Source of the DNA: Salarchaeum sp. JOR-1
GTDB taxonomy: Archaea; Halobacteriota; Halobacteria; Halobacteriales; Halobacteriaceae
Assembly: GCF_007833275.1 (NCBI RefSeq)
Contig: NZ_CP042240.1
Coordinates: 62,001 to 126,000 of the forward strand
DNA length: 64,000 nt
Direction: 5' to 3'
Made by a program: the position numbers and the translations under genes. The notes beneath the pieces are model-generated. The model did not search any database, was not told the origin of the DNA, and was given only the letters and a program-made list of their open reading frames with translations. Position 1 is the stretch's first letter. The number at the start of each line of letters is the position of its first letter. Shown piece after piece: positions 1 through 64,000 of the stretch.

Positions 1-215
1 ACGCGCTCGACCCGCATCTGTCGGGGCTTCCCGACGACACGGAAATCGTGACCGTGTGCAAGGCTGGCGTCGTCGCACGGAAAGCCACCACCCGCCTCCA
101 GGAAGCGGGCTACACGGCGACGACGCTCACCGGCGGATACGCTGGCTGGCGTCAGTACGAGCAGAACACCGTCCTGTACAGAGTGCTTTCCGCGCTCCGA
201 ACGCTCGGTCGGTGA
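1..215 (+). CDS. Rhodanese-domain protein, C-terminal part (cut by window edge)
   Basis: The reading frame is open from the window edge and stops at 213-215. The visible part is the second half of a rhodanese fold: VCKAGVVAR gives the active-site cysteine loop (Cys codon at 57-59), followed by a helix and the typical ending GGYAGW. Rhodaneses carry a persulfide on this cysteine and pass sulfane sulfur to acceptors, which fits the sulfur genes that follow. The N-terminus lies outside the window, so it cannot be told whether this is a single-domain rhodanese or the end of a longer fusion. It is convergent with the regulator gene at 233-637. Confidence 0.8.
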   Translation, partial: ALDPHLSGLPDDTEIVTVCKAGVVARKATTRLQEAGYTATTLTGGYAGWRQYEQNTVLYRVLSALRTLGR

Positions 216-232
216 CCGCCTGCACGCGCGAG

Positions 233-637
233 CTAGCTCTCGGCGGGCGTGGCGGGCTGGGGCTCGTCGCCGTACTTCTCCTCGAACTCGCCGATGAGCT
301 GCCCCATCTTCGCGTACCAGTCGTTGAGCAGGCGCTGCATCTCGTTGGTCACCTCGTCCGCGTCCCGGGACTCGTAGACGTGGTAGTAGCCGCCCTGTTC
401 GTAGTTCACCTGTTCCTTCTGGATGAACCCGGCCTGGAGCAGGCGCTGGACTGCGCGGTACGCGGTCGAGCGCTCGCGGTCGATCTGTTCCGCGATCTCG
501 TCGACGGTCAACGGTTCTCCCGTCTCCTGGAGTAACTGGAAGATGTCTCGGTCGATCGTCTTGAGGTCGTGGAAGCACTCGAGCAGTCCCTCGCACTGCA
601 TGTCCCGCCGGAGCATCTCGCTCATGGAGTCAGCCAT
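233..637 (-). CDS. Winged-helix transcriptional regulator of the sulfur cluster
   Basis: This is a 134-aa cytoplasmic protein. Residues about 28-90 form a winged helix-turn-helix of the TrmB/MarR-like kind (IDRDIFQLL, LTVDEIAEQI as helix 2, RSTAYRAVQRLLQAGFI as recognition helix and wing). A tyrosine-rich wing (YEQGGYYHVYES) and an amphipathic C-terminal helix suited to dimerisation follow. It is the only DNA-binding protein in the sulfur cluster and lies directly downstream of the TauE-like gene on the same strand, so it is the obvious candidate for the local regulator. An ACAATACTG-like motif about 50 bp upstream suggests autoregulation. The ligand is unknown; there is no conserved cysteine pair that would make it an obvious persulfide sensor. 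Confidence 0.8.
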   Translation of the reverse strand: MADSMSEMLRRDMQCEGLLECFHDLKTIDRDIFQLLQETGEPLTVDEIAEQIDRERSTAYRAVQRLLQAGFIQKEQVNYEQGGYYHVYESRDADEVTNEMQRLLNDWYAKMGQLIGEFEEKYGDEPQPATPAES

Positions 638-686
638 CGTTACGAAATAGTAGTGGTTACAGCCTCAAAAGTGTTTGTGTAGTCGG

Positions 687-697
687 CACAATACTGT
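687..697. promoter_or_regulatory. Candidate operator (ACAATACTG-like motif), upstream of the winged-helix gene
   Basis: CACAATACTGT lies 50 bp upstream of the regulator start (637) and inside the short gap after the TauE-like gene. The same core recurs at 1911-1924, 4217-4225, 4264-4275 and 5567-5607, always upstream of a sulfur-cluster gene. The assignment as an operator is inference from recurrence and position. Confidence 0.4.
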
Positions 698-724
698 TCG
701 CGCGTGGTGTCGGCGCGGCCCGAC

Positions 725-1720
725 TTACGTGCCGACGAGCCGACACCACAGCCCGCTACCATCGTCCCGCATTTGACAGACCGCAGCGAGGACGACGGCG
801 CCACTGACGAGGAGCGCGGACCCGAAGATGAGCGCGGTGCTCATCGTGTTGAGCAGCTCGATGCCGTAGACCGACCCGAGCTTGTTCGACGCGACCGCGA
901 GACTCCCTGCGAGCAACATCGCGGCGAAGTATCCCTTGATGTCGTCCTCGTCCACGAGGTTCGTCGCGCCGGCGCCGACGCGAGCGCCGAGCGCACTCCC
1001 GAGGAGAAGGAACGCGACCACAGGCAGCGCAACGGACCCGGACTCCGCGTACGTGAACGCGCCGAACGCCCCCGAAATCGTGATCTGGAGGATGTCCGTC
1101 CCGACGGCGATGGCCGCGGGAATGCCGAGTCCGTACATCATCGCGGGCATCAGGAGGAACCCGCCGCCCACGCCGAGGAACCCGGAGAGGACGCCGATGA
1201 CGAGACCGACCGCGAAGACGATGGCACCGGAGACCCGAACGCCGCCGCGGAACGTCACCATCGGCGGGATGTGAATGGACTGCACGCGGTCCGCGAGGTC
1301 GAGCCCGTCGTCGCCGTTCGAGGTCGAGCGCGCATCGCGGAGCGTGAACGCGCCCACGGTGGCGAGCAGGCCGACGTAGGCGACGTTGATGATGAGGTCG
1401 GCCCTGCCGGTGGCTTCGAGGAAGAACACGACGCTCTTCCCCGCTTCGATGCCGATGGTCATCGCGGCGGTCATGATGGCCGCGAGTTTGTAGTCCACCT
1501 GGCCGTGGTCGCGGTGGCGGAGCGCGCCGATGACGCTCGTTCCGAACACGAACGCGAGACCGCTCCCGACGGCGACCGGCGAGGGATAGCCCATCACGAG
1601 CAGCGCGGGCGTCACGAGGAACGACCCGCCCATGCCGAAGAACCCGAAGAGGGTGCCGATGAGCAGGCCGAACCCGACGAAGACCGCGACCATCGCGAGG
1701 CTCATTCCGAGGATCGCCAT
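725..1720 (-). CDS. TauE/SafE (TSUP) family sulfite/sulfur-compound permease
   Basis: This 331-aa polytopic membrane protein has about eight hydrophobic segments arranged as two homologous halves. The TSUP hallmark glycine loops are visible in both: GFFGMGGSFLVTPALL near residue 26 and GFLGVGGGFLLMPAMM near residue 185. Family members move sulfite, thiosulfate-related or other small sulfur-containing anions across the membrane. Its start codon is only 2 bp after the stop of the 49-aa gene at 1723-1872, so the two are surely co-transcribed, and the winged-helix gene follows on the same strand. Substrate and direction of transport cannot be read from sequence. The cluster context (YeeE, TusA, DsrE, rhodanese) favours a sulfane- or sulfite-type compound. 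Confidence 0.9.
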   Translation of the reverse strand: MAILGMSLAMVAVFVGFGLLIGTLFGFFGMGGSFLVTPALLVMGYPSPVAVGSGLAFVFGTSVIGALRHRDHGQVDYKLAAIMTAAMTIGIEAGKSVVFFLEATGRADLIINVAYVGLLATVGAFTLRDARSTSNGDDGLDLADRVQSIHIPPMVTFRGGVRVSGAIVFAVGLVIGVLSGFLGVGGGFLLMPAMMYGLGIPAAIAVGTDILQITISGAFGAFTYAESGSVALPVVAFLLLGSALGARVGAGATNLVDEDDIKGYFAAMLLAGSLAVASNKLGSVYGIELLNTMSTALIFGSALLVSGAVVLAAVCQMRDDGSGLWCRLVGT

Positions 1721-1722
1721 CG

Positions 1723-1872
1723 TCAGTCACCTCCGAGGGCGTCGAGGACGGTCGACCCGACCGTTTCAGTGAGCGCGCCGTACACGAGGTAGAGGGCGAT
1801 GGCCTCCGCGAGGACGGTCCCGACGGTGAGTCCCGCCTGCACCGACCCGCTCGCGGACTCTATGCCGAACAT
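1723..1872 (-). CDS. 49-aa single-span membrane microprotein (DUF7512-like)
   Basis: ATG at 1872 opens a 49-codon frame beginning MFGIESASGSVQAG and ending in TVLDALGGD. One hydrophobic segment (about residues 15-36, TVGTVLAEAIALYLVYGAL) predicts a single transmembrane helix. The stop is 2 bp before the start of the TauE-like permease, and the ACAATACTG motif at 1911-1924 is 39 bp upstream, so this is the first gene of the permease operon. It matches my recollection of the haloarchaeal DUF7512 family, which accompanies TSUP permeases. A role as a small subunit or stabiliser of the permease is inference from this linkage. Confidence 0.75.
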   Translation of the reverse strand: MFGIESASGSVQAGLTVGTVLAEAIALYLVYGALTETVGSTVLDALGGD

Positions 1873-1910
1873 CTTACGCGCCCCCCATAGACGTGTCTTT
1901 GCGTGTCACT

Positions 1911-1924
1911 ACTGTACAATACTG
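1911..1924. promoter_or_regulatory. Candidate operator (ACAATACTG motif) upstream of the microprotein-permease operon
   Basis: ACTGTACAATACTG sits 39 bp upstream of the microprotein start and is a near-palindromic version of the motif shared by the sulfur cluster. It would overlap or lie just upstream of the expected promoter. This is inference from repetition of the motif. Confidence 0.4.
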
Positions 1925-1965
1925 CTGGCGTTTCCGGATGTCGAGTGACTTCGAATACATGACGG

Positions 1966-2418
1966 TTAGTTCCCCCCCGTAGTGCTGCTGAGACGCGCAC
2001 GGACGTAGCCCTGTGCGTACGCGCCGACGAACATTCCCCCGATCGCCCAGAGGATGACGTAGTTTCCGACGCCGAAGCTCGCGTAGGCCGCCCCGGGACA
2101 GATGCCGGAGAGCCCCCAGCCGACGCCGAATATCGCGCCGCCCACGACGACGTTGCGGTCGAACTCTTTCACGCGGCGCGTGTACTCGCTCGCGGTGAGC
2201 GGCGCGCGGTCGAGGTACCGCGTCGCCACGGCGAACGTGATTCCGGTGACGACGGCGGCCCCGCCCATCACGAAGATGAGCCCGAAGTCGTCGAACTGGA
2301 GGAAGTCCAGCACGACTTCCGGGCGCGCCATGCCGCTGATGGCGAGTCCGAGGCCGAACACCAGCCCGCCGGCGAAGATGACGGGCAGGAACAGCGCGCT
2401 CCGGGTGTCGCCGCTCAT
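1966..2418 (-). CDS. YeeE/YedE family half-transporter (second of pair)
   Basis: This 150-aa membrane protein has four or five hydrophobic segments. The DUF395/YeeE signature is WGLSGICPGAAYASFG with a single key cysteine (Cys107). YeeE-type proteins take up thiosulfate or sulfane sulfur and relay it through conserved cysteines, commonly to TusA-like carriers. I chose the start at 2418 (MSGDTRSALF). It overlaps the stop of the upstream partner (2415-2915) by 4 bp (ATGA), so the two are translationally coupled. An open frame extends upstream but only as a shadow of the partner gene. Together the two proteins equal one full-length YeeE, so they probably form a heterodimeric transporter. Confidence 0.9.
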   Translation of the reverse strand: MSGDTRSALFLPVIFAGGLVFGLGLAISGMARPEVVLDFLQFDDFGLIFVMGGAAVVTGITFAVATRYLDRAPLTASEYTRRVKEFDRNVVVGGAIFGVGWGLSGICPGAAYASFGVGNYVILWAIGGMFVGAYAQGYVRARLSSTTGGN

Positions 2419-2915
2419 GGCGACACCCCCAGCGCCTGCACGAGCTGTGCGGTTCCGATGGCGAACACCATGAACGTCGCGACGTTCACGATCGAGGTGT
2501 TCGAGAGCGAGCCGACGCCGCAGACGCCGTGGCCGGACGTACAGCCCTTCCCGAGCCGAGTGCCGACGCCGACGAGCACGCCGCCGCCGAGCAGCCGCCA
2601 CCACTGGACGTCGGTCGTCCAGACGCCGGGATCCGGCGCGAGGGCGAGCCCCCAGACGGCCGCGCCACTGACGATACCGAGCGTGAACACGACCCGCCAG
2701 CCGCGCGACTGGACGTACTTGAAGCGGTTGAACCGCTCGACGTCCGAGACGTACGACAGCGTGGATTCGAGGAACGTGCTCGCGCCCGCGATGATCCCCG
2801 TGGCGAGGTAGATGATCGCCGCGCCGAGGCCGACGAAGAGTCCGCCGACCAGGTACGGCAGTATCCCCCGCGGGAAGAACGTCTCGAGCGCGAGCGGCTG
2901 GAGGAGCGGTTCCAT
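2415..2915 (-). CDS. YeeE/YedE family half-transporter (first of pair)
   Basis: This 166-aa membrane protein carries the strongest YeeE motif of the pair, GKGCTSGHGVCG, with cysteines 125 and 132 seven residues apart. Hydrophobic segments lie at about 18-45, 75-92, 107-120 and 138-160. It is the upstream member of the split YeeE pair and begins 2 bp before the stop of the rhodanese-metallo-beta-lactamase gene in transcription order (that gene ends at 2918). The order is therefore persulfide-processing enzyme, then two YeeE halves. The family imports thiosulfate or related sulfur species, and the cysteine pair is the expected sulfur relay. The exact substrate is not deducible. Confidence 0.9.
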   Translation of the reverse strand: MEPLLQPLALETFFPRGILPYLVGGLFVGLGAAIIYLATGIIAGASTFLESTLSYVSDVERFNRFKYVQSRGWRVVFTLGIVSGAAVWGLALAPDPGVWTTDVQWWRLLGGGVLVGVGTRLGKGCTSGHGVCGVGSLSNTSIVNVATFMVFAIGTAQLVQALGVSP

Positions 2916-2917
2916 CG

Positions 2918-4087
2918 TTAGTTAGTCATTGCCTCTTCGCTCGCGGCGCAGTTGTTCGGGCCGAGCTCCAGTTCGAGGGCCTCCTCGTCGTCGGGGGACT
3001 GCTGGCCGAGGTTCGTTGCGATGATGTCCTCGTAGTTCGCCGGCTGGGGCGGCATGTCCGAGACGATGAACTCGACGAACTCGTCTTCGTCCATCGTGAG
3101 CGCGTCCATCCGCTCGACCAGGTCGCCGAGTTCGGCGGTGTAGGTGCCGTCGTCGTTCGGGGTCGCCGCGTCGCTGAAGTGCGCCGGTGCAACGACCGTT
3201 TCGTCGGGACGCGAGAGCACCTTCTCGTTGAGGCTCTCGTAGAGCGTGCGGGCCGCGTCCTTGGCCGCCTCGGGGTCTTCGAGGTCGGGGCGCGCGACGC
3301 TCTCCGTGAACAGGCCGTCGCCGGTGAACAGCACCGAGTCGACCGCGTACGCGGTCATGCCCGTGGTGTGGCCGGGCGTGGCGACGACGTCGATGTCGGT
3401 GTCGCCGAGGGAGAGGGTGTCGCCGTCCGCGACGGTCTCGTAGGGCTGGTCGTAGTCGACGCCGCGCTCGACGGCCGCTTCCGGGAGGACGGCCGTCGCG
3501 TCGGTTTCGGCGGCGAGGTCGCGGAGGCCGGAGATGTGGTCGGCGTGGATGTGCGTGTCGAGGACGTACGTGAGGTCTGCGCCGAACGCGCGTGCGTCCT
3601 GCACGTACTGCTCGGTGAACGCCCGCAGCGGGTCGATGACCGCCGCTTCGCCGTCGGCGACGACGAGGTAGGCGAGACAGCCGCTGGACGGGCGCTGGTA
3701 CTGGACGACCGTCGCGTCGGTGTCCACGTCGAGTTCCTGGTACTCGTAGATGCTCGCCCAGCCCTTCATCCCGCGTTCGAGGTGTTCGACGTCGTAGCCG
3801 GCGTCTTCGAGGTTCTCGGCGACGAGTTCGCTCGATCCGCCTTTCGCGCAGAGCGCGGTGATGCGGCGGTCGTCGGGAAGCTGTTCGTGGAGGGCTTCCG
3901 GGATGCCGTCGAGCAGTTCGAAGTACGGGTAGTTGACGATGTCGACGGTTTCGCCGTCGATGTGCCACTCTTCGAAGTCGCCTTCGGAGCGTGCGTCGAG
4001 GATGAACACGTCCTCGCCGCTGTCGATGCGCGCTTTCAGGTCGGTCGGCGTGACTGCGTCGATTGCCGCGTCGTCGTTGTCGGTCAT
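2918..4087 (-). CDS. Rhodanese-metallo-beta-lactamase fusion (persulfide-processing hydrolase/dioxygenase-like)
   Basis: This 389-aa protein has two domains. Residues about 10-113 are a rhodanese (DVFILDARSEGDFEEWHIDG, then ALCAKGGSSE with active-site Cys80). Residues about 125-330 are a metallo-beta-lactamase fold with the metal motif THIHADH (His179, His181, Asp183, His184), PGHTTG and GDGLF. Such fusions belong to the persulfide dioxygenase/glyoxalase II-like group acting on glutathione or other low-molecular-weight persulfides. The domain order here is rhodanese first. A GTG six bases upstream is in frame, but ATG at 4087 has a GGGGGGAG ribosome-binding-like tract seven bases ahead and is preferred. 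The gene heads the operon with the two YeeE genes and is divergent from tusA. Confidence 0.9.
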   Translation of the reverse strand: MTDNDDAAIDAVTPTDLKARIDSGEDVFILDARSEGDFEEWHIDGETVDIVNYPYFELLDGIPEALHEQLPDDRRITALCAKGGSSELVAENLEDAGYDVEHLERGMKGWASIYEYQELDVDTDATVVQYQRPSSGCLAYLVVADGEAAVIDPLRAFTEQYVQDARAFGADLTYVLDTHIHADHISGLRDLAAETDATAVLPEAAVERGVDYDQPYETVADGDTLSLGDTDIDVVATPGHTTGMTAYAVDSVLFTGDGLFTESVARPDLEDPEAAKDAARTLYESLNEKVLSRPDETVVAPAHFSDAATPNDDGTYTAELGDLVERMDALTMDEDEFVEFIVSDMPPQPANYEDIIATNLGQQSPDDEEALELELGPNNCAASEEAMTN

Positions 4088-4216
4088 CTTCACTCCCCCC
4101 TATCGACTGCTTGCAAATAAGGCTTTGTATAGTAGTTCATTTTCTGCACAACACCGTACCGGGTTTTATCCCGCCAATGAGCGGTTGTAGCGCATTTTCT
4201 CCCGAAACTGCGCCCC

Positions 4217-4275
4217 CTGTATTGTCCTATATTTGAGTTACTACCGATACGTTTTTCTAATACCGTACAATATTG
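4217..4275. promoter_or_regulatory. Divergent control region between the fusion enzyme and tusA with two shared motifs
   Basis: CTGTATTGT (4217-4225, the motif in reverse) and CGTACAATATTG (4264-4275, containing the palindrome CAATATTG) lie upstream of tusA, the second only 18 bp before its start codon. The region is clearly AT-richer than the genes on either side. A site this close to the start would cover the transcription start of a short-leader haloarchaeal mRNA. Operator function is inferred. Confidence 0.4.
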
Positions 4276-4293
4276 GGGAGTGAAGTCAAAACC

Positions 4294-4536
4294 ATGACGC
4301 AGTACGAAGTCACAGAGACGCTCGACGTGAAAGGACAGAACTGCCCCATGCCCGTCGTCAAGACGAAACAGAGCATCGACCAGCTCGCCGAAGGCGAGAT
4401 CCTCGAAGTTCTCGCAACCGACCCCGGAAGCATGAGCGACCTCGGCGGCTGGGCCGACACGACGGACGGCGTCGAACTCGTCGACCAGCAAGAGGGCGAC
4501 GACGTGTACACGCACTACGTGCGCAAGACGGAGTAA
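4294..4536 (+). CDS. tusA: TusA-family sulfur carrier protein
   Basis: This 80-aa protein has the diagnostic CPMPVVK motif (Cys17) within LDVKGQNCPMPVV, where the cysteine carries a persulfide, and an IF3-C-like beta-alpha-beta fold. TusA proteins accept sulfane sulfur from rhodaneses or cysteine desulfurases and hand it to DsrE-type proteins, tRNA thiolation or molybdenum-cofactor enzymes. I chose ATG at 4294 because the family begins a few residues before the LDxKGxxCPxP motif; an alternative start 21 bases upstream adds seven uncharacteristic residues. It is followed after 5 bp by a DsrE gene, forming a tusA-dsrE-dsrE2 operon that mirrors the sulfur-relay cassettes of sulfur oxidisers. Confidence 0.92.
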   Translation: MTQYEVTETLDVKGQNCPMPVVKTKQSIDQLAEGEILEVLATDPGSMSDLGGWADTTDGVELVDQQEGDDVYTHYVRKTE

Positions 4537-4541
4537 GAACG

Positions 4542-4925
4542 ATGGAGAAAATCGGAATCATCGTCGACGACGACAGCCCGAAGAGCCTCGCGATGGCGAT
4601 GAACCTCGGCCACACGGCGCTCGCCTCCGACACCGAAGTTCTCGTCTACTTCACCTTCGACGGGCTCACCCACCTCCTCGAGGGCGAGAACGACCTCTCG
4701 GAGATCGAGGCCCTGCTCGACGAAGGGATGCCGAACCCCTACGAGCTGCTCGACGCGCTCGTGGCAGACGGCGGCGACCTCGTCACGACGGTCGCCTGCA
4801 CGACCACGCTCGACATGCTCGAGTGGGACGAGGACGCCATCGACGAGTCTGTCACGACGAAGTTCGCCGGCGCAGCGACGTTCCTCGACGAAGTCGAGAA
4901 CGCCGACCAAGTGTTCACGTTCTAA
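4542..4925 (+). CDS. DsrE-family sulfur relay protein
   Basis: This 127-aa cytoplasmic protein has a DsrE/DsrF-like alpha/beta fold: KIGIIVDDDSPKSLAMAMNLGHTAL, an EVLVYFTFDGL strand and VTTVACTTTLDML, where Cys86 is the likely sulfur-carrying residue. The C-terminus FAGAATFLDEVENADQVFTF is typical of this group. DsrE proteins exchange persulfide sulfur with TusA, and the gene lies 5 bp after tusA and 2 bp before the second DsrE-like gene. It is probably one station of a TusA-centred relay serving either sulfur assimilation or thiosulfate/polysulfide detoxification. No reverse dissimilatory sulfite reductase genes are seen nearby. Confidence 0.85.
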   Translation: MEKIGIIVDDDSPKSLAMAMNLGHTALASDTEVLVYFTFDGLTHLLEGENDLSEIEALLDEGMPNPYELLDALVADGGDLVTTVACTTTLDMLEWDEDAIDESVTTKFAGAATFLDEVENADQVFTF

Positions 4926-4927
4926 CG

Positions 4928-5497
4928 ATGAGCACGGACACGCCCGACACGCCGGCCGACGACCCGCCCTCGCGTGCGGAACTCGCCGCGCGAATCGACG
5001 AGCTCGAACAACAGCTCGCGGCGGCGACGGACGACGGCCAGCAGAAGATGAGCATCATCGCGACCAAGGGCACGCTCGACATGGCGTACCCGCCGCTCAT
5101 CCTCGCCAGCACCGCCGCCGCGTTCGGCTACGAGGTCACCGTCTTCCACACCTTCTGGGGGCTCGACATCCTCCACGAGGAACGCTCGAAAGACCTCAAG
5201 CTCAGTTCGGTCGGCAACCCCAACATGCCCGTCCCGAACGCTGTCGGCGCGCTCCCCGGCATGGACCGCGTCACCACGAAGATGATGGAAAAACGCATCG
5301 CCGACAACGACACCGCCACCATCGAGGAACTCATCGACACCTCCCTCGACATGGGCGTCGAATTCCAGGCGTGCCAGATGACTATCGACCTCATGGACTA
5401 CGACGAGGACGCCTTCTACGACGGCGTGACGACCGGTGTCGGTGCCGCCACCGCAATCCAGGACATGGCCGACGCCGACATCCAACTCCTCGTCTAG
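4928..5497 (+). CDS. DsrE2-like peroxiredoxin-family sulfur carrier
   Basis: This 189-aa protein has an acidic, coiled-coil N-terminus (about residues 14-38, SRAELAARIDELEQQLAAA) in front of a DsrE2/DrsH-like domain. The core shows MSIIATKGTLDMAYPPLILASTAAA, TVFHTFWGLDIL and EFQACQMTIDLM with the conserved cysteine at 149. DsrE2 proteins occur with TusA and rhodanese in sulfur-relay clusters and are often membrane-associated, although this copy has only weakly hydrophobic helices. I chose ATG at 4928 because it follows the previous stop by 2 bp and precedes the coiled coil. It completes the tusA-dsrE-dsrE2 operon. Confidence 0.87.
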   Translation: MSTDTPDTPADDPPSRAELAARIDELEQQLAAATDDGQQKMSIIATKGTLDMAYPPLILASTAAAFGYEVTVFHTFWGLDILHEERSKDLKLSSVGNPNMPVPNAVGALPGMDRVTTKMMEKRIADNDTATIEELIDTSLDMGVEFQACQMTIDLMDYDEDAFYDGVTTGVGAATAIQDMADADIQLLV

Positions 5498-5566
5498 CCG
5501 CCCGAATGCCGCGACGCGTCCTACCGCCCACCGCGCGCCGCGCACGGGTCGTCCGAACGAGACGGG

Positions 5567-5607
5567 ACACAATACCTATTACTCACGCAGCTGTATTGGA
5601 CAGTATG
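5567..5607. promoter_or_regulatory. Paired ACAATAC-type motifs overlapping the DUF302 start
   Basis: ACACAATACC (5567-5576) and the reversed copy CTGTATTG (5591-5598), followed by CAGTATG, bracket the region just upstream of the DUF302 start codon at 5605. The right half runs into the ATG itself. With a leaderless or short-leader transcript this position would block initiation. It is the clearest double site of the series. Function is inferred. Confidence 0.4.
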
Positions 5608-6000
5608 TCCTATACTCTGGACAAGCGTGTCGCCGGTGAGTTCGACGACGTCGTCGAACAGACCATAGACGCCCTGTCCGAAGAGGAGTTCGGCGTCCTC
5701 TCCGACATCGACGTCCAAGCGACGTTCGAGGAGAAACTGGACGCGGAGTTCCGCCAGTACCGAATCCTCGGCGCCTGCAACCCACCGCTCGCACAGCAAG
5801 CCCTCGACGAGGAACTGCAGGTCGGCGCGCTCCTCCCCTGTAACGTCGTCGTCTACGAGACCGACGACGGCGAAATCGGCGTGAGCGCCGTCGACCCCGA
5901 GGTCATGCTCTCCGTCGTCGACAACCCCGACCTCGACCCGGTCGCGGCAGACGTGCGAGAGCGATTCGAACGCGTCCTCGACGAACTCCCCGACGCCTGA
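5605..6000 (+). CDS. DUF302-family protein
   Basis: This 131-aa protein is of the DUF302 type: YTLDKRVAGEFDDVVEQTIDALSEEEFGVLSDIDVQATFEEKL, then YRILGACNPPLAQQALDEELQVGALLPCNVVVYE, which is the family core. Cys58 and Cys79 lie in the two conserved loops. The fold is a beta-alpha-beta sandwich whose biochemical function is not established; the family often travels with sulfur and redox genes, as here. The gene is monocistronic, preceded by an AT-rich promoter containing the cluster's shared motif. The ATG at 5605 gives the standard family N-terminus; an open frame further upstream has no family similarity. Confidence 0.9.
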   Translation: MSYTLDKRVAGEFDDVVEQTIDALSEEEFGVLSDIDVQATFEEKLDAEFRQYRILGACNPPLAQQALDEELQVGALLPCNVVVYETDDGEIGVSAVDPEVMLSVVDNPDLDPVAADVRERFERVLDELPDA

Positions 6001-6104
6001 CCCACGCACCACGCTCACGGCGGTTCGAGTGACCGTACGGTCGCGAACACGCGTCTGCGGGGACGGCGGTATCTTGAACCGGATTGAGGTAGTACTCGCG
6101 GGCA

Positions 6105-8975
6105 ATGGCTAGTACCGCCACGGTCCTCGGTTCCGCGCGGCTCCTCCTCGTCGGGACGGCGCCGTGGGTCGAGACGTTCGAGGCGCGTCTCACGGCGCGG
6201 ACGGACGCTCACGTCGACAGGGTTCAGACGGCCGACGGCGCGCTCGACGCGGTCGGTGACGACGTGGACTGTGTCGTCACCGGCGACGCGCTCGCGGACA
6301 CGGACGGTCTCGACCTCGTCCGCGCACTCCGCTCCGAGACCGGATCGCTCCCGATCGTCCTGTGTACCGCGAACGGATCTGAACGCCTCGCCAGCGACGC
6401 TATCGCCGCGGGCGTCACGGATTACGTCGCGTTGAGCGGCGACGACACGCTCCCGGAGAACCTGCACGAGCGCGTCGAGCGACACATCCGGGGCGCGCGG
6501 CGGACGACAACGCAGCGCGACCGCGCCCGACAGTTCGACGCGATCTTCCACGATTCGCGGACGGCCACGTGGGTGCTGGAGCCGACCGGGGAACTCGCGC
6601 GTGTCAACGAGACCGCCCGCGACCTCATCGACGCGGCTGTCGAGTCGCTCGTCGGCCAGCCGTTCTGGGAGCTTCCCTGGTGGTCCGAACGGGCAGGCAC
6701 GCAGTCAGACATTCGACAGGTCGTCGAGAACACGATGCAGGGCGAGTTCGGGAACGTCGTCGTGACAAGAGACGTCCCGGACGACACCGCGCGCGTGCTG
6801 GATATCGCCGCCCGACCCGTTCACGACGAGCGGGGGACGCTCGTCGCCATCGTCATCGAGGGCGTCGATATCACGGATCGTGTCGAACTCGAACGGGATC
6901 TCCGGCAGTCCGAAGAACTCCACCGGGTCACCCTCAACAACATGACCGATACCGTCCTCATCACGGACGAGGACGGCGAGTACACGTACGTCTGCCCGAA
7001 CGTCCACTACATCTTCGGGTACACTGCCGACGAAATCCGCGAGCAGGGCGGGATCACAGACCTCCTCGGGGACGACCTCTTCGACCGCGAGGAACTCGCG
7101 GAACGCGGCGTGCTGAAGAACATCGAGTGCACGGCGACGGACAAGGCCGGCCGCGAGCACACGCTCCTCGTCAACGTCCGCGAGGTGTCGATTCAGGACG
7201 GCACACTTCTCTACAGCTGTCGGGATATCACGAAGCGCAAGCAGCGCGAGGACGCGCTGACGACGCTGCAGGAGACGACGCGGGACTTCCTGTATGCGAG
7301 TACGCACCGCGAAATCGCCCAGCACGTCGTCGAGGACACCCCGAGCGTGCTCGACGTGGAAGCGAGCGGAGTCTACCTGTTCGACGCCGACGCGAACGAA
7401 CTCGAACCGGCGGCCCAATCCGCCGCGATGGACCGGCTGAACGGCCCGCTCGCGACCGTACCGGCGAACAGCGACTCCCCGGTGAGTCACAGTTTCGTGC
7501 AGAACGACGCCCTGTTCCTCGACGACGTCCACGAGTCGAACCGCCTCGAGGAACCGGCGACGGATCTGCGCAGCGTGGCGTTCATCCCGCTCGGCGAACA
7601 CGGCCTGTTCGTCGCGGGTACGCAGACCGTCGGCGCGTTCGACGACATGACGGGAGAGCTCGCCGACTTGCTCGCCGCGACTGCGGAAGCGGCGCTCGAC
7701 CGCGTGAGCCGGGAGTCACGCCTCCGCGATCAAGACCGCGAACTCCAGCGTCAGAACCAGCGGCTCACGCACCTGAATCAGGTCAACGAGACGATTCGGG
7801 AGATCGACCAGGCGCTCGTCAAAGCCGAAACGCGCGACGAGGTCGACCACACGGTCTGCGAACTCCTCACGGACGACGACCGGTTCAGCTTCGCGTGGAT
7901 CGGGACGACGGATCCAGCGGGGGATGCGGTCGAACCGCGAGCGTGGGCGGGAGCCGAACAGGGCTATTTAGACGGTCAGTCGTTCGAACTCGACGGAACG
8001 GGCGTCGACCCGGCGGCGCGGACGGCCGCGTCCGGGGACGTGGTTCGGATCAGTAACGTCGCATCGCGACTGCACGAGGAAGCGTGGCGAAAGGAGGCCC
8101 TCTCCCGGGACTTCCTGTCCGTGTTGAGCATTCCGCTCCAGTACAACGACCTCACGTACGGCGTGTTGACCGTGTACGCGGAGCGACAGCGCGCGTTCGA
8201 CGAGACCTCGCGGGGGGTGCTCGCGGAACTCGGAGAGACCATCGCGTCCGCGCTCAGCGGCATCGAGCGAAAGAACGCCCTGCTCACGACGGCGGTGACG
8301 CGGGTGACGCTCGACGTGGCGGACTCGTCGTTCGTCCTCTCGCGGTTGGCGTCGGCGGCGGAGTGCACGGTGTCGTACGAGGGCGGCGTGCAGCGGACTG
8401 CCGAGGGGACGTACGTCTTCGTGACCGTCGAAGACGCGGCGGTCGAAACCGTGGAAGCGATCGCGGCGGATCTGGTCGCGGTCGGGGCGGTACAGCGCGT
8501 CAGTGCGGACGGGACGCGTGGCGTGTTGCGCTTGCGGTTGACACAGCCGTTTCTCGCGCTGGAGCTGGCCGACCACGGGGCGGTGTTCCGCTCGGCGACG
8601 GCGACGCCGACGGGGACGCGGCTCACGATAGACGTACCGGAGAGCGTGGACGTCCGTCACGTCACGGGGCTCGTCGGGGAGGCGTTCGCGGACGTGACTC
8701 TGCGGTCGAAGCAATCGGTGGACGAGCGGTCGGAGTACGATCTGTACTCGCAGTTCATCGCGGAGTTGACTGACCGGCAGCTAGAGGTCGTGCAGACGGC
8801 GTACTACAGCGGGTTCTTCGAGTCGCCGCGCGAGAACACCGGGGAGGAGGTGGCGGCGATGCTGGACATCTCCCCGCCGGCGTTCTACGAACACGTGCGA
8901 ACGGTGCAGCGGAAGTTGTTCGCGGCGCTGTTCGACGAGACTCGCGTCCCGACCCACCCCGGAGAGGTTGAATAA
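6105..8975 (+). CDS. Bacterio-opsin-activator-like multidomain regulator (pseudo-receiver, 2 PAS, 2 GAF, HTH)
   Basis: This 956-aa soluble regulator has these domains in order. A receiver-like domain (about 10-128) has Gly60 where the phosphoacceptor Asp should be and lacks the acidic pocket. Then come PAS (about 142-260), PAS (about 272-380), GAF (about 390-530), GAF (about 560-720), a bacterio-opsin-activator GAF/HTH-associated region (about 730-880), and an HTH_10 domain (about 888-945: LTDRQLEVVQTAYYSGFFESPRE, TGEEVAAMLDISPPAFYEHV). Members are one-component transcriptional regulators that sense redox, light or small molecules through PAS/GAF and bind DNA through the C-terminal HTH. Signals and targets are unknown. 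Adjacent genes are not obviously linked to it. A perfect hairpin immediately after the stop probably ends the transcript. Confidence 0.88.
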   Translation: MASTATVLGSARLLLVGTAPWVETFEARLTARTDAHVDRVQTADGALDAVGDDVDCVVTGDALADTDGLDLVRALRSETGSLPIVLCTANGSERLASDAIAAGVTDYVALSGDDTLPENLHERVERHIRGARRTTTQRDRARQFDAIFHDSRTATWVLEPTGELARVNETARDLIDAAVESLVGQPFWELPWWSERAGTQSDIRQVVENTMQGEFGNVVVTRDVPDDTARVLDIAARPVHDERGTLVAIVIEGVDITDRVELERDLRQSEELHRVTLNNMTDTVLITDEDGEYTYVCPNVHYIFGYTADEIREQGGITDLLGDDLFDREELAERGVLKNIECTATDKAGREHTLLVNVREVSIQDGTLLYSCRDITKRKQREDALTTLQETTRDFLYASTHREIAQHVVEDTPSVLDVEASGVYLFDADANELEPAAQSAAMDRLNGPLATVPANSDSPVSHSFVQNDALFLDDVHESNRLEEPATDLRSVAFIPLGEHGLFVAGTQTVGAFDDMTGELADLLAATAEAALDRVSRESRLRDQDRELQRQNQRLTHLNQVNETIREIDQALVKAETRDEVDHTVCELLTDDDRFSFAWIGTTDPAGDAVEPRAWAGAEQGYLDGQSFELDGTGVDPAARTAASGDVVRISNVASRLHEEAWRKEALSRDFLSVLSIPLQYNDLTYGVLTVYAERQRAFDETSRGVLAELGETIASALSGIERKNALLTTAVTRVTLDVADSSFVLSRLASAAECTVSYEGGVQRTAEGTYVFVTVEDAAVETVEAIAADLVAVGAVQRVSADGTRGVLRLRLTQPFLALELADHGAVFRSATATPTGTRLTIDVPESVDVRHVTGLVGEAFADVTLRSKQSVDERSEYDLYSQFIAELTDRQLEVVQTAYYSGFFESPRENTGEEVAAMLDISPPAFYEHVRTVQRKLFAALFDETRVPTHPGEVE

Positions 8976-8976
8976 C

Positions 8977-9001
8977 AAACCCCTCTCGACGAGAGGGGTT
9001 T
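8977..9001 (+). terminator. Perfect 11-bp hairpin after the bat-like regulator
   Basis: AAACCCCTCTC (8977-8987), a three-base loop and the exact reverse complement (8991-9001) start 2 bp after the stop codon. It is compact, GC-cored and ends in TTT, consistent with a transcript end or 3' processing/stability element. Archaeal termination mainly needs T-runs, so hairpin-dependent termination is an inference. Confidence 0.55.
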
Positions 9002-9080
9002 GATAGTAAACGGTGAGATATTCCCTAATACACCTAGTATCAACGGGCGAGTCACCAGCCGCGGGACTCGACACGCAACT

Positions 9081-9224
9081 ATGAGAGACGCAGACCCAAG
9101 CCAGACCGACGAGACGGCGTACGAGTGCTTCGACTGCGGGAACATCGTGGTCGCGGACACCCATCCCGGAAACTGCCCCGACTGCAGCGGCCCGCTTCGA
9201 AACCGCCACCTCCCCCTCGAATAA
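9081..9224 (+). CDS. Small zinc-ribbon (rubrerythrin-like) protein
   Basis: This 47-aa protein has two knuckles, YECFDCGN (Cys16, Cys19) and GNCPDCSG (Cys32, Cys35), forming a rubredoxin/rubrerythrin-type zinc ribbon that binds Zn or Fe. Such proteins are abundant in haloarchaea and have no assigned function. The start at 9081 follows a short AT-rich leader; a longer in-frame extension upstream is not similar to the family. The gene ends 2 bp before the glutamate dehydrogenase start, so the two are probably co-transcribed, a common pairing of a small ribbon protein with a metabolic enzyme. Confidence 0.8.
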
Positions 9225-9226
9225 CC

Positions 9227-10513
9227 ATGTCGACACCAGCCACCCCGGCCGCGGACGCACAACCCGACGAGCACGAGACCGCGCTCGAGACCGCGCGCCG
9301 CCAGCTCCATCAGGCCGCGGCGCACCTCGACATCGACCCGGACATCGTCGAACGCCTCGAACACCCGAAGAACGTCCACGAGGTCACCGTCCCCATCGAG
9401 CGCGACGACGGCTCAGTCGAGGTGTTCACCGGGTACCGCGCGCAACACGACAGCGTCCGCGGCCCCTTCAAGGGCGGGCTTCGCTACCACCCCGACGTCA
9501 CCCGCGACGAGTGCGTCGGCCTCGGCATGTGGATGACGTGGAAGTGCGCCGTCATGGACCTCCCGTTCGGCGGCGCGAAAGGCGGTATCGCCGTGAACCC
9601 GAAAGACCTGAGCGACCCCGAGAAGGAACGCCTCACACGCCGCTTCACCGAGGAACTCAGGGACGTCATCGGCCCGAACCGAGACATCCCCGCGCCCGAC
9701 ATGGGGACGAACCCGCAGACGATGTCGTGGCTGATGGACGCCTACTCGATGCAGGAGGGCGAAACCACGCCCGGCGTCGTCACCGGGAAACCCCCCATCG
9801 TCGGCGGGAGCGAAGGACGGAACGAGGCGCCCGGGCGAAGCGTCGCCATCATCGCCCGCGAAGCCATCGACTACTACGACAAAGACATCAGGGAGACGTC
9901 GGTCGCGATTCAAGGCTACGGGAGCGTCGGCGCGAACGCGGCCCGCTTGCTCGACGACTGGGGGGCGAACGTCGTCGCGATCAGCGACGTGAACGGCGGC
10001 GTCTACGACACGAACGGCCTCGACACGCACGCGATTCCGTCCCACCACGAGGAGCCGGAGGGCGTCAAGGGACACGACGCACCGGAGACGGTGTCGAACG
10101 ACGACCTCCTCACGCTGGACGTCGACGTGCTGATTCCCGCGGCGGTCGGGAACGTCCTCACGCAGTCGAACGCCGACGCCGTCAGCGCTGACCTCGTCGT
10201 CGAAGGCGCGAACGGCCCGACGACGAGCGCGGCCGACACGATACTCGCGGACCGCGACATCCCCGTCATCCCGGACATCCTCGCGAACGCCGGCGGCGTG
10301 ACAGTGAGTTACTTCGAGTGGCTGCAGGACATCAATCGGCGGGCGTGGTCGCTCGAACGCGTGAACGAGGAACTCGAAACGGAGATGCTCACCGCGTGGG
10401 CGGACGTCCGCGACGAGGTCGCCGCGCACGACGTGTCCTGGCGGACCGCCGCGTACATCGTCGCGCTCTCCCGCGTCGCCGACGCGCACGAAACGCGCGG
10501 CCTCTGGCCGTGA
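9227..10513 (+). CDS. gdhA: Glu/Leu/Phe/Val dehydrogenase (glutamate dehydrogenase)
   Basis: This 428-aa enzyme has the usual hexameric GDH length. The N-terminal catalytic domain shows [30 protein letters not shown] (substrate and catalytic lysines) and [17 protein letters not shown]. The C-terminal Rossmann domain has [13 protein letters not shown] for dinucleotide binding and the GANGPTT and [15 protein letters not shown] motifs. It interconverts glutamate with 2-oxoglutarate plus ammonium in the cytoplasm. NAD versus NADP preference cannot be decided: the acidic residue that would end beta-2 is replaced by DVNGG context further on. The start at 9227 is directly after the zinc-ribbon gene. 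Confidence 0.93.
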
Positions 10514-10599
10514 CAGCCTCCCCGCCCCGACGGGCGGATCGTTCTCCGTGCGATTCCGTAATCAGCAGATCATTACCGTGTCGGTTCCCTTGAGTGCGT

Positions 10600-12762
10600 A
10601 TGACCGACCGGGACGCCCTTCCTGAGCCGAGCGCGCTCCCAAGGGCACAGACGATCGATATCCTCCACGTCGACGATGACGCCAGTTTCTGCGAGCTCGT
10701 CGCCGCGTTTCTCGAACGCGAACGAGAGCACTTCACCGTCCATTCTGAGACCGAGCCGCGAGCGGCGCTGGAGCGGCTTGCTGATGACGAGCTGTCCGTG
10801 GATTGCATCGTGAGCGACTACGACATGCCCCCGTTGGACGGCCTGACCCTCCTTGAACGAGTGCGTGACACGCATCCCGACCTGCCGTTCATCCTCTTCA
10901 CGGGGAAGGGGAGCGAGGAGATCGCCAGCGAAGCGATCACGGCTGGCGTGACGGACTACCTCCAGAAAGCCGGTGGCACGGAGCAGTACAGCGTCCTCGC
11001 CAACCGGATTCAGAACGCCGTCGAAGCCGTTCGGGCGGAACAGTACATGAACCGCGGGCTCGAAGCGATCGAAACCGCCCAAGACGGCATCGGCATCCTC
11101 GACGAGGACGGCTACATCGAGTACGTGAACTCTGCGTGGGCGGACATACTCGGCTACGACCGCGAGGAGCTCCTCGGGGTTCACTGGGAGACGCTCTATC
11201 AGGACGACGACGTCGAGCACGTCTACGACGTCCTGCTGCCGGAAGCGCGCCACGGCCGGTGGCACGGCACCACCTCGTTCGTCCGAAAAAGTGGCGAGGA
11301 GGTCACCGTCGAACACACGCTCTCGTACACCGGCGATGGCTCGCTTGTCTGTACGCTCACGCCTCCAGCGAGCGACACCGAACCCGCGAGCGCGTCCCTG
11401 AAAGAGCGCGCGATGGAAGAGGCACCCATCGGGATCGTGTTGACCGATCCGCAGCAGGACGATAATCCGATCGTCTACGCGAACGAGGAGTTCACGGCGC
11501 TGACCGGGTACGAGGAACGCGACGTTCTCGGGCGGAACTGTCGGCTCCTCCAGGGAGAGCGGACAGCCGAGGAACCGGTGGCGGAACTCCGGACTGCCGT
11601 CGAGAACCAGGAGTCGACGACGGTCGAATTGCGGAACTACCGGACGGACGGAACGCCGTTCTGGAATCGAGTCCGTATCGCACCGCTGTTCGACGACGAC
11701 GGCGACCTCGAGTTGTTCGTCGGGTTCCAAGACGACGTGACCGAACAGAAGCAGTACGAACAGCAGTTACAGACCCAGACGGCGCGGCTGGAGGCGCTGT
11801 TCGAACACTCGCCGGACATGTTCGCAGTGCACGACATCAACGGCGTCATCCGGGACGTGAACCAGCGGCTGTGCGACGAGCTCGGGTACACCGAGGACGA
11901 ACTCGTCGGGCGGACCGTCTGGGATCTCGACCCGTCTGCCGACCCGGATCGGTCGTCGTCGTTCTGGGAGACGATGCCGCCGAATCGCCCGCAGCGGTTC
12001 GAGGGCGAACTCGAACGGAGCGACGGGTCGACATTCCCCATCGAAGTCCACCTCATCCGCCTCAATCTGGAGGGGAAAGACCGGTTCGTCGCGATGGACC
12101 GCGACATCAGCGAGCAGAAGCAGCGCGAGCGCGAGCTCGTCCAGAAGAACGAGCGACTGGAGCGGTTCACGAGCGTGGTGAGCCACGACCTGCGGAACCC
12201 GTTACAGGTCGCGGCCGGCCACCTGGACTTGCTGCGCGACGAGTACGAGAGTGCGCACATCGAGAAGATAGGCGACGCACTGAGTCGAATGGACGAGATG
12301 ATCGAGGACTTGCTGGCGCTCGCCCGCGCCGGTGAGGAGGCGATGGAGACGGAGTCGGTCTCGCTGGCGGCGATAGCGCGAGCGTGCTGGGGGGCGATTT
12401 CCACGCCGGACGCGACGCTCTCCGTCGAGACGGAGCGCACCATCGAAGCGGACCGCGATCAGCTCCAGCAGCTCGTCACGAACCTCCTGCAGAACGCGGT
12501 CGACCACGGCGGGCCGGACGTAGCGGTGACGGTCGGTGACACGGAGGCGGGATTCTACGTCGCCGATGACGGAGACGGGTTCCCCAACGCCGAGCAATCG
12601 ACGTTGTTCGAAGCGGGGTACACGACTGCCGAGGACGGGACGGGATTCGGCCTCAGTATCGTCGAGGAGGTCGTGGATCGGCACGGGTGGGCGGTCACGG
12701 CGACGAACGGACCGGCGGGCGGCGCGCGGTTCGAAATCCGTACCGACGACGGGCGACAGTAG
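10600..12762 (+). CDS. Hybrid sensor histidine kinase: receiver, PAS, LOV-type PAS, PAS, HisKA, HATPase
   Basis: This 720-aa soluble kinase starts with a receiver domain (about 18-130) that is intact, with Asp73 in VSDYDMPPLDG and Lys123. A PAS follows (about 150-250). The next PAS (about 270-385) has the flavin-binding LOV signature GRNCRLLQG (Cys314) together with ELRNYRTDGTPFWN. A third PAS spans about 395-508. HisKA has SHDLRNP (His529), and the HATPase has LLQNAVDHGG, DDGDGF and GTGFGLSIV. It is therefore a probable blue-light- or redox-responsive kinase. An alternative GTG start 6 bases upstream exists, but ATG at 10600 is preferred. The partner regulator is not adjacent, and the receiver at the N-terminus suggests it sits within a phosphorelay. 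Confidence 0.9.
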   Translation: MTDRDALPEPSALPRAQTIDILHVDDDASFCELVAAFLEREREHFTVHSETEPRAALERLADDELSVDCIVSDYDMPPLDGLTLLERVRDTHPDLPFILFTGKGSEEIASEAITAGVTDYLQKAGGTEQYSVLANRIQNAVEAVRAEQYMNRGLEAIETAQDGIGILDEDGYIEYVNSAWADILGYDREELLGVHWETLYQDDDVEHVYDVLLPEARHGRWHGTTSFVRKSGEEVTVEHTLSYTGDGSLVCTLTPPASDTEPASASLKERAMEEAPIGIVLTDPQQDDNPIVYANEEFTALTGYEERDVLGRNCRLLQGERTAEEPVAELRTAVENQESTTVELRNYRTDGTPFWNRVRIAPLFDDDGDLELFVGFQDDVTEQKQYEQQLQTQTARLEALFEHSPDMFAVHDINGVIRDVNQRLCDELGYTEDELVGRTVWDLDPSADPDRSSSFWETMPPNRPQRFEGELERSDGSTFPIEVHLIRLNLEGKDRFVAMDRDISEQKQRERELVQKNERLERFTSVVSHDLRNPLQVAAGHLDLLRDEYESAHIEKIGDALSRMDEMIEDLLALARAGEEAMETESVSLAAIARACWGAISTPDATLSVETERTIEADRDQLQQLVTNLLQNAVDHGGPDVAVTVGDTEAGFYVADDGDGFPNAEQSTLFEAGYTTAEDGTGFGLSIVEEVVDRHGWAVTATNGPAGGARFEIRTDDGRQ

Positions 12763-12990
12763 GCGGTCGTGGTACAGCCTGTTTCTCGCCGGGCTCGCCT
12801 CGCCGGAATCCCGCGGGCGGTCGACTCGAGGGCTCGGACGGCCGCACGAAACCCCGGCCCACGTTCGCCGCCCTCGTCGGCAAGTGCGCGTACGAGACGT
12901 AGCGTGTGACGGGGCTTAAATGCCCGCGCTGGATGCTCGAACGCGAGAACTGGGCGACCGGCTAATAGCATAGACCGCGAACGCTAACGC

Positions 12991-14439
12991 ATGTTCGCGT
13001 CTGCAACTGTGACCGCTGTCGATCCGGGATGGCTCGCGTTCCTCTCGCCGGAGCTCGCGAGTCGCGCGCAGTTCGGCTGGACGATCTCCGTCCACATCCT
13101 CTTCGCCGCGCTCTCCGTCGGACTCGCACCGTTCATCGTCTACTTCACGTGGAAGGACGTGCGAACGGGCGACGAGCGGTTCGCTCGCCTGCGGTCGTTC
13201 TGGGTGAAGGTGTTCGCCGCCGGATTCGTCATGGGGACGGTCACGGGGATTCCGATGAGCTTCCAGTTCGGCACGAACTTCCCGCGGTTCGCCGAGGTGG
13301 CCGGGGAACTCATCGGCGGCCCGCTCGCCTTCGAGGCGAAGATGGCGTTCTTCCTCGAAGCGGTGTTCCTCGGCGTGCTCCTGTACGGCCGCGACCGCGT
13401 CAGCGACCGGACGTACATTCTCTCCTCCGTGCTCGTGGGGTTCGGCGCGTGGCTGTCGGGGTTCTGGATTCTCGTCGTCAACGCCTGGATGCAGACCCCG
13501 CAGGGCTACGAGATGGTCGTGCGTAACGGGCTCGAAGTAGCCCGGCTCACCGACCCGATTGCGGCGTTTTTCACCCCGCGGCTACCGTGGATGTACGTCC
13601 ACATGATCAACGCGTCCGTCATCTCGGTCGCGCTGTTGGTCGCGGGCGTCTCCGCGTACATCGTCTGGAAGAAACGCGACGCCGCCGCGTGGAACACCGC
13701 ACTGAAACTCGCGGTCGTGATACTGCTCGTCTCCGCGCCGTTCCAGGCGCTGCACGGCGACGCGTACGCACGGCACGTCGAGGACACGCAGCCGCAGAAG
13801 TTCGCCGCGATGGAAGCCCACTACGAGACCGGATCGGCAGACCTCCACTTGCTCGCGTTCCCGACGTCCGTCGACGCCATCACCGACCCGCGCGCTGAGA
13901 ACCTCTTCACCGTGAGCCTCCCCGGGGTCGGGTCGTTCCTCGCCAGCGGGGGTGACTTCGACGCAACGGTTCTCGGACTGAACGAGTACGAGAACAACCC
14001 CCCGGTCGCGCTCGTTTTCTGGTCGTTCCGCATGATGGTCGGCCTCGGATTCCTGTTCATCGCGCTCGCATTCTGGGGTGCGTACCTCATCTATCGCGGC
14101 CGGCTGTCCGAGAGCGACCGCTACCTGAAGGCGATGGTTCTCGCGTCGCCGCTCGGGTACGCGGCCCTGCTCACCGGGTGGTACGTCACCGAGATCGGCC
14201 GGCAGCCCTGGGTCATTCAGGGCGAACTCAAGACCAACGATGCGGTGTCCACGGCGCTCTCCGGCACCGACGCCACGCTGACACTCACCGCGTTCGTCGT
14301 CATCTACATCGCCCTCATCACGACCGCGCTCTACGTGCTGAAGTGGCTGATTCGTGAGGAGCTCCGCGACCTCGGGGCGGCGGACGCGACCGACGGCCGC
14401 TGGCGCGGCCCGCTCCCGGAGGTGAACAACGATGACTGA
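12991..14439 (+). CDS. cydA: Cytochrome bd oxidase subunit I
   Basis: This 482-aa protein has about nine transmembrane helices. Key residues are visible: His35 (QFGWTISVHILFA, the heme b595/d-region ligand equivalent to E. coli His19), His204 (WMYVHMINAS) and Met348/349 (FWSFRMMVGLGF) for heme b558, Glu115 and Glu123 in FEAKMAFFLEAVF, and the family motif GWYVTEIGRQPWVIQGELKTNDAVS. It oxidises quinol (menaquinol in haloarchaea) and reduces oxygen, useful at low oxygen and resistant to sulfide and NO. The Q-loop region is short. The gene overlaps cydB by 8 bp. A TATA-like CTTAAATG lies about 75 bp upstream. Confidence 0.95.
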   Translation: MFASATVTAVDPGWLAFLSPELASRAQFGWTISVHILFAALSVGLAPFIVYFTWKDVRTGDERFARLRSFWVKVFAAGFVMGTVTGIPMSFQFGTNFPRFAEVAGELIGGPLAFEAKMAFFLEAVFLGVLLYGRDRVSDRTYILSSVLVGFGAWLSGFWILVVNAWMQTPQGYEMVVRNGLEVARLTDPIAAFFTPRLPWMYVHMINASVISVALLVAGVSAYIVWKKRDAAAWNTALKLAVVILLVSAPFQALHGDAYARHVEDTQPQKFAAMEAHYETGSADLHLLAFPTSVDAITDPRAENLFTVSLPGVGSFLASGGDFDATVLGLNEYENNPPVALVFWSFRMMVGLGFLFIALAFWGAYLIYRGRLSESDRYLKAMVLASPLGYAALLTGWYVTEIGRQPWVIQGELKTNDAVSTALSGTDATLTLTAFVVIYIALITTALYVLKWLIREELRDLGAADATDGRWRGPLPEVNNDD

Positions 14440-15430
14440 CTGGCTCCCCGTCGACGCCTACCTCGTCGACGCGCTCCCCGAAATCTGGTTCGGCGCGGTC
14501 ATGTTCGCGCTGGGGATGTACATCGTGCTCGACGGCTTCGACTTCGGCATCGGCATCCTGTACGCGACCCTCGACGACGAACACGACCGGGAGACGTTCC
14601 TGTCGGCGTTCGGCCCGGTGTGGGACGCCAACGAGGTCTGGCTCGTCGCCTTCGGAACCATGCTCCTCGCGGCCTTCCCCCGCGTGTACTCGCGGTTGCT
14701 CGCCGACCACTACCTGCTCGCCATCGGGTTCGTCCTCGCGTTGCTGTTCCGCGGCCTCGGCCCCGAGCTACGCGAACAGCGCGACGACGACCGCTGGAAA
14801 CGCTACTGCGACTACTCGTTCGTCGCGGGAAGCGCGCTCGCGCCGCTGCTCTTCGGCGTGCTCGCCGGCCGCTGGATATTCGACGCGCCGACTCTCTCGC
14901 TTCCCGCCGTGTTGACCGGCGTCGGGCTGGTCGCAGTGTCAGTCGTCACGGGCGCGGCGTTCCTCGCGGCGAAGACCGACCCCGAGCTCGCGGTGACGCT
15001 CCGGCGGTACGGCATCACCGCGACCGCAGCGTACCTCGGTGGCGTGGTGGTGCTGCTGGCGAGCGTCGTCCTGACCGACGCCGGCGGAGCCGCCGACGCG
15101 GTTCTCTCCCGGCCGGTCGCCGCGCTAGTCGTCGCGTCGGTCGCGGCCGGCGTCGGCGGGAGCGCGCTCGCCGCACGCGGCCGGTACCGCGCGTGGCTAG
15201 CGACCGCGCTCGCCCTGCCCGCGCTGCTGGCCGCGCTCGTCGCCGTCCTGCTCTATCCGACGGTCTACCCCGCGACGGGGCTGACAGTCAGGGAGGCGGT
15301 CGTCTCACCGCTGGCGCTCAACCTCACCACCGTCCTCGGCTTCCCCGTCCTCCTGCTGGTGCTGTGGTACTTCACGTTCCTCTACAGCGTGTTCAGCGGA
15401 CCGATCGAGGGCGACGGCTACGGAGGGTAG
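14432..15430 (+). CDS. cydB: Cytochrome bd oxidase subunit II
   Basis: This 332-aa protein is all-membrane with about eight to nine helices. The diagnostic features are an N-terminal LPEIWFGAVMFALGMYIVLDGFDFGIGIL, VWDANEVWLVAFGTMLLAAFP and a LLFRGLGPELREQRDD loop. CydB is the second structural subunit of the bd-type quinol oxidase and stabilises the heme-bearing CydA. The 8-bp overlap with cydA shows translational coupling. No cydX-like small subunit and no cydDC transporter genes are seen within the window, which is usual for haloarchaeal bd oxidases. Confidence 0.94.
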   Translation: MTDWLPVDAYLVDALPEIWFGAVMFALGMYIVLDGFDFGIGILYATLDDEHDRETFLSAFGPVWDANEVWLVAFGTMLLAAFPRVYSRLLADHYLLAIGFVLALLFRGLGPELREQRDDDRWKRYCDYSFVAGSALAPLLFGVLAGRWIFDAPTLSLPAVLTGVGLVAVSVVTGAAFLAAKTDPELAVTLRRYGITATAAYLGGVVVLLASVVLTDAGGAADAVLSRPVAALVVASVAAGVGGSALAARGRYRAWLATALALPALLAALVAVLLYPTVYPATGLTVREAVVSPLALNLTTVLGFPVLLLVLWYFTFLYSVFSGPIEGDGYGG

Positions 15431-15461
15431 CCCCAGCGGTTCGCAGACGCCGCGCGTCGGG

Positions 15462-15824
15462 TTAGGAGTGCGTCTCGTAGGCGTCGACGAGCCGGCTCCC
15501 GAACCCGCGTTCGCGTTCGAGTTCAGTGATTTCGGCGCGGAGCGCGCGCTGCGCGTCGTCGATAGCGGATTCGGGCACGTCCGCGAGCGCCTCGATGCCG
15601 TCGCGGTCGTCGCGGTGGACGACCCGCCACCCGGTATCCGGAGCGAAGGCGACACCGCGAACGCCACGGGTCGTGACGAGGACGACGGCGACGACGAGCG
15701 TCTCCTCGACGGCCTCGAACTCGAACCGCTCGACGGGCCGCACCGCGACGAACGCGCCCGACTCGTCGAGCGCCGCGACTTCCCGTCCCGTCAGCGGCCG
15801 CGACGGAAGCGACGACAAATCCAT
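15462..15824 (-). CDS. Conserved haloarchaeal protein of unknown function
   Basis: This 120-aa acidic, soluble protein begins MDLSSLPSRPLTGREVAALDESGAFVAVRPVERFEFEAVEETLVVAVVLVTTRGVRGVAFAP. A predicted beta-rich first half is followed by an amphipathic helical C-terminus (ESAIDDAQRALRAEITELERERGF). I do not recognise a named family or catalytic motif. It is convergent with cydB (31 bp between stops) and stands alone on its strand. Codon usage and acidity agree with neighbouring genes, which supports it being a real gene. Confidence 0.6.
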   Translation of the reverse strand: MDLSSLPSRPLTGREVAALDESGAFVAVRPVERFEFEAVEETLVVAVVLVTTRGVRGVAFAPDTGWRVVHRDDRDGIEALADVPESAIDDAQRALRAEITELERERGFGSRLVDAYETHS

Positions 15825-15938
15825 ATCCGCACACTCGGAGCGGAGCGCCCTCGGCCTTTCGGTTCCCGACCCGGAGTGAGGCGAACGCCACTCACGGCAG
15901 GGACGCCGCGATACGGCGCGAACGGGCGCGGAGCGCGG

Positions 15939-16604
15939 TTAGTGTTGGCCGGCGTGTTCTTCGTAGGGCTGGACGACGACGTAGCCGCTGTCACCAGTGA
16001 ACTCCATCTGGAAGCGCTCGCCGGAGTCCTGACCGATCATGTCTGAGAGGCTCTTGTTGACGTGGACGTCCGGGGTGGTGTCGCTCCAGGCGACGGTAGC
16101 GCTCGGGTCGGTGGAAACGGGTGGGTGGAGAACGATCGGATCGGCGTGCGTGGTGATAGCGACGTAGCCGGGGCCGGTGAGCGTGACGTTGGTGAAGCCG
16201 CCGGCGAACGCGCCGGCGAGGCTGTCCATCGACGTGATCTCGTACGCGATATCGGAGTCGAACGCGAGGACGTCCTCGCCGTTGACGGTGATTGATTCCT
16301 CCGCGTCGAGTTCGAGCAACTGGACTTTCTTCTTCTCGTCGGCGAGATAGACCTCGCCCTGCCCCTCGATGGACATCACGGGTGTGCCTTCGCCGGTCGC
16401 GGCCTGCTTGAGGAACCCGCTGATGCCGCCCTCGGCCGAACTTTTGCCGGTGAACGAGAGGTCGCCCGTGAAGGCGACCATCGCGCCTGCTTTCGCCAGG
16501 ACTTCGCCGTCGACAGTGGCGTTGAGGGTGTACTTGTTCTCGAGTTCGAACGGTTCGCCGGAGTCGGTCGGGCCGTGTTCAGCGGTGAATTCGTCAGTGT
16601 TCAT
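15939..16604 (-). CDS. AIM24-family protein
   Basis: This 221-aa protein has the AIM24 (former DUF124) double beta-helix-like fold: glycine/valine-rich strands AKAGAMVAFTGDLSFTGK, MSIEGQGEVYLADEKKKVQLLELDAEESITVNGEDVLAFDSDIAYEI, then GPGYVAITTHADPIVL. There is no signal peptide or membrane segment. The yeast homologue affects mitochondrial inner-membrane structure, but the prokaryotic function is not known. The start at 16604 gives a normal family length. It is a single gene, followed in the opposite direction by nothing obvious. Confidence 0.85.
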   Translation of the reverse strand: MNTDEFTAEHGPTDSGEPFELENKYTLNATVDGEVLAKAGAMVAFTGDLSFTGKSSAEGGISGFLKQAATGEGTPVMSIEGQGEVYLADEKKKVQLLELDAEESITVNGEDVLAFDSDIAYEITSMDSLAGAFAGGFTNVTLTGPGYVAITTHADPIVLHPPVSTDPSATVAWSDTTPDVHVNKSLSDMIGQDSGERFQMEFTGDSGYVVVQPYEEHAGQH

Positions 16605-16668
16605 TGGAGGGAGGCCGTCGAAACGGCTTCACTCGGAGTTGGGGCCGTATCCCTTGAAGCTTACTGGT

Positions 16669-16857
16669 TCACCGGACGACGACGGCCGACGCGTCGAGTT
16701 CGAGGAACAGCGTCACCGGTTCGTCGGGGTCGAGGTCGTCGACGAGGAGGCCGAACTCGCGGTTTCCGACGAACGACCGGACCTGGGGGGCCGCGTCCGA
16801 CGCGGCCCGCTCGCAGACGAGTTCGAGCGTACCGGTCGAATCGGCGCGCACGCGCAT
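16669..16857 (-). CDS. Short hypothetical protein (62 aa)
   Basis: This small acidic open frame begins MRVRADSTGTLELVCERAA and ends LFLELDASAVVVR. It has beta-rich character, no membrane segment and no recognised motif. It lies 64 bp upstream of the AIM24 gene on the same strand and could be co-transcribed with it. The residue composition (acidic, alanine/valine-rich) is haloarchaeal in style, but with no family recognised the call rests on codon pattern and position only. Confidence 0.45.
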   Translation of the reverse strand: MRVRADSTGTLELVCERAASDAAPQVRSFVGNREFGLLVDDLDPDEPVTLFLELDASAVVVR

Positions 16858-16888
16858 CCGAACGATCCGTGAAACTGTGCGGCGGTGA

Positions 16889-17015
16889 CGAGACGCGAAG
16901 CGTCTCGTTCGCGCACGAGAGCCTTGCTCTCGTGAACGCTGTATCCCCTCCCTGCTCGCGCCGCCCGTTCGGTCGGCGCTCGCTGAGGACGGGGGCTTAG
17001 CGCCTACTTTCAGCT
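16889..17015. repeat. Cluster of short perfect hairpins, possible IS200/IS605-type end remnant
   Basis: Three hairpins follow each other: an 8-bp stem with GAA loop (16889-16907), a 9-bp stem with CTT loop (16914-16934) and GCGCCG/CGGCGC further on. After them comes CTTAGC...GCTAAAG (about 16993-17017). Strings of small hairpins ending in a TTAGC-type arm resemble the right ends of haloarchaeal TnpB elements. No transposase frame adjoins, so this would be a remnant or a MITE-like unit. The identity is inferred. Confidence 0.35.
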
Positions 17016-17048
17016 AAAGAATGGCGGGAACGCCGCCTCTGTCACGCG

Positions 17049-17915
17049 TCAGGACTGGTCGGGGTCGCCGACCGTGACGACGGGAACCGGGGCGGACCGA
17101 ACCGTCTTCTCGGCGACGCTCCCGAGGAGGATGCGGTCGGTGCCGCGTCGGCCGCTCGTTCCCATCACGACGGCGTCGATGTCGGCGTCCTCGATGCAGT
17201 CGCGGATGCCGTCGACCGGACTCCCCCGGTCGACGTGCCGCACGACGGACTCGACCGCGTAGTCCGCAGCGGTCGCTTCCAGGTCGTCGAGCGCGTCGTC
17301 GGCGGCGGCCTCACCCGCCGTCGGCGAGCGAACGTCGAACCCCGCGAACGCGGTGTCGACGACGGAGAGCGCGTGCACGGTCGCGTCGAGCGCGCCGGCG
17401 AGCGCGAGGCCGTGTTCGGCCGCGCGGGTCGCACCCGGACTCCCGTCCGTCGGAAGCAGGACGTTCTCGTAGGGGAACGACAGCCGGTCGTCGTCGCGCA
17501 TACGCGCGGTCAGGACGGGTACCGTGGAGAGCCGCACGACCTTCTCGGTGACGCTGCCGACGAGGTACCGCGACACGCCGCGGCGGCCGTGCGTCGGCAT
17601 CACGACGAGGTCGTGGCCGTACTGCGCGGCGTACTCGGCGATTGTCGGCGCCGGATTCCCCTGCACGACGTCGGACTCGTGGTCGACGCCTGCGGAACGG
17701 AGCGTTCGCTCGGCCTCCGCGACGATGTCCTCGCCCTGTTCCGCGAGCGCGTCGACCGTCCGGCCCTCGACGACGGTCACCGAGTCCCGCGTCGTGTCCG
17801 CGACGAACAGGACGTGGACGGTGGCGTCGAACGCGTCCGCGATGTCGGCGGTGTGCTGGAGAACCGCCTCGGCGCCGTCGCTTCCGTCGAACGGAAGCAG
17901 AATGTCCTCGTACAT
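17049..17915 (-). CDS. Universal stress protein with two UspA domains
   Basis: This 288-aa protein is a tandem duplication of UspA. Domain 1 (about 1-140) starts MYEDILLPFDGSDGAE and has the nucleotide-binding motif THGRRGVSRYLVGSVTEKV. Domain 2 (about 150-288) starts NVLLPTDGSPGATRAAEHG and has GTSGRRGTDRILLGSVAEKT. Both therefore keep the G-x2-G-x9-G-S/T ATP-binding signature. Usp proteins are cytoplasmic stress and ligand-binding modulators; the specific role is unknown. I chose the start at 17915 (MYEDILL). A further in-frame methionine nine codons upstream adds residues not found in the family. Confidence 0.9.
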   Translation of the reverse strand: MYEDILLPFDGSDGAEAVLQHTADIADAFDATVHVLFVADTTRDSVTVVEGRTVDALAEQGEDIVAEAERTLRSAGVDHESDVVQGNPAPTIAEYAAQYGHDLVVMPTHGRRGVSRYLVGSVTEKVVRLSTVPVLTARMRDDDRLSFPYENVLLPTDGSPGATRAAEHGLALAGALDATVHALSVVDTAFAGFDVRSPTAGEAAADDALDDLEATAADYAVESVVRHVDRGSPVDGIRDCIEDADIDAVVMGTSGRRGTDRILLGSVAEKTVRSAPVPVVTVGDPDQS

Positions 17916-18009
17916 ACCGCGAGATAGCGCCGGCCGCCGCAAAGCGTTTTGGGGTCACGAGGACGGGGCTGACGGCCGCACGCGGCGACGGGAAACAGCC
18001 ACGTCCCCA

Positions 18010-18861
18010 CTACCACTCGATGTCCGCGAGGTACTCCTCGCCCTCGTACCGCACGAGCCAGGTGCCGTCGGAGTCGGTTCGGGAGAGCGCGTCGTGGTCG
18101 TGAAACCGCTCGACGACGGAGTGGAACGCGTCGCTCTCCTGGAAATACCCACCCTCGACCGCGGCGTCGACGACATCGCGTTCCGCCTCGGAGAGCCCGG
18201 AGAGCGTGAACCGATATCGCTCGCGAATCCGGTCGACGAACGCGCTGAGGCTGGCGATCCGCGTCACCTCGTAGCGGTACGTCTTCCGAGTGCTCGCGCG
18301 GGAGGTGATCGTCACGCGGTACCGGTCGCCCTCGTAGACGAGGATGTCGTACTGGGGGTCGGGAACGAAGACGGAGTCACCGACCTCCGCCGGCGTCCCG
18401 TAGGTGACGACGATGTCCGCGCCCTCGACGGTGCGTTTCGACTCGCTCTCGATGAGTTCGTCGAGGCGGCGGTCGTCCGCGGGCGGCAGGTTAGCGTACG
18501 CGATTTCGCCGAGCGTCGGCGTCGCGTCGTCGGGATTGAAGTCGATGCGGAGTTCGTACGCCGTCACGTCGGTGCTGTCGACGCGGGTCTCCGAGACCGC
18601 GTACACGCTGCCGTTGACGCGAACCGTGTCCGTGTCGTAGAAGAGGCGGCCCCGTCTGGTTCGCGTGACTGAATCGTTCCCGCGGGCGGCCGCGACGACG
18701 GCATACTCGTCGGAACCCGGGTCGGGAGCGAGCGAGCGCTCGTCCGCGATTCGCGTCGGGGTCGCCTCCGTCATGTCGAGGACGACCGGCGGATGGGCGC
18801 AGCCGGCGAGCGGGAGGGCGAGGAGGGCGGTGCCGCCGGCGAGGAACTCGCGGCGTCGCAT
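18010..18861 (-). CDS. Exported lipoprotein of unknown function (Tat signal, lipobox)
   Basis: This 283-aa protein starts MRRREFLAGGTALLALPLAGCAH: a twin-arginine motif followed by a hydrophobic core and a lipobox ending at Cys21, so it is predicted to be Tat-exported and membrane-anchored. The rest is a soluble beta-rich domain (LFYDTDTVRVNGSVYAVSETRV, YDILVYEGDRYRVTITSR) with a helical tail. No catalytic motif or known domain is recognised. It stands alone on its strand. An odd coding-like frame immediately upstream on the same strand (18862-19054) may be the relic of a lost neighbour. Confidence 0.75.
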   Translation of the reverse strand: MRRREFLAGGTALLALPLAGCAHPPVVLDMTEATPTRIADERSLAPDPGSDEYAVVAAARGNDSVTRTRRGRLFYDTDTVRVNGSVYAVSETRVDSTDVTAYELRIDFNPDDATPTLGEIAYANLPPADDRRLDELIESESKRTVEGADIVVTYGTPAEVGDSVFVPDPQYDILVYEGDRYRVTITSRASTRKTYRYEVTRIASLSAFVDRIRERYRFTLSGLSEAERDVVDAAVEGGYFQESDAFHSVVERFHDHDALSRTDSDGTWLVRYEGEEYLADIEW

Positions 18862-19054
18862 ACCCGATCAGAGACGCGGCCGCGATGAAAGCTTTCTGAC
18901 GCGGTGCAGGAAACGAATCGAACGGGTCTGCCGTGTCGTCGGGCAGCCGGTCGGTGAGAGTGCAGACGGCGAGCGCGACGTCCCCCTCGTCGAAGTAGCC
19001 GTAGTCGGCGACGGCGCCGAAGACCACAGGGCCACCGGCGACGAGCGCCCCCAT
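18862..19054 (-). pseudogene. Coding-like fragment upstream of the lipoprotein gene
   Basis: On the minus strand an ATG at 19054 opens a frame reading MGALVAGGPVVFGAVADYG then YFDEGDVALAVCTLTDRLPDD. It has good haloarchaeal codon bias for about 60 codons before it merges into an out-of-frame shadow of the lipoprotein gene. A plausible reading is the 5' end of a gene whose remainder was deleted when the present junction formed. It could also be chance. No family is recognised. Confidence 0.25.
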
Positions 19055-19061
19055 CGTGAAT

Positions 19062-19075
19062 TAGATGCGTCTAAA
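19062..19075. promoter_or_regulatory. Palindrome TTAGATGCGTCTAA upstream of the exporter gene
   Basis: TTAGA-TGCG-TCTAA is a perfect 5-bp inverted repeat with the same N4 spacer as the DtxR-type boxes at 23459, 24682, 30591 and 32776, but with A in place of the inner G. It precedes a TATA-like ATTTTATA (about 19094-19101) and the metal-exporter operon. It is likely a metal-regulator operator, perhaps for a manganese-responsive paralogue. This is inference. Confidence 0.45.
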
Positions 19076-19193
19076 TCTGAGTTTACTAGGAACTATTTTA
19101 TAGTTTGGAGTTTGAGAATGTCTTGAGAAGTATGTTCGAATCCATTCGTTCACGACGCGTTTTCGCGGGCAGGCACACGGAGGCGACCCAGTC

Positions 19194-20516
19194 TTGACCA
19201 CGGGCTCGCTCCTCCCCGCCGGCATCCCGGACGCGCTCGCGCTCACGCTCACGCTCGGCGACGCCATCGACATCTTCGTGTTCTCGGTTCGCGACGGCTT
19301 CGTGCAGGTGAGCGCGTTCGTCGCCGTCACCGTCCTCGTCTTCAGCTACGTCCAGTACCGGACGGGCGGCCGCATCGTCACCTACCTCCAGGAGAACGAA
19401 CACGTGCAGCCGCTCGCCGGCGCGCTCCTCGGCCTCACGCCCGGCTGTGGCGGCGCCATCATCGCGATGCCGCTCTACATCCGCGGAACGGTGAGTTTCG
19501 GCACCGTCATCGCCGCGCTCGCCGCGACCGCCGGCGACTCAGCGTTCGTCATCCTCGCGCTCGCCCCCGAAGCAGCCGCCTACGCCTACGGCCTCGCGTT
19601 CGTCTCCGCCGTCCTCTTCGGCTACGCCGTCGACCGCTACGGCCTCGGCGTCGCGCGCGTCGACCGCGCCGTCGGCCGCATCGGCCGCCCCGTCACCGAC
19701 GGCGGATTCGCCACCAAGAACGTCGCGGACGGCGGGCCGAGCATCCCCGACTTCGAGATGGACGCGCACGGCCACAGCCACCCCGCCCGTACCGGCCGGA
19801 CACCCCGGTCGGGCGTCCGCGGGCAGTGGGACCGGCTCGTCCACCGATTGACGCCCGCCCTCACGGCGTTCAGCCACGTCGTCCACGTCGTCTGGTGGGT
19901 CGTCGCGTTCGCGGGACTCGCCGCCGGCGTGCTCTACCTCGCACGGGGCGCGCCCGACGTCCCGTTCGCGTTCGCGCCGACGTTCTTCGGCCTGTTCACG
20001 GCCGCCGGACTGTTCGGGACGACGGCGTCGTTCTACCTCCACTTCGTCGGCAGCGAGTTCATCGGCGAGGGACAGGCCGGCCGCATCCGCGACGACTTCG
20101 AGAGCGCGTACGAGACGTTCCAGCACGCCGCGATGGAGACGAGCATGGTGACCGTCTGGGTCATCGTCGCCTACCTCCTCTACGAGTACGCGATCGTCAT
20201 CTCCGGCGTCGAAATCGCCGCGCTCGCCGCGGCCGCGGGCGTGCTCGCCCCCATCGGCGGCGCACTGCTCGGCCTCGTCCCGGGCTGTGCGCCCCAGATC
20301 GTGTTCGCGCACGTGTACGCCGAGGGCGGCCTGCCGTTCTCGGCGCTCACCGCGAACGCCGTCAGCCAGGACGGCGACGCGCTCTTCCCCCTGATGGCCA
20401 TCGACATGAAGGCCGCCATCGTCGCCACGATCTACACGACCATCCCGGCGCTCGTCGTCGGCGTGACGCTCCACTACGCGTGGCCGTACAGCCAGTTCGG
20501 CTTCGGGGTGCTCTAG
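19194..20516 (+). CDS. Predicted 10-TM heavy-metal/manganese exporter (ArsP_2-like)
   Basis: This 440-aa membrane protein is built of two related halves, each with the repeat LLGLxPGC: ALLGLTPGCGGAIIAMPLY near residue 79 and ALLGLVPGCAPQIVFAHVY near residue 358. Ten or so hydrophobic segments are visible, with a central hydrophilic loop containing a His/Asp stretch (DFEMDAHGHSHPA) that may bind metal. This is the pattern of the putative manganese/heavy-metal exporter family. The start is TTG at 19194. It overlaps the stop of a 21-codon leader frame (19132-19197). It is directly followed by a Usp gene (TAG-ATG with no gap) and then the P1B ATPase, forming a metal-efflux group. Confidence 0.82.
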   Translation: MTTGSLLPAGIPDALALTLTLGDAIDIFVFSVRDGFVQVSAFVAVTVLVFSYVQYRTGGRIVTYLQENEHVQPLAGALLGLTPGCGGAIIAMPLYIRGTVSFGTVIAALAATAGDSAFVILALAPEAAAYAYGLAFVSAVLFGYAVDRYGLGVARVDRAVGRIGRPVTDGGFATKNVADGGPSIPDFEMDAHGHSHPARTGRTPRSGVRGQWDRLVHRLTPALTAFSHVVHVVWWVVAFAGLAAGVLYLARGAPDVPFAFAPTFFGLFTAAGLFGTTASFYLHFVGSEFIGEGQAGRIRDDFESAYETFQHAAMETSMVTVWVIVAYLLYEYAIVISGVEIAALAAAAGVLAPIGGALLGLVPGCAPQIVFAHVYAEGGLPFSALTANAVSQDGDALFPLMAIDMKAAIVATIYTTIPALVVGVTLHYAWPYSQFGFGVL

Positions 20517-20981
20517 ATGTACGACCGAATCCTCGTCGCGACCGACGGCAGCGAACCCGCACAGGCCGCCGTGCGACACGCGGTCGGCCTCGCCGCCGCG
20601 ACCGACGCGACCCTGGCCGCGCTGTACGTCGTTGACACGGAGACGAGCTGGCTCACCGTCTCGAAGGCCGACGTGAAGCAGACGCTCCGCAGGGTCGGCG
20701 AGCGCGCCGGCGAGAACGTGCTCGCGGACGTGGCGGCGCGGGCGAGCGACGGACGCGTGCCCGTCGAGACGGCGCTCCGGGAGGGCGTGCCGGACGAGGA
20801 GATCCTCGTGTGCGCCGACGAGATCGGCGCCGACATCGTCGTACTGGGGACGCACGGACGAAATGGCGTCTCCAGACGACTGCTCGGAAGCACGACGGAG
20901 CGTGTCGCCCGAGACGCGAACACGCCAGTTCTCACGGTTCACACGGACGACGGCCCCCGAGTAACAACGCAATGCGAGTGA
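20517..20981 (+). CDS. Universal stress protein UspA
   Basis: This 154-aa single UspA domain begins MYDRILVATDGSEPAQAAVRHA and ends with the ATP-binding signature GTHGRNGVSRRLLGSTTERVARDANTPVLTV. The start codon directly abuts the stop of the metal exporter, so the two are one operon. Usp proteins linked to transporters often act as nucleotide-dependent regulatory partners; a role in modulating the exporter is inferred from this coupling. Confidence 0.9.
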   Translation: MYDRILVATDGSEPAQAAVRHAVGLAAATDATLAALYVVDTETSWLTVSKADVKQTLRRVGERAGENVLADVAARASDGRVPVETALREGVPDEEILVCADEIGADIVVLGTHGRNGVSRRLLGSTTERVARDANTPVLTVHTDDGPRVTTQCE

Positions 20982-21056
20982 GATACGAATGACTAGTAGA
21001 TACAACCGGGTTCGTAGCAGCCGAGTTAATAGCCATTCGGCGGCTAGTCTCTCGTA

Positions 21057-23456
21057 ATGACTCCCCCCGACGATGCAGACGACCCGTCCCCCGGCGGGGA
21101 AGCGAACCACGGTACGCCGGCCGACGACGCCGGGGTGACGCTCGAACTCGCGGTGCCGAGCATGGACTGCGCGTCCTGCGCGGGAAAAGTCGAGAGCGGC
21201 CTCCGCAGCGTCCCCGGCCTCCGCTCGTACGAGACACAGCCGACCACTGGCCGGGTCGTCGCGACGTTCGACCCCGACGACGCCGACGAGAGCGAGGTCA
21301 TCGCGGCCGTCGAGGGCGCCGGCTACGAAGTCGTCCGCGTGGACGGCGGCCGCGCGGACGCGGACGCCCACAGCGCGGACGAACGCGGGCACGACCGCGG
21401 CAGCGAGGAGCGGGCGGGCGTGTGGCGGAGTTCCCGCGCGAAGAAGACCGCCGTGAGCGGCGTCCTCCTCGCAATCGGCCTCGTGTTCGAGTTCCTCGTC
21501 GCGACGAACCCGCAGGTCGCGGCGGTGCTCGGCGAACCCGTCCACCTCGCGGACGCCCTCTTCCTGTTCGCGGTCGCTATCGGCGGTCAGGACATCCTGC
21601 GCAACGGCTACTACTCCGCGCGGAACTACAGCCTCGACATCGACTTCCTGATGACGCTCGCCATCGCGGGCGCGCTCGCCGCGAGCGTCGGGTTCGGCGA
21701 GTCGCTGTACTTCGAGGCGGCGACGCTCGCGGTGCTGTTCAGCGTCGCGGAACTCCTCGAACGCGCGTCGATAGACCGCGCGCGGAACAGCCTCCAGGAA
21801 CTGATGGAGCTCTCGCCGGACGAGGCGACCGTGAAGCGCGGCGACACCACCGAAGCCGTCCCCGTCGAAGCCGTCGACGTCGGCGACGTGGTCGTGGTGC
21901 GCCCGGGCGAGAAGATACCGATGGACGGCACGGTCGTCGCGGGCGGGAGCGCCGTGAACCAGGCCCCCATCACGGGCGAGAGCGTGCCCGTGGACAAGAC
22001 CGAGGGGGACGGGGTCTACGCCGGCACCATCAACGAGGAGGGCTACCTCGAAATCGAAGTCACGTCCGCGGCCGGCGAGGACACGCTCTCCCGGGTCGTC
22101 GACCTCATCGAGGACGCCCAGTCCGAGCAGACCGACCGCGAGCAGTTCGTCGAGCGGTTCGCCGCGTACTACACGCCCGCAGTCGTCGCGTTCGCCGTGC
22201 TCGTCGTGCTCGGGAGTCCGTTCGCCCTCGGGATCTCGTGGACGGACGCGTTCGTGAACGGCCTCACCCTCCTCGTGCTCGCCTGCCCCTGCGCGTTCGT
22301 TATCTCTACGCCCGTCTCGGTGGTGTCGGGGTTGACGAGCGCGGCGAAGAACGGCGTGCTCGTGAAGGGCGGCCCGCACCTCGAAGCCGTCGCGGACGTG
22401 GACGCCGTCGCGTTCGACAAGACCGGCACGCTCACGGAGGGCGAACTCACCGTCACCGACGTAGTCCCCCTGAACGGGAACACCGAGGCGGACGTGCTCC
22501 GGTGCGCGCGCGGCCTCGAACGCCGCAGCGAACACCCGATCGGGGACGCCATCGTCGAGCGCGCCGACGCGGAGTCCGTCCCGCGGAACGACGTGTCCGA
22601 CTTCCAGAACATCACGGGGAAGGGCGTGCGCGCCGACCTCGACGGCACCAGACACTACGCGGGGAAACCCGGCCTGTTCGAGGAGCTCGGGTTCGACCTC
22701 GCGCACGTCCACGCGACCACCGACGGCGGCGTCGTCACGCGAACCACCCAGCAGCTCTGCGAGCGCCACAACTGCCTCGACCTCCTCTCCGACACCGTCC
22801 CCGCCCTCCAGTCCGAGGGGAAGACCGTCGTCCTCGTCGGTACGGCGGACGAACTGGAAGGCGTCGTGGCGGTCGCGGACGAGGTGCGCCCGGAGGCCGC
22901 GCGCGCCGTCGAACGCCTGCACGCGCAGGGCGTCGAACACACCGTGATGCTCACCGGGGACAACGAGCGCACCGCGCGCGCCATCGCCGCCCAAGTGGGT
23001 ATCGACGACGTGCGCGCCGAACGCCTCCCCGAAGAGAAGGTCGCGGCGGTCGAGGATCTCGTCGCGGAGTACGAGACCGTCGCGATGGTGGGGGACGGCA
23101 TCAACGACGCGCCCGCGATGGCGACCGCGACCGTCGGCGTCGCAATGGGCGCGGCCGGCACCGACACCGCGCTCGAGACCGCTGACATCGCCCTGATGGG
23201 CGACGACCTCTCCAGACTCCCGTACATCCACATGCTCGCGGGCCGCGCGAACGCCGTCATCCGGCAGAACGTCGGCGCGAGCCTCGCTGTCAAGGCCGGC
23301 CTCGCGCTCGCCGTTCCCTTCGGCTATGTTCCCATCTGGCTCGCCGTCCTCGCCGGCGACGCCGGCATGACCGTCGGCGTCACCGCGAACGCGATGCGGC
23401 TCTCCGGAATCACTGCAGCAGACGCGGAGGAGCGAGCGCCCACGCCATCCCGATAG
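21057..23456 (+). CDS. Zn/Cd-type heavy-metal translocating P-type ATPase
   Basis: This 799-aa P1B ATPase has an N-terminal heavy-metal-associated domain (about 27-95) with the metal site MDCASC (Cys38, Cys41). A His/Asp-rich linker (about 98-118) and eight membrane helices follow. The ion-binding motif is CPC (410-412), the phosphorylation loop DKTGTLTEGE (Asp454), the HP locus SEHPIG (His493), and the hinge is GDGINDAPAM. The final membrane pair contains LAGDAGMTVGVTANAMRL, the aspartate typical of Zn/Cd/Pb exporters rather than Cu pumps. It exports divalent soft metals from the cytoplasm. An unusual QQLCERHNCLD stretch (about 562-573) adds possible metal ligands. It lies downstream of the exporter-usp pair with a 75-bp gap and has its own AT-rich leader. 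Confidence 0.93.
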   Translation: MTPPDDADDPSPGGEANHGTPADDAGVTLELAVPSMDCASCAGKVESGLRSVPGLRSYETQPTTGRVVATFDPDDADESEVIAAVEGAGYEVVRVDGGRADADAHSADERGHDRGSEERAGVWRSSRAKKTAVSGVLLAIGLVFEFLVATNPQVAAVLGEPVHLADALFLFAVAIGGQDILRNGYYSARNYSLDIDFLMTLAIAGALAASVGFGESLYFEAATLAVLFSVAELLERASIDRARNSLQELMELSPDEATVKRGDTTEAVPVEAVDVGDVVVVRPGEKIPMDGTVVAGGSAVNQAPITGESVPVDKTEGDGVYAGTINEEGYLEIEVTSAAGEDTLSRVVDLIEDAQSEQTDREQFVERFAAYYTPAVVAFAVLVVLGSPFALGISWTDAFVNGLTLLVLACPCAFVISTPVSVVSGLTSAAKNGVLVKGGPHLEAVADVDAVAFDKTGTLTEGELTVTDVVPLNGNTEADVLRCARGLERRSEHPIGDAIVERADAESVPRNDVSDFQNITGKGVRADLDGTRHYAGKPGLFEELGFDLAHVHATTDGGVVTRTTQQLCERHNCLDLLSDTVPALQSEGKTVVLVGTADELEGVVAVADEVRPEAARAVERLHAQGVEHTVMLTGDNERTARAIAAQVGIDDVRAERLPEEKVAAVEDLVAEYETVAMVGDGINDAPAMATATVGVAMGAAGTDTALETADIALMGDDLSRLPYIHMLAGRANAVIRQNVGASLAVKAGLALAVPFGYVPIWLAVLAGDAGMTVGVTANAMRLSGITAADAEERAPTPSR

Positions 23457-23458
23457 AC

Positions 23459-23474
23459 TTTAGGCCGGCCTAAA
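23459..23474. promoter_or_regulatory. Iron-box palindrome 1 (TTTAGGCCGGCCTAAA)
   Basis: A perfect 16-bp palindrome 17 bp upstream of the RGP-like gene. TTTAGG-N4-CCTAAA is the form expected for haloarchaeal DtxR/SirR/Idr-type metal-dependent repressors. It is repeated at 24682, 30591 and 32776 in front of three more transcription units. Confidence 0.75.
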
Positions 23475-23491
23475 CATCGTTAGGGGTAGGA

Positions 23492-24658
23492 ATGAGCGAC
23501 CGCCCGGACATCTGCGTCATCGTCCCGACGATACGCGAGTACGACTGCGTGCGGAGTTACGTCGAGAACGCCCGCCGCCACGGCTTCGACACCGACCGCC
23601 TGTTCTTCGTCCTCGTCACCGAGGACTTCTGCGACACCGCCGCGATGGAGGGAATGCTCGACGACCTCGCGGTCTCGGGCGCGGTGTTCGACGGAACCGC
23701 CCGCGAGGCGTGGTTCGACGACCGCGGCCTCTCCGAGTACGCCGACCTGATCCCCGCGGCCAGCCACGCACAGACGTCGTTCGGCCTGCTCTACCTCTGG
23801 GACGACCCCGGGTTCGAGTACGGCGTGTTCATCGACGACGACACGCTCCCGCACGAGGACGTGAACTTCTTCGGTACGCACATGGACAACCTCCACTACG
23901 AGGGCGACCTGCGGTCGGTTCGCTCCGACGAACAGTGGGTGAACGTCCTCCACGAGGGCGACAACGACCTCTACCCGCGCGGCTACCCGTACGCGGCGAT
24001 GGACGAATCCGTGAGCGCGGAGACCGAGCGCGTCGACTCCGTGGTCGCCTCGCAGGGCCTCTGGACGAACGTTCCCGACCTCGACGCCGTGCGAATCCTG
24101 ATGGACGGCGACCTCCAGGGGCAGGCGCAGACGCGGACCACCCGCGAGGACTTCGGAGACGACTTCGTCGCCGCGTCCGGCCAGTACCTGACGGTGTGTT
24201 CGATGAACCTCGCGTTCCGTCGGGAGGTCGTGCCCGCGTTCTACCAGTTGCCGATGGACGACAACGACTGGGAGGTCGGGCGGTTCGACGACATCTGGTC
24301 GGGCGTGTTCCTGAAGCGCGCGTGCGACGTCCTCGGGACGCAGATCTACAACGGCGACCCGCTGTGCGAGCACAACAAGGCGCCGCGGTCGACGTTCGAC
24401 GACCTCCAGAACGAGGTCGCCGGCCTCGAACTGAACGAACACGTCTGGGAGGTCGCGGACGGGGTTGGCGAAGACGCCGAGTCCTACGCGGGCGTGTTCC
24501 GCGCGATCGCGGACGAGCTCGCGGCGGGCGACTGGAGCGAGTGGAACAACGGCGCGTTCCTGAACGAGTGCGGGGAGGCGATGCGGTCGTGGCTCGACTG
24601 CCTGAACGCCATCGAGGAGCGGGCGCGTGACTCCCCGACGCCGGCCGCGCTCGACTGA
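23492..24658 (+). CDS. RGP/UDP-arabinopyranose-mutase-like glycosyltransferase, iron-box controlled
   Basis: This 388-aa soluble protein begins with a GT-A-like nucleotide-sugar fold: DICVIVPTIREYDCVRSYV, a VFIDDDTLP loop whose Asp115-117 would bind metal and UDP-sugar, SQGLWTNVPDLDAVRIL, VCSMNLAFRREVVPAFYQLPM, and FDDIWSGVFLKRACDVLG with LCEHNKAPRSTFDDL. This order of motifs matches the reversibly glycosylated polypeptide family (GT75; UDP-arabinopyranose mutase and alpha-1,4-glucan-protein synthase). It is monocistronic between two iron boxes. Why such an enzyme should be iron-regulated is unclear; remodelling of surface glycans or a siderophore-like glycoconjugate are guesses. There is no signal peptide. 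Confidence 0.7.
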   Translation: MSDRPDICVIVPTIREYDCVRSYVENARRHGFDTDRLFFVLVTEDFCDTAAMEGMLDDLAVSGAVFDGTAREAWFDDRGLSEYADLIPAASHAQTSFGLLYLWDDPGFEYGVFIDDDTLPHEDVNFFGTHMDNLHYEGDLRSVRSDEQWVNVLHEGDNDLYPRGYPYAAMDESVSAETERVDSVVASQGLWTNVPDLDAVRILMDGDLQGQAQTRTTREDFGDDFVAASGQYLTVCSMNLAFRREVVPAFYQLPMDDNDWEVGRFDDIWSGVFLKRACDVLGTQIYNGDPLCEHNKAPRSTFDDLQNEVAGLELNEHVWEVADGVGEDAESYAGVFRAIADELAAGDWSEWNNGAFLNECGEAMRSWLDCLNAIEERARDSPTPAALD

Positions 24659-24681
24659 CGAAACCGCAAACACTTAGTCTA

Positions 24682-24697
24682 TTTAGGTCTGCCTAAA
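24682..24697. promoter_or_regulatory. Iron-box palindrome 2 (TTTAGGTCTGCCTAAA)
   Basis: A 16-bp inverted repeat ending 4 bp before the start codon of the iron-binding protein gene. At that position it overlaps the transcription start of a short-leader mRNA, ideal for repression when iron is plentiful. Confidence 0.8.
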
Positions 24698-24701
24698 CCA
24701 T

Positions 24702-25856
24702 ATGCGTGATTCACCACGAACCCGGCGACGGTTCCTCCAGGCGACGGCCGCAGGGTCGCTCGCCGGCCTCGCCGGCTGTCAAGGCCTCCTCGGCGGTAGC
24801 TCGGACGACGAACGCGTAACGATTCCCGAACTCGCCACGTTCCGCGGGTCCGGTGCGATCGTCGAAGGCCGACCCGCACCCGGCGGCACGTCCATCGAGG
24901 AACTCCCCGACCTCTCCGGAGAACTCAGCCTCTACATCGGCGGCGGCGAAGGCGGAATCTACTACCGCTTCGTCAAGATGCTCCAGGAGATATACCCCGA
25001 CTTCACCGTCTACCAGAGCAGCGCCGCCTCCGCCTCGCTCGCGCAGAACATCGTCAAGGAAGTGCAGGCCGGTGCCGCCCAGGCGGACGTCTTCTGGTCG
25101 ATCGACGCCAGCTCCCTCGGGTACGTCGCCGACAACGACGCCTACGAACCACTCCCGAAGGACGTCGTCGAACCGGTCCCGGAGGACTTTCAGGGCGACG
25201 ACAACGCGTGGGTCGGCGTCGCCGGACGCGCACGCAGCGTCCCCTACAACACGAACCAGCTCTCCGAGAGCGACATCCCCGACGCCGTGCAGGACTTCCC
25301 GTCCGCCGCCTCCTTCCCGAACACGGTCGGCTGGGCGCCAACGTACGGCGCGTTCAAGTCGTTCATCACCGCGATGCGGTTGCTCCGCGGCCCCGACGCC
25401 ACCCGCGAGTGGCTCGTCGCGATGCGGGAGAACGGCGCGAAGCGCTTCCCCGACGAGTTCGTCGTCTCCCAGCGCGTCGCGGACGGAGTGATCCCGGCTG
25501 GATTCGCGAACCACTACTACGCGATGCGAGTGAAGAACCAGCGCCCCGACGCCCCGCTCGCCCTCGCGTTCACGAGCGACGACGCCGGCGCCCTCGTCAA
25601 CGTCGCGGGCGCGCTCCGCATCAAGGGAACCGAGAAAGACCAGCTCGTGAACAACTTCATCAAGCACCTGCTCTCCGCGGAAGCCCAGGAGTTCTTCGCC
25701 ACCGTCAGCTTCGCGTACCCGATGATCGAGGGCGTCACGCCCGTCGGCGGCCTCCCGACCATCGACGAACTGAACCCGCCGGATATCGACCTCTCGAAGC
25801 TCTCGAACCTCGAGAAGACGCTCGAAATCATGCGGAACGCCGGCGTTCTGGGATGA
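24702..25856 (+). CDS. Ferric-iron ABC transporter substrate-binding lipoprotein
   Basis: This 384-aa protein has a twin-arginine signal (RRRFLQATAAGSLAGLAGC) with a lipobox cysteine at position 26, so it is Tat-exported and lipid-anchored. The mature part is a periplasmic-binding-protein fold of the Fbp/SfuA (iron) group: LYIGGGEGGIYYRFVKMLQEIYPDF near residue 85 and AGAAQADVFWSIDASSLGYV. GWAPTYGAFKSFITAMRLLRG follows. It captures ferric iron outside the cell and delivers it to the permease encoded next (ATGA overlap). An iron-box palindrome immediately precedes it. The presumed substrate is strongly supported by that operator. Confidence 0.9.
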   Translation: MRDSPRTRRRFLQATAAGSLAGLAGCQGLLGGSSDDERVTIPELATFRGSGAIVEGRPAPGGTSIEELPDLSGELSLYIGGGEGGIYYRFVKMLQEIYPDFTVYQSSAASASLAQNIVKEVQAGAAQADVFWSIDASSLGYVADNDAYEPLPKDVVEPVPEDFQGDDNAWVGVAGRARSVPYNTNQLSESDIPDAVQDFPSAASFPNTVGWAPTYGAFKSFITAMRLLRGPDATREWLVAMRENGAKRFPDEFVVSQRVADGVIPAGFANHYYAMRVKNQRPDAPLALAFTSDDAGALVNVAGALRIKGTEKDQLVNNFIKHLLSAEAQEFFATVSFAYPMIEGVTPVGGLPTIDELNPPDIDLSKLSNLEKTLEIMRNAGVLG

Positions 25857-27487
25857 CGGTTACGGAGCGCGTCGCACGGGCGGTCGACCTCGCCACGAAC
25901 GACGAGGCGGGAGCCGTCGGAACCGGCCTGACGTTCCTCGCCGCCGCCGTCGCGGCAGTGCTCGTCATCCCGCTCGGCTGGCTGTTCGTCGACGTGCTCG
26001 GTCTCGGCGGTCGCGCCATCGACCTCGCCACGTCCGCGACGACGCTCGCGGTGCTCGCGCGCAGCGTCGCGCTCGTCGCCGTCGTCACCGCCGGAAGCGT
26101 CCTCGTCGGCGTTCCACTGGCGGTGTTGACCGTGCAGGCCGACATCCCGTTCAAGCGCTTCTGGACGGTACTGGCCGCGCTCCCGCTCGCCGTCCCGAGC
26201 TACCTCGGCGCGTTCGCCGTCGTCTCCGCCACCGGACGCGGCGGCGTGCTCGCGAACGCGCTCCAGCCGCTCGGCGTCGAGACGATACCCACGGTAGACG
26301 GATTCACCGGGGCGGCGCTCGTCCTCACCGTCTACACGTACCCGTACGTCTTCCTGACGACCCGCGCGTCCCTCCTCTCGCTCGACGCGTCCCTCGTCGA
26401 GGCCGCGCGAACGCTGAACTCGGGCCGCTGGGAGGCATTCCGCCGCGTCACCCTCCCGCAGATACTGCCGGGCGTCGCCGCGGGCGCGCTCCTCGTCGCG
26501 CTCTACACGCTCTCCGATTTCGGCACGCCGAACATCATGCGCGTCCAGGTGTTCACGCAGTTCATCTACGCGCGCTACACCGGATTCATGCAGGACTACG
26601 CGGCCCTCCTCTCCCTCCAACTGCTCGCGGTCACCGCGGTCATCCTCGCCGTCGAATCCCGGATCGGCGCGGACGACTCCGGCGCGTACGCGAGCGGCGG
26701 GAACCGCGGCGCGCTCTCCATCCGCCTCGGCTGGCTGCGCTACCCGCTCCTCGTCCTGCCGCTCCTCGTCGGCGCGACCGCGATTCTCCTCCCCATCGTC
26801 GTGTTCGGGCTCTGGCTCACGAACGGCGGCCCCGGGTACGCGGGCGGGTCGATGGCGTTCTCGTGGACGTACGGCTGGAACTCGCTCTACGTCGCACTCC
26901 TCGCGGCCGTCGCGTCCGTACTCGTCGCGCTCCCCATCGCACTGCGGTCGGCCGCGTCCGACTCACGGCTGGCCGCGCTCGCCGACCGCGCGCCGTACGC
27001 GGGATACGCCGCTCCCGGCATCGTGCTCGCCATCGCGCTCGTGAGCTTCAGCCTCAACGTCGTTCCGGCGTTCTACAAGACCATCCCCCTGCTCGTGTTC
27101 GCGTACGTCGTCCGATTCGTCCCGCAGGCGATCGGATCGATGCGGACCTCGACGCTCCAAGTCGACCAGACGCTCGTCGAGGCCGCACGCACGCTCGGCC
27201 GATCCCGGTTCGGCGCGTTCCGCTCCGTCACGCTCCCGCTCATCGCGCCCGGCATCGTCACCGGCGCGGCGCTCGTGTTCCTCACGACGATGAAGGAACT
27301 CCCCGCCACGCTCATCCTTCGTCCGTTAGGCTTTGATACGCTCGTCACGTACATCTGGCGAGTACAGGAAGCGGGGTTGTACGGGCGAGCAGCGCTCCCG
27401 GCGCTCGTTCTCGTCGTCGTATCCGGCCTCTCGATGGCCGTCATCCTCGCACAGGAAGACGCGGACGACAGTGACACGAATGAGTGA
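25853..27487 (+). CDS. Ferric-iron ABC transporter permease (fused two-domain, SfuB-like)
   Basis: This 544-aa protein has twelve predicted membrane helices arranged as two permease domains (about 20-270 and 285-540). Each ends with the cytoplasmic EAA loop that contacts the ATPase: SLVEAARTLNSGRWEAFRRVTLPQILPGV and TLVEAARTLGRSRFGAFRSVTLPLIAPGI. This fused architecture is typical of ferric-ion transporters (FbpB/SfuB). It starts inside the stop of the binding-protein gene (ATGA) and overlaps the ATPase gene by 8 bp, so the three are translated as one unit. Confidence 0.92.
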   Translation: MTVTERVARAVDLATNDEAGAVGTGLTFLAAAVAAVLVIPLGWLFVDVLGLGGRAIDLATSATTLAVLARSVALVAVVTAGSVLVGVPLAVLTVQADIPFKRFWTVLAALPLAVPSYLGAFAVVSATGRGGVLANALQPLGVETIPTVDGFTGAALVLTVYTYPYVFLTTRASLLSLDASLVEAARTLNSGRWEAFRRVTLPQILPGVAAGALLVALYTLSDFGTPNIMRVQVFTQFIYARYTGFMQDYAALLSLQLLAVTAVILAVESRIGADDSGAYASGGNRGALSIRLGWLRYPLLVLPLLVGATAILLPIVVFGLWLTNGGPGYAGGSMAFSWTYGWNSLYVALLAAVASVLVALPIALRSAASDSRLAALADRAPYAGYAAPGIVLAIALVSFSLNVVPAFYKTIPLLVFAYVVRFVPQAIGSMRTSTLQVDQTLVEAARTLGRSRFGAFRSVTLPLIAPGIVTGAALVFLTTMKELPATLILRPLGFDTLVTYIWRVQEAGLYGRAALPALVLVVVSGLSMAVILAQEDADDSDTNE

Positions 27488-28583
27488 GACACTCCACGTA
27501 CGACCCGACACAGACGAGCACGACCGACCAGCCGTCCTCGAACTCGACGGGGTGACGCGGTCGTTCGGCCCCGAAACCGCCGTCGATTCGCTCTCGTTCG
27601 ACGTGCGCGACGGCGAACTCCTGACGCTGCTCGGACCGTCCGGCTGCGGGAAGTCCACCACGCTCCGCCTGATAGCGGGCCTCGAACGCCCCGACGGCGG
27701 CTGTGTCCGCGTCCGCGGTGACGTCGTCGCGGACGGCGAGACGTTCGTCCGCCCGGAGAACCGCGACATCGGCCTGCTGTTCCAGGACTTCGCGCTGTTC
27801 CCGCATCTGTCCGTCGGCGAGAACGTCGCGTACGGTATCGCAGACCGGCCCGACGAGGCGGTCGAGCGCCGCGTGAACGACCTCCTCGACCTCGTCGGCC
27901 TGGCGGACTACGCGGACGCCGCGCCGGACACGCTCTCGGGCGGCCAGCAACAGCGCGTGGCGCTCGCGCGGTCGCTCGCACCCGAACCGGACGTCATCCT
28001 GCTCGACGAACCGTTCTCGAACCTCGACGTGTCCCTGCGACGGGAGATGCGCGAGGAGGTGCGTCGAATCCTCAAGGAGACGGGCGTCACGGCGATTTCG
28101 GTGACCCACGACCAGGAGGAGGCGCTGTCCATCAGCGACCGAGTCGCCGTGATGAACGACGGCCACCTCGAACAGATCGGGCGGCCGGAGACCGTGTTCG
28201 AACAGCCGACGTCCCGGTTCGTCGCGGAGTTCATCGGGGAGGCCGGGTTCGTCTCCGGCCGGTTCGCCGACGGAACGGTGGAGACCCCGGTGGGGGACGT
28301 GCCCGGAGACGCTATCGCGGGCCTCGACGCGGAGTACGAGGGCGCGGAGGTCGACGTGCTCGTCCGCCCCGACGACTTGCGGGCGGTCCCCACCGACGGC
28401 GGGAACGGCCGCGTCGTCCACCGCCAGTACACGGGACCGGCGTTCGTCTACCGCGTGCAGCTCGACTCCGGCGGGCTCGTCTACTGCGAGCACAACCACG
28501 CCGACCAGCTCTCGCTCGACGAGCGCGTTCGCGTCGACCTCGACATCGACCACCGGCTCGCGTGGTTCCCGACCGAGGAATGA
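27480..28583 (+). CDS. Ferric-iron ABC transporter ATP-binding protein
   Basis: This 367-aa ATPase has the Walker A GPSGCGKSTT, Q-loop LLFQDFALF, signature LSGGQQQRVALARSLA, Walker B VILLDEPFSNLD and switch histidine SVTHDQEEA. A C-terminal TOBE domain (about 285-365) follows, as in FbpC/SfuC-type importers. It powers the permease encoded immediately upstream (8-bp overlap). The end overlaps the following glycosyltransferase-like gene by ATGA, so that gene is translationally coupled to iron uptake. The start at 27480 (MSETLHVRPD) is inside the previous gene. Confidence 0.93.
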   Translation: MSETLHVRPDTDEHDRPAVLELDGVTRSFGPETAVDSLSFDVRDGELLTLLGPSGCGKSTTLRLIAGLERPDGGCVRVRGDVVADGETFVRPENRDIGLLFQDFALFPHLSVGENVAYGIADRPDEAVERRVNDLLDLVGLADYADAAPDTLSGGQQQRVALARSLAPEPDVILLDEPFSNLDVSLRREMREEVRRILKETGVTAISVTHDQEEALSISDRVAVMNDGHLEQIGRPETVFEQPTSRFVAEFIGEAGFVSGRFADGTVETPVGDVPGDAIAGLDAEYEGAEVDVLVRPDDLRAVPTDGGNGRVVHRQYTGPAFVYRVQLDSGGLVYCEHNHADQLSLDERVRVDLDIDHRLAWFPTEE

Positions 28584-30589
28584 CCCGGCGCTGGCACTGG
28601 GGCGTGCTCGCGCTCGCCGGTGTCGCGGCGACGCTCGCGTGGGTGGTGTCGACCACGGTGTTCCCCTATCACTCCCTGAACCACGACGAGGGCGTCTACC
28701 TCCAGCAGGCCGCGATGCTGCTCGACGGCCAGGTGTTCCTCCGGCCGCCGCTGGAGGACGCGCTCCGGCCGTGGTTCTTCGTGGAGGCGGGCGACCGACT
28801 GTACGCGAAGTACGCGCCGGTTCCGGCGCTCTTCTTCGCGCTCGGAGAGCTGTTCGGGGCGTACCGGCTCGCACTACCGGGTATCGCCGCCGGCGTCGTC
28901 GCGCTCACCGCGCTCGTCGCCCGGGAGGTGTTCGGCTCCCGGGTCGGCCTGCTCGCGGGCGCGTTCGTGCTCGCGTCTCCGTTATTCATCATTGAGTCGG
29001 GCGTGTTCCTGCCGTACGCGCCGACGACGCTGCTGAACCTCGCGTTCGCGTACGCCTACCTGCGGGCCGACCGCACCGGGAGTCGACGGTGGGCGGCCGT
29101 CGCCGGCGGCGCGGTCGGACTAGCGTTCTTCTCCCGGCCGTACACCGCCGTCCTGTTCGCGACGCCGTTCATCGCGCACGCGCTCTGGACGCTCCGCGCG
29201 GACTGGCGGGCGGCGCTCCCACGGCAGGCGGTAACCGCGGCGCTCGGCCTGCTCGGGGTCGGCGTCGCGCTCGGCTATAACGCGCTGGTGACCGGGAGCG
29301 CGTTCGTCTTCCCGTATCAGGCGTTCGCGCCGCTGGACGGACTCGGGTTCGGGCAGCGTCGCCTGCTCGGTCACGAAATCGTGTACACGCCCGAACTCGC
29401 GCTCCGCGTGAACCGTGTCGTCCTCGACCTGTTCTTCACCGAGTGGGTAGCGGGCGGCGTGTTCGGTAGCCTGCTCGCCGCCGCCGGCGTGGTGTGGGCG
29501 GCCCGCCGCGAGTGGTCGGCGCGCGCCGCGGCGGTGGCCGGCGTGTTCGTCACGGTCTCCGCGGGGAACGTCTACTTCTGGGGGACGTTCAACATCCTCG
29601 GAGACGTCTCCGCGCCGGGCGACGGACTGGTGTCCGTGCTCGGCCCGTACTACCACTTCGACCTCCTGGTTCCGACGGCCGTGTTCGCGGCGCTCGCAGC
29701 CGTCCGCGGCGTCACGGTGCTCCGCGGGGTGGCGCGCGAGCGGTTCGATCCGCGAGTCGCACGCGCCGCGGTCGCGCTCGTCGTCGTGGTGAGTCTGGGG
29801 GGCGGTGCGGTCGTGACCGCGGGGAACGCGGCGGATCCCGTGGAGACGAGTCTCGACGTGACGGAGACGTACGAGACGGCGTACGCGCCGTTCGAGGACG
29901 GTGCTCCCGCGGACTCGGTGGTGTTGGTTCCCGACCCGTACGGCGACTGGCTGAACCATCCGTTCCAGGTGCTGCGGAACGACCCCGGGTTCGACGGGCG
30001 CGCGGTGTACGCCATCCACGACCGGCCGTTCGCGGTGGCGGACGCGTTCCCGAACCGATCCCTCTACCGGTACGTCTATCGCGGGGCGTGGAATCCGGCC
30101 GCGGGGTCGCCGTCGGCCGCTCGGTTGCAGCGAGTGCGGGACGTGTCCGGGGCGGCGGTGACGATGGAGGCACGAATGGGCGTCCCGGCGGCAGCGACGG
30201 CGACCACGATTCGCGTCGCGACCGGCGGCGAGAGCGCGTACTACACGGCCGAACCCACGAACGGAGCGGTCGACCTGACCGTGTCCGTGCGTGACGGCCG
30301 GGTGTCGGTCATGGGTGACGTGTCCGTCGTGGGAACCGAGTCGCTGACCGTGACTGGCCGGGAGACGGTGCGGGTGTCGGCGTTCGTGCAGTACGGCGGC
30401 GGGGACGGGTTCACGTACCGTCTGTCCCTGCCGGTGGACGCGACCGGGAGCGGCGTTCGAGCGCTGTCACCGCGGGTGGAGCGGTGCGCGAACGCGCGGG
30501 CGTGTGGTGGTGCGGCGGCGTACGTGCCGTCGTCGACGCGGCCGAGCGTGTTCGTGACCGTGTCGATGACCGCCGAACGCAACCACTAA
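28580..30589 (+). CDS. GT39-like membrane glycosyltransferase (ArnT/PMT type) in the iron operon
   Basis: This 669-aa protein has about ten to twelve hydrophobic segments in its first 420 residues and an extracellular beta-rich C-terminal domain. The early loop LNHDEGVYLQQ (Asp36, Glu37) is the catalytic acidic motif of GT39/ArnT polyprenyl-phosphate-sugar-dependent transferases. SRPYTAVLFATPF and YYHFDLLVPTAVF fit the same group. It would transfer a sugar from a lipid carrier to a protein or glycolipid on the cell exterior. The start overlaps the stop of the ATPase gene (ATGA), placing it firmly in the iron-transport operon. Its acceptor is unknown; glycosylation of the transporter's lipoprotein or of the S-layer under iron limitation is speculation. 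Confidence 0.75.
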   Translation: MTRRWHWGVLALAGVAATLAWVVSTTVFPYHSLNHDEGVYLQQAAMLLDGQVFLRPPLEDALRPWFFVEAGDRLYAKYAPVPALFFALGELFGAYRLALPGIAAGVVALTALVAREVFGSRVGLLAGAFVLASPLFIIESGVFLPYAPTTLLNLAFAYAYLRADRTGSRRWAAVAGGAVGLAFFSRPYTAVLFATPFIAHALWTLRADWRAALPRQAVTAALGLLGVGVALGYNALVTGSAFVFPYQAFAPLDGLGFGQRRLLGHEIVYTPELALRVNRVVLDLFFTEWVAGGVFGSLLAAAGVVWAARREWSARAAAVAGVFVTVSAGNVYFWGTFNILGDVSAPGDGLVSVLGPYYHFDLLVPTAVFAALAAVRGVTVLRGVARERFDPRVARAAVALVVVVSLGGGAVVTAGNAADPVETSLDVTETYETAYAPFEDGAPADSVVLVPDPYGDWLNHPFQVLRNDPGFDGRAVYAIHDRPFAVADAFPNRSLYRYVYRGAWNPAAGSPSAARLQRVRDVSGAAVTMEARMGVPAAATATTIRVATGGESAYYTAEPTNGAVDLTVSVRDGRVSVMGDVSVVGTESLTVTGRETVRVSAFVQYGGGDGFTYRLSLPVDATGSGVRALSPRVERCANARACGGAAAYVPSSTRPSVFVTVSMTAERNH

Positions 30590-30590
30590 G

Positions 30591-30606
30591 TTTAGGCCTG
30601 CCTAAA
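30591..30606. promoter_or_regulatory. Iron-box palindrome 3 (TTTAGGCCTGCCTAAA)
   Basis: A 16-bp inverted repeat that begins one base after the stop codon of the GT39-like gene and lies 9 bp before the start of the next gene. It makes 30616-32780 a separate iron-controlled unit. Confidence 0.8.
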
Positions 30607-30615
30607 CACGGATGG

Positions 30616-31137
30616 ATGAAGCTGAGTCGACGCGACGCCCTCGCCGCGCTCGCCGCGACCGGTACGGCGGTCGGCGGTGCGGTCGTGCTCACCGGCGACG
30701 ACGAGTCGGACGACCGCCCGCTCGACGCCGACAGCAGAGAGACGATGATCGCCGCCGCTCACACCCTCTACCCGACAGCGGTCGAGAACGTCGCGTCCTT
30801 CGTCGAAACCTTCCTCGACGGCCGCGTCCACGACCACCCCGACCACGCCGCGGGTATCGCGGCGGCGACGGACTACCTCGACGACTACGCCCGCGCCTGG
30901 CACGACGAGGACTTCGCCGGCCTCCACCGACTGACGCGCTCGGACGCGCTCCACGCGATGAACGCCGACACCGCCGACCCCGACCCCGCGGGGAGCGACG
31001 TGGAACGCGTCCGGTACTACGTCGTGAACGACCTCCTGTACGCGCTCTACGCGTCGCCCACCGGCGGGAAGCTCGTCGGCATCGAGAACCCGATCGGCCA
31101 CCCCGGAGGAACGGGGAGCTACCAGCAACCGCCATGA
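30616..31137 (+). CDS. Gluconate 2-dehydrogenase subunit 3-like protein (Tat-exported)
   Basis: This 173-aa protein has a twin-arginine-type start (MKLSRRDALAALAATGTAVGGAVVL) and the small-subunit fold of membrane-bound gluconate/sorbitol dehydrogenases: MIAAAHTLYPTAVENVASFVETFL, then RVRYYVVNDLLYALYASPTGGKLVGIENPIGHPGG. In that family, subunit 3 escorts and stabilises the flavoprotein during Tat export. Here it overlaps the GMC oxidoreductase by ATGA, giving the expected pair. No c-type cytochrome subunit is encoded next to it, so the electron acceptor is unknown. It is expressed from the iron-box promoter. Confidence 0.82.
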   Translation: MKLSRRDALAALAATGTAVGGAVVLTGDDESDDRPLDADSRETMIAAAHTLYPTAVENVASFVETFLDGRVHDHPDHAAGIAAATDYLDDYARAWHDEDFAGLHRLTRSDALHAMNADTADPDPAGSDVERVRYYVVNDLLYALYASPTGGKLVGIENPIGHPGGTGSYQQPP

Positions 31138-32780
31138 GTGGAGACCGAACGCCGTCCGATTCGGCGGACGTCTGCATTGTCGGCGCGGGACCGGCGGGTG
31201 CGCTCGTCGCGGACACGCTCGCGGCGCGCGGCCACGACGTCGTCGTGCTCGAAGCAGGCGAGCGATTCGACGAGGACAGCCGACGCGACCGCATGGAACG
31301 CCATATCCGACCGGGCCACGGCCCGCTCTCCGTCTGGAACATGGGCGGGGAGCGCGACGCCTACACGTCGTCGGGCGACCGCGGCTACCCGCTGAACCGG
31401 GCGCGCGTGAAGGGTGTCGGCGGGTCGACGCTCCACTGGCAGGGGATGGTGATGCGGCTGCACGAACTCGACTTCGAGCAGGCGTCCCGGCACGGCGTCG
31501 CCGCGGACTGGCCGCTCGACTACGACGACCTCCGGCCGTACTACGCCGCGGCGGAGCGCGCGCTCGGCGTCGCGGGCGCGGACGACAACCCGTTCGCGCC
31601 ACCGCGAGAGGAACCACATCCGATGCCGGCGTTCGAACCGTCGTACAGCGACTCGCTGTTCGCGGACGCCTGCGAGCGACTCGGAATCGCGATGCACTCG
31701 GTTCCGAACGCGCGGAACTCGGAGGCCTACGCGGACGAGCCGCCGTGTATCGGCTACGGGACCTGTAAGCCGGTGTGTCCGTCGGGCGCGAAGTACGACG
31801 CGACCCGGCACGTCGCGTCGGCGGAGGCCGACGGGGCCCGCGTCATCGACCGGGCGGCGGTACAGCGCCTCGAACACGACGCGTCCGGCGACCGGGTGAC
31901 CGCGGCGGTGTACGCGACGCCGGACGGCGAGACGCACCGCCAGCACGCCAGTCAGTTCGTGGTCGCGTGCGGGGGCGTCGAGACGCCGCGACTCCTCTTG
32001 CTCTCCGCGTCCGACGCCTATCCGGACGGGCTCGCGAACACGAGCGGCGCGGTGGGCCGGTACTTCATGGACCACGTGTTCGCCGGGACGGGCGGCGTGC
32101 TGGACGAGGAGACGCGGCAGAACCACATCGGGTTCCTCACGAGCGAGTCCCACCAGTTCTACGACGACCCTGCACGCGGAACCGAGCGCGGCGTGCCGAG
32201 CGCGGACGGCGACGCGAGCGACTACGCGCGGTTGAAACTCGAGTTCCTGAACTACGCGGGGCCGTCGCCGGTGCGGGAGGCGCTCGGGAGCGACGAGTGG
32301 GGGGACGCACTGCTCGGGTCGCTCCGGCAGTCGTACGGCAACCACATCGCGATGGGCGGGCTGGTCGAGCAGCGGCCGCGCGCGGAGCACTACGTGGGGT
32401 TGGACGCGTCGCAGACGGACGACCACGGAAACCCGGTGCCGGACGTTCACTGGGGTCTCGACGACGTGACGCGGCGGACGCTGGAGCGCGCGAACGAGAT
32501 TCAGGAGCGCGTACTTGACGAACTGGGGGCGGAGGTGACGTGGCAGGTCGGCCCCGAGAACACGGGGCCGGCGTTCCACCACATGGGGACGACGCGGATG
32601 GGCCGCGACCCGACCGAGAGCGTGGTGACGCCGGAGCTACGGACGCACGACCTCGATAACCTCTGGATAGCGGGGAGCAGCGTGTTCGTGACCGGCGGGG
32701 CGATGAACCCGACGCTGACGCTCGCGGCGCTCTCGTTGAAGGCGGCCGACCACCTGCACGACACGCTCACGAGTGTTTAG
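31134..32780 (+). CDS. GMC-family FAD oxidoreductase (gluconate-dehydrogenase-like large subunit)
   Basis: This 548-aa flavoprotein has the FAD-binding VCIVGAGPAGALVADTL and VVVLEAGERF, a GVGGSTLHWQGMVMR loop, and the GMC C-terminal motifs AFHHMGTTRMG and VTGGAMNPTLTLAALSLKAADHL. Between them PPCIGYGTCKPVCPSGAKYD supplies three closely spaced cysteines of the kind that bind an iron-sulfur cluster in some bacterial FAD sugar dehydrogenases. Substrates of the family are aldonates, sugars or sugar alcohols. It lacks its own signal peptide and would travel with the Tat-tagged small subunit encoded upstream. An iron-dependent enzyme in an iron-repressed unit is a notable oddity. The stop codon lies inside the next iron box. 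Confidence 0.85.
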   Translation: MSGDRTPSDSADVCIVGAGPAGALVADTLAARGHDVVVLEAGERFDEDSRRDRMERHIRPGHGPLSVWNMGGERDAYTSSGDRGYPLNRARVKGVGGSTLHWQGMVMRLHELDFEQASRHGVAADWPLDYDDLRPYYAAAERALGVAGADDNPFAPPREEPHPMPAFEPSYSDSLFADACERLGIAMHSVPNARNSEAYADEPPCIGYGTCKPVCPSGAKYDATRHVASAEADGARVIDRAAVQRLEHDASGDRVTAAVYATPDGETHRQHASQFVVACGGVETPRLLLLSASDAYPDGLANTSGAVGRYFMDHVFAGTGGVLDEETRQNHIGFLTSESHQFYDDPARGTERGVPSADGDASDYARLKLEFLNYAGPSPVREALGSDEWGDALLGSLRQSYGNHIAMGGLVEQRPRAEHYVGLDASQTDDHGNPVPDVHWGLDDVTRRTLERANEIQERVLDELGAEVTWQVGPENTGPAFHHMGTTRMGRDPTESVVTPELRTHDLDNLWIAGSSVFVTGGAMNPTLTLAALSLKAADHLHDTLTSV

Positions 32781-32791
32781 GTAAGCCTAAA
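32776..32791. promoter_or_regulatory. Iron-box palindrome 4 (TTTAGGTAAGCCTAAA)
   Basis: A perfect TTTAGG-N4-CCTAAA that overlaps the stop codon of the GMC gene and lies 24 bp ahead of the GT2 gene start. It is the fourth copy within 9.4 kb and gives the GT2 gene its own metal-responsive promoter. Confidence 0.8.
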
Positions 32792-32815
32792 ACACTGGCG
32801 GGTGTGTGGACACGT

Positions 32816-33505
32816 ATGTCCGACGATCCGTACACCTTCGACGACGTCAGCGTCGTCATGGGAACGTACAACGAGGAAGCGGCCATCGACACGGTTCTCA
32901 CCGACATCGCCGAAGCCACCGACGACCGCGCGACCGTCGTCTGCGTCGACAGCTCACAGGACCGCACGCCCGAGATAGCGCGCGAACACGGCGCCACCGT
33001 CGTCGAACAACCCCCGCAGGGGTACGGCGTCGCCGTCCACGAAGCCATCACCACCCCCGACCGCCCCATCGTCGTCACCACGGACTGCGACGACACCTAC
33101 CCCATGGAACGCCTCCCCGACTTCCTCGACGCCATCAACGACGGCTACGATGTCGTCAGCGGCGACCGCCTCTACCACGGCGCGGACGCGATGCCCGACA
33201 CCAACCGGTACGGGAACATCGCGTTCGCCCTCCTCGCCTCCCTCCTCCTCGGCGAACGCGTCCACGACACCACCACCGGAATGCGCGCGTACCGCCGCGA
33301 AGTCATCGAAGACATCGCGTGGACGGAGAACACGGGCCTCTCCGCGGAACTCCTCCTCCGCCCGCTCGCCCGCGGCTACCGGGTTCGCGAACTCCCCATC
33401 GACTACCGCGAACGCGCCGGTGAGACGACACTCGACCCCCTCACGGGCGGCCTCGCAATCGCCAAATCGATCCTCACGGTCGGCATCGAGGAACGCCGCC
33501 GCTGA
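32816..33505 (+). CDS. GT2-family glycosyltransferase (dolichyl-phosphate sugar synthase-like)
   Basis: This 229-aa GT-A enzyme has VSVVMGTYNEEAAIDTVL at the start and VVCVDSSQDRTPEIAREHGATVVEQPPQGYG. TTDCDDTYPMERLPDFLDAI follows, with the metal-binding DCDD, then DTTTGMRAYRREVIEDI. There is no C-terminal membrane segment, so it resembles the soluble dolichol-phosphate-hexose synthases that charge the lipid carrier used by GT39-type enzymes. I chose the start at 32816 (MSDDP); a GTG 12 bases earlier lies between it and the iron box. Together with the GT39-like enzyme in the same regulon it could supply and use the same lipid-linked sugar. Confidence 0.85.
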   Translation: MSDDPYTFDDVSVVMGTYNEEAAIDTVLTDIAEATDDRATVVCVDSSQDRTPEIAREHGATVVEQPPQGYGVAVHEAITTPDRPIVVTTDCDDTYPMERLPDFLDAINDGYDVVSGDRLYHGADAMPDTNRYGNIAFALLASLLLGERVHDTTTGMRAYRREVIEDIAWTENTGLSAELLLRPLARGYRVRELPIDYRERAGETTLDPLTGGLAIAKSILTVGIEERRR

Positions 33506-33667
33506 GACGACGCCGCACTCCAGATCCACGACGAACACCGCGCCCCGCGGGTCGTTGCCCGCAACGCGGACGCGCCCATCGAACCCGCTCGGGGCGCGCC
33601 GATAGTCCGACTCGCGGAAATCGTAATAACGGAACGTAATTGAGTGGGTCTCGTCGACTGCCACTCG

Positions 33668-34891
33668 ATGAAGGAGCTCGCTCGGGAACGGTGGCTGAAC
33701 CCGCCAAACGCGACCATCCTGAAGTACTATCTCTACAAGGCAACCAAAGCGGTCGAGTTCTACCGCCCCATCATGTACCTCTTCTTCCTGGCGCAGGGCC
33801 TCACCTTCACGCAGATCGCCATCCTCGAAACGATATACAATCTCACGACCGTGTTCGGCGAAGTCCCGACCGGCTACATCGGCGACCGCGTCGGCCGTCG
33901 AAACAGCCTGCTCGTCGGAACCACACTCATCGCCGTGACGCTGCTCGGCATCGGTCTCGCGAACTCCTTTCTCACGCTCGCGGTTCTCTACGTCTTCTGG
34001 TCGGCGGGCTACAACTTCCGCTCCGGAACGGAGGACGCCTGGCTCTACGACACGCTCACCGACGGCCTCTCCGAGGGCGAGTTCGCGCACGTCCGCGGCC
34101 GGGGCGAGTCCGCCGCGCTCGCTGCCGGTGCCGGCGCCGCCATCCTCGGCGGCTACCTCGGCAGTATCGACCTCTCCTACCCGTGGTTCGTCGCGGCCGC
34201 GGTCACCGGACTCGGGGCCGGCGTGCTGCTCACGCTCGACGAACCCGAGACGTACGAGAAGTCGAACACGGACGCGTTGACCCTCCGCAGAACCGCCGAC
34301 ATCGTCACGGACGCCCTCTCCCACCAGAACCTCAGAGCCTTCATCGTCTACTACTACGTCCTCTACGCCGCCGTCACGTACCTCGTGTTCGTCTTCCTCC
34401 AGCCGATATTCCGGACGGTCGTCGTCGACATCGGCGTCTCCCCGGCGCAGGTGGAGTCCCTGCTCGGGTGGTTCTACGCGGCCTACAGCCTCTTCGGCGC
34501 GGTTCTCAGTTACTACACGGGCGCGATTAAAGACCGCGTGGGCGTCCGGACGTGGTTCGTCCTGTTGCCGTTCGTCGTCGGCGCGACCCTCGTCGGGATG
34601 TACTTCGTGCCGGTTCTCGCGCTCCCGACGTTCCTGCTCGCGCGGGGGCTCTCCGACGTGACCCGGTCGTTCGCCGGCCAGTACGTGAACGACCACATAG
34701 AGACGCTCGGCCGAGCGACGGTGTTGAGTTCGATGGCGATGGTCAGCGGACTCGCAGTCGTCCCGTTCCAACTCGCGAGCGGCGTCCTCTCGGACGCCGT
34801 CTCGCCGCTGTTCGCGCTCGCCGTCGCCGGGGTCGTTCTCGTGGTCGGGTCGGCCGCGATTCTGCTGTGGGAGATCCCCGTGGCCGAGTGA
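33668..34891 (+). CDS. MFS transporter
   Basis: This 407-aa protein has twelve hydrophobic segments and the MFS loop motif GYIGDRVGRRNSLLVG between helices 2 and 3. The first half contains YLFFLAQGLTFTQIAILETIYNLTTVFGEVPTGY, typical of DHA1-like drug or unknown-substrate exporters, and a glutamate-rich central loop. ATG at 33668 is preferred. A GTG at 33644 would add eight residues, and TAATAAC about 45 bp upstream of 33668 could be the TATA element. There is no iron box. It is the last gene of the backbone-like region before the CRISPR locus. Confidence 0.85.
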   Translation: MKELARERWLNPPNATILKYYLYKATKAVEFYRPIMYLFFLAQGLTFTQIAILETIYNLTTVFGEVPTGYIGDRVGRRNSLLVGTTLIAVTLLGIGLANSFLTLAVLYVFWSAGYNFRSGTEDAWLYDTLTDGLSEGEFAHVRGRGESAALAAGAGAAILGGYLGSIDLSYPWFVAAAVTGLGAGVLLTLDEPETYEKSNTDALTLRRTADIVTDALSHQNLRAFIVYYYVLYAAVTYLVFVFLQPIFRTVVVDIGVSPAQVESLLGWFYAAYSLFGAVLSYYTGAIKDRVGVRTWFVLLPFVVGATLVGMYFVPVLALPTFLLARGLSDVTRSFAGQYVNDHIETLGRATVLSSMAMVSGLAVVPFQLASGVLSDAVSPLFALAVAGVVLVVGSAAILLWEIPVAE

Positions 34892-35287
34892 CGCCACCCG
34901 ATGCGAGCGCCGACCGGGCGCCGATGGTGTCTGGGAACCGACCGGTACGGAATCCGTACGACCGAAACCTCGCGGTGGGAAACCCCACTCGCTGTGGTCT
35001 GCGTGTCCCAACGCCTCCGTCCGTCGAGGAGCGACGACCTCGACGACGAAACCGAGAGGCGACGCAACGCCGCACGCTGGAGAGACCGCGAGCGCGTCGC
35101 GACACTCACGTCTGGCGAGGCCGTCCTGCCAGCGATCGCGTTGATCAGTCGGTGGCTGCGCTCGTCGAAGAACTGCCGACGCGACAGCGTTGCCACTCGG
35201 AGAGGGGGCTAACTCGGTGACTGATTACTTCTCATCAGGGGAAAAGAATAACTACCACAGGATCAGTACCTAAATCAACATAACACT
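34892..35287. other. Gene-free spacer before the cas operon
   Basis: About 400 bp with no convincing gene on either strand. It holds a small inverted repeat (GTACGG-AAT-CCGTAC, 34945-34959) and, in the last 70 bp, an AT-rich stretch (35215-35287) that should contain the cas operon promoter. The composition changes here from very GC-rich to moderately GC-rich, consistent with a boundary of acquired DNA. Confidence 0.5.
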
Positions 35288-36094
35288 GTGAGATTACTAG
35301 CACGGCTACACGCGCGCACTGATGCCGCATACGACAACGCGTATCACCACAAGCTCCGAGGTCGGATCTGGCGAGCGCTACAGGACACGGAGTACGAACA
35401 GTACCATGACGAAAACCGCCCACCGGGGTTCACGTACAGCAACCCCTTCCCACCGGGGGATATGGAGGAAGGAGACGAGCGGACTCTGCTTATTTCGGCC
35501 CCCCAAGAGCAACTACTGGCCGATGTCGCGGAAAACCTGACTGCCAATCGCGAACTCAATATCGGCCAGATGCCGTTCCACATTGACGATCTCACGTCAC
35601 TGTCACCGGATGTCGGTGAACCGGGGAGCAGCGGGACGATTGAGACCGGTACTGGACTCCTCGTACGCATCCCGCCGTGGCGTTGTGACGAGTATGGAAT
35701 CGAGAACCCCGGCGAAGAAGCGGTATATTGGCGGCCGGAACATACAATCGAGCCACTACGCGAGCAGGTCGAAGCGAATCTCGACCAGAAACACGACCTG
35801 TTCAGCCCGGAATACCTCCCGGGCCCGAGCGACACTGAGGGCGATCTCTTCGAGGGATACGAGCTACTGAAGACGTTCGCCGTCCCGATCCAGGTAACCG
35901 TAGACCAGGAGATGACCTTCGTGCTCTCGAAGTGGCAGTTCAACTACACCGTCAGAGACGACGACCATCGACGCCACCTCAACCTCGCTCTAGACTGCGG
36001 GCTTGGGGAACGAAACGCGCTGGGGTTGGGTTTCTGTAACCTGGTCGAGAAGCACAACCCGTACGGCGAACCCGCGGCGGAGGTCGACAGATGA
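35288..36094 (+). CDS. cas6: CRISPR-associated endoribonuclease Cas6 (type I-B)
   Basis: This 268-aa protein has the RAMP fold of Cas6: MRLLARLHARTDAAYDNAYHHKLRGRIWRAL at the N-terminus, with histidines 20 and 21 as catalytic candidates, and the C-terminal glycine-rich loop LGERNALGLGFCNLV. It cuts the precursor crRNA within the repeat stem and leaves mature guides. The start codon is GTG at 35288, giving the usual family N-terminus. It overlaps cas8b by 4 bp and heads the operon cas6-cas8b-cas7-cas5-cas3-cas4-cas1-cas2, the classic haloarchaeal type I-B order. Confidence 0.93.
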   Translation: MRLLARLHARTDAAYDNAYHHKLRGRIWRALQDTEYEQYHDENRPPGFTYSNPFPPGDMEEGDERTLLISAPQEQLLADVAENLTANRELNIGQMPFHIDDLTSLSPDVGEPGSSGTIETGTGLLVRIPPWRCDEYGIENPGEEAVYWRPEHTIEPLREQVEANLDQKHDLFSPEYLPGPSDTEGDLFEGYELLKTFAVPIQVTVDQEMTFVLSKWQFNYTVRDDDHRRHLNLALDCGLGERNALGLGFCNLVEKHNPYGEPAAEVDR

Positions 36095-38241
36095 GTCTGC
36101 TCCCCGAGCCGTCGACGTTCGAGAAGCGTTACAGCGACGACGAGAAGCTAGCGAGCGAGCTGCCTGATCGACCGATCACCTCGCTCCGCGACCTCCAGTA
36201 CGTCTACGGGCGTCTATACACGCTCGCAACCGCCGGAGGGGGCGAGTACGCGGCCTATCTGACGCCGGAGAAATCGACCGACCTGTTCGACGAGCCCGAG
36301 AGCCTGCTCTATCTCCGCGTCGATCTGAGTGGGGACAAGCCCCGCCTCGACTCCGACCAACCGATCGGTGTCGAGAGCTACGGCGAGGAGAAAGTCGAGG
36401 CAGTCGCCCACTCGTGGTATAACGCCGCAAAAGGGTTCGACCACAGCGTCACCCACCGAACGGGCAAGAACAAAGAGCCCCAAAAGGTCGCGGAGTATCT
36501 CCACGAACGACTCACCGCGTGGGCGGCCGACGACGTGATCCAAGAGGCTGTCGCCGATCACGAAGACGGATGGATCGTCGACGCGCTCGCCGAGCTCGGC
36601 GAGCGTGAGGGACGTAGAGAGCGCATCGAGACAGCCGTCGACGAACAGCTCGACGGCAAGACGACGGCGCTCACGACCGTCGCAGTCAAACTCGAGCCTG
36701 ACGGCGAGTATCTCCTCCCGGGTGAGGCGAGTTCCGTTTTCAACGAAGCAATGCGAGCGCGCAAGCGATCGAAGCTCGTCTCGAAGGGAGAGGCCACGGA
36801 CTCCATCGGTGAGGCAACCGATCTCGTGACCGGCGATCGAGGGCCGACTGTCGGGACAGCCGAGGATCCGCTGAACTACTTCCTCGGCAAGCAACTCGAG
36901 AAGTTCCCCGGGTTCGATCCAGACGAGGCGTGGCGGACGCACCCCGTTTCGGAAGACGTTGCAGTGACGCTGATGAACGCGAGTACGTTCGTCGACGCCT
37001 GCGACTACTACACGATGGGCGCGAACGTCTACTACCTCCCGTACTTTTTCGGGCGCTTACAGCCGACAGAAGCCCGAGAGCTCTATCGGATGCTCTATGC
37101 GGTCGTACGGGAGCAGGATATGACCCCGATTCAGCACGTCTATCAACAGTTCCAGAATGATCCGGCGCTACAGGAGTACGGAGAGCGGTTCCGCTTCTAC
37201 GTCGCCGCCGTGATGGAACACCAGACGAAGCGATTCGACGTGTTCGGCGATACACTCGACGGGTCACTGCTGTCTCCCGTGGAGTTAATCGGTAGCCATA
37301 TCGACGTTCTGGAGTCGCCGCTGTTCGACGTTCACGGCGACGCTGAACGAGATGCCCCCGAACTCAGGCCAGCATTCCCAGCACCAGAGAGTTGGGACAT
37401 CTTCGTACCTAGCGAACACGCTCTCTTAGGCACCCTCGCGACTGGGTGGTACTTCGAACAGACGTTCGCGCCGGCCGATGACGACGACGCCAGCGCCGAC
37501 GACTACCGAATCCGTGCGCTCGTGGCTGTGCTCTCGGGCGAGCCGCTTGACGTCGAGGCGGTGCTCACAGAGTACGTAGAACGCCTGCTCGAGGACGAGG
37601 GTGACGAGTTCCCGAGCTTCCGTGTCTCCGCACAGTACGCACAGCTCTGTGCGCTCGCCGAAGCGGGGCTTCTCACCGGACGCGACGCGTACGAACCGGT
37701 CGCAGAGCCGCGGCAGTTGACACACAACCATACAGACGATATGCAACAGGACACACCAGCCCGAGCTGACGGCGGGGACGTCGCCGCGGCACGGGAGACG
37801 AAGCTCGAACAGTTCCTTGAACAGACGCCGGCGCTCGGGGAGGAGCAGCCTGAACGGCGCGGCAGTTTCCTCCTCGGCGCACTGGTCGGTCACGTCACCG
37901 GCTACCAGCAAGTCAGTGAGGGGCGTTCGACGACGCTAATCGACCAGTACCCGATCAAGGCCGTCACAGAGTCGAAGCTGAAGCGCCTTGCCAGTGACGT
38001 GCTCGACAAGAACATCGTCTACTCCCGGGAGAACAATATGGCGGGGACGATGTACAGCGAGGTTGTCGATCGGCTGGTGACGACGCTCCCCCAGATCGAT
38101 ATCGACGGCGACTGGGAACTCGACACGACGGATCTTCGGTTCTATTACTCACTCGGGGTTGCGTACGGGATGAACAACTGGGCGAGCAGCGACGACGAAC
38201 AGACCGATGACCAGCCCGCAGCCGAGGAGGAAGAAGCATGA
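36091..38241 (+). CDS. cas8b: Type I-B Cascade large subunit Cas8b (Csh1)
   Basis: This 716-aa acidic protein has the length and gene position of haloarchaeal Csh1. Recognisable stretches include SLRDLQYVYGRLYTLATAGGGEYAAYLTPEK, the HSWYNAAKGFDHSVTHRTGKNKEPQKVAEYL region, DYYTMGANVYYLPYFFGRLQ, and a conserved C-terminus with GSFLLGALVGHVTGYQQ and NNMAGTMYSEVVDRLV. Cas8b recognises the PAM and starts target unwinding within Cascade. There is no zinc-finger cysteine set. It overlaps both neighbours by 4 bp. Confidence 0.9.
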   Translation: MSLLPEPSTFEKRYSDDEKLASELPDRPITSLRDLQYVYGRLYTLATAGGGEYAAYLTPEKSTDLFDEPESLLYLRVDLSGDKPRLDSDQPIGVESYGEEKVEAVAHSWYNAAKGFDHSVTHRTGKNKEPQKVAEYLHERLTAWAADDVIQEAVADHEDGWIVDALAELGEREGRRERIETAVDEQLDGKTTALTTVAVKLEPDGEYLLPGEASSVFNEAMRARKRSKLVSKGEATDSIGEATDLVTGDRGPTVGTAEDPLNYFLGKQLEKFPGFDPDEAWRTHPVSEDVAVTLMNASTFVDACDYYTMGANVYYLPYFFGRLQPTEARELYRMLYAVVREQDMTPIQHVYQQFQNDPALQEYGERFRFYVAAVMEHQTKRFDVFGDTLDGSLLSPVELIGSHIDVLESPLFDVHGDAERDAPELRPAFPAPESWDIFVPSEHALLGTLATGWYFEQTFAPADDDDASADDYRIRALVAVLSGEPLDVEAVLTEYVERLLEDEGDEFPSFRVSAQYAQLCALAEAGLLTGRDAYEPVAEPRQLTHNHTDDMQQDTPARADGGDVAAARETKLEQFLEQTPALGEEQPERRGSFLLGALVGHVTGYQQVSEGRSTTLIDQYPIKAVTESKLKRLASDVLDKNIVYSRENNMAGTMYSEVVDRLVTTLPQIDIDGDWELDTTDLRFYYSLGVAYGMNNWASSDDEQTDDQPAAEEEEA

Positions 38242-39359
38242 CCGACGACACATACGCCGACGACAGCTACGACCCAGTAACGAACCGATCCGAGATCGTC
38301 TTCTGCTACGACGCCGTCGACGCCAACCCGAACGGGAACCCCCTGAGCGGGGCGAACCGGCCGCGAATCGATCCCGAAACCCAGCAGGCGATTGTGACCG
38401 ACGTCCGGCTGAAACGCTACCTCCGCGACCAGCTAGACGCCGACGGCCACGGCGTCTACGTGCGGAACGTCAAAAACGAGGCGGGCAAGCAGTCCTCGCG
38501 TGAAGACCTGCTCGCCGACCGGCTGCGCGAACTGGATCCCGACGACTGGAACCTCGACGATCTGGACGACGATGAGGCGGCCGAGCTCCGCGAGGAAGTA
38601 TTCGGCACGTTCCTCGACGCCAGCGCCGACGTGCGGTATTTCGGCGCGACGATGAGCGTCGACATGAAGGGGAGCTACGAGGGGTTCGAGGACTACCTTC
38701 CGGATCACTTTACCGGCCCCGTCCAGTTCTCGCCCGCGAAGACGCTTCACCCTGTAACCGAGAACGAGGAGTACAACAGCCTTACGAGCGTCATCGCGAC
38801 CGGCGAGGGGAAAGAGCAGGGTGGGTTCGACCTCGACGACCACCGTATTCAGTACGGCTTCATCGCGTTTCACGGATTGGTCGATGAGAACGGTGCCGCC
38901 GACACGAAGCTCTCCGAGGCTGACGTCGAGCGACTTGACACCCTCCCGTGGCGCGCGATCAAGAACCAGACCATCAGCCGGAGCAAAGTCGGCCAAGAGC
39001 CACGACTCTATCTCCGTGTGGAGTACGAAGACGAGAGATTCCACCTCGGTGGCCTCACCCGTGACCTCGACATCGACGAAGAGCGCTCGGCCCCCGTCGA
39101 CGAACTCCGGAACGTCCGAGAGTTCACGCTCGACGGAACTGAGCTCGTCTCCCGGTTGGGCCGCCACGCCGACCGTATCGCCCGCGTTCGTGTCGTCGCC
39201 AGCGACGTGCTCGACGTGACCGTCGGCGATGAGGTCTACACTGCGGGCGACAACCCCAGCGAGCACGGCTTCTATGGCGCGCTCCGCGAGGCTGTCGACG
39301 ACGAGACGGTCGAGGTCGTCGACGTCTACGACGAGGCTGCCGCGACGATGCCCAAGTGA
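38238..39359 (+). CDS. cas7: Type I-B Cascade backbone subunit Cas7 (Csh2)
   Basis: This 373-aa RAMP protein has the family opening NRSEIVFCYDAVDANPNGNPLSGANRPRIDPETQQAIVTDVRLKRYLRDQL, then DVRYFGATMSVD and FTGPVQFSPAKTLHPV, which are diagnostic for Csh2. It polymerises along the crRNA and forms the helical backbone of Cascade. It ends one base into the cas5 start (39359) and overlaps cas8b by 4 bp, so the Cascade genes are tightly coupled. Confidence 0.94.
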   Translation: MTDDTYADDSYDPVTNRSEIVFCYDAVDANPNGNPLSGANRPRIDPETQQAIVTDVRLKRYLRDQLDADGHGVYVRNVKNEAGKQSSREDLLADRLRELDPDDWNLDDLDDDEAAELREEVFGTFLDASADVRYFGATMSVDMKGSYEGFEDYLPDHFTGPVQFSPAKTLHPVTENEEYNSLTSVIATGEGKEQGGFDLDDHRIQYGFIAFHGLVDENGAADTKLSEADVERLDTLPWRAIKNQTISRSKVGQEPRLYLRVEYEDERFHLGGLTRDLDIDEERSAPVDELRNVREFTLDGTELVSRLGRHADRIARVRVVASDVLDVTVGDEVYTAGDNPSEHGFYGALREAVDDETVEVVDVYDEAAATMPK

Positions 39360-40150
39360 TGGCTCAAGAGTCACTTGAGAGCTGGATCGACGAGGGCGAC
39401 GAGCTCCCAGAGACGTGTCTCTCGTTCGAACTCCGCGGAGAGTGGGGTCACTTTCGACGGGTTGAGGGGAACATCGTCAAACAGACCTACCGGATCATTC
39501 CCCGGACGACCGTCGCCGGCGTCGTCGCCGCGATGCTCGGACTGAACCGAGACAGCTACTACGAGGCGTTCGGTCGGGATGTGTCGGCAGTCGCAGTGGA
39601 GCCGATCAACGAGCTCCGGACGATCAACATGCCGATGAACACGCTCTCGACGGCCAAAGAGCACATGACGACGATGCCCAGTCGTGGGCATGCACGAATC
39701 TCGATGCCCGACCCATCGGAGCTCCGCCAGCAACACAACTACGAGGTGCTCGTCGAACCCGCCTATCGTATCGATCTCCAGCTCGCGAACGACACTCTCC
39801 GAGGCCGACTGCAGGATCGACTCCGCGAGGGGACGTCCTACTACCCGCCGAGCCTCGGCCTCTCGGAGCATCTTGCAGAGGTCACGTATCTCGGCGAGTT
39901 CGAGGTAACGCCACACGAGCGCGAGACTACCGATGTCGATTCGGCGGTGCTCGAAGCCGTCGATAGCGTCGAACTCACCCCTGAAACGGAGGTGAACGTC
40001 GAACGCTCGCCGGCGTTCATGGCGGCCGATGAGGGGGGCCGGACGACGACGGCGTTCCAGTCGATTGCGTACGCAACTGGGGCAGAACCACTCCGTGTAC
40101 AGGACGTCGAGACCCACGAGGTCGACGGCCGACGGGTGATGTTCTCGTGA
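39359..40150 (+). CDS. cas5: Type I-B Cascade subunit Cas5
   Basis: This 263-aa RAMP protein starts MAQESLESWIDEGDELPETCLSFELRGEWGHFRRVEGNIVKQTYRIIPRTTVAGVVAAMLGLNRDSYYEAF, which is the Cas5h N-terminal signature. The glycine-rich loop is replaced by SYYPPSLGLSEHLAEVTYLGEFE, as in other type I-B members. Cas5 caps the 5' handle of the crRNA. ATG at 39359 overlaps the cas7 stop; an in-frame GTG three bases before is less likely. It is followed 19 bp later by cas3. Confidence 0.93.
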   Translation: MAQESLESWIDEGDELPETCLSFELRGEWGHFRRVEGNIVKQTYRIIPRTTVAGVVAAMLGLNRDSYYEAFGRDVSAVAVEPINELRTINMPMNTLSTAKEHMTTMPSRGHARISMPDPSELRQQHNYEVLVEPAYRIDLQLANDTLRGRLQDRLREGTSYYPPSLGLSEHLAEVTYLGEFEVTPHERETTDVDSAVLEAVDSVELTPETEVNVERSPAFMAADEGGRTTTAFQSIAYATGAEPLRVQDVETHEVDGRRVMFS

Positions 40151-40169
40151 GCCGTGCGGGGGCGTAGCC

Positions 40170-42854
40170 ATGGCCGAGTTCGCCGACCGACCGTCACATA
40201 TCGGGCCGGATGGAGAACAGATCCCGCTCGATGAGCATCTCGACGACGTTCGAGAGCGGGTCGGATGGCTCGTCCCTGACGACGCCGAGACGCCAGCAGG
40301 GAACTCGCTTGCTGAGTTGGCAGGAGTTGTGGCACGAGTTCACGACTTCGGGAAGCTAACTTCCTGGTTCCGCGAGCACCTCCTTTCGGATGACGCGCAG
40401 CCGGACGGTCCGAAGCACCATGCCCCGATATCGGCGCTGCTCGCCCACTACGCGCTAGAGGCGCGCGGGTTCGACGGGGCGGATCCACTCATTGGCTTTC
40501 TCGCAGTCGCTAAACACCATGGCCGACTTCCGGACGTTGCGCCATATGTCTCGCGGACGGCCGCAGATAGCGCCCAATCCCCTCTCAAACGGCTCTTCCG
40601 AAGCGATGCCTGCCAACAGGCAAAAAAGATCGACGAGGAAGTTCCGGCACTCGCCGAATCAGTTCTCGAGCAAGCGACCAACAGCTCAGGATCGTGGGCA
40701 GCGTTCCTCGAATATGTCTCCGACGGAGAACAGGCGGGGAAGTATCGAACGATCGCCGAACACGCCTGTGGAGGGCTGACCCTGTCTCCGGAGCCGGAGA
40801 AGCTTCCTCCGGGATTCTACGAGTCAATGCTACAGGTCTGGAGTGCGCTCGTCTTCGCCGACAAGGCGAGCGCGACGCACCTATCGACCGGAATCGAAAT
40901 CGGCCGGGAGGCCTACCGGTCGCCGACCCCTGAGCGCATAGAAATCGACGCGTACATCGACGAACTCCAGGCTGAGAACGCTGCGACAGAGCTGGATCCG
41001 TCCACGGAACGGATGAATGAGCGGCGGGAGGACGCTCGACAGGAGGTTCACGCTCGCGCCAAAGAGTTCGTCGACGACGATCGGAACGTCGCGACGCTGA
41101 CGCTCCCGACAGGCATGGGGAAGACACTCACGGGGCTGGACGCCGCTCTAACAGTGCTCGAGGGGAGTGAGATGGCGTCGAACCCGAACGAGGGGCGCCT
41201 CGTCTATGCACTGCCGTACACGTCCATTATCGATCAGGTGGCTGAACAGAGCCGCGAACTGTTCGGAACCGGTGAGAGAGGCGAACGGCTCACCGTCGAC
41301 CACCACCTTGCGGATACCCTCGTCTCGCCGCCGGACGAGCCCGAATCAGTCGCCGACGACGCCGTCGAGAACGTCGCCGCCCTCCTCGGCGAGAGCTGGC
41401 GGTCGGGGATGGTCGTGACGACGTTCGTCCAGATGTTCGAGAGTCTGGCCGGGCCGACAAACGCCCGCTCGATGAAGCTCCCCTCGCTGTACGGGAGCGT
41501 GGTGGTTCTCGACGAACCGCAGGCGCTACCGCTTGAGTGGTGGCCGCTCGTGAACCGGCTGGTCGAGCTGCTGACCGAGGAGTACGGTGCGTCCGTGATC
41601 GCCATGACGGCCACCCAGCCCGAACTCCTGTCTGCGGGCGGCCGAGAGCCGTTCTCCCTCGTCGCGGATCCTGATCCGTACTACGACAAGCTGGATCGGC
41701 TCGACTTCGTGCTTCACCCGTCCGCGACCGCGATGCTTCCCGGCCAGGACAGTGAAGAGAGCGACACGGTCGACAACGCGGGGTCAACACTCTCCTACGA
41801 CCGAGCCGGCGACCTCGTCGCGACCCGGGCCGACGACGGCGATTCGGTGTTGGCGATCTGCAACACGATCGACAGCGCGCGTGAGCTCGCCAAGTCAGTT
41901 GCCGACCGAACAACACCGGTGGAGGTCAATGAGGTGTACGACGAACTGCTCGACGACGCGGATGAATCGACCGAATCGATACCGCCCGAGCGAACACGTA
42001 CCGAGGCGACCCGTCGACGACACTCGGGACAACCACTGTTGGTTCACCTCACGACACGCCACCGGCCGTGTGACCGACGCCACCTCATCAACGTGGCGTC
42101 CGCCCTCGCGGAAGCGGGTGACCCAGTGTTGTTCGTCTCCACCCAGCTGGTCGAGGCGGGGGTCGACGTGAGCTTCGACGAGGTCATCCGTGATTTCGCG
42201 CCGATGGACAGTCTCGTGCAGGCCGCGGGCCGGTGTAACCGGTCATACGACCGCAACCGTGGGCGCGTGACGATCTGGCAGCTCGCACCGCCGCCGAACC
42301 GTGAAACAACGCCCGCAAGCGCGGTCTACGGTCGAGGCGAGAGCCTCACCAAATTGACTGGCCAAGCGCTAGCAACGGTCTACGACGGTGGCCCGATGCC
42401 CGAGCCGGCCGTTACTCGAGGCGCCGTCGAACACTACTTCGACCTGCTCGACGGGCGTGACGTCGGTGCCGACGAGTACGTGGAGTACCTCGAGCGGGCA
42501 GAAGCCGAACAGCTCGGGCGACTCTCACTCATCGACGAGCGGCCCGCCGTCGACGTGATCGTGACGAGAACGGCCGATGAGCGCGAGACCGTCGAAGAGA
42601 TCCGGCGATCGTTCGGCGAGTACCGGTGGGACGACCTGGACGACCTCGTCGAGTCGACCGCGGACTGGCAGGTCTCCGTTCCCGTTTACCCCGGTGACGA
42701 CGACACGATGGAGAAGCTCGCTGCATGCGAGCCGCTGTTCCCCGACACAGACCGGCTGGTGCTCGACGGGCGCCCGGGACGGCATGACGGCTACTTCGAC
42801 GCCACCGACGGCGTCGTCATCCCTGACACGAGCGTGGAGGCACGGCTACTGTGA
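40170..42854 (+). CDS. cas3: CRISPR-associated helicase-nuclease Cas3 (HD-helicase fusion)
   Basis: This 894-aa protein is a full HD-helicase fusion. The HD nuclease has DEHLDDVRERV (His23), VARVHDFGKLTSWF (His58, Asp59, Lys62) and KHHAPISALLAHYAL (His83, His84). The helicase has Walker A LPTGMGKTLT (Lys318), a DEPQ box (448-451) in VVLDEPQALPLEWW, MTATQP as motif III, VSTQLVEAGVDVSF as motif V and QAAGRCNRSY as motif VI. It unwinds and degrades the DNA target recruited by Cascade. All catalytic residues are present. It ends overlapping the GTG start of cas4. Confidence 0.95.
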   Translation: MAEFADRPSHIGPDGEQIPLDEHLDDVRERVGWLVPDDAETPAGNSLAELAGVVARVHDFGKLTSWFREHLLSDDAQPDGPKHHAPISALLAHYALEARGFDGADPLIGFLAVAKHHGRLPDVAPYVSRTAADSAQSPLKRLFRSDACQQAKKIDEEVPALAESVLEQATNSSGSWAAFLEYVSDGEQAGKYRTIAEHACGGLTLSPEPEKLPPGFYESMLQVWSALVFADKASATHLSTGIEIGREAYRSPTPERIEIDAYIDELQAENAATELDPSTERMNERREDARQEVHARAKEFVDDDRNVATLTLPTGMGKTLTGLDAALTVLEGSEMASNPNEGRLVYALPYTSIIDQVAEQSRELFGTGERGERLTVDHHLADTLVSPPDEPESVADDAVENVAALLGESWRSGMVVTTFVQMFESLAGPTNARSMKLPSLYGSVVVLDEPQALPLEWWPLVNRLVELLTEEYGASVIAMTATQPELLSAGGREPFSLVADPDPYYDKLDRLDFVLHPSATAMLPGQDSEESDTVDNAGSTLSYDRAGDLVATRADDGDSVLAICNTIDSARELAKSVADRTTPVEVNEVYDELLDDADESTESIPPERTRTEATRRRHSGQPLLVHLTTRHRPCDRRHLINVASALAEAGDPVLFVSTQLVEAGVDVSFDEVIRDFAPMDSLVQAAGRCNRSYDRNRGRVTIWQLAPPPNRETTPASAVYGRGESLTKLTGQALATVYDGGPMPEPAVTRGAVEHYFDLLDGRDVGADEYVEYLERAEAEQLGRLSLIDERPAVDVIVTRTADERETVEEIRRSFGEYRWDDLDDLVESTADWQVSVPVYPGDDDTMEKLAACEPLFPDTDRLVLDGRPGRHDGYFDATDGVVIPDTSVEARLL

Positions 42855-43396
42855 GCGATCCCGTCTCGCGGCTGGTGGCCACGGCACAGGACGACGCCGT
42901 CGACGACCCGTTTCGCGTCACTGGCGTGATGATGCAGTACTACTACGTCTGTGAACGCGAGCTCTGGTTCGAGAGCCGGAACGTCGAAATCGACCGAGAG
43001 AACGCAAGCGTTGCCCGAGGGGCCCGCGTCGATGAGTCCGCCTACGCGGAACGTTCACAGGAGAACCTTCGACTGGGGATGATCGCACTCGACCTCCTTG
43101 AAGACGGTCGGGTGGTGGAGGTGAAACCCTCATCGACGTTGACAGAGCCAGCGCGAATGCAGCTCTCGTACTACCTCTGGTACCTCGACCGAGTACTAGG
43201 CGTCGAACGTGAGGGCGTGTTGGCACACCCGACTGAGCGTCGGCGTGAGGACGTTTCTCTCGACGACGACCGATGCGAGAAAGTCGAGTCGGCGATCCGC
43301 GGGATTCACGCGATCGTGACCGCGGACAGCCCGCCGGAAGCCATCGAGAAACCGTACTGCGAGTCGTGTGCCTACCACGACTTCTGTTGGGTCTGA
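42851..43396 (+). CDS. cas4: CRISPR adaptation nuclease Cas4
   Basis: This 181-aa RecB-like nuclease has the first iron-sulfur cysteine in YYYVCERELWF (Cys34) and three more at the C-terminus in YCESCAYHDFCWV. The nuclease core includes GRVVEVKPSSTLTEPARMQLSYYLWYL, with Glu and Lys as catalytic residues. Cas4 trims pre-spacers and defines their PAM end. The start is GTG at 42851 inside the cas3 stop. It is directly followed by cas1. Confidence 0.93.
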   Translation: MSDPVSRLVATAQDDAVDDPFRVTGVMMQYYYVCERELWFESRNVEIDRENASVARGARVDESAYAERSQENLRLGMIALDLLEDGRVVEVKPSSTLTEPARMQLSYYLWYLDRVLGVEREGVLAHPTERRREDVSLDDDRCEKVESAIRGIHAIVTADSPPEAIEKPYCESCAYHDFCWV

Positions 43397-43398
43397 CC

Positions 43399-44391
43399 AT
43401 GGACAAGAACTACCACATCTTTTCGGACGGCCGCATCGAACGGAGCGAGGATACAGTTCGACTAGAGACCGAGGACGGCGAGAAAAAACATATCCCCGTC
43501 GAACACGCTGAGGCGATCTACCTGCACGGACAGATCGACTACAACACGCGGTTGATGTCGTTTCTCAATGACCACGGCGTTGCTGTCCATGTCTTCGGAT
43601 GGAACGATCGCTATGCAGGGTCGCTGATGCCCGAACGCGGCCAGACGAGCGGTCGAACTGTCGTCGAGCAGGTTCGGGCGTACGACGATCCCGAGCAACG
43701 GCAGTCTCTCGCCGCCTCGTTCGTCCGTGGGAGCATCCACAATATGCGGACGAACGTCACGTACTACAACAGTCGGGAGTACGAGCTCGAGGGCGTAATC
43801 GAGGAATTAGACAAGGCGACTGCACGTATCGAGGACGCTGGCGACATCTCCGAGCTCATGGGTGTGGAAGCAACGGCTCGGAGAGCGTACTACCGGACGT
43901 TCAAGGCGGTTCTTCCCGACGCGTTCGCATTCGACGGCCGAGAGTACAACCCACCACCGAATCCGGTGAACGCGCTCATTTCGTTCGGGAACAGTATGGT
44001 GTACGCAAACTGTGTCTCCGCAATTCGTGCTACCGCACTTGACCCGACCATCAGCTATCTCCACGAGCCGGGAGAACGGCGCTACTCCCTTTCGCTGGAT
44101 ATTGCCGACCTGTTCAAACCGGTGTTAACGGATCGGCTACTGTTCAGGCTGGTCAACCGTAAGCAGATCAGCCGAGACGATTTCCGAGACGAGGTCGGCT
44201 CCTGTTTACTTAACGAGGAAGGCCGAACGACGTTTCTAAAAGAGTTTGAGGAGACACTCGAGCGAACAGTCGAGCACCCGACGCTGAACCGGAAGGTGAG
44301 CTATCAGTATCTGCTTCGCTTGGAGGCATACAAGCTCAAAAAGCACTTGTTAACCGGCGAATCCTATGATTCGTTCAAGCGGTGGTGGTAG
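43399..44391 (+). CDS. cas1: CRISPR integrase Cas1
   Basis: This 330-aa integrase shows the metal-binding residues Glu157 (MGVEATARRAYY), His222 (ISYLHEPGERRYSLSLDIADLF) and Asp234/Asp237. The N-terminal beta domain (YHIFSDGRIERSEDTVRL, IYLHGQIDYNT) and HNMRTNVTYYNSREYELEGVIEELD are typical of type I-B. It integrates new spacers at the leader-proximal repeat together with Cas2, encoded immediately downstream with no gap. The start at 43399 follows the cas4 stop by 2 bp. Confidence 0.96.
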   Translation: MDKNYHIFSDGRIERSEDTVRLETEDGEKKHIPVEHAEAIYLHGQIDYNTRLMSFLNDHGVAVHVFGWNDRYAGSLMPERGQTSGRTVVEQVRAYDDPEQRQSLAASFVRGSIHNMRTNVTYYNSREYELEGVIEELDKATARIEDAGDISELMGVEATARRAYYRTFKAVLPDAFAFDGREYNPPPNPVNALISFGNSMVYANCVSAIRATALDPTISYLHEPGERRYSLSLDIADLFKPVLTDRLLFRLVNRKQISRDDFRDEVGSCLLNEEGRTTFLKEFEETLERTVEHPTLNRKVSYQYLLRLEAYKLKKHLLTGESYDSFKRWW

Positions 44392-44652
44392 ATGTACGTC
44401 ATCGTCGTCTACGATATGGAGGCTGACAGAACCCACCTGATGCTGAAGCTCTGTCGCCGGTATCTTGTCCACGTCCAGAACTCAGTGCTGGAGGGAGAAA
44501 TCTCGGAGGGAGATCTAGCGACACTGAAGGGGGAGATCGAAGACCTCCTCCAGGAGGGAGAATCAGTCATGGTCTACGAACTCTCTTCGAACCGGCTGTT
44601 GAACCGTACCGTGTACGGGGACGACCCGACCGAAGATAGTCGGTTCCTCTAG
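44392..44652 (+). CDS. cas2: CRISPR adaptation protein Cas2
   Basis: This 86-aa ferredoxin-fold protein starts MYVIVVYDMEADRTHLMLKLCRRYLVHVQNSVLEGEISEGDL, with the catalytic-position Asp8 kept. Cas2 forms the dimer that bridges two Cas1 dimers in the integrase. The gene begins directly after the cas1 stop and is the last cas gene; the leader and array start 102 bp later. Confidence 0.95.
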   Translation: MYVIVVYDMEADRTHLMLKLCRRYLVHVQNSVLEGEISEGDLATLKGEIEDLLQEGESVMVYELSSNRLLNRTVYGDDPTEDSRFL

Positions 44653-44754
44653 CTGATGTCGACCCCCCCCGGGGGTTTGGGGAGATTGCGGGTCGACGGA
44701 AATGATGAAGTGTATACCACTGGTAGAGGTGATATGGTGGGCAAAATCACCATG
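44653..44754 (+). promoter_or_regulatory. CRISPR leader
   Basis: A 102-bp non-coding stretch between cas2 and the first repeat. Its first half holds a C-run/G-run (CCCCCCCCGGGGG) flanked by an inverted pair GTCGACCC (44658-44665) and GGGTCGAC (44690-44697), while the second half is AT-rich (AATGATGAAGTGTATACCAC). The G/C-block followed by an AT-rich promoter-like part fits haloarchaeal leaders. Spacers nearest this end should be the newest. Confidence 0.8.
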
Positions 44755-47671
44755 GTTTCAGACGTACCCTCGTGGGGTTGAAGCGGTAGCACGGCGACGG
44801 TCTCGCCCGTCGGCACCCCGTTTCAGACGTACCCTCGTGGGGTTGAAGCCGGTTGTGGTGTGTCACGCATCGGGCCGTCGCTGGCGTTTCAGACGTACCC
44901 TCGTGGGGTTGAAGCGGGCCGATGACCGGCCTCGCACGCACCCGCGCCCGGTTTCAGACGTACCCTCGTGGGGTTGAAGCCGTCGTTGTCTCCGTGCCGA
45001 TGTCGGTACCGAGGCCGTTTCAGACGTACCCTCGTGGGGTTGAAGCATATTGATATGGCGCGTGGGCGTGGGTCGTGGACGGTTTCAGACGTACCCTCGT
45101 GGGGTTGAAGCCTCGTCATCCCACAGAACCTGAGTCTCCTCCGCGACGTTTCAGACGTACCCTCGTGGGGTTGAAGCCACCGTCCGAATCCCCGGATCAA
45201 TCGTACTCCCCCGTTTCAGACGTACCCTCGTGGGGTTGAAGCCACCGTCCGAATCCCCGGATCAATCGTACTCCCCCGTTTCAGACGTACCCTCGTGGGG
45301 TTGAAGCGAGCTAAACGAACTTGAAGAGTCAGAGGTGAAGAACAGTTTCAGACGTACCCTCGTGGGGTTGAAGCGTTGACTGCGGTGGCTACGTCGACAC
45401 TCGGAGGGACGGCGTTTCAGACGTACCCTCGTGGGGTTGAAGCCGTGATTTTAACGTCGGAGCGCGTGAATCCCTCGCCGTTTCAGACGTACCCTCGTGG
45501 GGTTGAAGCGGCTTAGCTTCACCCCCACCGTCGTCGGGCTGTGGTTGTTTCAGACGTACCCTCGTGGGGTTGAAGCAGCCGCGTCGGCAGATCCCCTTCA
45601 GGAGCGTCAAGCGTTTCAGACGTACCCTCGTGGGGTTGAAGCTGGTTGATTGCCAGCATCACGAAGCCCTACGTAAAGCAGTTTCAGACGTACCCTCGTG
45701 GGGTTGAAGCGCCGCTCCAGTCCGATTCGTAACGGGGGCGGTAGTTTCAGACGTACCCTCGTGGGGTTGAAGCTTCAGACGGCCGAGCACGCCGCCCGAG
45801 CGGCCGCCGAGTTTCAGACGTACCCTCGTGGGGTTGAAGCCATTAGACGCATACACCGGATAATGGGAATAGCGAGGTTTCAGACGTACCCTCGTGGGGT
45901 TGAAGCCCGCTGTAGTGGGCGTAGACGCTGTTCGGGACGCGTTTCAGACGTACCCTCGTGGGGTTGAAGCAATCTTGACCCTCGAGTATCGGAGAACGTG
46001 CAGGGCGTTTCAGACGTACCCTCGTGGGGTTGAAGCCCGAGTCGAAGAAGTCGGGCGAGGATGCGTGGTGGGTTTCAGACGTACCCTCGTGGGGTTGAAG
46101 CATCCCTGAGGTGCGGACGATTGATGAGATTAATCTTGTTTCAGACGTACCCTCGTGGGGTTGAAGCGGTCTCTCCCAACGCAGTCGGGTTGATATCTGG
46201 TGTTTCAGACGTACCCTCGTGGGGTTGAAGCGCGTGGGATGGATGGGGTGTATGGGGTGCTTGCAGCAGTTTCAGACGTACCCTCGTGGGGTTGAAGCGA
46301 TGAGTGCGAGGCCGCGTTGCGTGCTGATGTCGCCGGTTTCAGACGTACCCTCGTGGGGTTGAAGCTCGCTGGCATGGAGACGGCGGAAAGTCAGCTTGAC
46401 GTTTCAGACGTACCCTCGTGGGGTTGAAGCGACAAGATGGATGACGACGACCGGAGCATGCTCTTGTTTCAGACGTACCCTCGTGGGGTTGAAGCACCAC
46501 GTGGGCAAGAACTAAGGTAATTGGCCACATGTTTCAGACGTACCCTCGTGGGGTTGAAGCTCTCCGTCCCTGTCCGGCGCTCCGAGCAGGAGATCCGTTT
46601 CAGACGTACCCTCGTGGGGTTGAAGCCCACAGGGCACTGGCCCACACATCGACACCTCTTCGTTTCAGACGTACCCTCGTGGGGTTGAAGCTCGGAGGAA
46701 GCGGCCCGCGACCGCATCAACGAACTCGTTTCAGACGTACCCTCGTGGGGTTGAAGCGAGTCGTTCGCCGTGATTTGGGAGGGAACGCTCGTCGTTTCAG
46801 ACGTACCCTCGTGGGGTTGAAGCGGCGATCCAGCCGATGGGCTGCGCCCAGTACCACGGCGTTTCAGACGTACCCTCGTGGGGTTGAAGCCGGCGTAATC
46901 GTAGATGGTAGTTCCGGAGCCGTAATGTTTCAGACGTACCCTCGTGGGGTTGAAGCGTTTGTGCGGCAGCGCGCGACAGCTGGCGCTGCAGTTTCAGACG
47001 TACCCTCGTGGGGTTGAAGCACCCCCGAGGCGGACCGCGTGGGCCGCATCACCCTCGTTTCAGACGTACCCTCGTGGGGTTGAAGCACCGGGCCGTCATC
47101 CTCGCCGTTCGTGAACGACGGGTTTCAGACGTACCCTCGTGGGGTTGAAGCGCATCCACACCTTCAGGAGTATCACAACGACGACTAGTTTCAGACGTAC
47201 CCTCGTGGGGTTGAAGCCCGTTCTCCGGCCCGCTCCTGAATAAGCGACTGCCGGTTTCAGACGTACCCTCGTGGGGTTGAAGCACCACCACCGCCAGTCC
47301 CAAACGTCGTATGCTGGCTCGTTTCAGACGTACCCTCGTGGGGTTGAAGCACGACGACCACGTCGTACTCGTCGATGTCCGCGGTTTCAGACGTACCCTC
47401 GTGGGGTTGAAGCGGCCTCTAACATCCATGAGCAAGACACTTGGAGGTTTCAGACGTACCCTCGTGGGGTTGAAGCCGACGTTGCGGGCGTGGATTGCGT
47501 ATGCGCGTGAGGTTTCAGACGTACCCTCGTGGGGTTGAAGCCGACGTTGCGGGCGTGGATTGCGTATGCGCGTGAGGTTTCAGACGTACCCTCGTGGGGT
47601 TGAAGCCGACGTTGCGGGCGTGGATTGCGTATGCGCGTGAGGTTTCAGACGTACCCTCGTGGGGTTGAAGC
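44755..47671 (+). CRISPR. Type I-B CRISPR array, 45 repeats and 44 spacers
   Basis: The repeat is 30 bp, starting GTTTCAGACGTACCCTCGTG and ending GGGTTGAAGC. By reading I count 45 copies, the first at 44755-44784 and the last at 47642-47671, all apparently identical, including the last one. Spacers are 33-39 bp, mostly 35-36. Spacers 7 (45178-45212) and 8 (45243-45277) are identical, and spacers 42, 43 and 44 (47477-47511, 47542-47576, 47607-47641) are identical, leaving 41 different spacers. The repeat has the GTTTCAGACG...TTGAAGC form of haloarchaeal type I-B systems. The leader lies at the cas2 side, so the array reads in the direction of the cas genes. Spacer targets could not be searched here. 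Confidence 0.98.
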
Positions 47672-47681
47672 GCCATCAATT

Positions 47682-47830
47682 GGCTCTGTTGGAACCCCCA
47701 GCAGATGATAGAAATTACCTGCTGAATACAGCGAAGTGTACAGCAGAGCGTTATGCTACGTAGCGGCTACTCCGTTAGGCAAGAAGCAAGGAGCTGATTG
47801 AAGCGCCTGCCGCGTCTGTCCAGACAAACC
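47682..47830. mobile_element. Probable IS end remnant beyond the array
   Basis: GGCTCTGTTGGAACCCC (47682-47698) begins 10 bp after the last repeat and resembles GGCCCTGTTGAAACCC at 56129-56144. Both look like terminal inverted repeats of haloarchaeal insertion sequences. The following 130 bp (CAGCAGATGATAG..., CTGCTGAATACAGC) contain no gene and are lower in GC than the surroundings. The exact IS family was not determined. Confidence 0.35.
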
Positions 47831-47865
47831 TTGTTCTTTTAGACGGCACCAAGTAACTCCAATAT

Positions 47866-48378
47866 ATGCCCTCAAGACGGACGTTTCTTCTTGGTGGTGG
47901 TGGTCTCGCGGCGATTGGTGGGCTCAGTTGGCTTGGGGTCGAACACGTATCTGTAACCGGGGAGGTCAAGCGGAAGTATATCGATGTTTCGTGGAGATCT
48001 AACGGACGACAGCGACACGGGCGCATTTTGTGGTCAGCGGTAGCACCAGAAGACGAGATCAACATCTCGTATGCAGCCTCCTACGCTGCGGACGCAGTTC
48101 AGGCTCCGAGAGAGATCACCGTGGGTCGAGATTTGGCTAGCCGTCTGAACGAAGACTTCAATGACGTCACCTACAGGCTCGGTGTCTGCGGGACTGCATC
48201 TGGTGATTGCGGCTACAGCATGAAACGGGTGAGTCGAGACGGATTCAATACCGCTCAGCTGGGGGATACAGCGACCGTCGCAAATTTCGGAAATCAGCTC
48301 TATGTATACGCGGTGAATACACGATCCGGCTGGTCGGGGTCGTCGGAGATCAGAACGTTCGACTTCGCACGCAAGTAA
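47866..48378 (+). CDS. Secreted protein of unknown function (Tat signal)
   Basis: This 170-aa protein starts MPSRRTFLLGGGGLAAIGGLSWLGVEHV, an S-R-R-x-F-L twin-arginine signal with a hydrophobic core and no lipobox cysteine. The mature part is small and beta-rich, with a lone cysteine pair (GVCGTASGDCGYSMKR) that may form a disulfide, and an aromatic end. There is no recognised domain. It lies between IS remnants with its own AT-rich upstream region, so it is an accessory gene. Its GC content is clearly below that of the backbone genes. Confidence 0.65.
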   Translation: MPSRRTFLLGGGGLAAIGGLSWLGVEHVSVTGEVKRKYIDVSWRSNGRQRHGRILWSAVAPEDEINISYAASYAADAVQAPREITVGRDLASRLNEDFNDVTYRLGVCGTASGDCGYSMKRVSRDGFNTAQLGDTATVANFGNQLYVYAVNTRSGWSGSSEIRTFDFARK

Positions 48379-48462
48379 CCGACGTGCCAGTGAGTTTGCG
48401 TTACCAAAACACGCCATCACCGACATCGGCGGTGTGCGAGATATGTGCGCTGTAGCTACCAA

Positions 48463-48711
48463 TCAGAGCGCTCGGTCAAGATTGTGAGTGAAGCAGGCGA
48501 TAACAAGTTCTCGAAACTGTGCCCACCAGTGCCGTGAGCGGACGAATGCACCGTACTTGCGTTTGAGACGAGAGTTTACTGTCTCACTCTGGCTGCGCTG
48601 ACCGTAGAGATCGGTAGTGAGTCGAGCGTTCCACGCTGTGTGGAGCGACGAAAATTCTCGATGCTTGATGACCGATCGAACACCCTCATCACGGGGTGAC
48701 CTACCGCAGTC
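48463..48711 (-). pseudogene. Transposase remnant (C-terminal ~80 codons, haloarchaeal ISH/IS5-like)
   Basis: On the minus strand 82 codons are open and read DEGVRSVIKHREFSSLHTAW, NARLTTDLYGQRSQSETVN and SRLKRKYGAFVRSRHWWAQF, ending ACFTHNLDRAL and a stop at 48463. This is the DDE-transposase C-terminal block (YGQRSQSETVNSRLKRKYG) of haloarchaeal IS elements. No start and no N-terminal catalytic domain are present, and an in-frame stop bounds it at 48712-48714. The element is therefore truncated and inactive. Confidence 0.75.
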
Positions 48712-48795
48712 TCAACCCCCGAGCTGGCGCAGAAGTTGAGACCGATCCGCTCACTGCATAGACCGCAGGCACGGTTTGCTCACTGACAACGCGTA

Positions 48796-51700
48796 CTATT
48801 TCGACCGCTTGAACTCAAAGCGTGCCCCGCCATCGGTTCCGTCTGTCAGCGAAACCGTCCAGCCGTGTGCCTTCGCAATATCGGCCACGATCGAGAGCCC
48901 GAAGCCAGTTCCTCCGTCACTAGACGTGACGCCATGCTTGAACACGTCGTCCTGCTTCTCTTGGGGAATCCCGCTACCGGTATCCTCAACGTAGAATCCG
49001 TTGGCCGCGTCTAGTCCGCCCACGGTCACCGTGACATCAGCACCCCCGTGCTCGACTGCGTTCCGGAAGAGATTCTCGAAGAGCTGGGTCAACCGCCCTG
49101 CGTCGCCGGTAACTTCCGGAACTCCATCTGCAACTGTAAGCGTTGCCTCCTCAGTATCGACGTATCCCCACGCCTCCGTCGTAATACTCTCGAGGTCGAT
49201 CTCTTCTGCATCCTCGATCGTCGTCTCCCCACGAGCCAGCGTCAGGAGGTCTTCGATGAGCCGTTCAATTCGGTCGTGTGCGGATTCTACTTTTCCGAAG
49301 TGCTCCGCCTTCCCGGTCTCCTCCGCGATTTCGAGGAATCCCATCGCGACGGAGAGCGGGTTCCGAAGGTCGTGGGCAACGACGCTCGCGAACTGGTCGA
49401 GTCGCTCGTTCTGTCGGCGTAATTCCTCTTCCCTGCTCGCTCGTGCGAGTGCTGCCTCGACAGTCGCACCAAGAATCCGGAACAGGTCGACATCCATCTC
49501 AGAAAAGACCTGCGTGGAAACTGACCCCGTCGACATGAGTCCATACTCACCCAGTGGGACGAGAACCTCGCTCCGTATCTCTGTGTTCGGACTGTGGGAT
49601 TGCCCCTCGGCCTGGACATCATCATATACCTGAGTTTCTCCGGACTCAAACGCGTCCCAAGCAAGGCTGTCTCCAGGAGTGAATCGAAGAGACTCGCCAA
49701 ACAGGTCTCGTGCTGCAGACGTTTCCGTGATCGGGACGAGCGCGTTCTCTCGCTCGTTGTATTCCCAGATTCCGGTGACACCGAGGTCGAGTATCTCGGC
49801 CGCGGCATCGACGGCAATCGCTCCGATCTCGTCGCTTGATTCAGCGCCGCTCAGCTGCTGTGCGGTGTCCTGAAGCGAGCGGAGGCGAGCTTCCAACCGT
49901 TTCTGTTCGGTGATGTCCTCCAAGACGGCAAGGATGCTCGTAGTCTCTCCGTCGGGGCCTGTAATCGGCGCGACCGACAAGAGCAAGTCCAGTTCGTCTC
50001 CGTCTTTCGTCTCCCGCCGTATCTCCTTCGCCCGAATCCGCTCGCCACGCAAGGCGCGCTGCTTGTGTGAGGCGAACTCTTCTTGCTGCTCGTCGGGAAC
50101 GATCGGATTGAACTCACCAAGCACTTCGTCTCGCGACCAGCCGAACATATTCTCGGCCTCGTCGTTCCAACGGATGACGTTGCCATCGGTGTCGATCTCC
50201 ATGACGGTGAGTGGCGTGGCCCCGATGAGCGATTCCAGTCGCTCGTTCGTCGCCTCGAGTTCGCGCTCTCGTTCGACCTGCTCGGTGACGTTTCGAGCGA
50301 TGCCCACGACTCGAACAATCTCGTTGTCGACGATTACTGGTGCGAGGCTGGTGTCCCAGAACCGAGCACCGTCACCGATATCGAGTTCCTCGCGATACGA
50401 GACAGGGGCACCCTGATCGACGCAGCGAGTGTAATTGGTCTCGAGTTCAGCACCCTGCTCGTCGCCGAACACCTCTCGTGGCGACTTGCCGCGAACCTCT
50501 TCAGTTGAGAGTCCTGTCTGTGCCTCGTATCCGGGGCTGAGTCGGGCAAACTCGAACGAGGGGTTCTCACCAGCGGTATCGACGTCAAGCAAGAATATCG
50601 CGTCCCCGGACGTTTCGAGCAACGCCTCGTACTCCTCCGCCAGCTCTCGGTACTGACGGCGTTCCGCTTCTCGCTCCGTGATGTCCTGAAAAACGCCTCG
50701 AAGTGCTGGGTCGCCCCGTGGTGTGTCCTCGACGTACTCTCCCCACGCCCGCACGTCACGCACCTCGCCGTCGGGTCGAACGATTCGGAGGTCGAGGTCG
50801 TAGGGTTCCCCGTCTTGGATTGCCTGGTCGACCGCTGCGGCAATCGTCTCTCTGTCGTCGGGGTGGTAGAACTCGATTGCGTCGTCGAGAGAGGGTTCGT
50901 AGTCCTCGTCGACACCGTGAATCTGGCGAACCCCGTCAGACCAGGTGAGTTCGCCGCTCGATGGGATGAATTCCCAGATACCGATGTTTGCGATGTCCTG
51001 AACGCGGTCGAAGAGGAACCCCTGACGTTCGAGTTCGGCACGGTCACGTCTACGTGAGAGTTCAGTACTCACGAGTTGTGCGACCAGCTCGACGAACGTT
51101 CGTTCGAGCGCTCCGAACGGCGCGACCCGCGTCGTCGGACTCGAGAAATTGACGGTTCCGTACCGCGTGCCATCGACGACGAGTGGCACGCCGATGTACG
51201 ATTCTAACTCGAAGTCACGGTAGGCAGGATGCGTCTCTTTCCCGCTGCTAACGGCGTCTGCAAACGAACAGACCGAATCCGTGCCGACGACTTCAGCACA
51301 GTACGTCGATTCGAGATCGAACTGATCGCCAGCTTCGATATCAGCCTCTGGTGCATGAACTGCTTCGACCGTGTAGTCGCTGTCCTGAATCCGCGAGATG
51401 ATGCCGATTTCGAGTCCGAGCGTCTGACAACCGACTTCAAGGAGATTCTCGAGGCGTGACTCGGCCGAGACCTGGCTTTCTGCCATGACCGCCTGGAGAT
51501 CCTGGAGTGCGTCCCGCTCTCGTTCCAATTGACGCTTCACCTCGCTTTCTTCGGTCACGTCTCGAGCGACAACGACTACCTGCTGATTCGCTCGACTCTG
51601 GAACGGCGTCACCCGGACGTCGAATGTCCGCTCGCTGGTCCCGACCACGACGTCGAGTTGGAGGTCTGCATCGTACAATCCGGTCGACCCACTATCGCTC

Positions 51701-52800
51701 TCGATCTCGTCGAGCGTCGATTCGACTGCCTGGGAGAATCGCGTTATATCGGACTCGCTAACGCGGTCATCGACGACCGTTTCGAACTGTTGTCCTGTGA
51801 GCTGGGCCGACTGATCTCCGGCGAGCAACCGCTTTGCAGCCGTATTCGCGAACTCGATATCACCGTGTTCGTCGAGGACGAACACGACGTCGTGGATGTT
51901 CTCCAGAATCGCGTCACTGCGCTCTAGCTTCAGTTCCCGCTCTCGCTCGGCAGTAATTTCACGCGAAAAGACAGTCAGTCCGTCGTCATCTGGGAACGCT
52001 CGCACTTCGATCCAGTAGTCGAACGGCTCTTCCAGATGCTGTTCGAACGATACTGGTTCACCAGTCTCCATTGCCGTTCGATACTTGTCTTCGAGTTCCG
52101 TTCCGACGATCGACGGGAACTCTTCCCAGATGGTTCGTCCGACGACCGCGTCCGGGTCACGGTCGACTCGCTCGGCCATTTTCTCGTTTACATACTCGAT
52201 GCGCCAGTCGCTGTCGACGGCGTAAATCGCGTCAGTTGCGCGTTCGAGCGTTCGTCGGAAGCGCCGTTTCGTCTGCTCGACCTCCGTGCGTTTGTGAGCA
52301 GCCCTCGTGAGCGTTCGAATACGGGCCGCGAGTAGTGTGAAGTTATCACGTTCCGACCGGACTGGGATGTAGTCCGAGACGCCGGCACGAGTCGCTTCAC
52401 TCGCGATATCCTCACTGCCTTTTCCGGTAAAGAGGAGTATCGGGATCTCGTCGTTCTCCTGGCGAATCGACTCCGTGAGCTCGATGCCGTCGGACTCTCC
52501 GAGCGAATACGCCGTCACGATACAGTCGACCCGATCCGAAGCAAGCCGGTGCAGTGCTTCGTCGATACCGCCGGCAGAAACACAGTCGATCTCAGGACTC
52601 GTCTGTTGGAGTTTGGTTTGAACCAACTCCGCGAACGCGGGATCGGAGTTCACGTAGAGAACGCGGAGTGGATCGTCCAGTTCGTCAGTAGTACCGAGCA
52701 CAGTTACAGAGATTCGACTGTCTAACCGGTTAAATATTTCTTGCGAGACACTCTCGTGGGCTATCGAGGTCGCTGACGACTGAAAAAGCGCACTACTCAA
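48796..52800 (-). CDS. Large multi-PAS/GAF sensor histidine kinase with N-terminal pseudo-receiver
   Basis: This 1334-aa soluble kinase starts with a receiver-like domain (about 44-165). Ala97 occupies the phosphoacceptor position (CIVTAYSLGESDG) and the active lysine is lost. PAS domains follow at about 180-285, 292-415, 590-710, 720-840 and 850-970, with GAF domains at about 440-585 and 980-1125. The kinase core has FASVVAHDLRNPLSVAMGF (His1143), ENLFRNAVEHGGA, DTGSGIPQ and GTGFGLSIV. It has no membrane segments. It is divergent from the single-domain response regulator at 52855, whose promoter region it shares, and that regulator is its likely partner. The multiple PAS/GAF modules suggest integration of several redox or ligand signals. 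Confidence 0.88.
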   Translation of the reverse strand: MSSALFQSSATSIAHESVSQEIFNRLDSRISVTVLGTTDELDDPLRVLYVNSDPAFAELVQTKLQQTSPEIDCVSAGGIDEALHRLASDRVDCIVTAYSLGESDGIELTESIRQENDEIPILLFTGKGSEDIASEATRAGVSDYIPVRSERDNFTLLAARIRTLTRAAHKRTEVEQTKRRFRRTLERATDAIYAVDSDWRIEYVNEKMAERVDRDPDAVVGRTIWEEFPSIVGTELEDKYRTAMETGEPVSFEQHLEEPFDYWIEVRAFPDDDGLTVFSREITAERERELKLERSDAILENIHDVVFVLDEHGDIEFANTAAKRLLAGDQSAQLTGQQFETVVDDRVSESDITRFSQAVESTLDEIESDSGSTGLYDADLQLDVVVGTSERTFDVRVTPFQSRANQQVVVVARDVTEESEVKRQLERERDALQDLQAVMAESQVSAESRLENLLEVGCQTLGLEIGIISRIQDSDYTVEAVHAPEADIEAGDQFDLESTYCAEVVGTDSVCSFADAVSSGKETHPAYRDFELESYIGVPLVVDGTRYGTVNFSSPTTRVAPFGALERTFVELVAQLVSTELSRRRDRAELERQGFLFDRVQDIANIGIWEFIPSSGELTWSDGVRQIHGVDEDYEPSLDDAIEFYHPDDRETIAAAVDQAIQDGEPYDLDLRIVRPDGEVRDVRAWGEYVEDTPRGDPALRGVFQDITEREAERRQYRELAEEYEALLETSGDAIFLLDVDTAGENPSFEFARLSPGYEAQTGLSTEEVRGKSPREVFGDEQGAELETNYTRCVDQGAPVSYREELDIGDGARFWDTSLAPVIVDNEIVRVVGIARNVTEQVERERELEATNERLESLIGATPLTVMEIDTDGNVIRWNDEAENMFGWSRDEVLGEFNPIVPDEQQEEFASHKQRALRGERIRAKEIRRETKDGDELDLLLSVAPITGPDGETTSILAVLEDITEQKRLEARLRSLQDTAQQLSGAESSDEIGAIAVDAAAEILDLGVTGIWEYNERENALVPITETSAARDLFGESLRFTPGDSLAWDAFESGETQVYDDVQAEGQSHSPNTEIRSEVLVPLGEYGLMSTGSVSTQVFSEMDVDLFRILGATVEAALARASREEELRRQNERLDQFASVVAHDLRNPLSVAMGFLEIAEETGKAEHFGKVESAHDRIERLIEDLLTLARGETTIEDAEEIDLESITTEAWGYVDTEEATLTVADGVPEVTGDAGRLTQLFENLFRNAVEHGGADVTVTVGGLDAANGFYVEDTGSGIPQEKQDDVFKHGVTSSDGGTGFGLSIVADIAKAHGWTVSLTDGTDGGARFEFKRSK

Positions 52801-52854
52801 GGGGATTTTCGTATGTCGGTCAATATAAGAATACGGGACGGATACGCTGCTGGT

Positions 52855-53226
52855 ATGGCTGCGGAAATTCTGGCTGCCGACGACGACGAAGACATCAGAG
52901 AGATGATCGATGTTAGTCTCAGTGAGGAGTTCGATGTGGAGACTGTAAACGATGGTCGGGAGGCATGGGAGTACTTAGAAGAGTCTCCGGATTCATTACC
53001 GAAGGCGGTGATTCTCGACGTCATGATGCCAGAGATGGACGGGTTTTCGGTTCTAGACCATATCCGGGAGAACGACGGGATGCAGGACGTTCAGGTTATT
53101 ATGTTGACATCACGGAGTCGGGAGGAGGACATCGTTCGAGCGCTCGAGGGAGGCGCGGACGATTTCCTGGCGAAGCCCTTCAATAAATCCGAACTGTACG
53201 GACGTGTACAGCAAACTCTCCAGTAA
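52855..53226 (+). CDS. Single-domain response regulator (CheY/PilH-like)
   Basis: This 123-aa receiver-only protein has the acidic pocket ADDDEDIREM, phosphoacceptor Asp55 in VILDVMMPEMDGFSVLDHI, the switch MLTSRSREEDI and Lys107 in FLAKPFNKSELY. It has no output domain, so it signals by protein contacts or in a phosphorelay. ATG at 52855 directly precedes the family start (MAAEILAADDD). An ATG at 52813 would add 14 residues that contain the TATA-like AATATAAG, so the shorter form is preferred. It is divergent from the giant kinase and 53 bp upstream of the PgsC-like gene. Confidence 0.85.
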   Translation: MAAEILAADDDEDIREMIDVSLSEEFDVETVNDGREAWEYLEESPDSLPKAVILDVMMPEMDGFSVLDHIRENDGMQDVQVIMLTSRSREEDIVRALEGGADDFLAKPFNKSELYGRVQQTLQ

Positions 53227-53279
53227 GCGACCATACAGAATTGAAAGTATAAAGATGCATGGGCTGATAGACCGTTACA

Positions 53280-54446
53280 ATGTGGGTGGCCACACTAGTC
53301 GCCGTGATCGGTCTATTAGGCGTCGGGGCTATCACTCAATTCACCGGGTATCGTATGGGCGGATCAATCACCATTCCCATTCTTGCCGTGTACTCTTTGA
53401 AGAACTTCGTCATGCTCCCCGTTTTTGTGTTGAGCGCAGCAGCCGCGTACGTTGGCCTCTGGATCCTCCGTCGTCGAACGTTGATATTTGGTCGTGACGA
53501 GCTCATTGCAGCGATGGTCATCGGCACAACCGTTCCAGTAGTCACGCTCTTTTTCATTCTGCAATTAGGACTTGAGGTGGGAGTAATCGCGTTTCTGGGA
53601 AGTATTCTCCCTGGACTCGCAGCGTACAATTACCATCGAATCAAGCCGGAGTATCGCCGAAACGACCTCTTGGCGAGTGTCGGGTTGTTCGTTACTCTCA
53701 CTGCGCTCGGTTGGGTACTGATTTCCAATGGATATGCGCGTGAATTTGGTGCGCTGACGCCCCCAGTCCTTTTTTCTTCGACGGCAGACGTCGCTATCTA
53801 CAAAGGTGTTTCAGTGTCCCTCGACCCCGAACCCGTCATCCTCCCTCGAGAGATTGTGGCCGGACTGTTCGCTGGTGGGCTGGTTCTATCTGAACGGCTC
53901 CGGGGTCAGTTCGGTGTTCGGGTCGGAATCATCGGTGCGGTCCTCCTCGCGATTTACGCGCTAGCGAGCTATTGGCTCGTACTCCTGTACGTCCTTTTGC
54001 TCGCGCTATCGTTTGGCTTCATCCAGCTGTCGAACTACCTCACACTCCGGTACGGACGAGTGCTTCTCGGAGTGACTGTCGCAGTCGCGATCTTCGCCGC
54101 AGTATCGCTGACGTTTGTCGTACCAATTGAGCGAGGGCTGTCGGCGTTCTTCACCGCGATTTTGGCAGGTGTTGGCGCGTACAACGCGCATGCGTCGGCA
54201 CCATTCGAGCGCCGCCTCGTCGTCCCGCTTCAGATCGTGGTCTTCATCCCCGCATTGATCGTCGCTCGACTGTTCAGTGCTCCCCAACCTCGTGGGTTTC
54301 CACAAGAGCTGACGTTGCCTGTCCTGGGGATTGCAGCGGTTCTCTGGGTGGCTGCCTTGGGTATCGCGTATTGGTATACCGTGTCACCTCCAAGCGAAGA
54401 GGAGGTTCTCTCTGCGTCGGTTCTCTCTGAAGGGGGTGAACCATGA
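53280..54446 (+). CDS. PgsC/CapC-like poly-gamma-glutamate membrane protein, internally duplicated
   Basis: This 388-aa protein has about ten to twelve hydrophobic segments. The first half carries the PgsC pattern: TIFGRDELIAAMVIGTT, then LGSILPGLAAYNYHRIKPEYRRND. The second half repeats it as LTLRYGRVLLGVTVAVA and TAILAGVGAYNAHASAPFERR. PgsC proteins are normally about 150 aa with four to five helices, so this is a tandem duplication within one chain. PgsC works with the PgsB ligase, encoded next with a 4-bp overlap, in synthesis and export of poly-gamma-glutamate or a related amide polymer. The polymer made here is not known. Confidence 0.75.
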   Translation: MWVATLVAVIGLLGVGAITQFTGYRMGGSITIPILAVYSLKNFVMLPVFVLSAAAAYVGLWILRRRTLIFGRDELIAAMVIGTTVPVVTLFFILQLGLEVGVIAFLGSILPGLAAYNYHRIKPEYRRNDLLASVGLFVTLTALGWVLISNGYAREFGALTPPVLFSSTADVAIYKGVSVSLDPEPVILPREIVAGLFAGGLVLSERLRGQFGVRVGIIGAVLLAIYALASYWLVLLYVLLLALSFGFIQLSNYLTLRYGRVLLGVTVAVAIFAAVSLTFVVPIERGLSAFFTAILAGVGAYNAHASAPFERRLVVPLQIVVFIPALIVARLFSAPQPRGFPQELTLPVLGIAAVLWVAALGIAYWYTVSPPSEEEVLSASVLSEGGEP

Positions 54447-56083
54447 GTCGGACCGCCTTCGAGATCTACGGCCGTGGGTTCGGCTGGTCGTGGCGTCTTA
54501 GGGGCCCAGCGGAGGTACTAGCAACCGGGAGTCGCCACTACGACACGTCCCGAGCAGCTCGCGAAGCAATTGATCTCGTTCGCGCCGCTGTTACAGAACT
54601 ATCGGGGAACGAAGAGTCCTTCCCAGACACCGACGTCGACGCCCCCGACATCATCGTCGAACGAGAGGCCACACCGACGGGAGAACTCCCGGAAGAACGA
54701 AACAACTGGGTCTGGCGGCTCCAAACTGCAGACGGGGTACTGGGGCATAGTGCCGATCGCTTCCCGACGGAAGTGGCAGCACAGTCCGCGGCGGACCAGT
54801 TCCTCGACTATGCGGCGGGGGCGCTGCCGATGTTCTTGGTTGGGGCGGAGTACGAGTGGAAGACCGGCCCGAAGCCAATCGAAGTCGGCTCGTCGAGTTT
54901 GACAGGACTGGTCAATGAAATAACGAGAGGTATTCGACATCGTAAGGTTCTCGATCAGATCGATACCCAGATTGTCGTCTCGGGAACCCGTGGTAAATCC
55001 TCAACCACCCAACGGCTCGACGATATCTTCAACCGCCGAGGGTACGATACACTCACGAAGATCACCGGCAATCATCCACTACTGATCCACAACGGCGAAG
55101 TCCATCCCATCGAACGACGGGGCCCCCGAACGACGCTCTACGAGAATATCAGTCTCATCGCCGAGTTCGTTCCCGAACTCGATGCGTACGAGCCAGACGA
55201 CGTCGCTATCTTCGAGAATCAGGGGATTACGGAATATACGACCCGGCTGTTCAATCAGCGTCTGACCAACCCGGACATCATCGTGTTGACAAACGTCCGC
55301 CAGGACCACACAGATACCCTCGGGAAGACTCGAACAGACCTCGCACGTGCGTTTGCGCGGTCGGTTCCGGCGGGAACACACGTCGTGAGCGGTGAGCAAC
55401 ACCCGGTGTTGCACGAATATATGCGAAAAGAGATCGACCGTCGCGGAGGGACTATCGAGCAGGTTGATATTCCCGACGAACACGAAGGGCTAATCGGTTC
55501 TGAAACGATTCACGCAGTCAATGCGGTGTTAGATGTTGTTGGCGAATCGCCACTTCCAGCCGAGGAGATCGAATCGTTCCTCAGTGCGATCCAACCGACG
55601 TGGATAGAACTTGAAGACGGACGCATCTTCAACGCTGCCGAGGTGAACGACGTCGAAAGTACTGAGATGGTTCGACGGGTGCTCGCCGATGACGAATGTA
55701 TCACCCCGTTCGTGTACCTCCGGCGAGACCGGCGAGGGCGTACAGCGTCATTTGCTCAATATATCGAGTTGCTATTCGAGCGAGAGTTAATCGAGGAAGC
55801 TCATGTCGGTGGAGCTAACACACGTGCGTTCGCCGAAAACGTCGATGTTCCGACCGAGTGCCACAGTCAGAATGCGGACCCGGAACAGGTTCTAACTGAA
55901 CTGTTCACCGCTGGCCGGCCAGTCATCCTCATGGGTAACACGGTGGACGAGTTTATGCGTGAGATGCAGGCATCGATTGAACAACGAGTGAAAGAGAAAA
56001 AACAGGCCGCCTCGGCAAGCGAAACTGTTGACCTTTCTGAACAGGGGAGCGCGGAAGCGACTAAACCAAAAGGCCACGAGTAA
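54443..56083 (+). CDS. PgsB/CapB-like Mur ligase with two N-terminal YegP-like (DUF1508) repeats
   Basis: This 546-aa cytoplasmic ligase has a Mur-type ATP-grasp-like P-loop GTRGKSSTTQ (Gly181, Lys185, Ser186), the PgsB form of Walker A. Downstream blocks are KITGNHPLLIHNGE, NISLIAEFVPELDAYEPDDVAIFENQGI and VLTNVRQDHTDTLG, typical of PgsB/CapB. The first 125 residues are unusual: AFEIYGRGFGWSWRLRGPAEVLATGS and NNWVWRLQTADGVLGHSAD are two copies of the DUF1508/YegP fold. The C-terminal 30 residues are charged and disordered. It overlaps the PgsC-like gene by 4 bp. No CapA/PgsA phosphoesterase gene follows; the next unit is an IS remnant. Confidence 0.8.
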   Translation: MSRTAFEIYGRGFGWSWRLRGPAEVLATGSRHYDTSRAAREAIDLVRAAVTELSGNEESFPDTDVDAPDIIVEREATPTGELPEERNNWVWRLQTADGVLGHSADRFPTEVAAQSAADQFLDYAAGALPMFLVGAEYEWKTGPKPIEVGSSSLTGLVNEITRGIRHRKVLDQIDTQIVVSGTRGKSSTTQRLDDIFNRRGYDTLTKITGNHPLLIHNGEVHPIERRGPRTTLYENISLIAEFVPELDAYEPDDVAIFENQGITEYTTRLFNQRLTNPDIIVLTNVRQDHTDTLGKTRTDLARAFARSVPAGTHVVSGEQHPVLHEYMRKEIDRRGGTIEQVDIPDEHEGLIGSETIHAVNAVLDVVGESPLPAEEIESFLSAIQPTWIELEDGRIFNAAEVNDVESTEMVRRVLADDECITPFVYLRRDRRGRTASFAQYIELLFERELIEEAHVGGANTRAFAENVDVPTECHSQNADPEQVLTELFTAGRPVILMGNTVDEFMREMQASIEQRVKEKKQAASASETVDLSEQGSAEATKPKGHE

Positions 56084-56128
56084 AACGGTAGCTTCTGTAC
56101 GGGTTCGGCCTTTTGATTAGATGGAGAC

Positions 56129-56144
56129 GGCCCTGTTGAAACCC
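56129..56144. repeat. IS-like end (GGCCCTGTTGAAACCC)
   Basis: This 16-bp sequence matches 47682-47697 (GGCTCTGTTGGAACCC) at 14 of 16 positions and lies 45 bp after the pgs operon, just upstream of a TnpB fragment. It probably marks the edge of a lost insertion sequence, perhaps one that removed the rest of the pgs locus. Confidence 0.35.
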
Positions 56145-56188
56145 TATCGTTCCAACATTTGACTCGCTGGAATAGCCGTTAGATAGGT

Positions 56189-56371
56189 GTGCGTATGGGT
56201 CGAAAGAACCTCTCGACTGCGTCGAGACGCAATCCGTCTCTTGTGCGTCTTCAACTTGCCCTCAAGTCTGGAACAGTGACGCCGAAGCGCGGATTTACCG
56301 CCTACCCTGATCGGTTCGAGGCCGAGTTCACGGACAAGCCCCGTCCTCAACGAGCGCGTCAGCGCGAGTAG
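56189..56371 (+). pseudogene. TnpB C-terminal remnant (IS200/IS605 family)
   Basis: The frame ends with SLVRLQLALKSGTVTPKRG, FTAYPDRFEAEF and TDKPRPQRARQRE, then TAG at 56369-56371. The arrangement LALKSGT...TDKPxP is the tail found after the zinc ribbon in haloarchaeal TnpB proteins. The rest of TnpB (RuvC motifs, zinc ribbon) and any TnpA are absent, so it is a 3' fragment; the first codons shown are arbitrary. It lies between the pgs operon and the unknown 271-aa gene. Confidence 0.65.
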
Positions 56372-56434
56372 GGCGGGGTAGTTGACTGCGTGGCTTCGAA
56401 TGATTAATATCTGTGAGCGAGCAGTCATCGGTCT

Positions 56435-57250
56435 ATGACTGATTGGCGAGAGCGGATGGAATCTGGGTCAGAAATTCTGCGCCACCAGGCTGTTCGCATT
56501 CCGCTCCCAGACGTGGACGCAGAGCGCTCCGTCCACGACAATATGATGCGGATTGCGGCCGCTGGCGAGCGAAAAAGCAAGTTACTCGATGACCCGGACG
56601 TGCCGTTAACGGAAGTCTATGAGGATGAACTGGCCGAGATGAGACAGAGCTTCAAGCACCGCTTGCAACAGGTCGCTGGCGAAGACTACTACGATGTTGC
56701 AACCGCGTACCTCGACGGCGAGCGTGACGACTGGATCGGGGCACTCGCAGCGTATTATCTGGACTGCTATTATCGCTTGCAGGAGCGCTACACCGTCGAC
56801 GAGCACATTTTCTTTTTGGTGATTCTGCGATATCCGGAGTGTATCACTGTGAACCTCAGTTTTCCCACCGGTGAGATCAGCTCCGACGCAGTTCGCTACG
56901 AGTCCGCCAAGCACGTCGAATCCGAGCTCGACGAGCACGACCAAAAACAATTCTACGCTGACTGTCAGTACTCACAGCACAAAGCTGCGGAATACCTTCG
57001 CGAGAACGTCGATTGTATTCGCGAAGCGTTCCCAGACCCAGAGACGACTCTGTTCAAGCAGCGTCGATACGGAGGATTCGTCCACATCACAGGCAGACAA
57101 GGAGCGACATTCGCGGAGATACTCGAGTCTCTCTCCCCGAATCCAGACCGGTTCGATGACGAGGCATCGACACCTGGTCTCGTTTCGGAAGGATCAGAAG
57201 CCAAACGAGCGAAGCAGGAGTTCCTTACCGACGCCAAGATTGTACTCTGA
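56435..57250 (+). CDS. Protein of unknown function (271 aa)
   Basis: This soluble, mixed alpha/beta protein starts MTDWRERMESGSEILRHQAVRIPLPDVDAERSVHDNMMRIAAAGERKSKLLDDPDVPLTEVY. A helical region follows (DELAEMRQSFKHRLQQVAGEDYYDVATAYLDGERDDWIGALAAYYLDCYYRLQERY), then a beta strand pair IFFLVILRYPECITVNLSF. There is no membrane segment, signal or known motif. It is preceded by AT-rich DNA with a TTAATAT-like element about 30 bp upstream. Codon usage is of the lower-GC accessory type. No operon partners are seen. Confidence 0.6.
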   Translation: MTDWRERMESGSEILRHQAVRIPLPDVDAERSVHDNMMRIAAAGERKSKLLDDPDVPLTEVYEDELAEMRQSFKHRLQQVAGEDYYDVATAYLDGERDDWIGALAAYYLDCYYRLQERYTVDEHIFFLVILRYPECITVNLSFPTGEISSDAVRYESAKHVESELDEHDQKQFYADCQYSQHKAAEYLRENVDCIREAFPDPETTLFKQRRYGGFVHITGRQGATFAEILESLSPNPDRFDDEASTPGLVSEGSEAKRAKQEFLTDAKIVL

Positions 57251-57875
57251 TCGGTAGAAACGCTGTACTTAACGAAATGCCGCACCACATCGGGATGGGT
57301 TCGCCGTAGCTGGAGTTGGCGTGGAACAGCCGATCAGTAGAGACGCGAACCAGTACGGGAGCCTCTGACCTGAGAATCTGGTAGCTGTTTCTGCGTGGTT
57401 TCTGACAGTATACCGGAATAGAATTGAGGTCAGCAGATATAACCCCATTCAGAACGGGATTAGTATTGATTCACTGTCGTTTTGTACGGACGTACCCTCC
57501 GAACTTCTGAACTGCTGAGCTGGCGATTTCTGTATAGTGGTATGTAGTTTACGCCTATTCCGGGGGTTTTGGCCGATATGGCGTGTTGTTTGGTTGTCTG
57601 GGTGGGACAACAATACACCAAAAATTATACTCTACGTTATATTTAGTCGCTATCCGCCCAGAACTACACCCTTAGACTACCCGAGCGCCAAAGCGACACC
57701 GATGACGACCAGACTCCTCAACCAACGACGGCCCCCTCGAACGCGACCGCCTCGGTCTCCCCCACCGTCCGAAGCGACGGTCGACCGCGGTCGAAATCCG
57801 GTGAGTCTGTGCGATCGATGTGATAGCAACGCAAATCGACGTATCACGAGCGGTTCGCTCGCACCCGCTCTAGCT
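57251..57875. other. AT-rich intergenic region with a possible coding relic
   Basis: About 620 bp with no convincing intact gene. Within it, 57662-57823 reads on the plus strand as a low-complexity stretch (SDTDDDQTPQPTTAPSNATA) that stops at 57821-57823. It resembles the threonine/proline-rich linker of a secreted haloarchaeal protein and may be debris of a lost gene. No hairpins or tRNA were recognised. Confidence 0.35.
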
Positions 57876-58334
57876 AACAGTAGTTGCTAGCGCGATTTCT
57901 TTATTCAGAAAGGTGCCTGAAACGGCTGAATCGGTAAGTAGGTATGCGTACGTTGCGACAATTGAGTTTAGAATACAGCGGTGGTATTGGGTTCGAAGTA
58001 GCCGATGCCCACGTGAGTGTGAGTTACTGTGGATCCACAGATCGTTCGACAGTTTTGACCCCAACATACGTGATTGCTCCTACGAAGAGCATCTCTATAA
58101 CTATGTTCGCCACAGCAGATTTGATGAATGATAGCTGTATTAATTGAGTGATCGCCACCCCAAGAGCCGGAAAAAAGCCAGCGGCAAGCAGGGGTTTGAA
58201 TCTAACCATATCGAAGGTAGAATATATGTACGTATAACTTATTTGGTCGTTGTTAGCACTCATTCTCTTCCCTGAACTAACCGGCTGTTTCACCCAGTAC
58301 TCTGAATAAAGAAACCGTATCGTCAACTACTGCT
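57876..58334. repeat. 459-bp unit bounded by 34-bp imperfect inverted repeats
   Basis: The left arm at 57876-57909 (AACAGTAGTTG...TTTCTTTATTCAGA) is matched in inverted orientation by 58301-58334 at about 26 of 34 positions, with identical 14-bp and 9-bp blocks. The unit encloses a small membrane-protein gene on the minus strand. It could be a small non-autonomous mobile element, or two facing promoters derived from one another. Confidence 0.5.
58024..58263 (-). CDS. Small two-span membrane protein of unknown function
   Basis: This 79-aa protein starts at the CAT complement 58261-58263 (MSANNDQISYTYIYSTFDM) and continues with two hydrophobic segments (FKPLLAAGFFPALGVAITQL and IVIEMLFVGAITYVGVKTV). 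The TTTATT in the right inverted repeat lies about 45 bp upstream and could be its TATA box. The gene lies wholly within the inverted-repeat unit. An upstream in-frame extension is less likely because it would cross that promoter. No family is recognised. Confidence 0.45.
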   Translation of the reverse strand: MSANNDQISYTYIYSTFDMVRFKPLLAAGFFPALGVAITQLIQLSFIKSAVANIVIEMLFVGAITYVGVKTVERSVDPQ

Positions 58335-58388
58335 AACACGCGAGAGCCCGTAGAACTAGCGCCGGAGCCCGATCCGACAGCTGCCCCA

Positions 58389-58454
58389 ATGTACACGCGG
58401 ACAGTCGGCGTACTGGCCGTCATTGCAGTCGTCGTGCTCGCTGCGTGCGGCGGC
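58389..58454 (+). pseudogene. Orphan lipoprotein signal peptide (gene 5' end only)
   Basis: ATG at 58389 opens MYTRTVGVLAVIAVVVLAAC, an ideal archaeal lipoprotein signal peptide with a lipobox. The frame then turns into arginine-rich non-protein-like sequence before the integrase start at 58650. It looks like the 5' end of a gene cut by arrival of the integrase module. Confidence 0.3.
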
Positions 58455-58649
58455 CGGCGCGAGCACGAGCCGCCTCCGTCATCGCGACGGGTTTCGCCGC
58501 GGTCTGCCGAACTCCGAACCCGAAGACTGAGTCGCCGGGAGGGGAACGATAATGCGTACCGAGTCCGTATCTGCGAGTATGAACGGAGTCGTGAACGAGA
58601 CCGTGGTCGGCGCTGCGCTGCGAGGCGACCGGATCCGGGAGCGCTGAGT

Positions 58650-59900
58650 ATGCCCCGGTACGCTCGCTTCGACGGGCTCGACGACTTCGCCGCGTTCTAT
58701 CGCGAGACCGTCGTTCCCGCGCTCCGCGACGACCCCGCCTGCGACGTGAACCCCGACCGGGAGACGCCGCCCTACGCGTGGCTGAAAGCGAACTACTCGG
58801 GGTTCGTCGAGCGACTGCGGCGCGACCACGGGCTTTCGCCGGGCGCGTTCTACGACGAGGTCGGCCTCCCGCCAAACCCCGGCGAGGACGACGAGTGGGG
58901 ACTCGACCACGACCCCACGGTGCGCGGGCTGGAGGACTACCTGGAAGAACTCGAACGCGACCGGGGGCGTGCGGCGACAACGGTCGGGCCGCGGCGCTCG
59001 CGCCTCCGGACGTACGCCACCACGTACCGGGACGTGAACGACACGAGCGACCTGCTCTCGCCGCTGCTGGACGAGACGGCGAAGCCCGAGGAGATCGCGC
59101 GCGTCCGAGATACGTTCCGCGTGCTCGACGAGGAGTTGGGGACGCTTGCCTCGAAGAAGAAGTACGTCTCTGCGGTGAAAAACTGGTATACGTTCCTCGA
59201 GGAGATGGGGCGCGGACTGTACAATCCGGCGGCGAGCATTCTGAACCGGTTCGGGTGGGACGAGGATCCGCTCTACGACCATCCGGCGCTGTCCCGGGAG
59301 GACGTGCAGGCCTTGCTCGCGGTCGCGAACCCCGACGAACGCTTCCTCCTGTTGGCGCTTGCGGGCTGGGGGTTGCGGCCGGTGGAGGCCTGCGAGCTCC
59401 ACGTCGACCAGCTCGTGTTGAGCCCCCCGGAGGGGGACGTGCCGTACGTCGAGTTCGCGGCCGGTGAGCGGAAGAACGCGCGACGCACCCGGAATACGGT
59501 GGAGTTGTTAGTCGGCGTGGACGCGGTTCGGGAGCGAGTGGCCAGGTTCGCGGACGCCGAGGAGTGGAGCGGGTATCTGCTGCCGGGGGAGTCGGACGGG
59601 ATATCGACGGAGACGGCGCGTCGGTGGTTCCGGTCGCTCGGGGAGCGCGCGGACGTGTCGGTGGCGGGCGAGCCGCCACTGCCGAAGATGGGGCGGCGGA
59701 CGTGGTATCGGCTGTACCGCCGGCAGCGCCCGGACATCGAGGCCGGGACGGCAGCCGTCGCCGCCTCCCAAGGGAGTCGTGATCCGTCGGTCTCGGAGCG
59801 GAACTACCTCGACGAGCGCTCGCGGCGACAGGCGCGTGCGGACGCAATGCGCGACCTCGTTCGCGCGGAGTTCGCGGACATCTTCGAGCGCTACCTCTGA
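58650..59900 (+). CDS. Tyrosine recombinase/integrase
   Basis: This 416-aa integrase has an N-terminal SAM-like binding domain (about 90-200) and a catalytic domain. Arg243 is in LALAGWGLRPVEACELHVDQL (motif RxxE-like), Arg354 in MGRRTWYRLYRRQ, and the nucleophile Tyr386 is in SVSERNYLDERS. The usual HxxR histidine before Arg354 is not obvious. Such integrases insert plasmids and proviruses into tRNA genes or other att sites, or resolve multimers. I chose ATG at 58650 (MPRYARFDGL). The frame is open further upstream but reads as non-protein-like. It is followed by the iteron-ParA module, suggesting one mobile or plasmid-derived unit. Confidence 0.85.
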   Translation: MPRYARFDGLDDFAAFYRETVVPALRDDPACDVNPDRETPPYAWLKANYSGFVERLRRDHGLSPGAFYDEVGLPPNPGEDDEWGLDHDPTVRGLEDYLEELERDRGRAATTVGPRRSRLRTYATTYRDVNDTSDLLSPLLDETAKPEEIARVRDTFRVLDEELGTLASKKKYVSAVKNWYTFLEEMGRGLYNPAASILNRFGWDEDPLYDHPALSREDVQALLAVANPDERFLLLALAGWGLRPVEACELHVDQLVLSPPEGDVPYVEFAAGERKNARRTRNTVELLVGVDAVRERVARFADAEEWSGYLLPGESDGISTETARRWFRSLGERADVSVAGEPPLPKMGRRTWYRLYRRQRPDIEAGTAAVAASQGSRDPSVSERNYLDERSRRQARADAMRDLVRAEFADIFERYL

Positions 59901-60028
59901 GGAAATAGAACCGGGGCGAGAAGACTCACTCGGACGCTCGACGACACGTACCGACGGTCACGGACAGCCAAACCGCCGGCTCGGATCGCCGTTGGCCATC
60001 GGCGGTCGGAACCCGAAGACCGATAGAG

Positions 60029-60193
60029 TATAGCTATATCTTATAGGTGAATCGTATAGTCAGTAAGTATAGTCGGAGTGTATAGAAATTCCGTATAGTG
60101 AGGAGGGAGCGGTCTGTAAGGGGTATAGCGGGGGAAGCGAGCGGTACCCTACGCCCATAAAGTATAGTTATAGAGTATAGCTATATGGTATAG
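60029..60193. repeat. TATAG iterons phased at 13 bp, upstream of parA (candidate centromere)
   Basis: TATAG occurs at 60029, 60042, 60055, 60068, 60081 and 60094, exactly 13 bp apart, then at 60124, 60163, 60176 and 60189 (the last three again 13 bp apart). An extra copy lies at 60169. TATAGCTATA palindromes lie at 60029 and 60176. The array ends about 62 bp before the ParA start. Phased short iterons next to a ParA gene are what a partition site bound by the partner protein should look like. Confidence 0.8.
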
Positions 60194-60255
60194 CTGTATA
60201 TTGTGGCTGTTGGTTGTGACCTATCTTTATCAGTGATGCGTGTGTCCCCCCGTGT

Positions 60256-61116
60256 ATGCTGACGTACACCCCAGTGTCGGAGGCGGGCGGCGTGGGAAAG
60301 ACCACGACCGCCGCGACACTCGCAGTCAGTCACGCGCGGAACGGCCAGGACGTTCTCGCGATAGACATGGACACGCAGAACGGAAGTCTGACGTACTTCT
60401 TCGGGCCGGACTACGACCGGGGCGACCCGGACGCGGACAACCTCGTCCGCCACCTCGTCGGCCGCCCGAAGGGCGACTTCGCCGACCTCACGCAGACCGT
60501 CGAGGCGGGCGTCGACCTCGTGCCGTCGCACAACATGCTCGAGGACGTCCACGAGTTCCTGCTCAACGAGAAACAGCAGGCCGAGCGGCTCGGCGAGTCG
60601 TTCAGCATGTACCATCAGCTTCACCGCGTGCTCAAGGACGCGAACGTGCGCGACGAGTACGACGTGGTCATCGTCGACACCGCGGGGAAGGCTGGGCCGA
60701 TCCTGTACAACGCGCTGGTCGCAGTTCGGAACGTCGTGATCCCGTTCGAAGCGACCGCGAAAGGCCAGGAGTCCATCGAGGGCCTGGACGACCTGGTGGA
60801 CGGCCTGGAGGAGAATATCGGCGTCGACGTGGGCGTGCTCGCCGTCCTTCCACTTGGGTTCAAGAACACGCGCGACCAGCGGGAGATTCTGGAAGATCTC
60901 CGGGTGCAGGGGTTCCCGGTACCGGTCGTCATCGGAGAGCGGAGTTCGCTGATGGAGGGGTGCTGGAAACAGCAATGTAGTCCATTCCGCTATATCGAAG
61001 AACACCGGGAGCGAGAGCGGGAGTACGAGCTCGAAACCATAGAACAGTTCGAGGAGCTCGCTCGCTACCTCGAACGGGAGGCTGGACTCGACACGCCCGA
61101 GGGGGTGACCGCGTAA
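60256..61116 (+). CDS. ParA-family partition ATPase
   Basis: This 286-aa ATPase has the deviant Walker A EAGGVGKTTT (Lys15), in which the usual signature lysine before GG is replaced by alanine (residue 10). It also has switch I LAIDMDTQNGSLTYFF and Walker B DVVIVDTAGKAGPIL. ParA proteins position plasmids or cargo on the nucleoid, driven by a centromere-binding partner. It overlaps the next gene by one base and is preceded by the phased TATAG iterons. There is no N-terminal DNA-binding extension. The C-terminal third (REREREYELETIEQFEELARYLEREA) is a charged helix likely to contact the partner. Confidence 0.9.
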   Translation: MLTYTPVSEAGGVGKTTTAATLAVSHARNGQDVLAIDMDTQNGSLTYFFGPDYDRGDPDADNLVRHLVGRPKGDFADLTQTVEAGVDLVPSHNMLEDVHEFLLNEKQQAERLGESFSMYHQLHRVLKDANVRDEYDVVIVDTAGKAGPILYNALVAVRNVVIPFEATAKGQESIEGLDDLVDGLEENIGVDVGVLAVLPLGFKNTRDQREILEDLRVQGFPVPVVIGERSSLMEGCWKQQCSPFRYIEEHREREREYELETIEQFEELARYLEREAGLDTPEGVTA

Positions 61117-61535
61117 TGGGACTCAAATCGGGGTCGCGGGACGCCGGCCTCGACGACGAGGAGGTCGACGAAGACGTGGCGGACGGACAGAGCGAGTCCG
61201 AAGCGGTCGAGCAGCCGGAGACAGAGAATGAATCGGCGGCGTCGAGAACGGCGGACACGGTGGGGTCGGAGAGCGAGGCGGACGACCGGCCGTCGATGAG
61301 TTCGATTCCGTATAAACTCCGCCGGGACAAGGTGAACGAGGGACGCGAGCAGGTTCCGTACTTCCTCCGAGAGGAAGTCGTCGCGGGCGAGGACGACTTG
61401 CAGGCGGAACTGGAGGACGTACTCGACGAGAAGGTGTACAAGTCGGACTATCGGGAGGCGGCGATGGTAGTCGCGCAGCGCAATCCCGACCTCATCGCGG
61501 ACGTGCTCCGCGAGTGGGGATACGACCTGGAGTAG
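61116..61535 (+). CDS. ParA operon partner of unknown family (candidate centromere-binding protein)
   Basis: This 139-aa acidic protein is coupled to parA by a TAATG overlap. The first 65 residues are disordered and extremely acidic (DDEEVDEDVADGQSESEAVE). The C-terminal domain (about 66-139: MSSIPYKLRRDKVNEGREQV then PYFLREEVVAGEDDLQAELEDVL) is helical with a basic patch. I do not recognise a ParB domain. By position it should be the adaptor that links ParA to DNA, with the phased TATAG/CTATA repeats on both sides as its sites. The role is inferred. Confidence 0.6.
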   Translation: MGLKSGSRDAGLDDEEVDEDVADGQSESEAVEQPETENESAASRTADTVGSESEADDRPSMSSIPYKLRRDKVNEGREQVPYFLREEVVAGEDDLQAELEDVLDEKVYKSDYREAAMVVAQRNPDLIADVLREWGYDLE

Positions 61536-61621
61536 CCTCGGCACTCGACCACCACACCACTGTGTCCGCTGTTCTTCGCGTGTTCGAGTCCGCAACCGAA
61601 CCGTATCCACACCCTCATAAC

Positions 61622-61665
61622 TACACTCTGTAACTATGTTTTATAGCTATATCTTATAACTATAC
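61622..61665. repeat. Inverted CTATA iterons phased at 13 bp, downstream of the parA operon
   Basis: CTACA (61622), CTATG (61635), CTATA (61648) and CTATA (61661) lie exactly 13 bp apart, each after AA or AG, i.e. the upstream iteron in opposite orientation. The 17-bp string TATAGCTATATCTTATA (61643-61659) is identical to 60029-60045. The repeats start about 87 bp after the partner gene's stop. The unit thus has inverted iteron arrays on both sides. Confidence 0.7.
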
Positions 61666-61771
61666 TCACACGGGTGTTTTTTGAGTTGCTGGCGGGTGCG
61701 TCGGCCGGCTCGTGTGTACGGGCACGGTGTGTATCGGAACGCTCTTTTTCGAGCGGGGAGAGTGCTCGCGT

Positions 61772-61948
61772 ATGGCATCTGCCCTCCAGAGCCCGCTCGT
61801 TCGGTACGGCATGGGTGCGAGTTCCGCAGTCGTCCTCTTCGTAATCGCGTTCACCTTCGCCGAGGGAATCGTGCAGACGATGCTGTTCGTGCTGGCTGTT
61901 GTAGAGCTGCTCATCGTCCCCCAATTTCTGAAAGCTGCTGCGGAGTAG
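61772..61948 (+). CDS. Small two-span membrane protein (58 aa)
   Basis: This 58-aa protein, MASALQSPLVRYGMGASSAV then VLFVIAFTFAEGIVQTMLFVLAVVELLIVPQFLKAAAE, has two hydrophobic helices separated by FAEGI. It is typical of small conserved haloarchaeal membrane proteins of unknown role. The start at 61772 follows a promoter-like AT-rich region. A longer in-frame extension upstream is of different composition. It is convergent with the flavoprotein gene (4 bp between stops). Confidence 0.6.
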   Translation: MASALQSPLVRYGMGASSAVVLFVIAFTFAEGIVQTMLFVLAVVELLIVPQFLKAAAE

Positions 61949-61952
61949 CCGG

Positions 61953-62393
61953 TCACTTCATCCGCTGGCTGTAGTCCCAGCTGTAGAGTTCGTCGGGACG
62001 GAGTTCGATCCGCACCTCCTCGCGGTCGTCGTCCAGCAATCGCCCGGCGAGCGCGGAGTCCGTTCCGCCGAGGTAGCGTTCGAGGAGCGAGCGGAGCAGT
62101 TGCTTCCCGTCGTCGGGGTCGACGGTGACGGTGCCGTTTCCGCGGACGCCCCGATACGGCGGGTCGTTCACCGACACGTCGAACGCGACGTGTGAGTCCC
62201 CCCGGAGGAACCGCACGAGGTCGGCGTCCGCGCCGGTCGCGCACGCGAACACGCCGTTGTCGTACTCGTACCAGAGCGCGACCGTCCAGAGCGTGCCGTC
62301 GGGGCGGTGGGTCGTCAGGCGGAGCGGGACGGCCGTATCCGTGAGGAACTCGGCGACAGCCGATTCGTCCCAGACGCCGCGGAAGTCGGTCAT
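61953..62393 (-). CDS. Pyridoxamine 5'-phosphate oxidase-like flavin-binding protein
   Basis: This 146-aa protein has the split-barrel fold of the PNPOx-like/F420-FMN family. VAEFLTDTAVPLRLTTHRPDGTLWTVALWYEY is followed by a GVFACATGADADLVRFLRGDSHVAFDVSVNDPPYRGVRGNGTVTV region that carries the FMN/F420-contact segment. It ends in a short helix with SWDYSQRMK. Family members reduce or bind flavins and F420; the substrate is unknown. It is monocistronic. The standard length and start (MTDFRGVWDE) support the assignment. Confidence 0.82.
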   Translation of the reverse strand: MTDFRGVWDESAVAEFLTDTAVPLRLTTHRPDGTLWTVALWYEYDNGVFACATGADADLVRFLRGDSHVAFDVSVNDPPYRGVRGNGTVTVDPDDGKQLLRSLLERYLGGTDSALAGRLLDDDREEVRIELRPDELYSWDYSQRMK

Positions 62394-62478
62394 GCATCGA
62401 GTACGCCCGCCACCATCGAAAAGGTGTCCACCGCGCGCCGGTCGCCGGAGTTATCGTCGCGGCCGTCGACGCCCGAGT

Positions 62479-62835
62479 ATGGAGACGACGACACTCATCA
62501 CACTCGGTGCGGTCGGCGTGGTGTTGGTCGGCGGCACGGCTGTCTTCCTGTGGCGGCGGTCGTCCGCAGACGAACGGGAGTCCCGGCGCGCGCACGAGGC
62601 TGCACAGGAGCGCGAGCCACCTGTGGAACTCGGCGAGGCGTACGAGTTCGGTATCGCGGAGTTCACCGACCACCACTCCGGCGAGCGCGTCGCCGTCGGG
62701 AAGGTCGAGGGGTTCGTGGTGTTCACCGAGGACGTGCCGGACTCCGTGCAAGAGGGTGACGTCATCCGCGCGAAAATCCTCTCGTTCAATCAGGGGAAGA
62801 CGTCCGCGGACGCGACGTTCGTCGACACCGGTTAG
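62479..62835 (+). CDS. TRAM-domain protein with N-terminal membrane anchor
   Basis: This 118-aa protein has one transmembrane helix (about 5-26) and a charged linker. A TRAM beta-barrel follows (about 52-118): AYEFGIAEFTDHHSGERVAVGKVEGFVVFTEDVPDSVQEGDVIRAKILSFNQGKTSADATF, a tRNA/RNA-binding fold found alone in many haloarchaeal proteins. It may tether RNA-binding activity to the membrane or act as an RNA chaperone. The stop overlaps that of the convergent MATE gene by 3 bp. Confidence 0.8.
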   Translation: METTTLITLGAVGVVLVGGTAVFLWRRSSADERESRRAHEAAQEREPPVELGEAYEFGIAEFTDHHSGERVAVGKVEGFVVFTEDVPDSVQEGDVIRAKILSFNQGKTSADATFVDTG

Positions 62836-64000
62836 TCGTCAGTCCCGACGACTTCCTCGGCGTCGACGCGCTCCTCGGTGAGGTCGGCGTCCCGCCACGT
62901 GCCGCGCTTGTACCACGCGTAGGCGAGGACGCCGCCGAGGACGTTCGAGACGGCGAACGCGACCCAGATACCGGTCTCGCCGAGCGGGCCGGACGCGATC
63001 CACGCGATGGGGAAGCGAACGAACCCGAGAATCACCACGGAGATGACGGCCGCGGTGAGCGTTTTGCCGGCGCCGCGGAAGCTCCCGACGTACGCCTGCG
63101 TCACGCCGATGAAGCCGAACGTGAGCGCGACGTACCGGAGGAACTCCGCGCCGACGGCGACGACCTGGGCGGCGTCCGCCTGGTCGGCCCCGACGAACGC
63201 GGAGATGATGGGTTCGGGGAACGCGAACACGACGAGACCGGCGAGCGCGAGCACGACGAACAACACCTTGCTCGCGAGGTCGGCGGCGGTGGCGGCGCGG
63301 TCGGGATTGCCGGCACCGATATTCTGTCCAGTCATCGTTTCGACCCCGCGCGAGATGGCGATAGCGGGGAGGAAAATGACGGAGAACACGCGGGTGCCGA
63401 CGCCGTACGCGGCGACGACCGCGTCGGGGAAGAACGCGACGATGAACAGGAGGAGGTTCATCGAGATGGCGCGCCCGCTCCCCTCGATAGAGGCGGGGCC
63501 GCCGATGCGGACGAGCCGGCGGAGGTAGTCGAGGTCGGGCGCCATGTCGCGGAGGTTGATCTGGACGCCGCGGCGGCCGCGGAACATGATGGCGAGGCCG
63601 ACGACGAGCGCGAGCGCGCGGGAGAACACGGTGGCGATGGCGGCGCCCTGGATGCCGAGTTCGGGGAACGCGAGCGTGCCGACGACGGGGGCGTTCTCGA
63701 CGACCGTCCAGCCGAAGATGAGGAAGGGGTCGAGGACGATGTTGAGGACGACGCTCCCGAACATGACGACCATCGGCGTGATGGTGTCGCCGTACCCCCG
63801 CATGAGGGAGATGAAGACGGCGAACCCGAACATGAAGAGGAGGCCGAGCGAGATGACTTCCATGTAGCTGGTGGCGAGCGGGAGCACGTCGGCGGACGCC
63901 CCCATCACGGAGAGGAAGTCGTCGACGAAGACGTAGCCGACGACGCCGAGCACGACGGAGATGATGGCGGCGAACGTGACGGTCTGGGAGGCGGCGTACT
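62832..64000 (-). CDS. MATE family efflux transporter (5' end beyond window)
   Basis: The frame runs from the stop at 62832-62834 to the window edge, at least 389 codons. About ten membrane segments remain, with the MATE motifs VSLGLLFMFGFAVFISLMRGYGDTITP, GIQGAAIATVFSRALALVVGL and GRAISMNLLLFIVAFFPDAV, then VETMTGQNIGAGNPDRA. MATE proteins are cation- or proton-coupled exporters of drugs and organic cations. The short charged C-terminus (RDADLTEERVDAEEVVGTDD) is cytoplasmic. The N-terminal helices are missing from view. Confidence 0.88.
   Translation of the reverse strand, partial: YAASQTVTFAAIISVVLGVVGYVFVDDFLSVMGASADVLPLATSYMEVISLGLLFMFGFAVFISLMRGYGDTITPMVVMFGSVVLNIVLDPFLIFGWTVVENAPVVGTLAFPELGIQGAAIATVFSRALALVVGLAIMFRGRRGVQINLRDMAPDLDYLRRLVRIGGPASIEGSGRAISMNLLLFIVAFFPDAVVAAYGVGTRVFSVIFLPAIAISRGVETMTGQNIGAGNPDRAATAADLASKVLFVVLALAGLVVFAFPEPIISAFVGADQADAAQVVAVGAEFLRYVALTFGFIGVTQAYVGSFRGAGKTLTAAVISVVILGFVRFPIAWIASGPLGETGIWVAFAVSNVLGGVLAYAWYKRGTWRDADLTEERVDAEEVVGTDD

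Follow-up and report, generated by a model that had tools for sequence, protein, structure and literature searches.

The parA operon in the window (the whole 64-kb stretch of DNA that was analysed, positions 62001-126000 of a contig of 178,915 bp, or 178.9 kb) appears to work like a type Ib partition system. Its repeats, spaced at 13 bp, probably form a centromere that is also the operator of the operon. This reading is supported by the phasing of the repeats, by repeat cores that are specific to lineages, by covariation of these cores with one domain of the partner protein, by the occurrence of arrays 5' as well as 3' of the operon, and by the lack of shared cores among modules that reside in the same genome. 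Together with its relatives, the 13-bp phased module points to a widespread archaeal counterpart of the plasmid centromere with interchangeable specificities. The module is apparently undescribed: the open-access literature searched held no account of 13-bp phased repeats of this kind or of this partner family. The operon and its flanks contain the following features.

58389-59900, + strand: tyrosine recombinase ORF, just 5' of the distal array (Pfam Phage_integrase and XerD-like matches, below curated cut-offs)
60028-60099, + strand: distal upstream array, six TATAG units at exact 13-bp steps (60029, 60042, 60055, 60068, 60081, 60094)
60124-60128, + strand: lone additional TATAG, off phase
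60161-60204, + strand: proximal upstream array, three TATAG units (60163, 60176, 60189)
60213-60231, + strand: promoter predicted by inspection, GTTGTGAC at 60213-60220 (-43 position) and the TATA-like TTTATC at 60226-60231
60256-61116, + strand: ParA-like P-loop ATPase, 286 aa, no N-terminal HTH (Pfam AAA_31 and CbiA matches; alignment to Soj)
61116-61535, + strand: partner, 139 aa, predicted centromere-binding protein
61621-61664, - strand: downstream array, four units at 13-bp steps (CTACA 61621, CTATG 61634, CTATA 61647, CTATA 61660)

A preliminary description of this DNA had reported the nine phased upstream TATAG positions with their 13-bp steps, and the coordinates of parA and its partner, and all of these are correct. 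The two upstream runs are 69 bp apart and mutually out of phase, and TATAG also occurs unphased at 60169, besides 60124. Seven pairs of TATAG are separated by exactly 13 bp in the 240 bp upstream, and the maximum among 20,000 dinucleotide shuffles was two. In the whole 2.52-Mb genome there are 10 exact matches to TATAG-N8-TATAG. Eight of them are at this operon, and the remaining two are one palindromic place on the other contig (2.34 Mb).

The downstream array was also recognised in the preliminary description. Its 13-bp steps are exact as claimed, the starts had all been placed one base too far to the right, and only two of the four units read exactly CTATA. When the units are scored as CTAYR, they make up the sole + strand run of three or more in the 64 kb, and the block-shuffle p at lag 13 is 0.003. 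The downstream array and the proximal upstream array are 73% complementary across 44 nt. A 17-bp string, TATAGCTATATCTTATA, is identical on both sides of the operon (60029-60045 and 61642-61658), as had been noticed, and it is a same-strand direct repeat rather than an inverted one. The inverted orientation proposed for the flanking arrays carries little meaning, because the unit of the window's clade is near-palindromic (PWM against its own reverse complement, r=0.96).

The 13-bp phase is conserved, which strongly supports a partition system. A search among related loci for loss of the phasing failed to refute it: a significant 13-bp array lies upstream of the operon in 115 of 124 distinct haloarchaeal loci that have both ParA and the partner (p<0.01, local block shuffles), and about nine loci lack one. 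An array at or near the operon promoter is a feature of type Ib systems. Low-GC windows from other parts of these loci never reached p<0.01 (0 of 172), and the control lags of 10, 11, 12, 14, 15 and 16 did so in at most 1 of 62. In all five lineages, self-matching of the 400 bp 5' of parA peaks at lags of 13, 26 and 39, a pattern that is missing from the coding DNA and from the 3' side. Of the lags from 8 to 24, 13 is the best one in 111 of 123 loci. In clade B, the distances between cores are 13, 26 and 39 in 77, 63 and 36 cases, and no other distance occurs more than six times. Clade A has an extra companion spacing of 6-7 bp. The step is constant while the cores vary by lineage (TATAG/CTATAG, TGTTCATT, TTACAAAC, TCTTAGAT, TTGAACCA, CAGTAATACTG and others). 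Clustering the cores of 155 loci gave 16 groups, the smallest of which are poorly defined; about 10 look real.

The module is common in the order to which the window belongs. At E<=1e-40, ParA matches were present in 176 of the 295 genomes sampled from the order and in 178 plasmid records, including pNRC200, all of them non-mobilizable by PLSDB typing. Among the 394 genomes of the phylum listed, matches to the partner profile are confined to this order. ParA had no match among 50,697 phage records, and we therefore rejected a virus origin of the module. A short gene overlaps or abuts the end of parA in 124 of 125 distinct loci, and nearly all of these genes are recognisably the same partner. 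With few exceptions among the 125 loci, the overlap is 4 or 1 bp; it is 1 bp (TAATG) in the window. A partner directly downstream in the same operon is another feature of type Ib systems.

The ParA of the window is short, with a P-loop that starts at residue 11 and no N-terminal HTH, as in type Ib systems. It differs from them in the deviant Walker A box, defined as KGGxxK[S/T] (PMC9178275), where the signature lysine is replaced: AGGVGKT stands in place of KGGVGKT (SEAGGVGKT, compared to NQKGGVGKT in Soj). The signature lysine is absent from all 157 ParAs of the family; at its place, residue 10, 152 of them have A and 5 have S. The catalytic K15 and K169 are invariant in these 157 sequences, and our guess is that K169 could substitute for the signature lysine. 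Because that lysine is missing, the ATPase cycle may differ from that of other ParAs. The second ParA-like gene of the genome, on the other contig, is 31% identical and has the usual KGGVGKT. In six genomes (G226, G071, G280, G247, G232 and G248, loci L115 and L119 included), a ParA match of 52-54% identity has one in-frame TGA inside the alignment. These are probably shorter ParAs, with the match extending beyond the stop.

The partner has a conserved N-terminal MGLKSGS, a variable acidic linker, and a C-terminal RHH-like domain (approximately residues 65-137). K4 and G6 are invariant among 74 partners. Haloarchaeal proteins are generally acidic, and thus the "acidic" label that the partner had been given says little. 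The partner is annotated as a hypothetical protein on pNRC200 and in the annotated records that we examined. It is not recognised by any model of Pfam or NCBIfam, and neither collection gave a ParB domain. A search of all PDB sequences with partner profiles (hmmsearch) found no SegB and no other ribbon-helix-helix protein, and Foldseek searches with full-length and domain models gave no convincing PDB match. AlphaFold2 modelled the domain alone with a mean pLDDT of 83 and about 90 over residues 81-137, as an extended stretch followed by helices; the partner monomer models likewise have an extended strand and helices, with pLDDT of about 90 over the domain. A single ribbon-helix-helix chain would look like this, since its strand pairs only in the dimer. 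From this secondary structure and the covariation described below, we infer that the C-terminal domain has a ribbon-helix-helix fold.

The core letters follow the C-terminal domain of the partner better than they follow ParA. The correlation of motif distance is 0.83 with the distance between domains and 0.78 with that between ParAs, and the partial correlations, which remove shared ancestry only partly, are 0.52 for the domain given ParA and 0.24 for ParA given the domain. As nulls, label permutation gave a maximum of 0.071 and control lags gave 0.08. The N-terminal 25 residues of the partner track ParA instead (partial correlation of 0.36, compared to 0.15). In ribbon-helix-helix proteins (Arc, MetJ, ParG), the strand is turned toward the bases and the backbone is held by the second helix where it begins. 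Changes of motif are best explained by columns that include 108-110 and the strand positions 79 and 81, and the top covarying residues would thus sit where a ribbon-helix-helix protein touches DNA. There are also natural swaps. In three loci (L132, L142 and L145), a clade-B-like ParA (in L132 its distance to clade B is about 25%) goes together with a different C-terminal domain and the core TTGAACCA. In three others (L097, L099 and L108), ParA is about 44% away from clade A, the alternate strand residues are those of clade A (Q.P.F.R), and the core is TATAGCTATA.

Modules of the same kind are not found together in one genome in this sample, a possible signature of incompatibility. In the 26 genomes with at least two modules, none of 47 co-resident pairs shares a core, whereas 10.1% of the pairs formed between genomes do (permutation P=0.0065). 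The ParAs of all co-resident pairs examined are of distinct lineages (distance of at least 0.32), so the core differences are not independent of lineage and do not show that the core alone is responsible.

The position of the upstream arrays suits repression. In relatives, the arrays stop just 5' of a TATA-like element and a conserved GTCTGAC. This 7-bp near-palindrome lies at -42 to -44 of parA in 80 of 125 loci (expectation of 0.006 per locus), and GTTGTGAC is its diverged counterpart in the window. The loci with GTCTGAC span lineages whose array cores differ (they include L003, L007, L011, L012 and L096-L099); it may be part of the promoter or be recognised by a shared host factor. Since the array abuts the promoter, autoregulation of the operon is plausible.

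Arrays on both sides of the operon, which the preliminary description took for a two-sided centromere, are present in the window and are not the rule in the family. Downstream phasing is significant in 8 of 124 loci, and we rejected two-sidedness as a general feature. In several two-sided loci the downstream core is the same as the upstream core; L092, L150 and L046 carry same-core units on both flanks, and the window falls in this minority. Nor is the layout unprecedented: bacterial pB171 par2 constructs carry both parC1 and parC2 (PMC4270457).

We postulate that the partner forms dimers that bind the centromere. Its RHH-like domain would read one near-palindromic core (here CTATAG) in each 13-bp unit, and several dimers would line up along the array. 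The N-terminal peptide of the partner would contact the ParA-like ATPase and might activate it, and the ATPase would move or position the bound plasmid and thereby stabilise it. The promoter-proximal array would serve as an operator that represses the operon, and the downstream array as a second centromere segment. We also lean, with less confidence, toward a more specific architecture shared by haloarchaea: a fixed 13-bp ruler with a replaceable code, a new RHH-like family that binds as one dimer per 13 bp, about 10 specificities of core and domain that would define incompatibility groups among replicons in one cell, and, as the motor, a branch of ParAs that has lost the signature lysine. With such a ruler, successive dimers would be about a quarter turn apart and every fourth unit would be on the same face.

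Several other explanations of the arrays can be considered. The arrays might be operators only, with the partner repressing transcription of parA and segregation, if any, occurring elsewhere. Most arrays are indeed directly 5' of the TATA-like element and GTCTGAC, and ribbon-helix-helix ParB proteins are known to repress their own operons (PMC9499535). However, arrays of many units exceed the length that an operator needs, and co-resident modules have no core in common. Moreover, in L097, L099 and L108 the main array is 3' of the partner and the promoter keeps just one or two units, which indicates that the array is more than an operator. Arrays that have left the promoter and yet keep core and phase would be consistent with a centromere that doubles as the operator, as in bacterial ribbon-helix-helix systems (PMC9499535, PMC7308502), and we consider an operator function alone unlikely. 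In contrast, accidental periodicity in AT-rich promoter DNA hardly merits consideration. The arrays are AT-rich and within promoters, but the phasing is reproduced neither by local-composition shuffles nor by low-GC control windows or other lags, and this explanation is refuted.

It is very unlikely that the arrays belong to a plasmid origin nearby, as replication iterons to which an initiator binds or that serve in copy control. Origins often contain iterons, and the contig has two orc1/cdc6 genes, which lie approximately 8 kb and 33 kb past the operon. However, even the nearer of the two is far from the arrays, the cores track a domain of the small ParA partner, which is too small for an initiator and has no initiator domain, and the array travels with the par operon on many different contigs. 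We give slightly less credence still to an McdA-like system in which ParA positions or regulates some other cargo and the partner, as an adaptor, binds its own promoter only incidentally. The PDB matches include McdA, and beta-McdA type 1 is likewise a ParA-family ATPase without the signature lysine (PMC8262871). However, the modules recur on plasmid records, some arrays are outside the promoter, and co-resident modules differ, all of which fit DNA as the cargo. A partition site remains the explanation that we favor.

The contig that carries the operon is most likely a plasmid, because it has two orc1/cdc6 genes. No overlap that would mark it as circular was found at its ends. The recombinase ORF next to the distal array could possibly function in dimer resolution, a suggestion that comes from association only. 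Tyrosine recombinases of one family are beside the par operon in the window and in L037, L044, L168 and L169, and in the three loci with the main array downstream (L097, L099 and L108) the end of a similar ORF seemingly lies directly 5' of parA, as judged by eye. Adjacency of a recombinase is not a constant feature (2 of 39 loci with flanks) and was rejected as such. Elsewhere in the window there are CRISPR-like arrays with the repeat GTTTCAGACGTACCCTCGTGGGGTTGAAGC (44755-45307, 46138-46757 and 47444-47671), in which whole repeat-spacer units are exactly duplicated at 45147-45307 and 47444-47671.

Haloarchaea are polyploid and have many large replicons, and little is known about how their plasmids segregate. 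The module, which is present on pNRC200 and many other haloarchaeal plasmids, is now concrete, with a named candidate centromere, a predicted binding protein, a specificity code and a prediction of incompatibility. A constant step with changing letters also provides a natural series for the diversification of protein-DNA specificity.

Partition systems and their relatives use several arrangements of ATPase, partner and DNA site. Type Ia ParABS systems have a large HTH-containing ParB CTPase; the partner here has 139 aa, with no ParB domain in Pfam or NCBIfam. In SegAB of Sulfolobales, which is also archaeal, a ParA-like protein is paired with a ribbon-helix-helix protein around which DNA is wrapped (PMC9178275). 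In contrast to the module described here, SegAB is chromosomal, and the partner profile finds neither SegB nor any other relative in the PDB. The AspA-ParB-ParA system of the Sulfolobus plasmid pNOB8 is an archaeal plasmid partition system with a ParA ATPase (PMC5120986). It has three genes and a large ParB, whereas the operon in the window has two genes and no ParB-like protein, and its neighbours are the recombinase ORF and a small unrelated ORF rather than an AspA/ParB three-gene cassette. Beta-McdA type 1 resembles our ParA family in missing the signature lysine but positions carboxysomes and not DNA. In par2 of pB171, parC1 and parC2 flank the operon (parC1-parA-parB-parC2), and the repeat unit differs from the 13-bp unit. 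The window resembles par2 in having candidate centromere segments on both sides, whereas a downstream array is the exception among relatives of the window.

The closest resemblance is to type Ib systems with a ribbon-helix-helix ParB, such as delta-omega of pSM19035 and ParF-ParG-parH of TP228. These also have a ParA without an HTH, a small partner in the same operon, and short repeats arrayed at the promoter. In both, the partner coats the array, touches ParA through its N-terminus, and represses the operon (PMC9499535, PMC7308502). The repeats are 7-bp heptads in pSM19035 and tetramer boxes in parH, compared to a step of 13 bp here. Other differences are a partner without detectable sequence similarity, a ParA without the signature lysine, and a host among the Halobacteria. 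Strictly filed, the module is a type Ib variant, because it lacks that lysine and the fold of its partner is a prediction. Activation of ParA in pSM19035 needs at least four contiguous repeats (PMC9499535), and in the window the distal upstream run has six and the downstream run has four.
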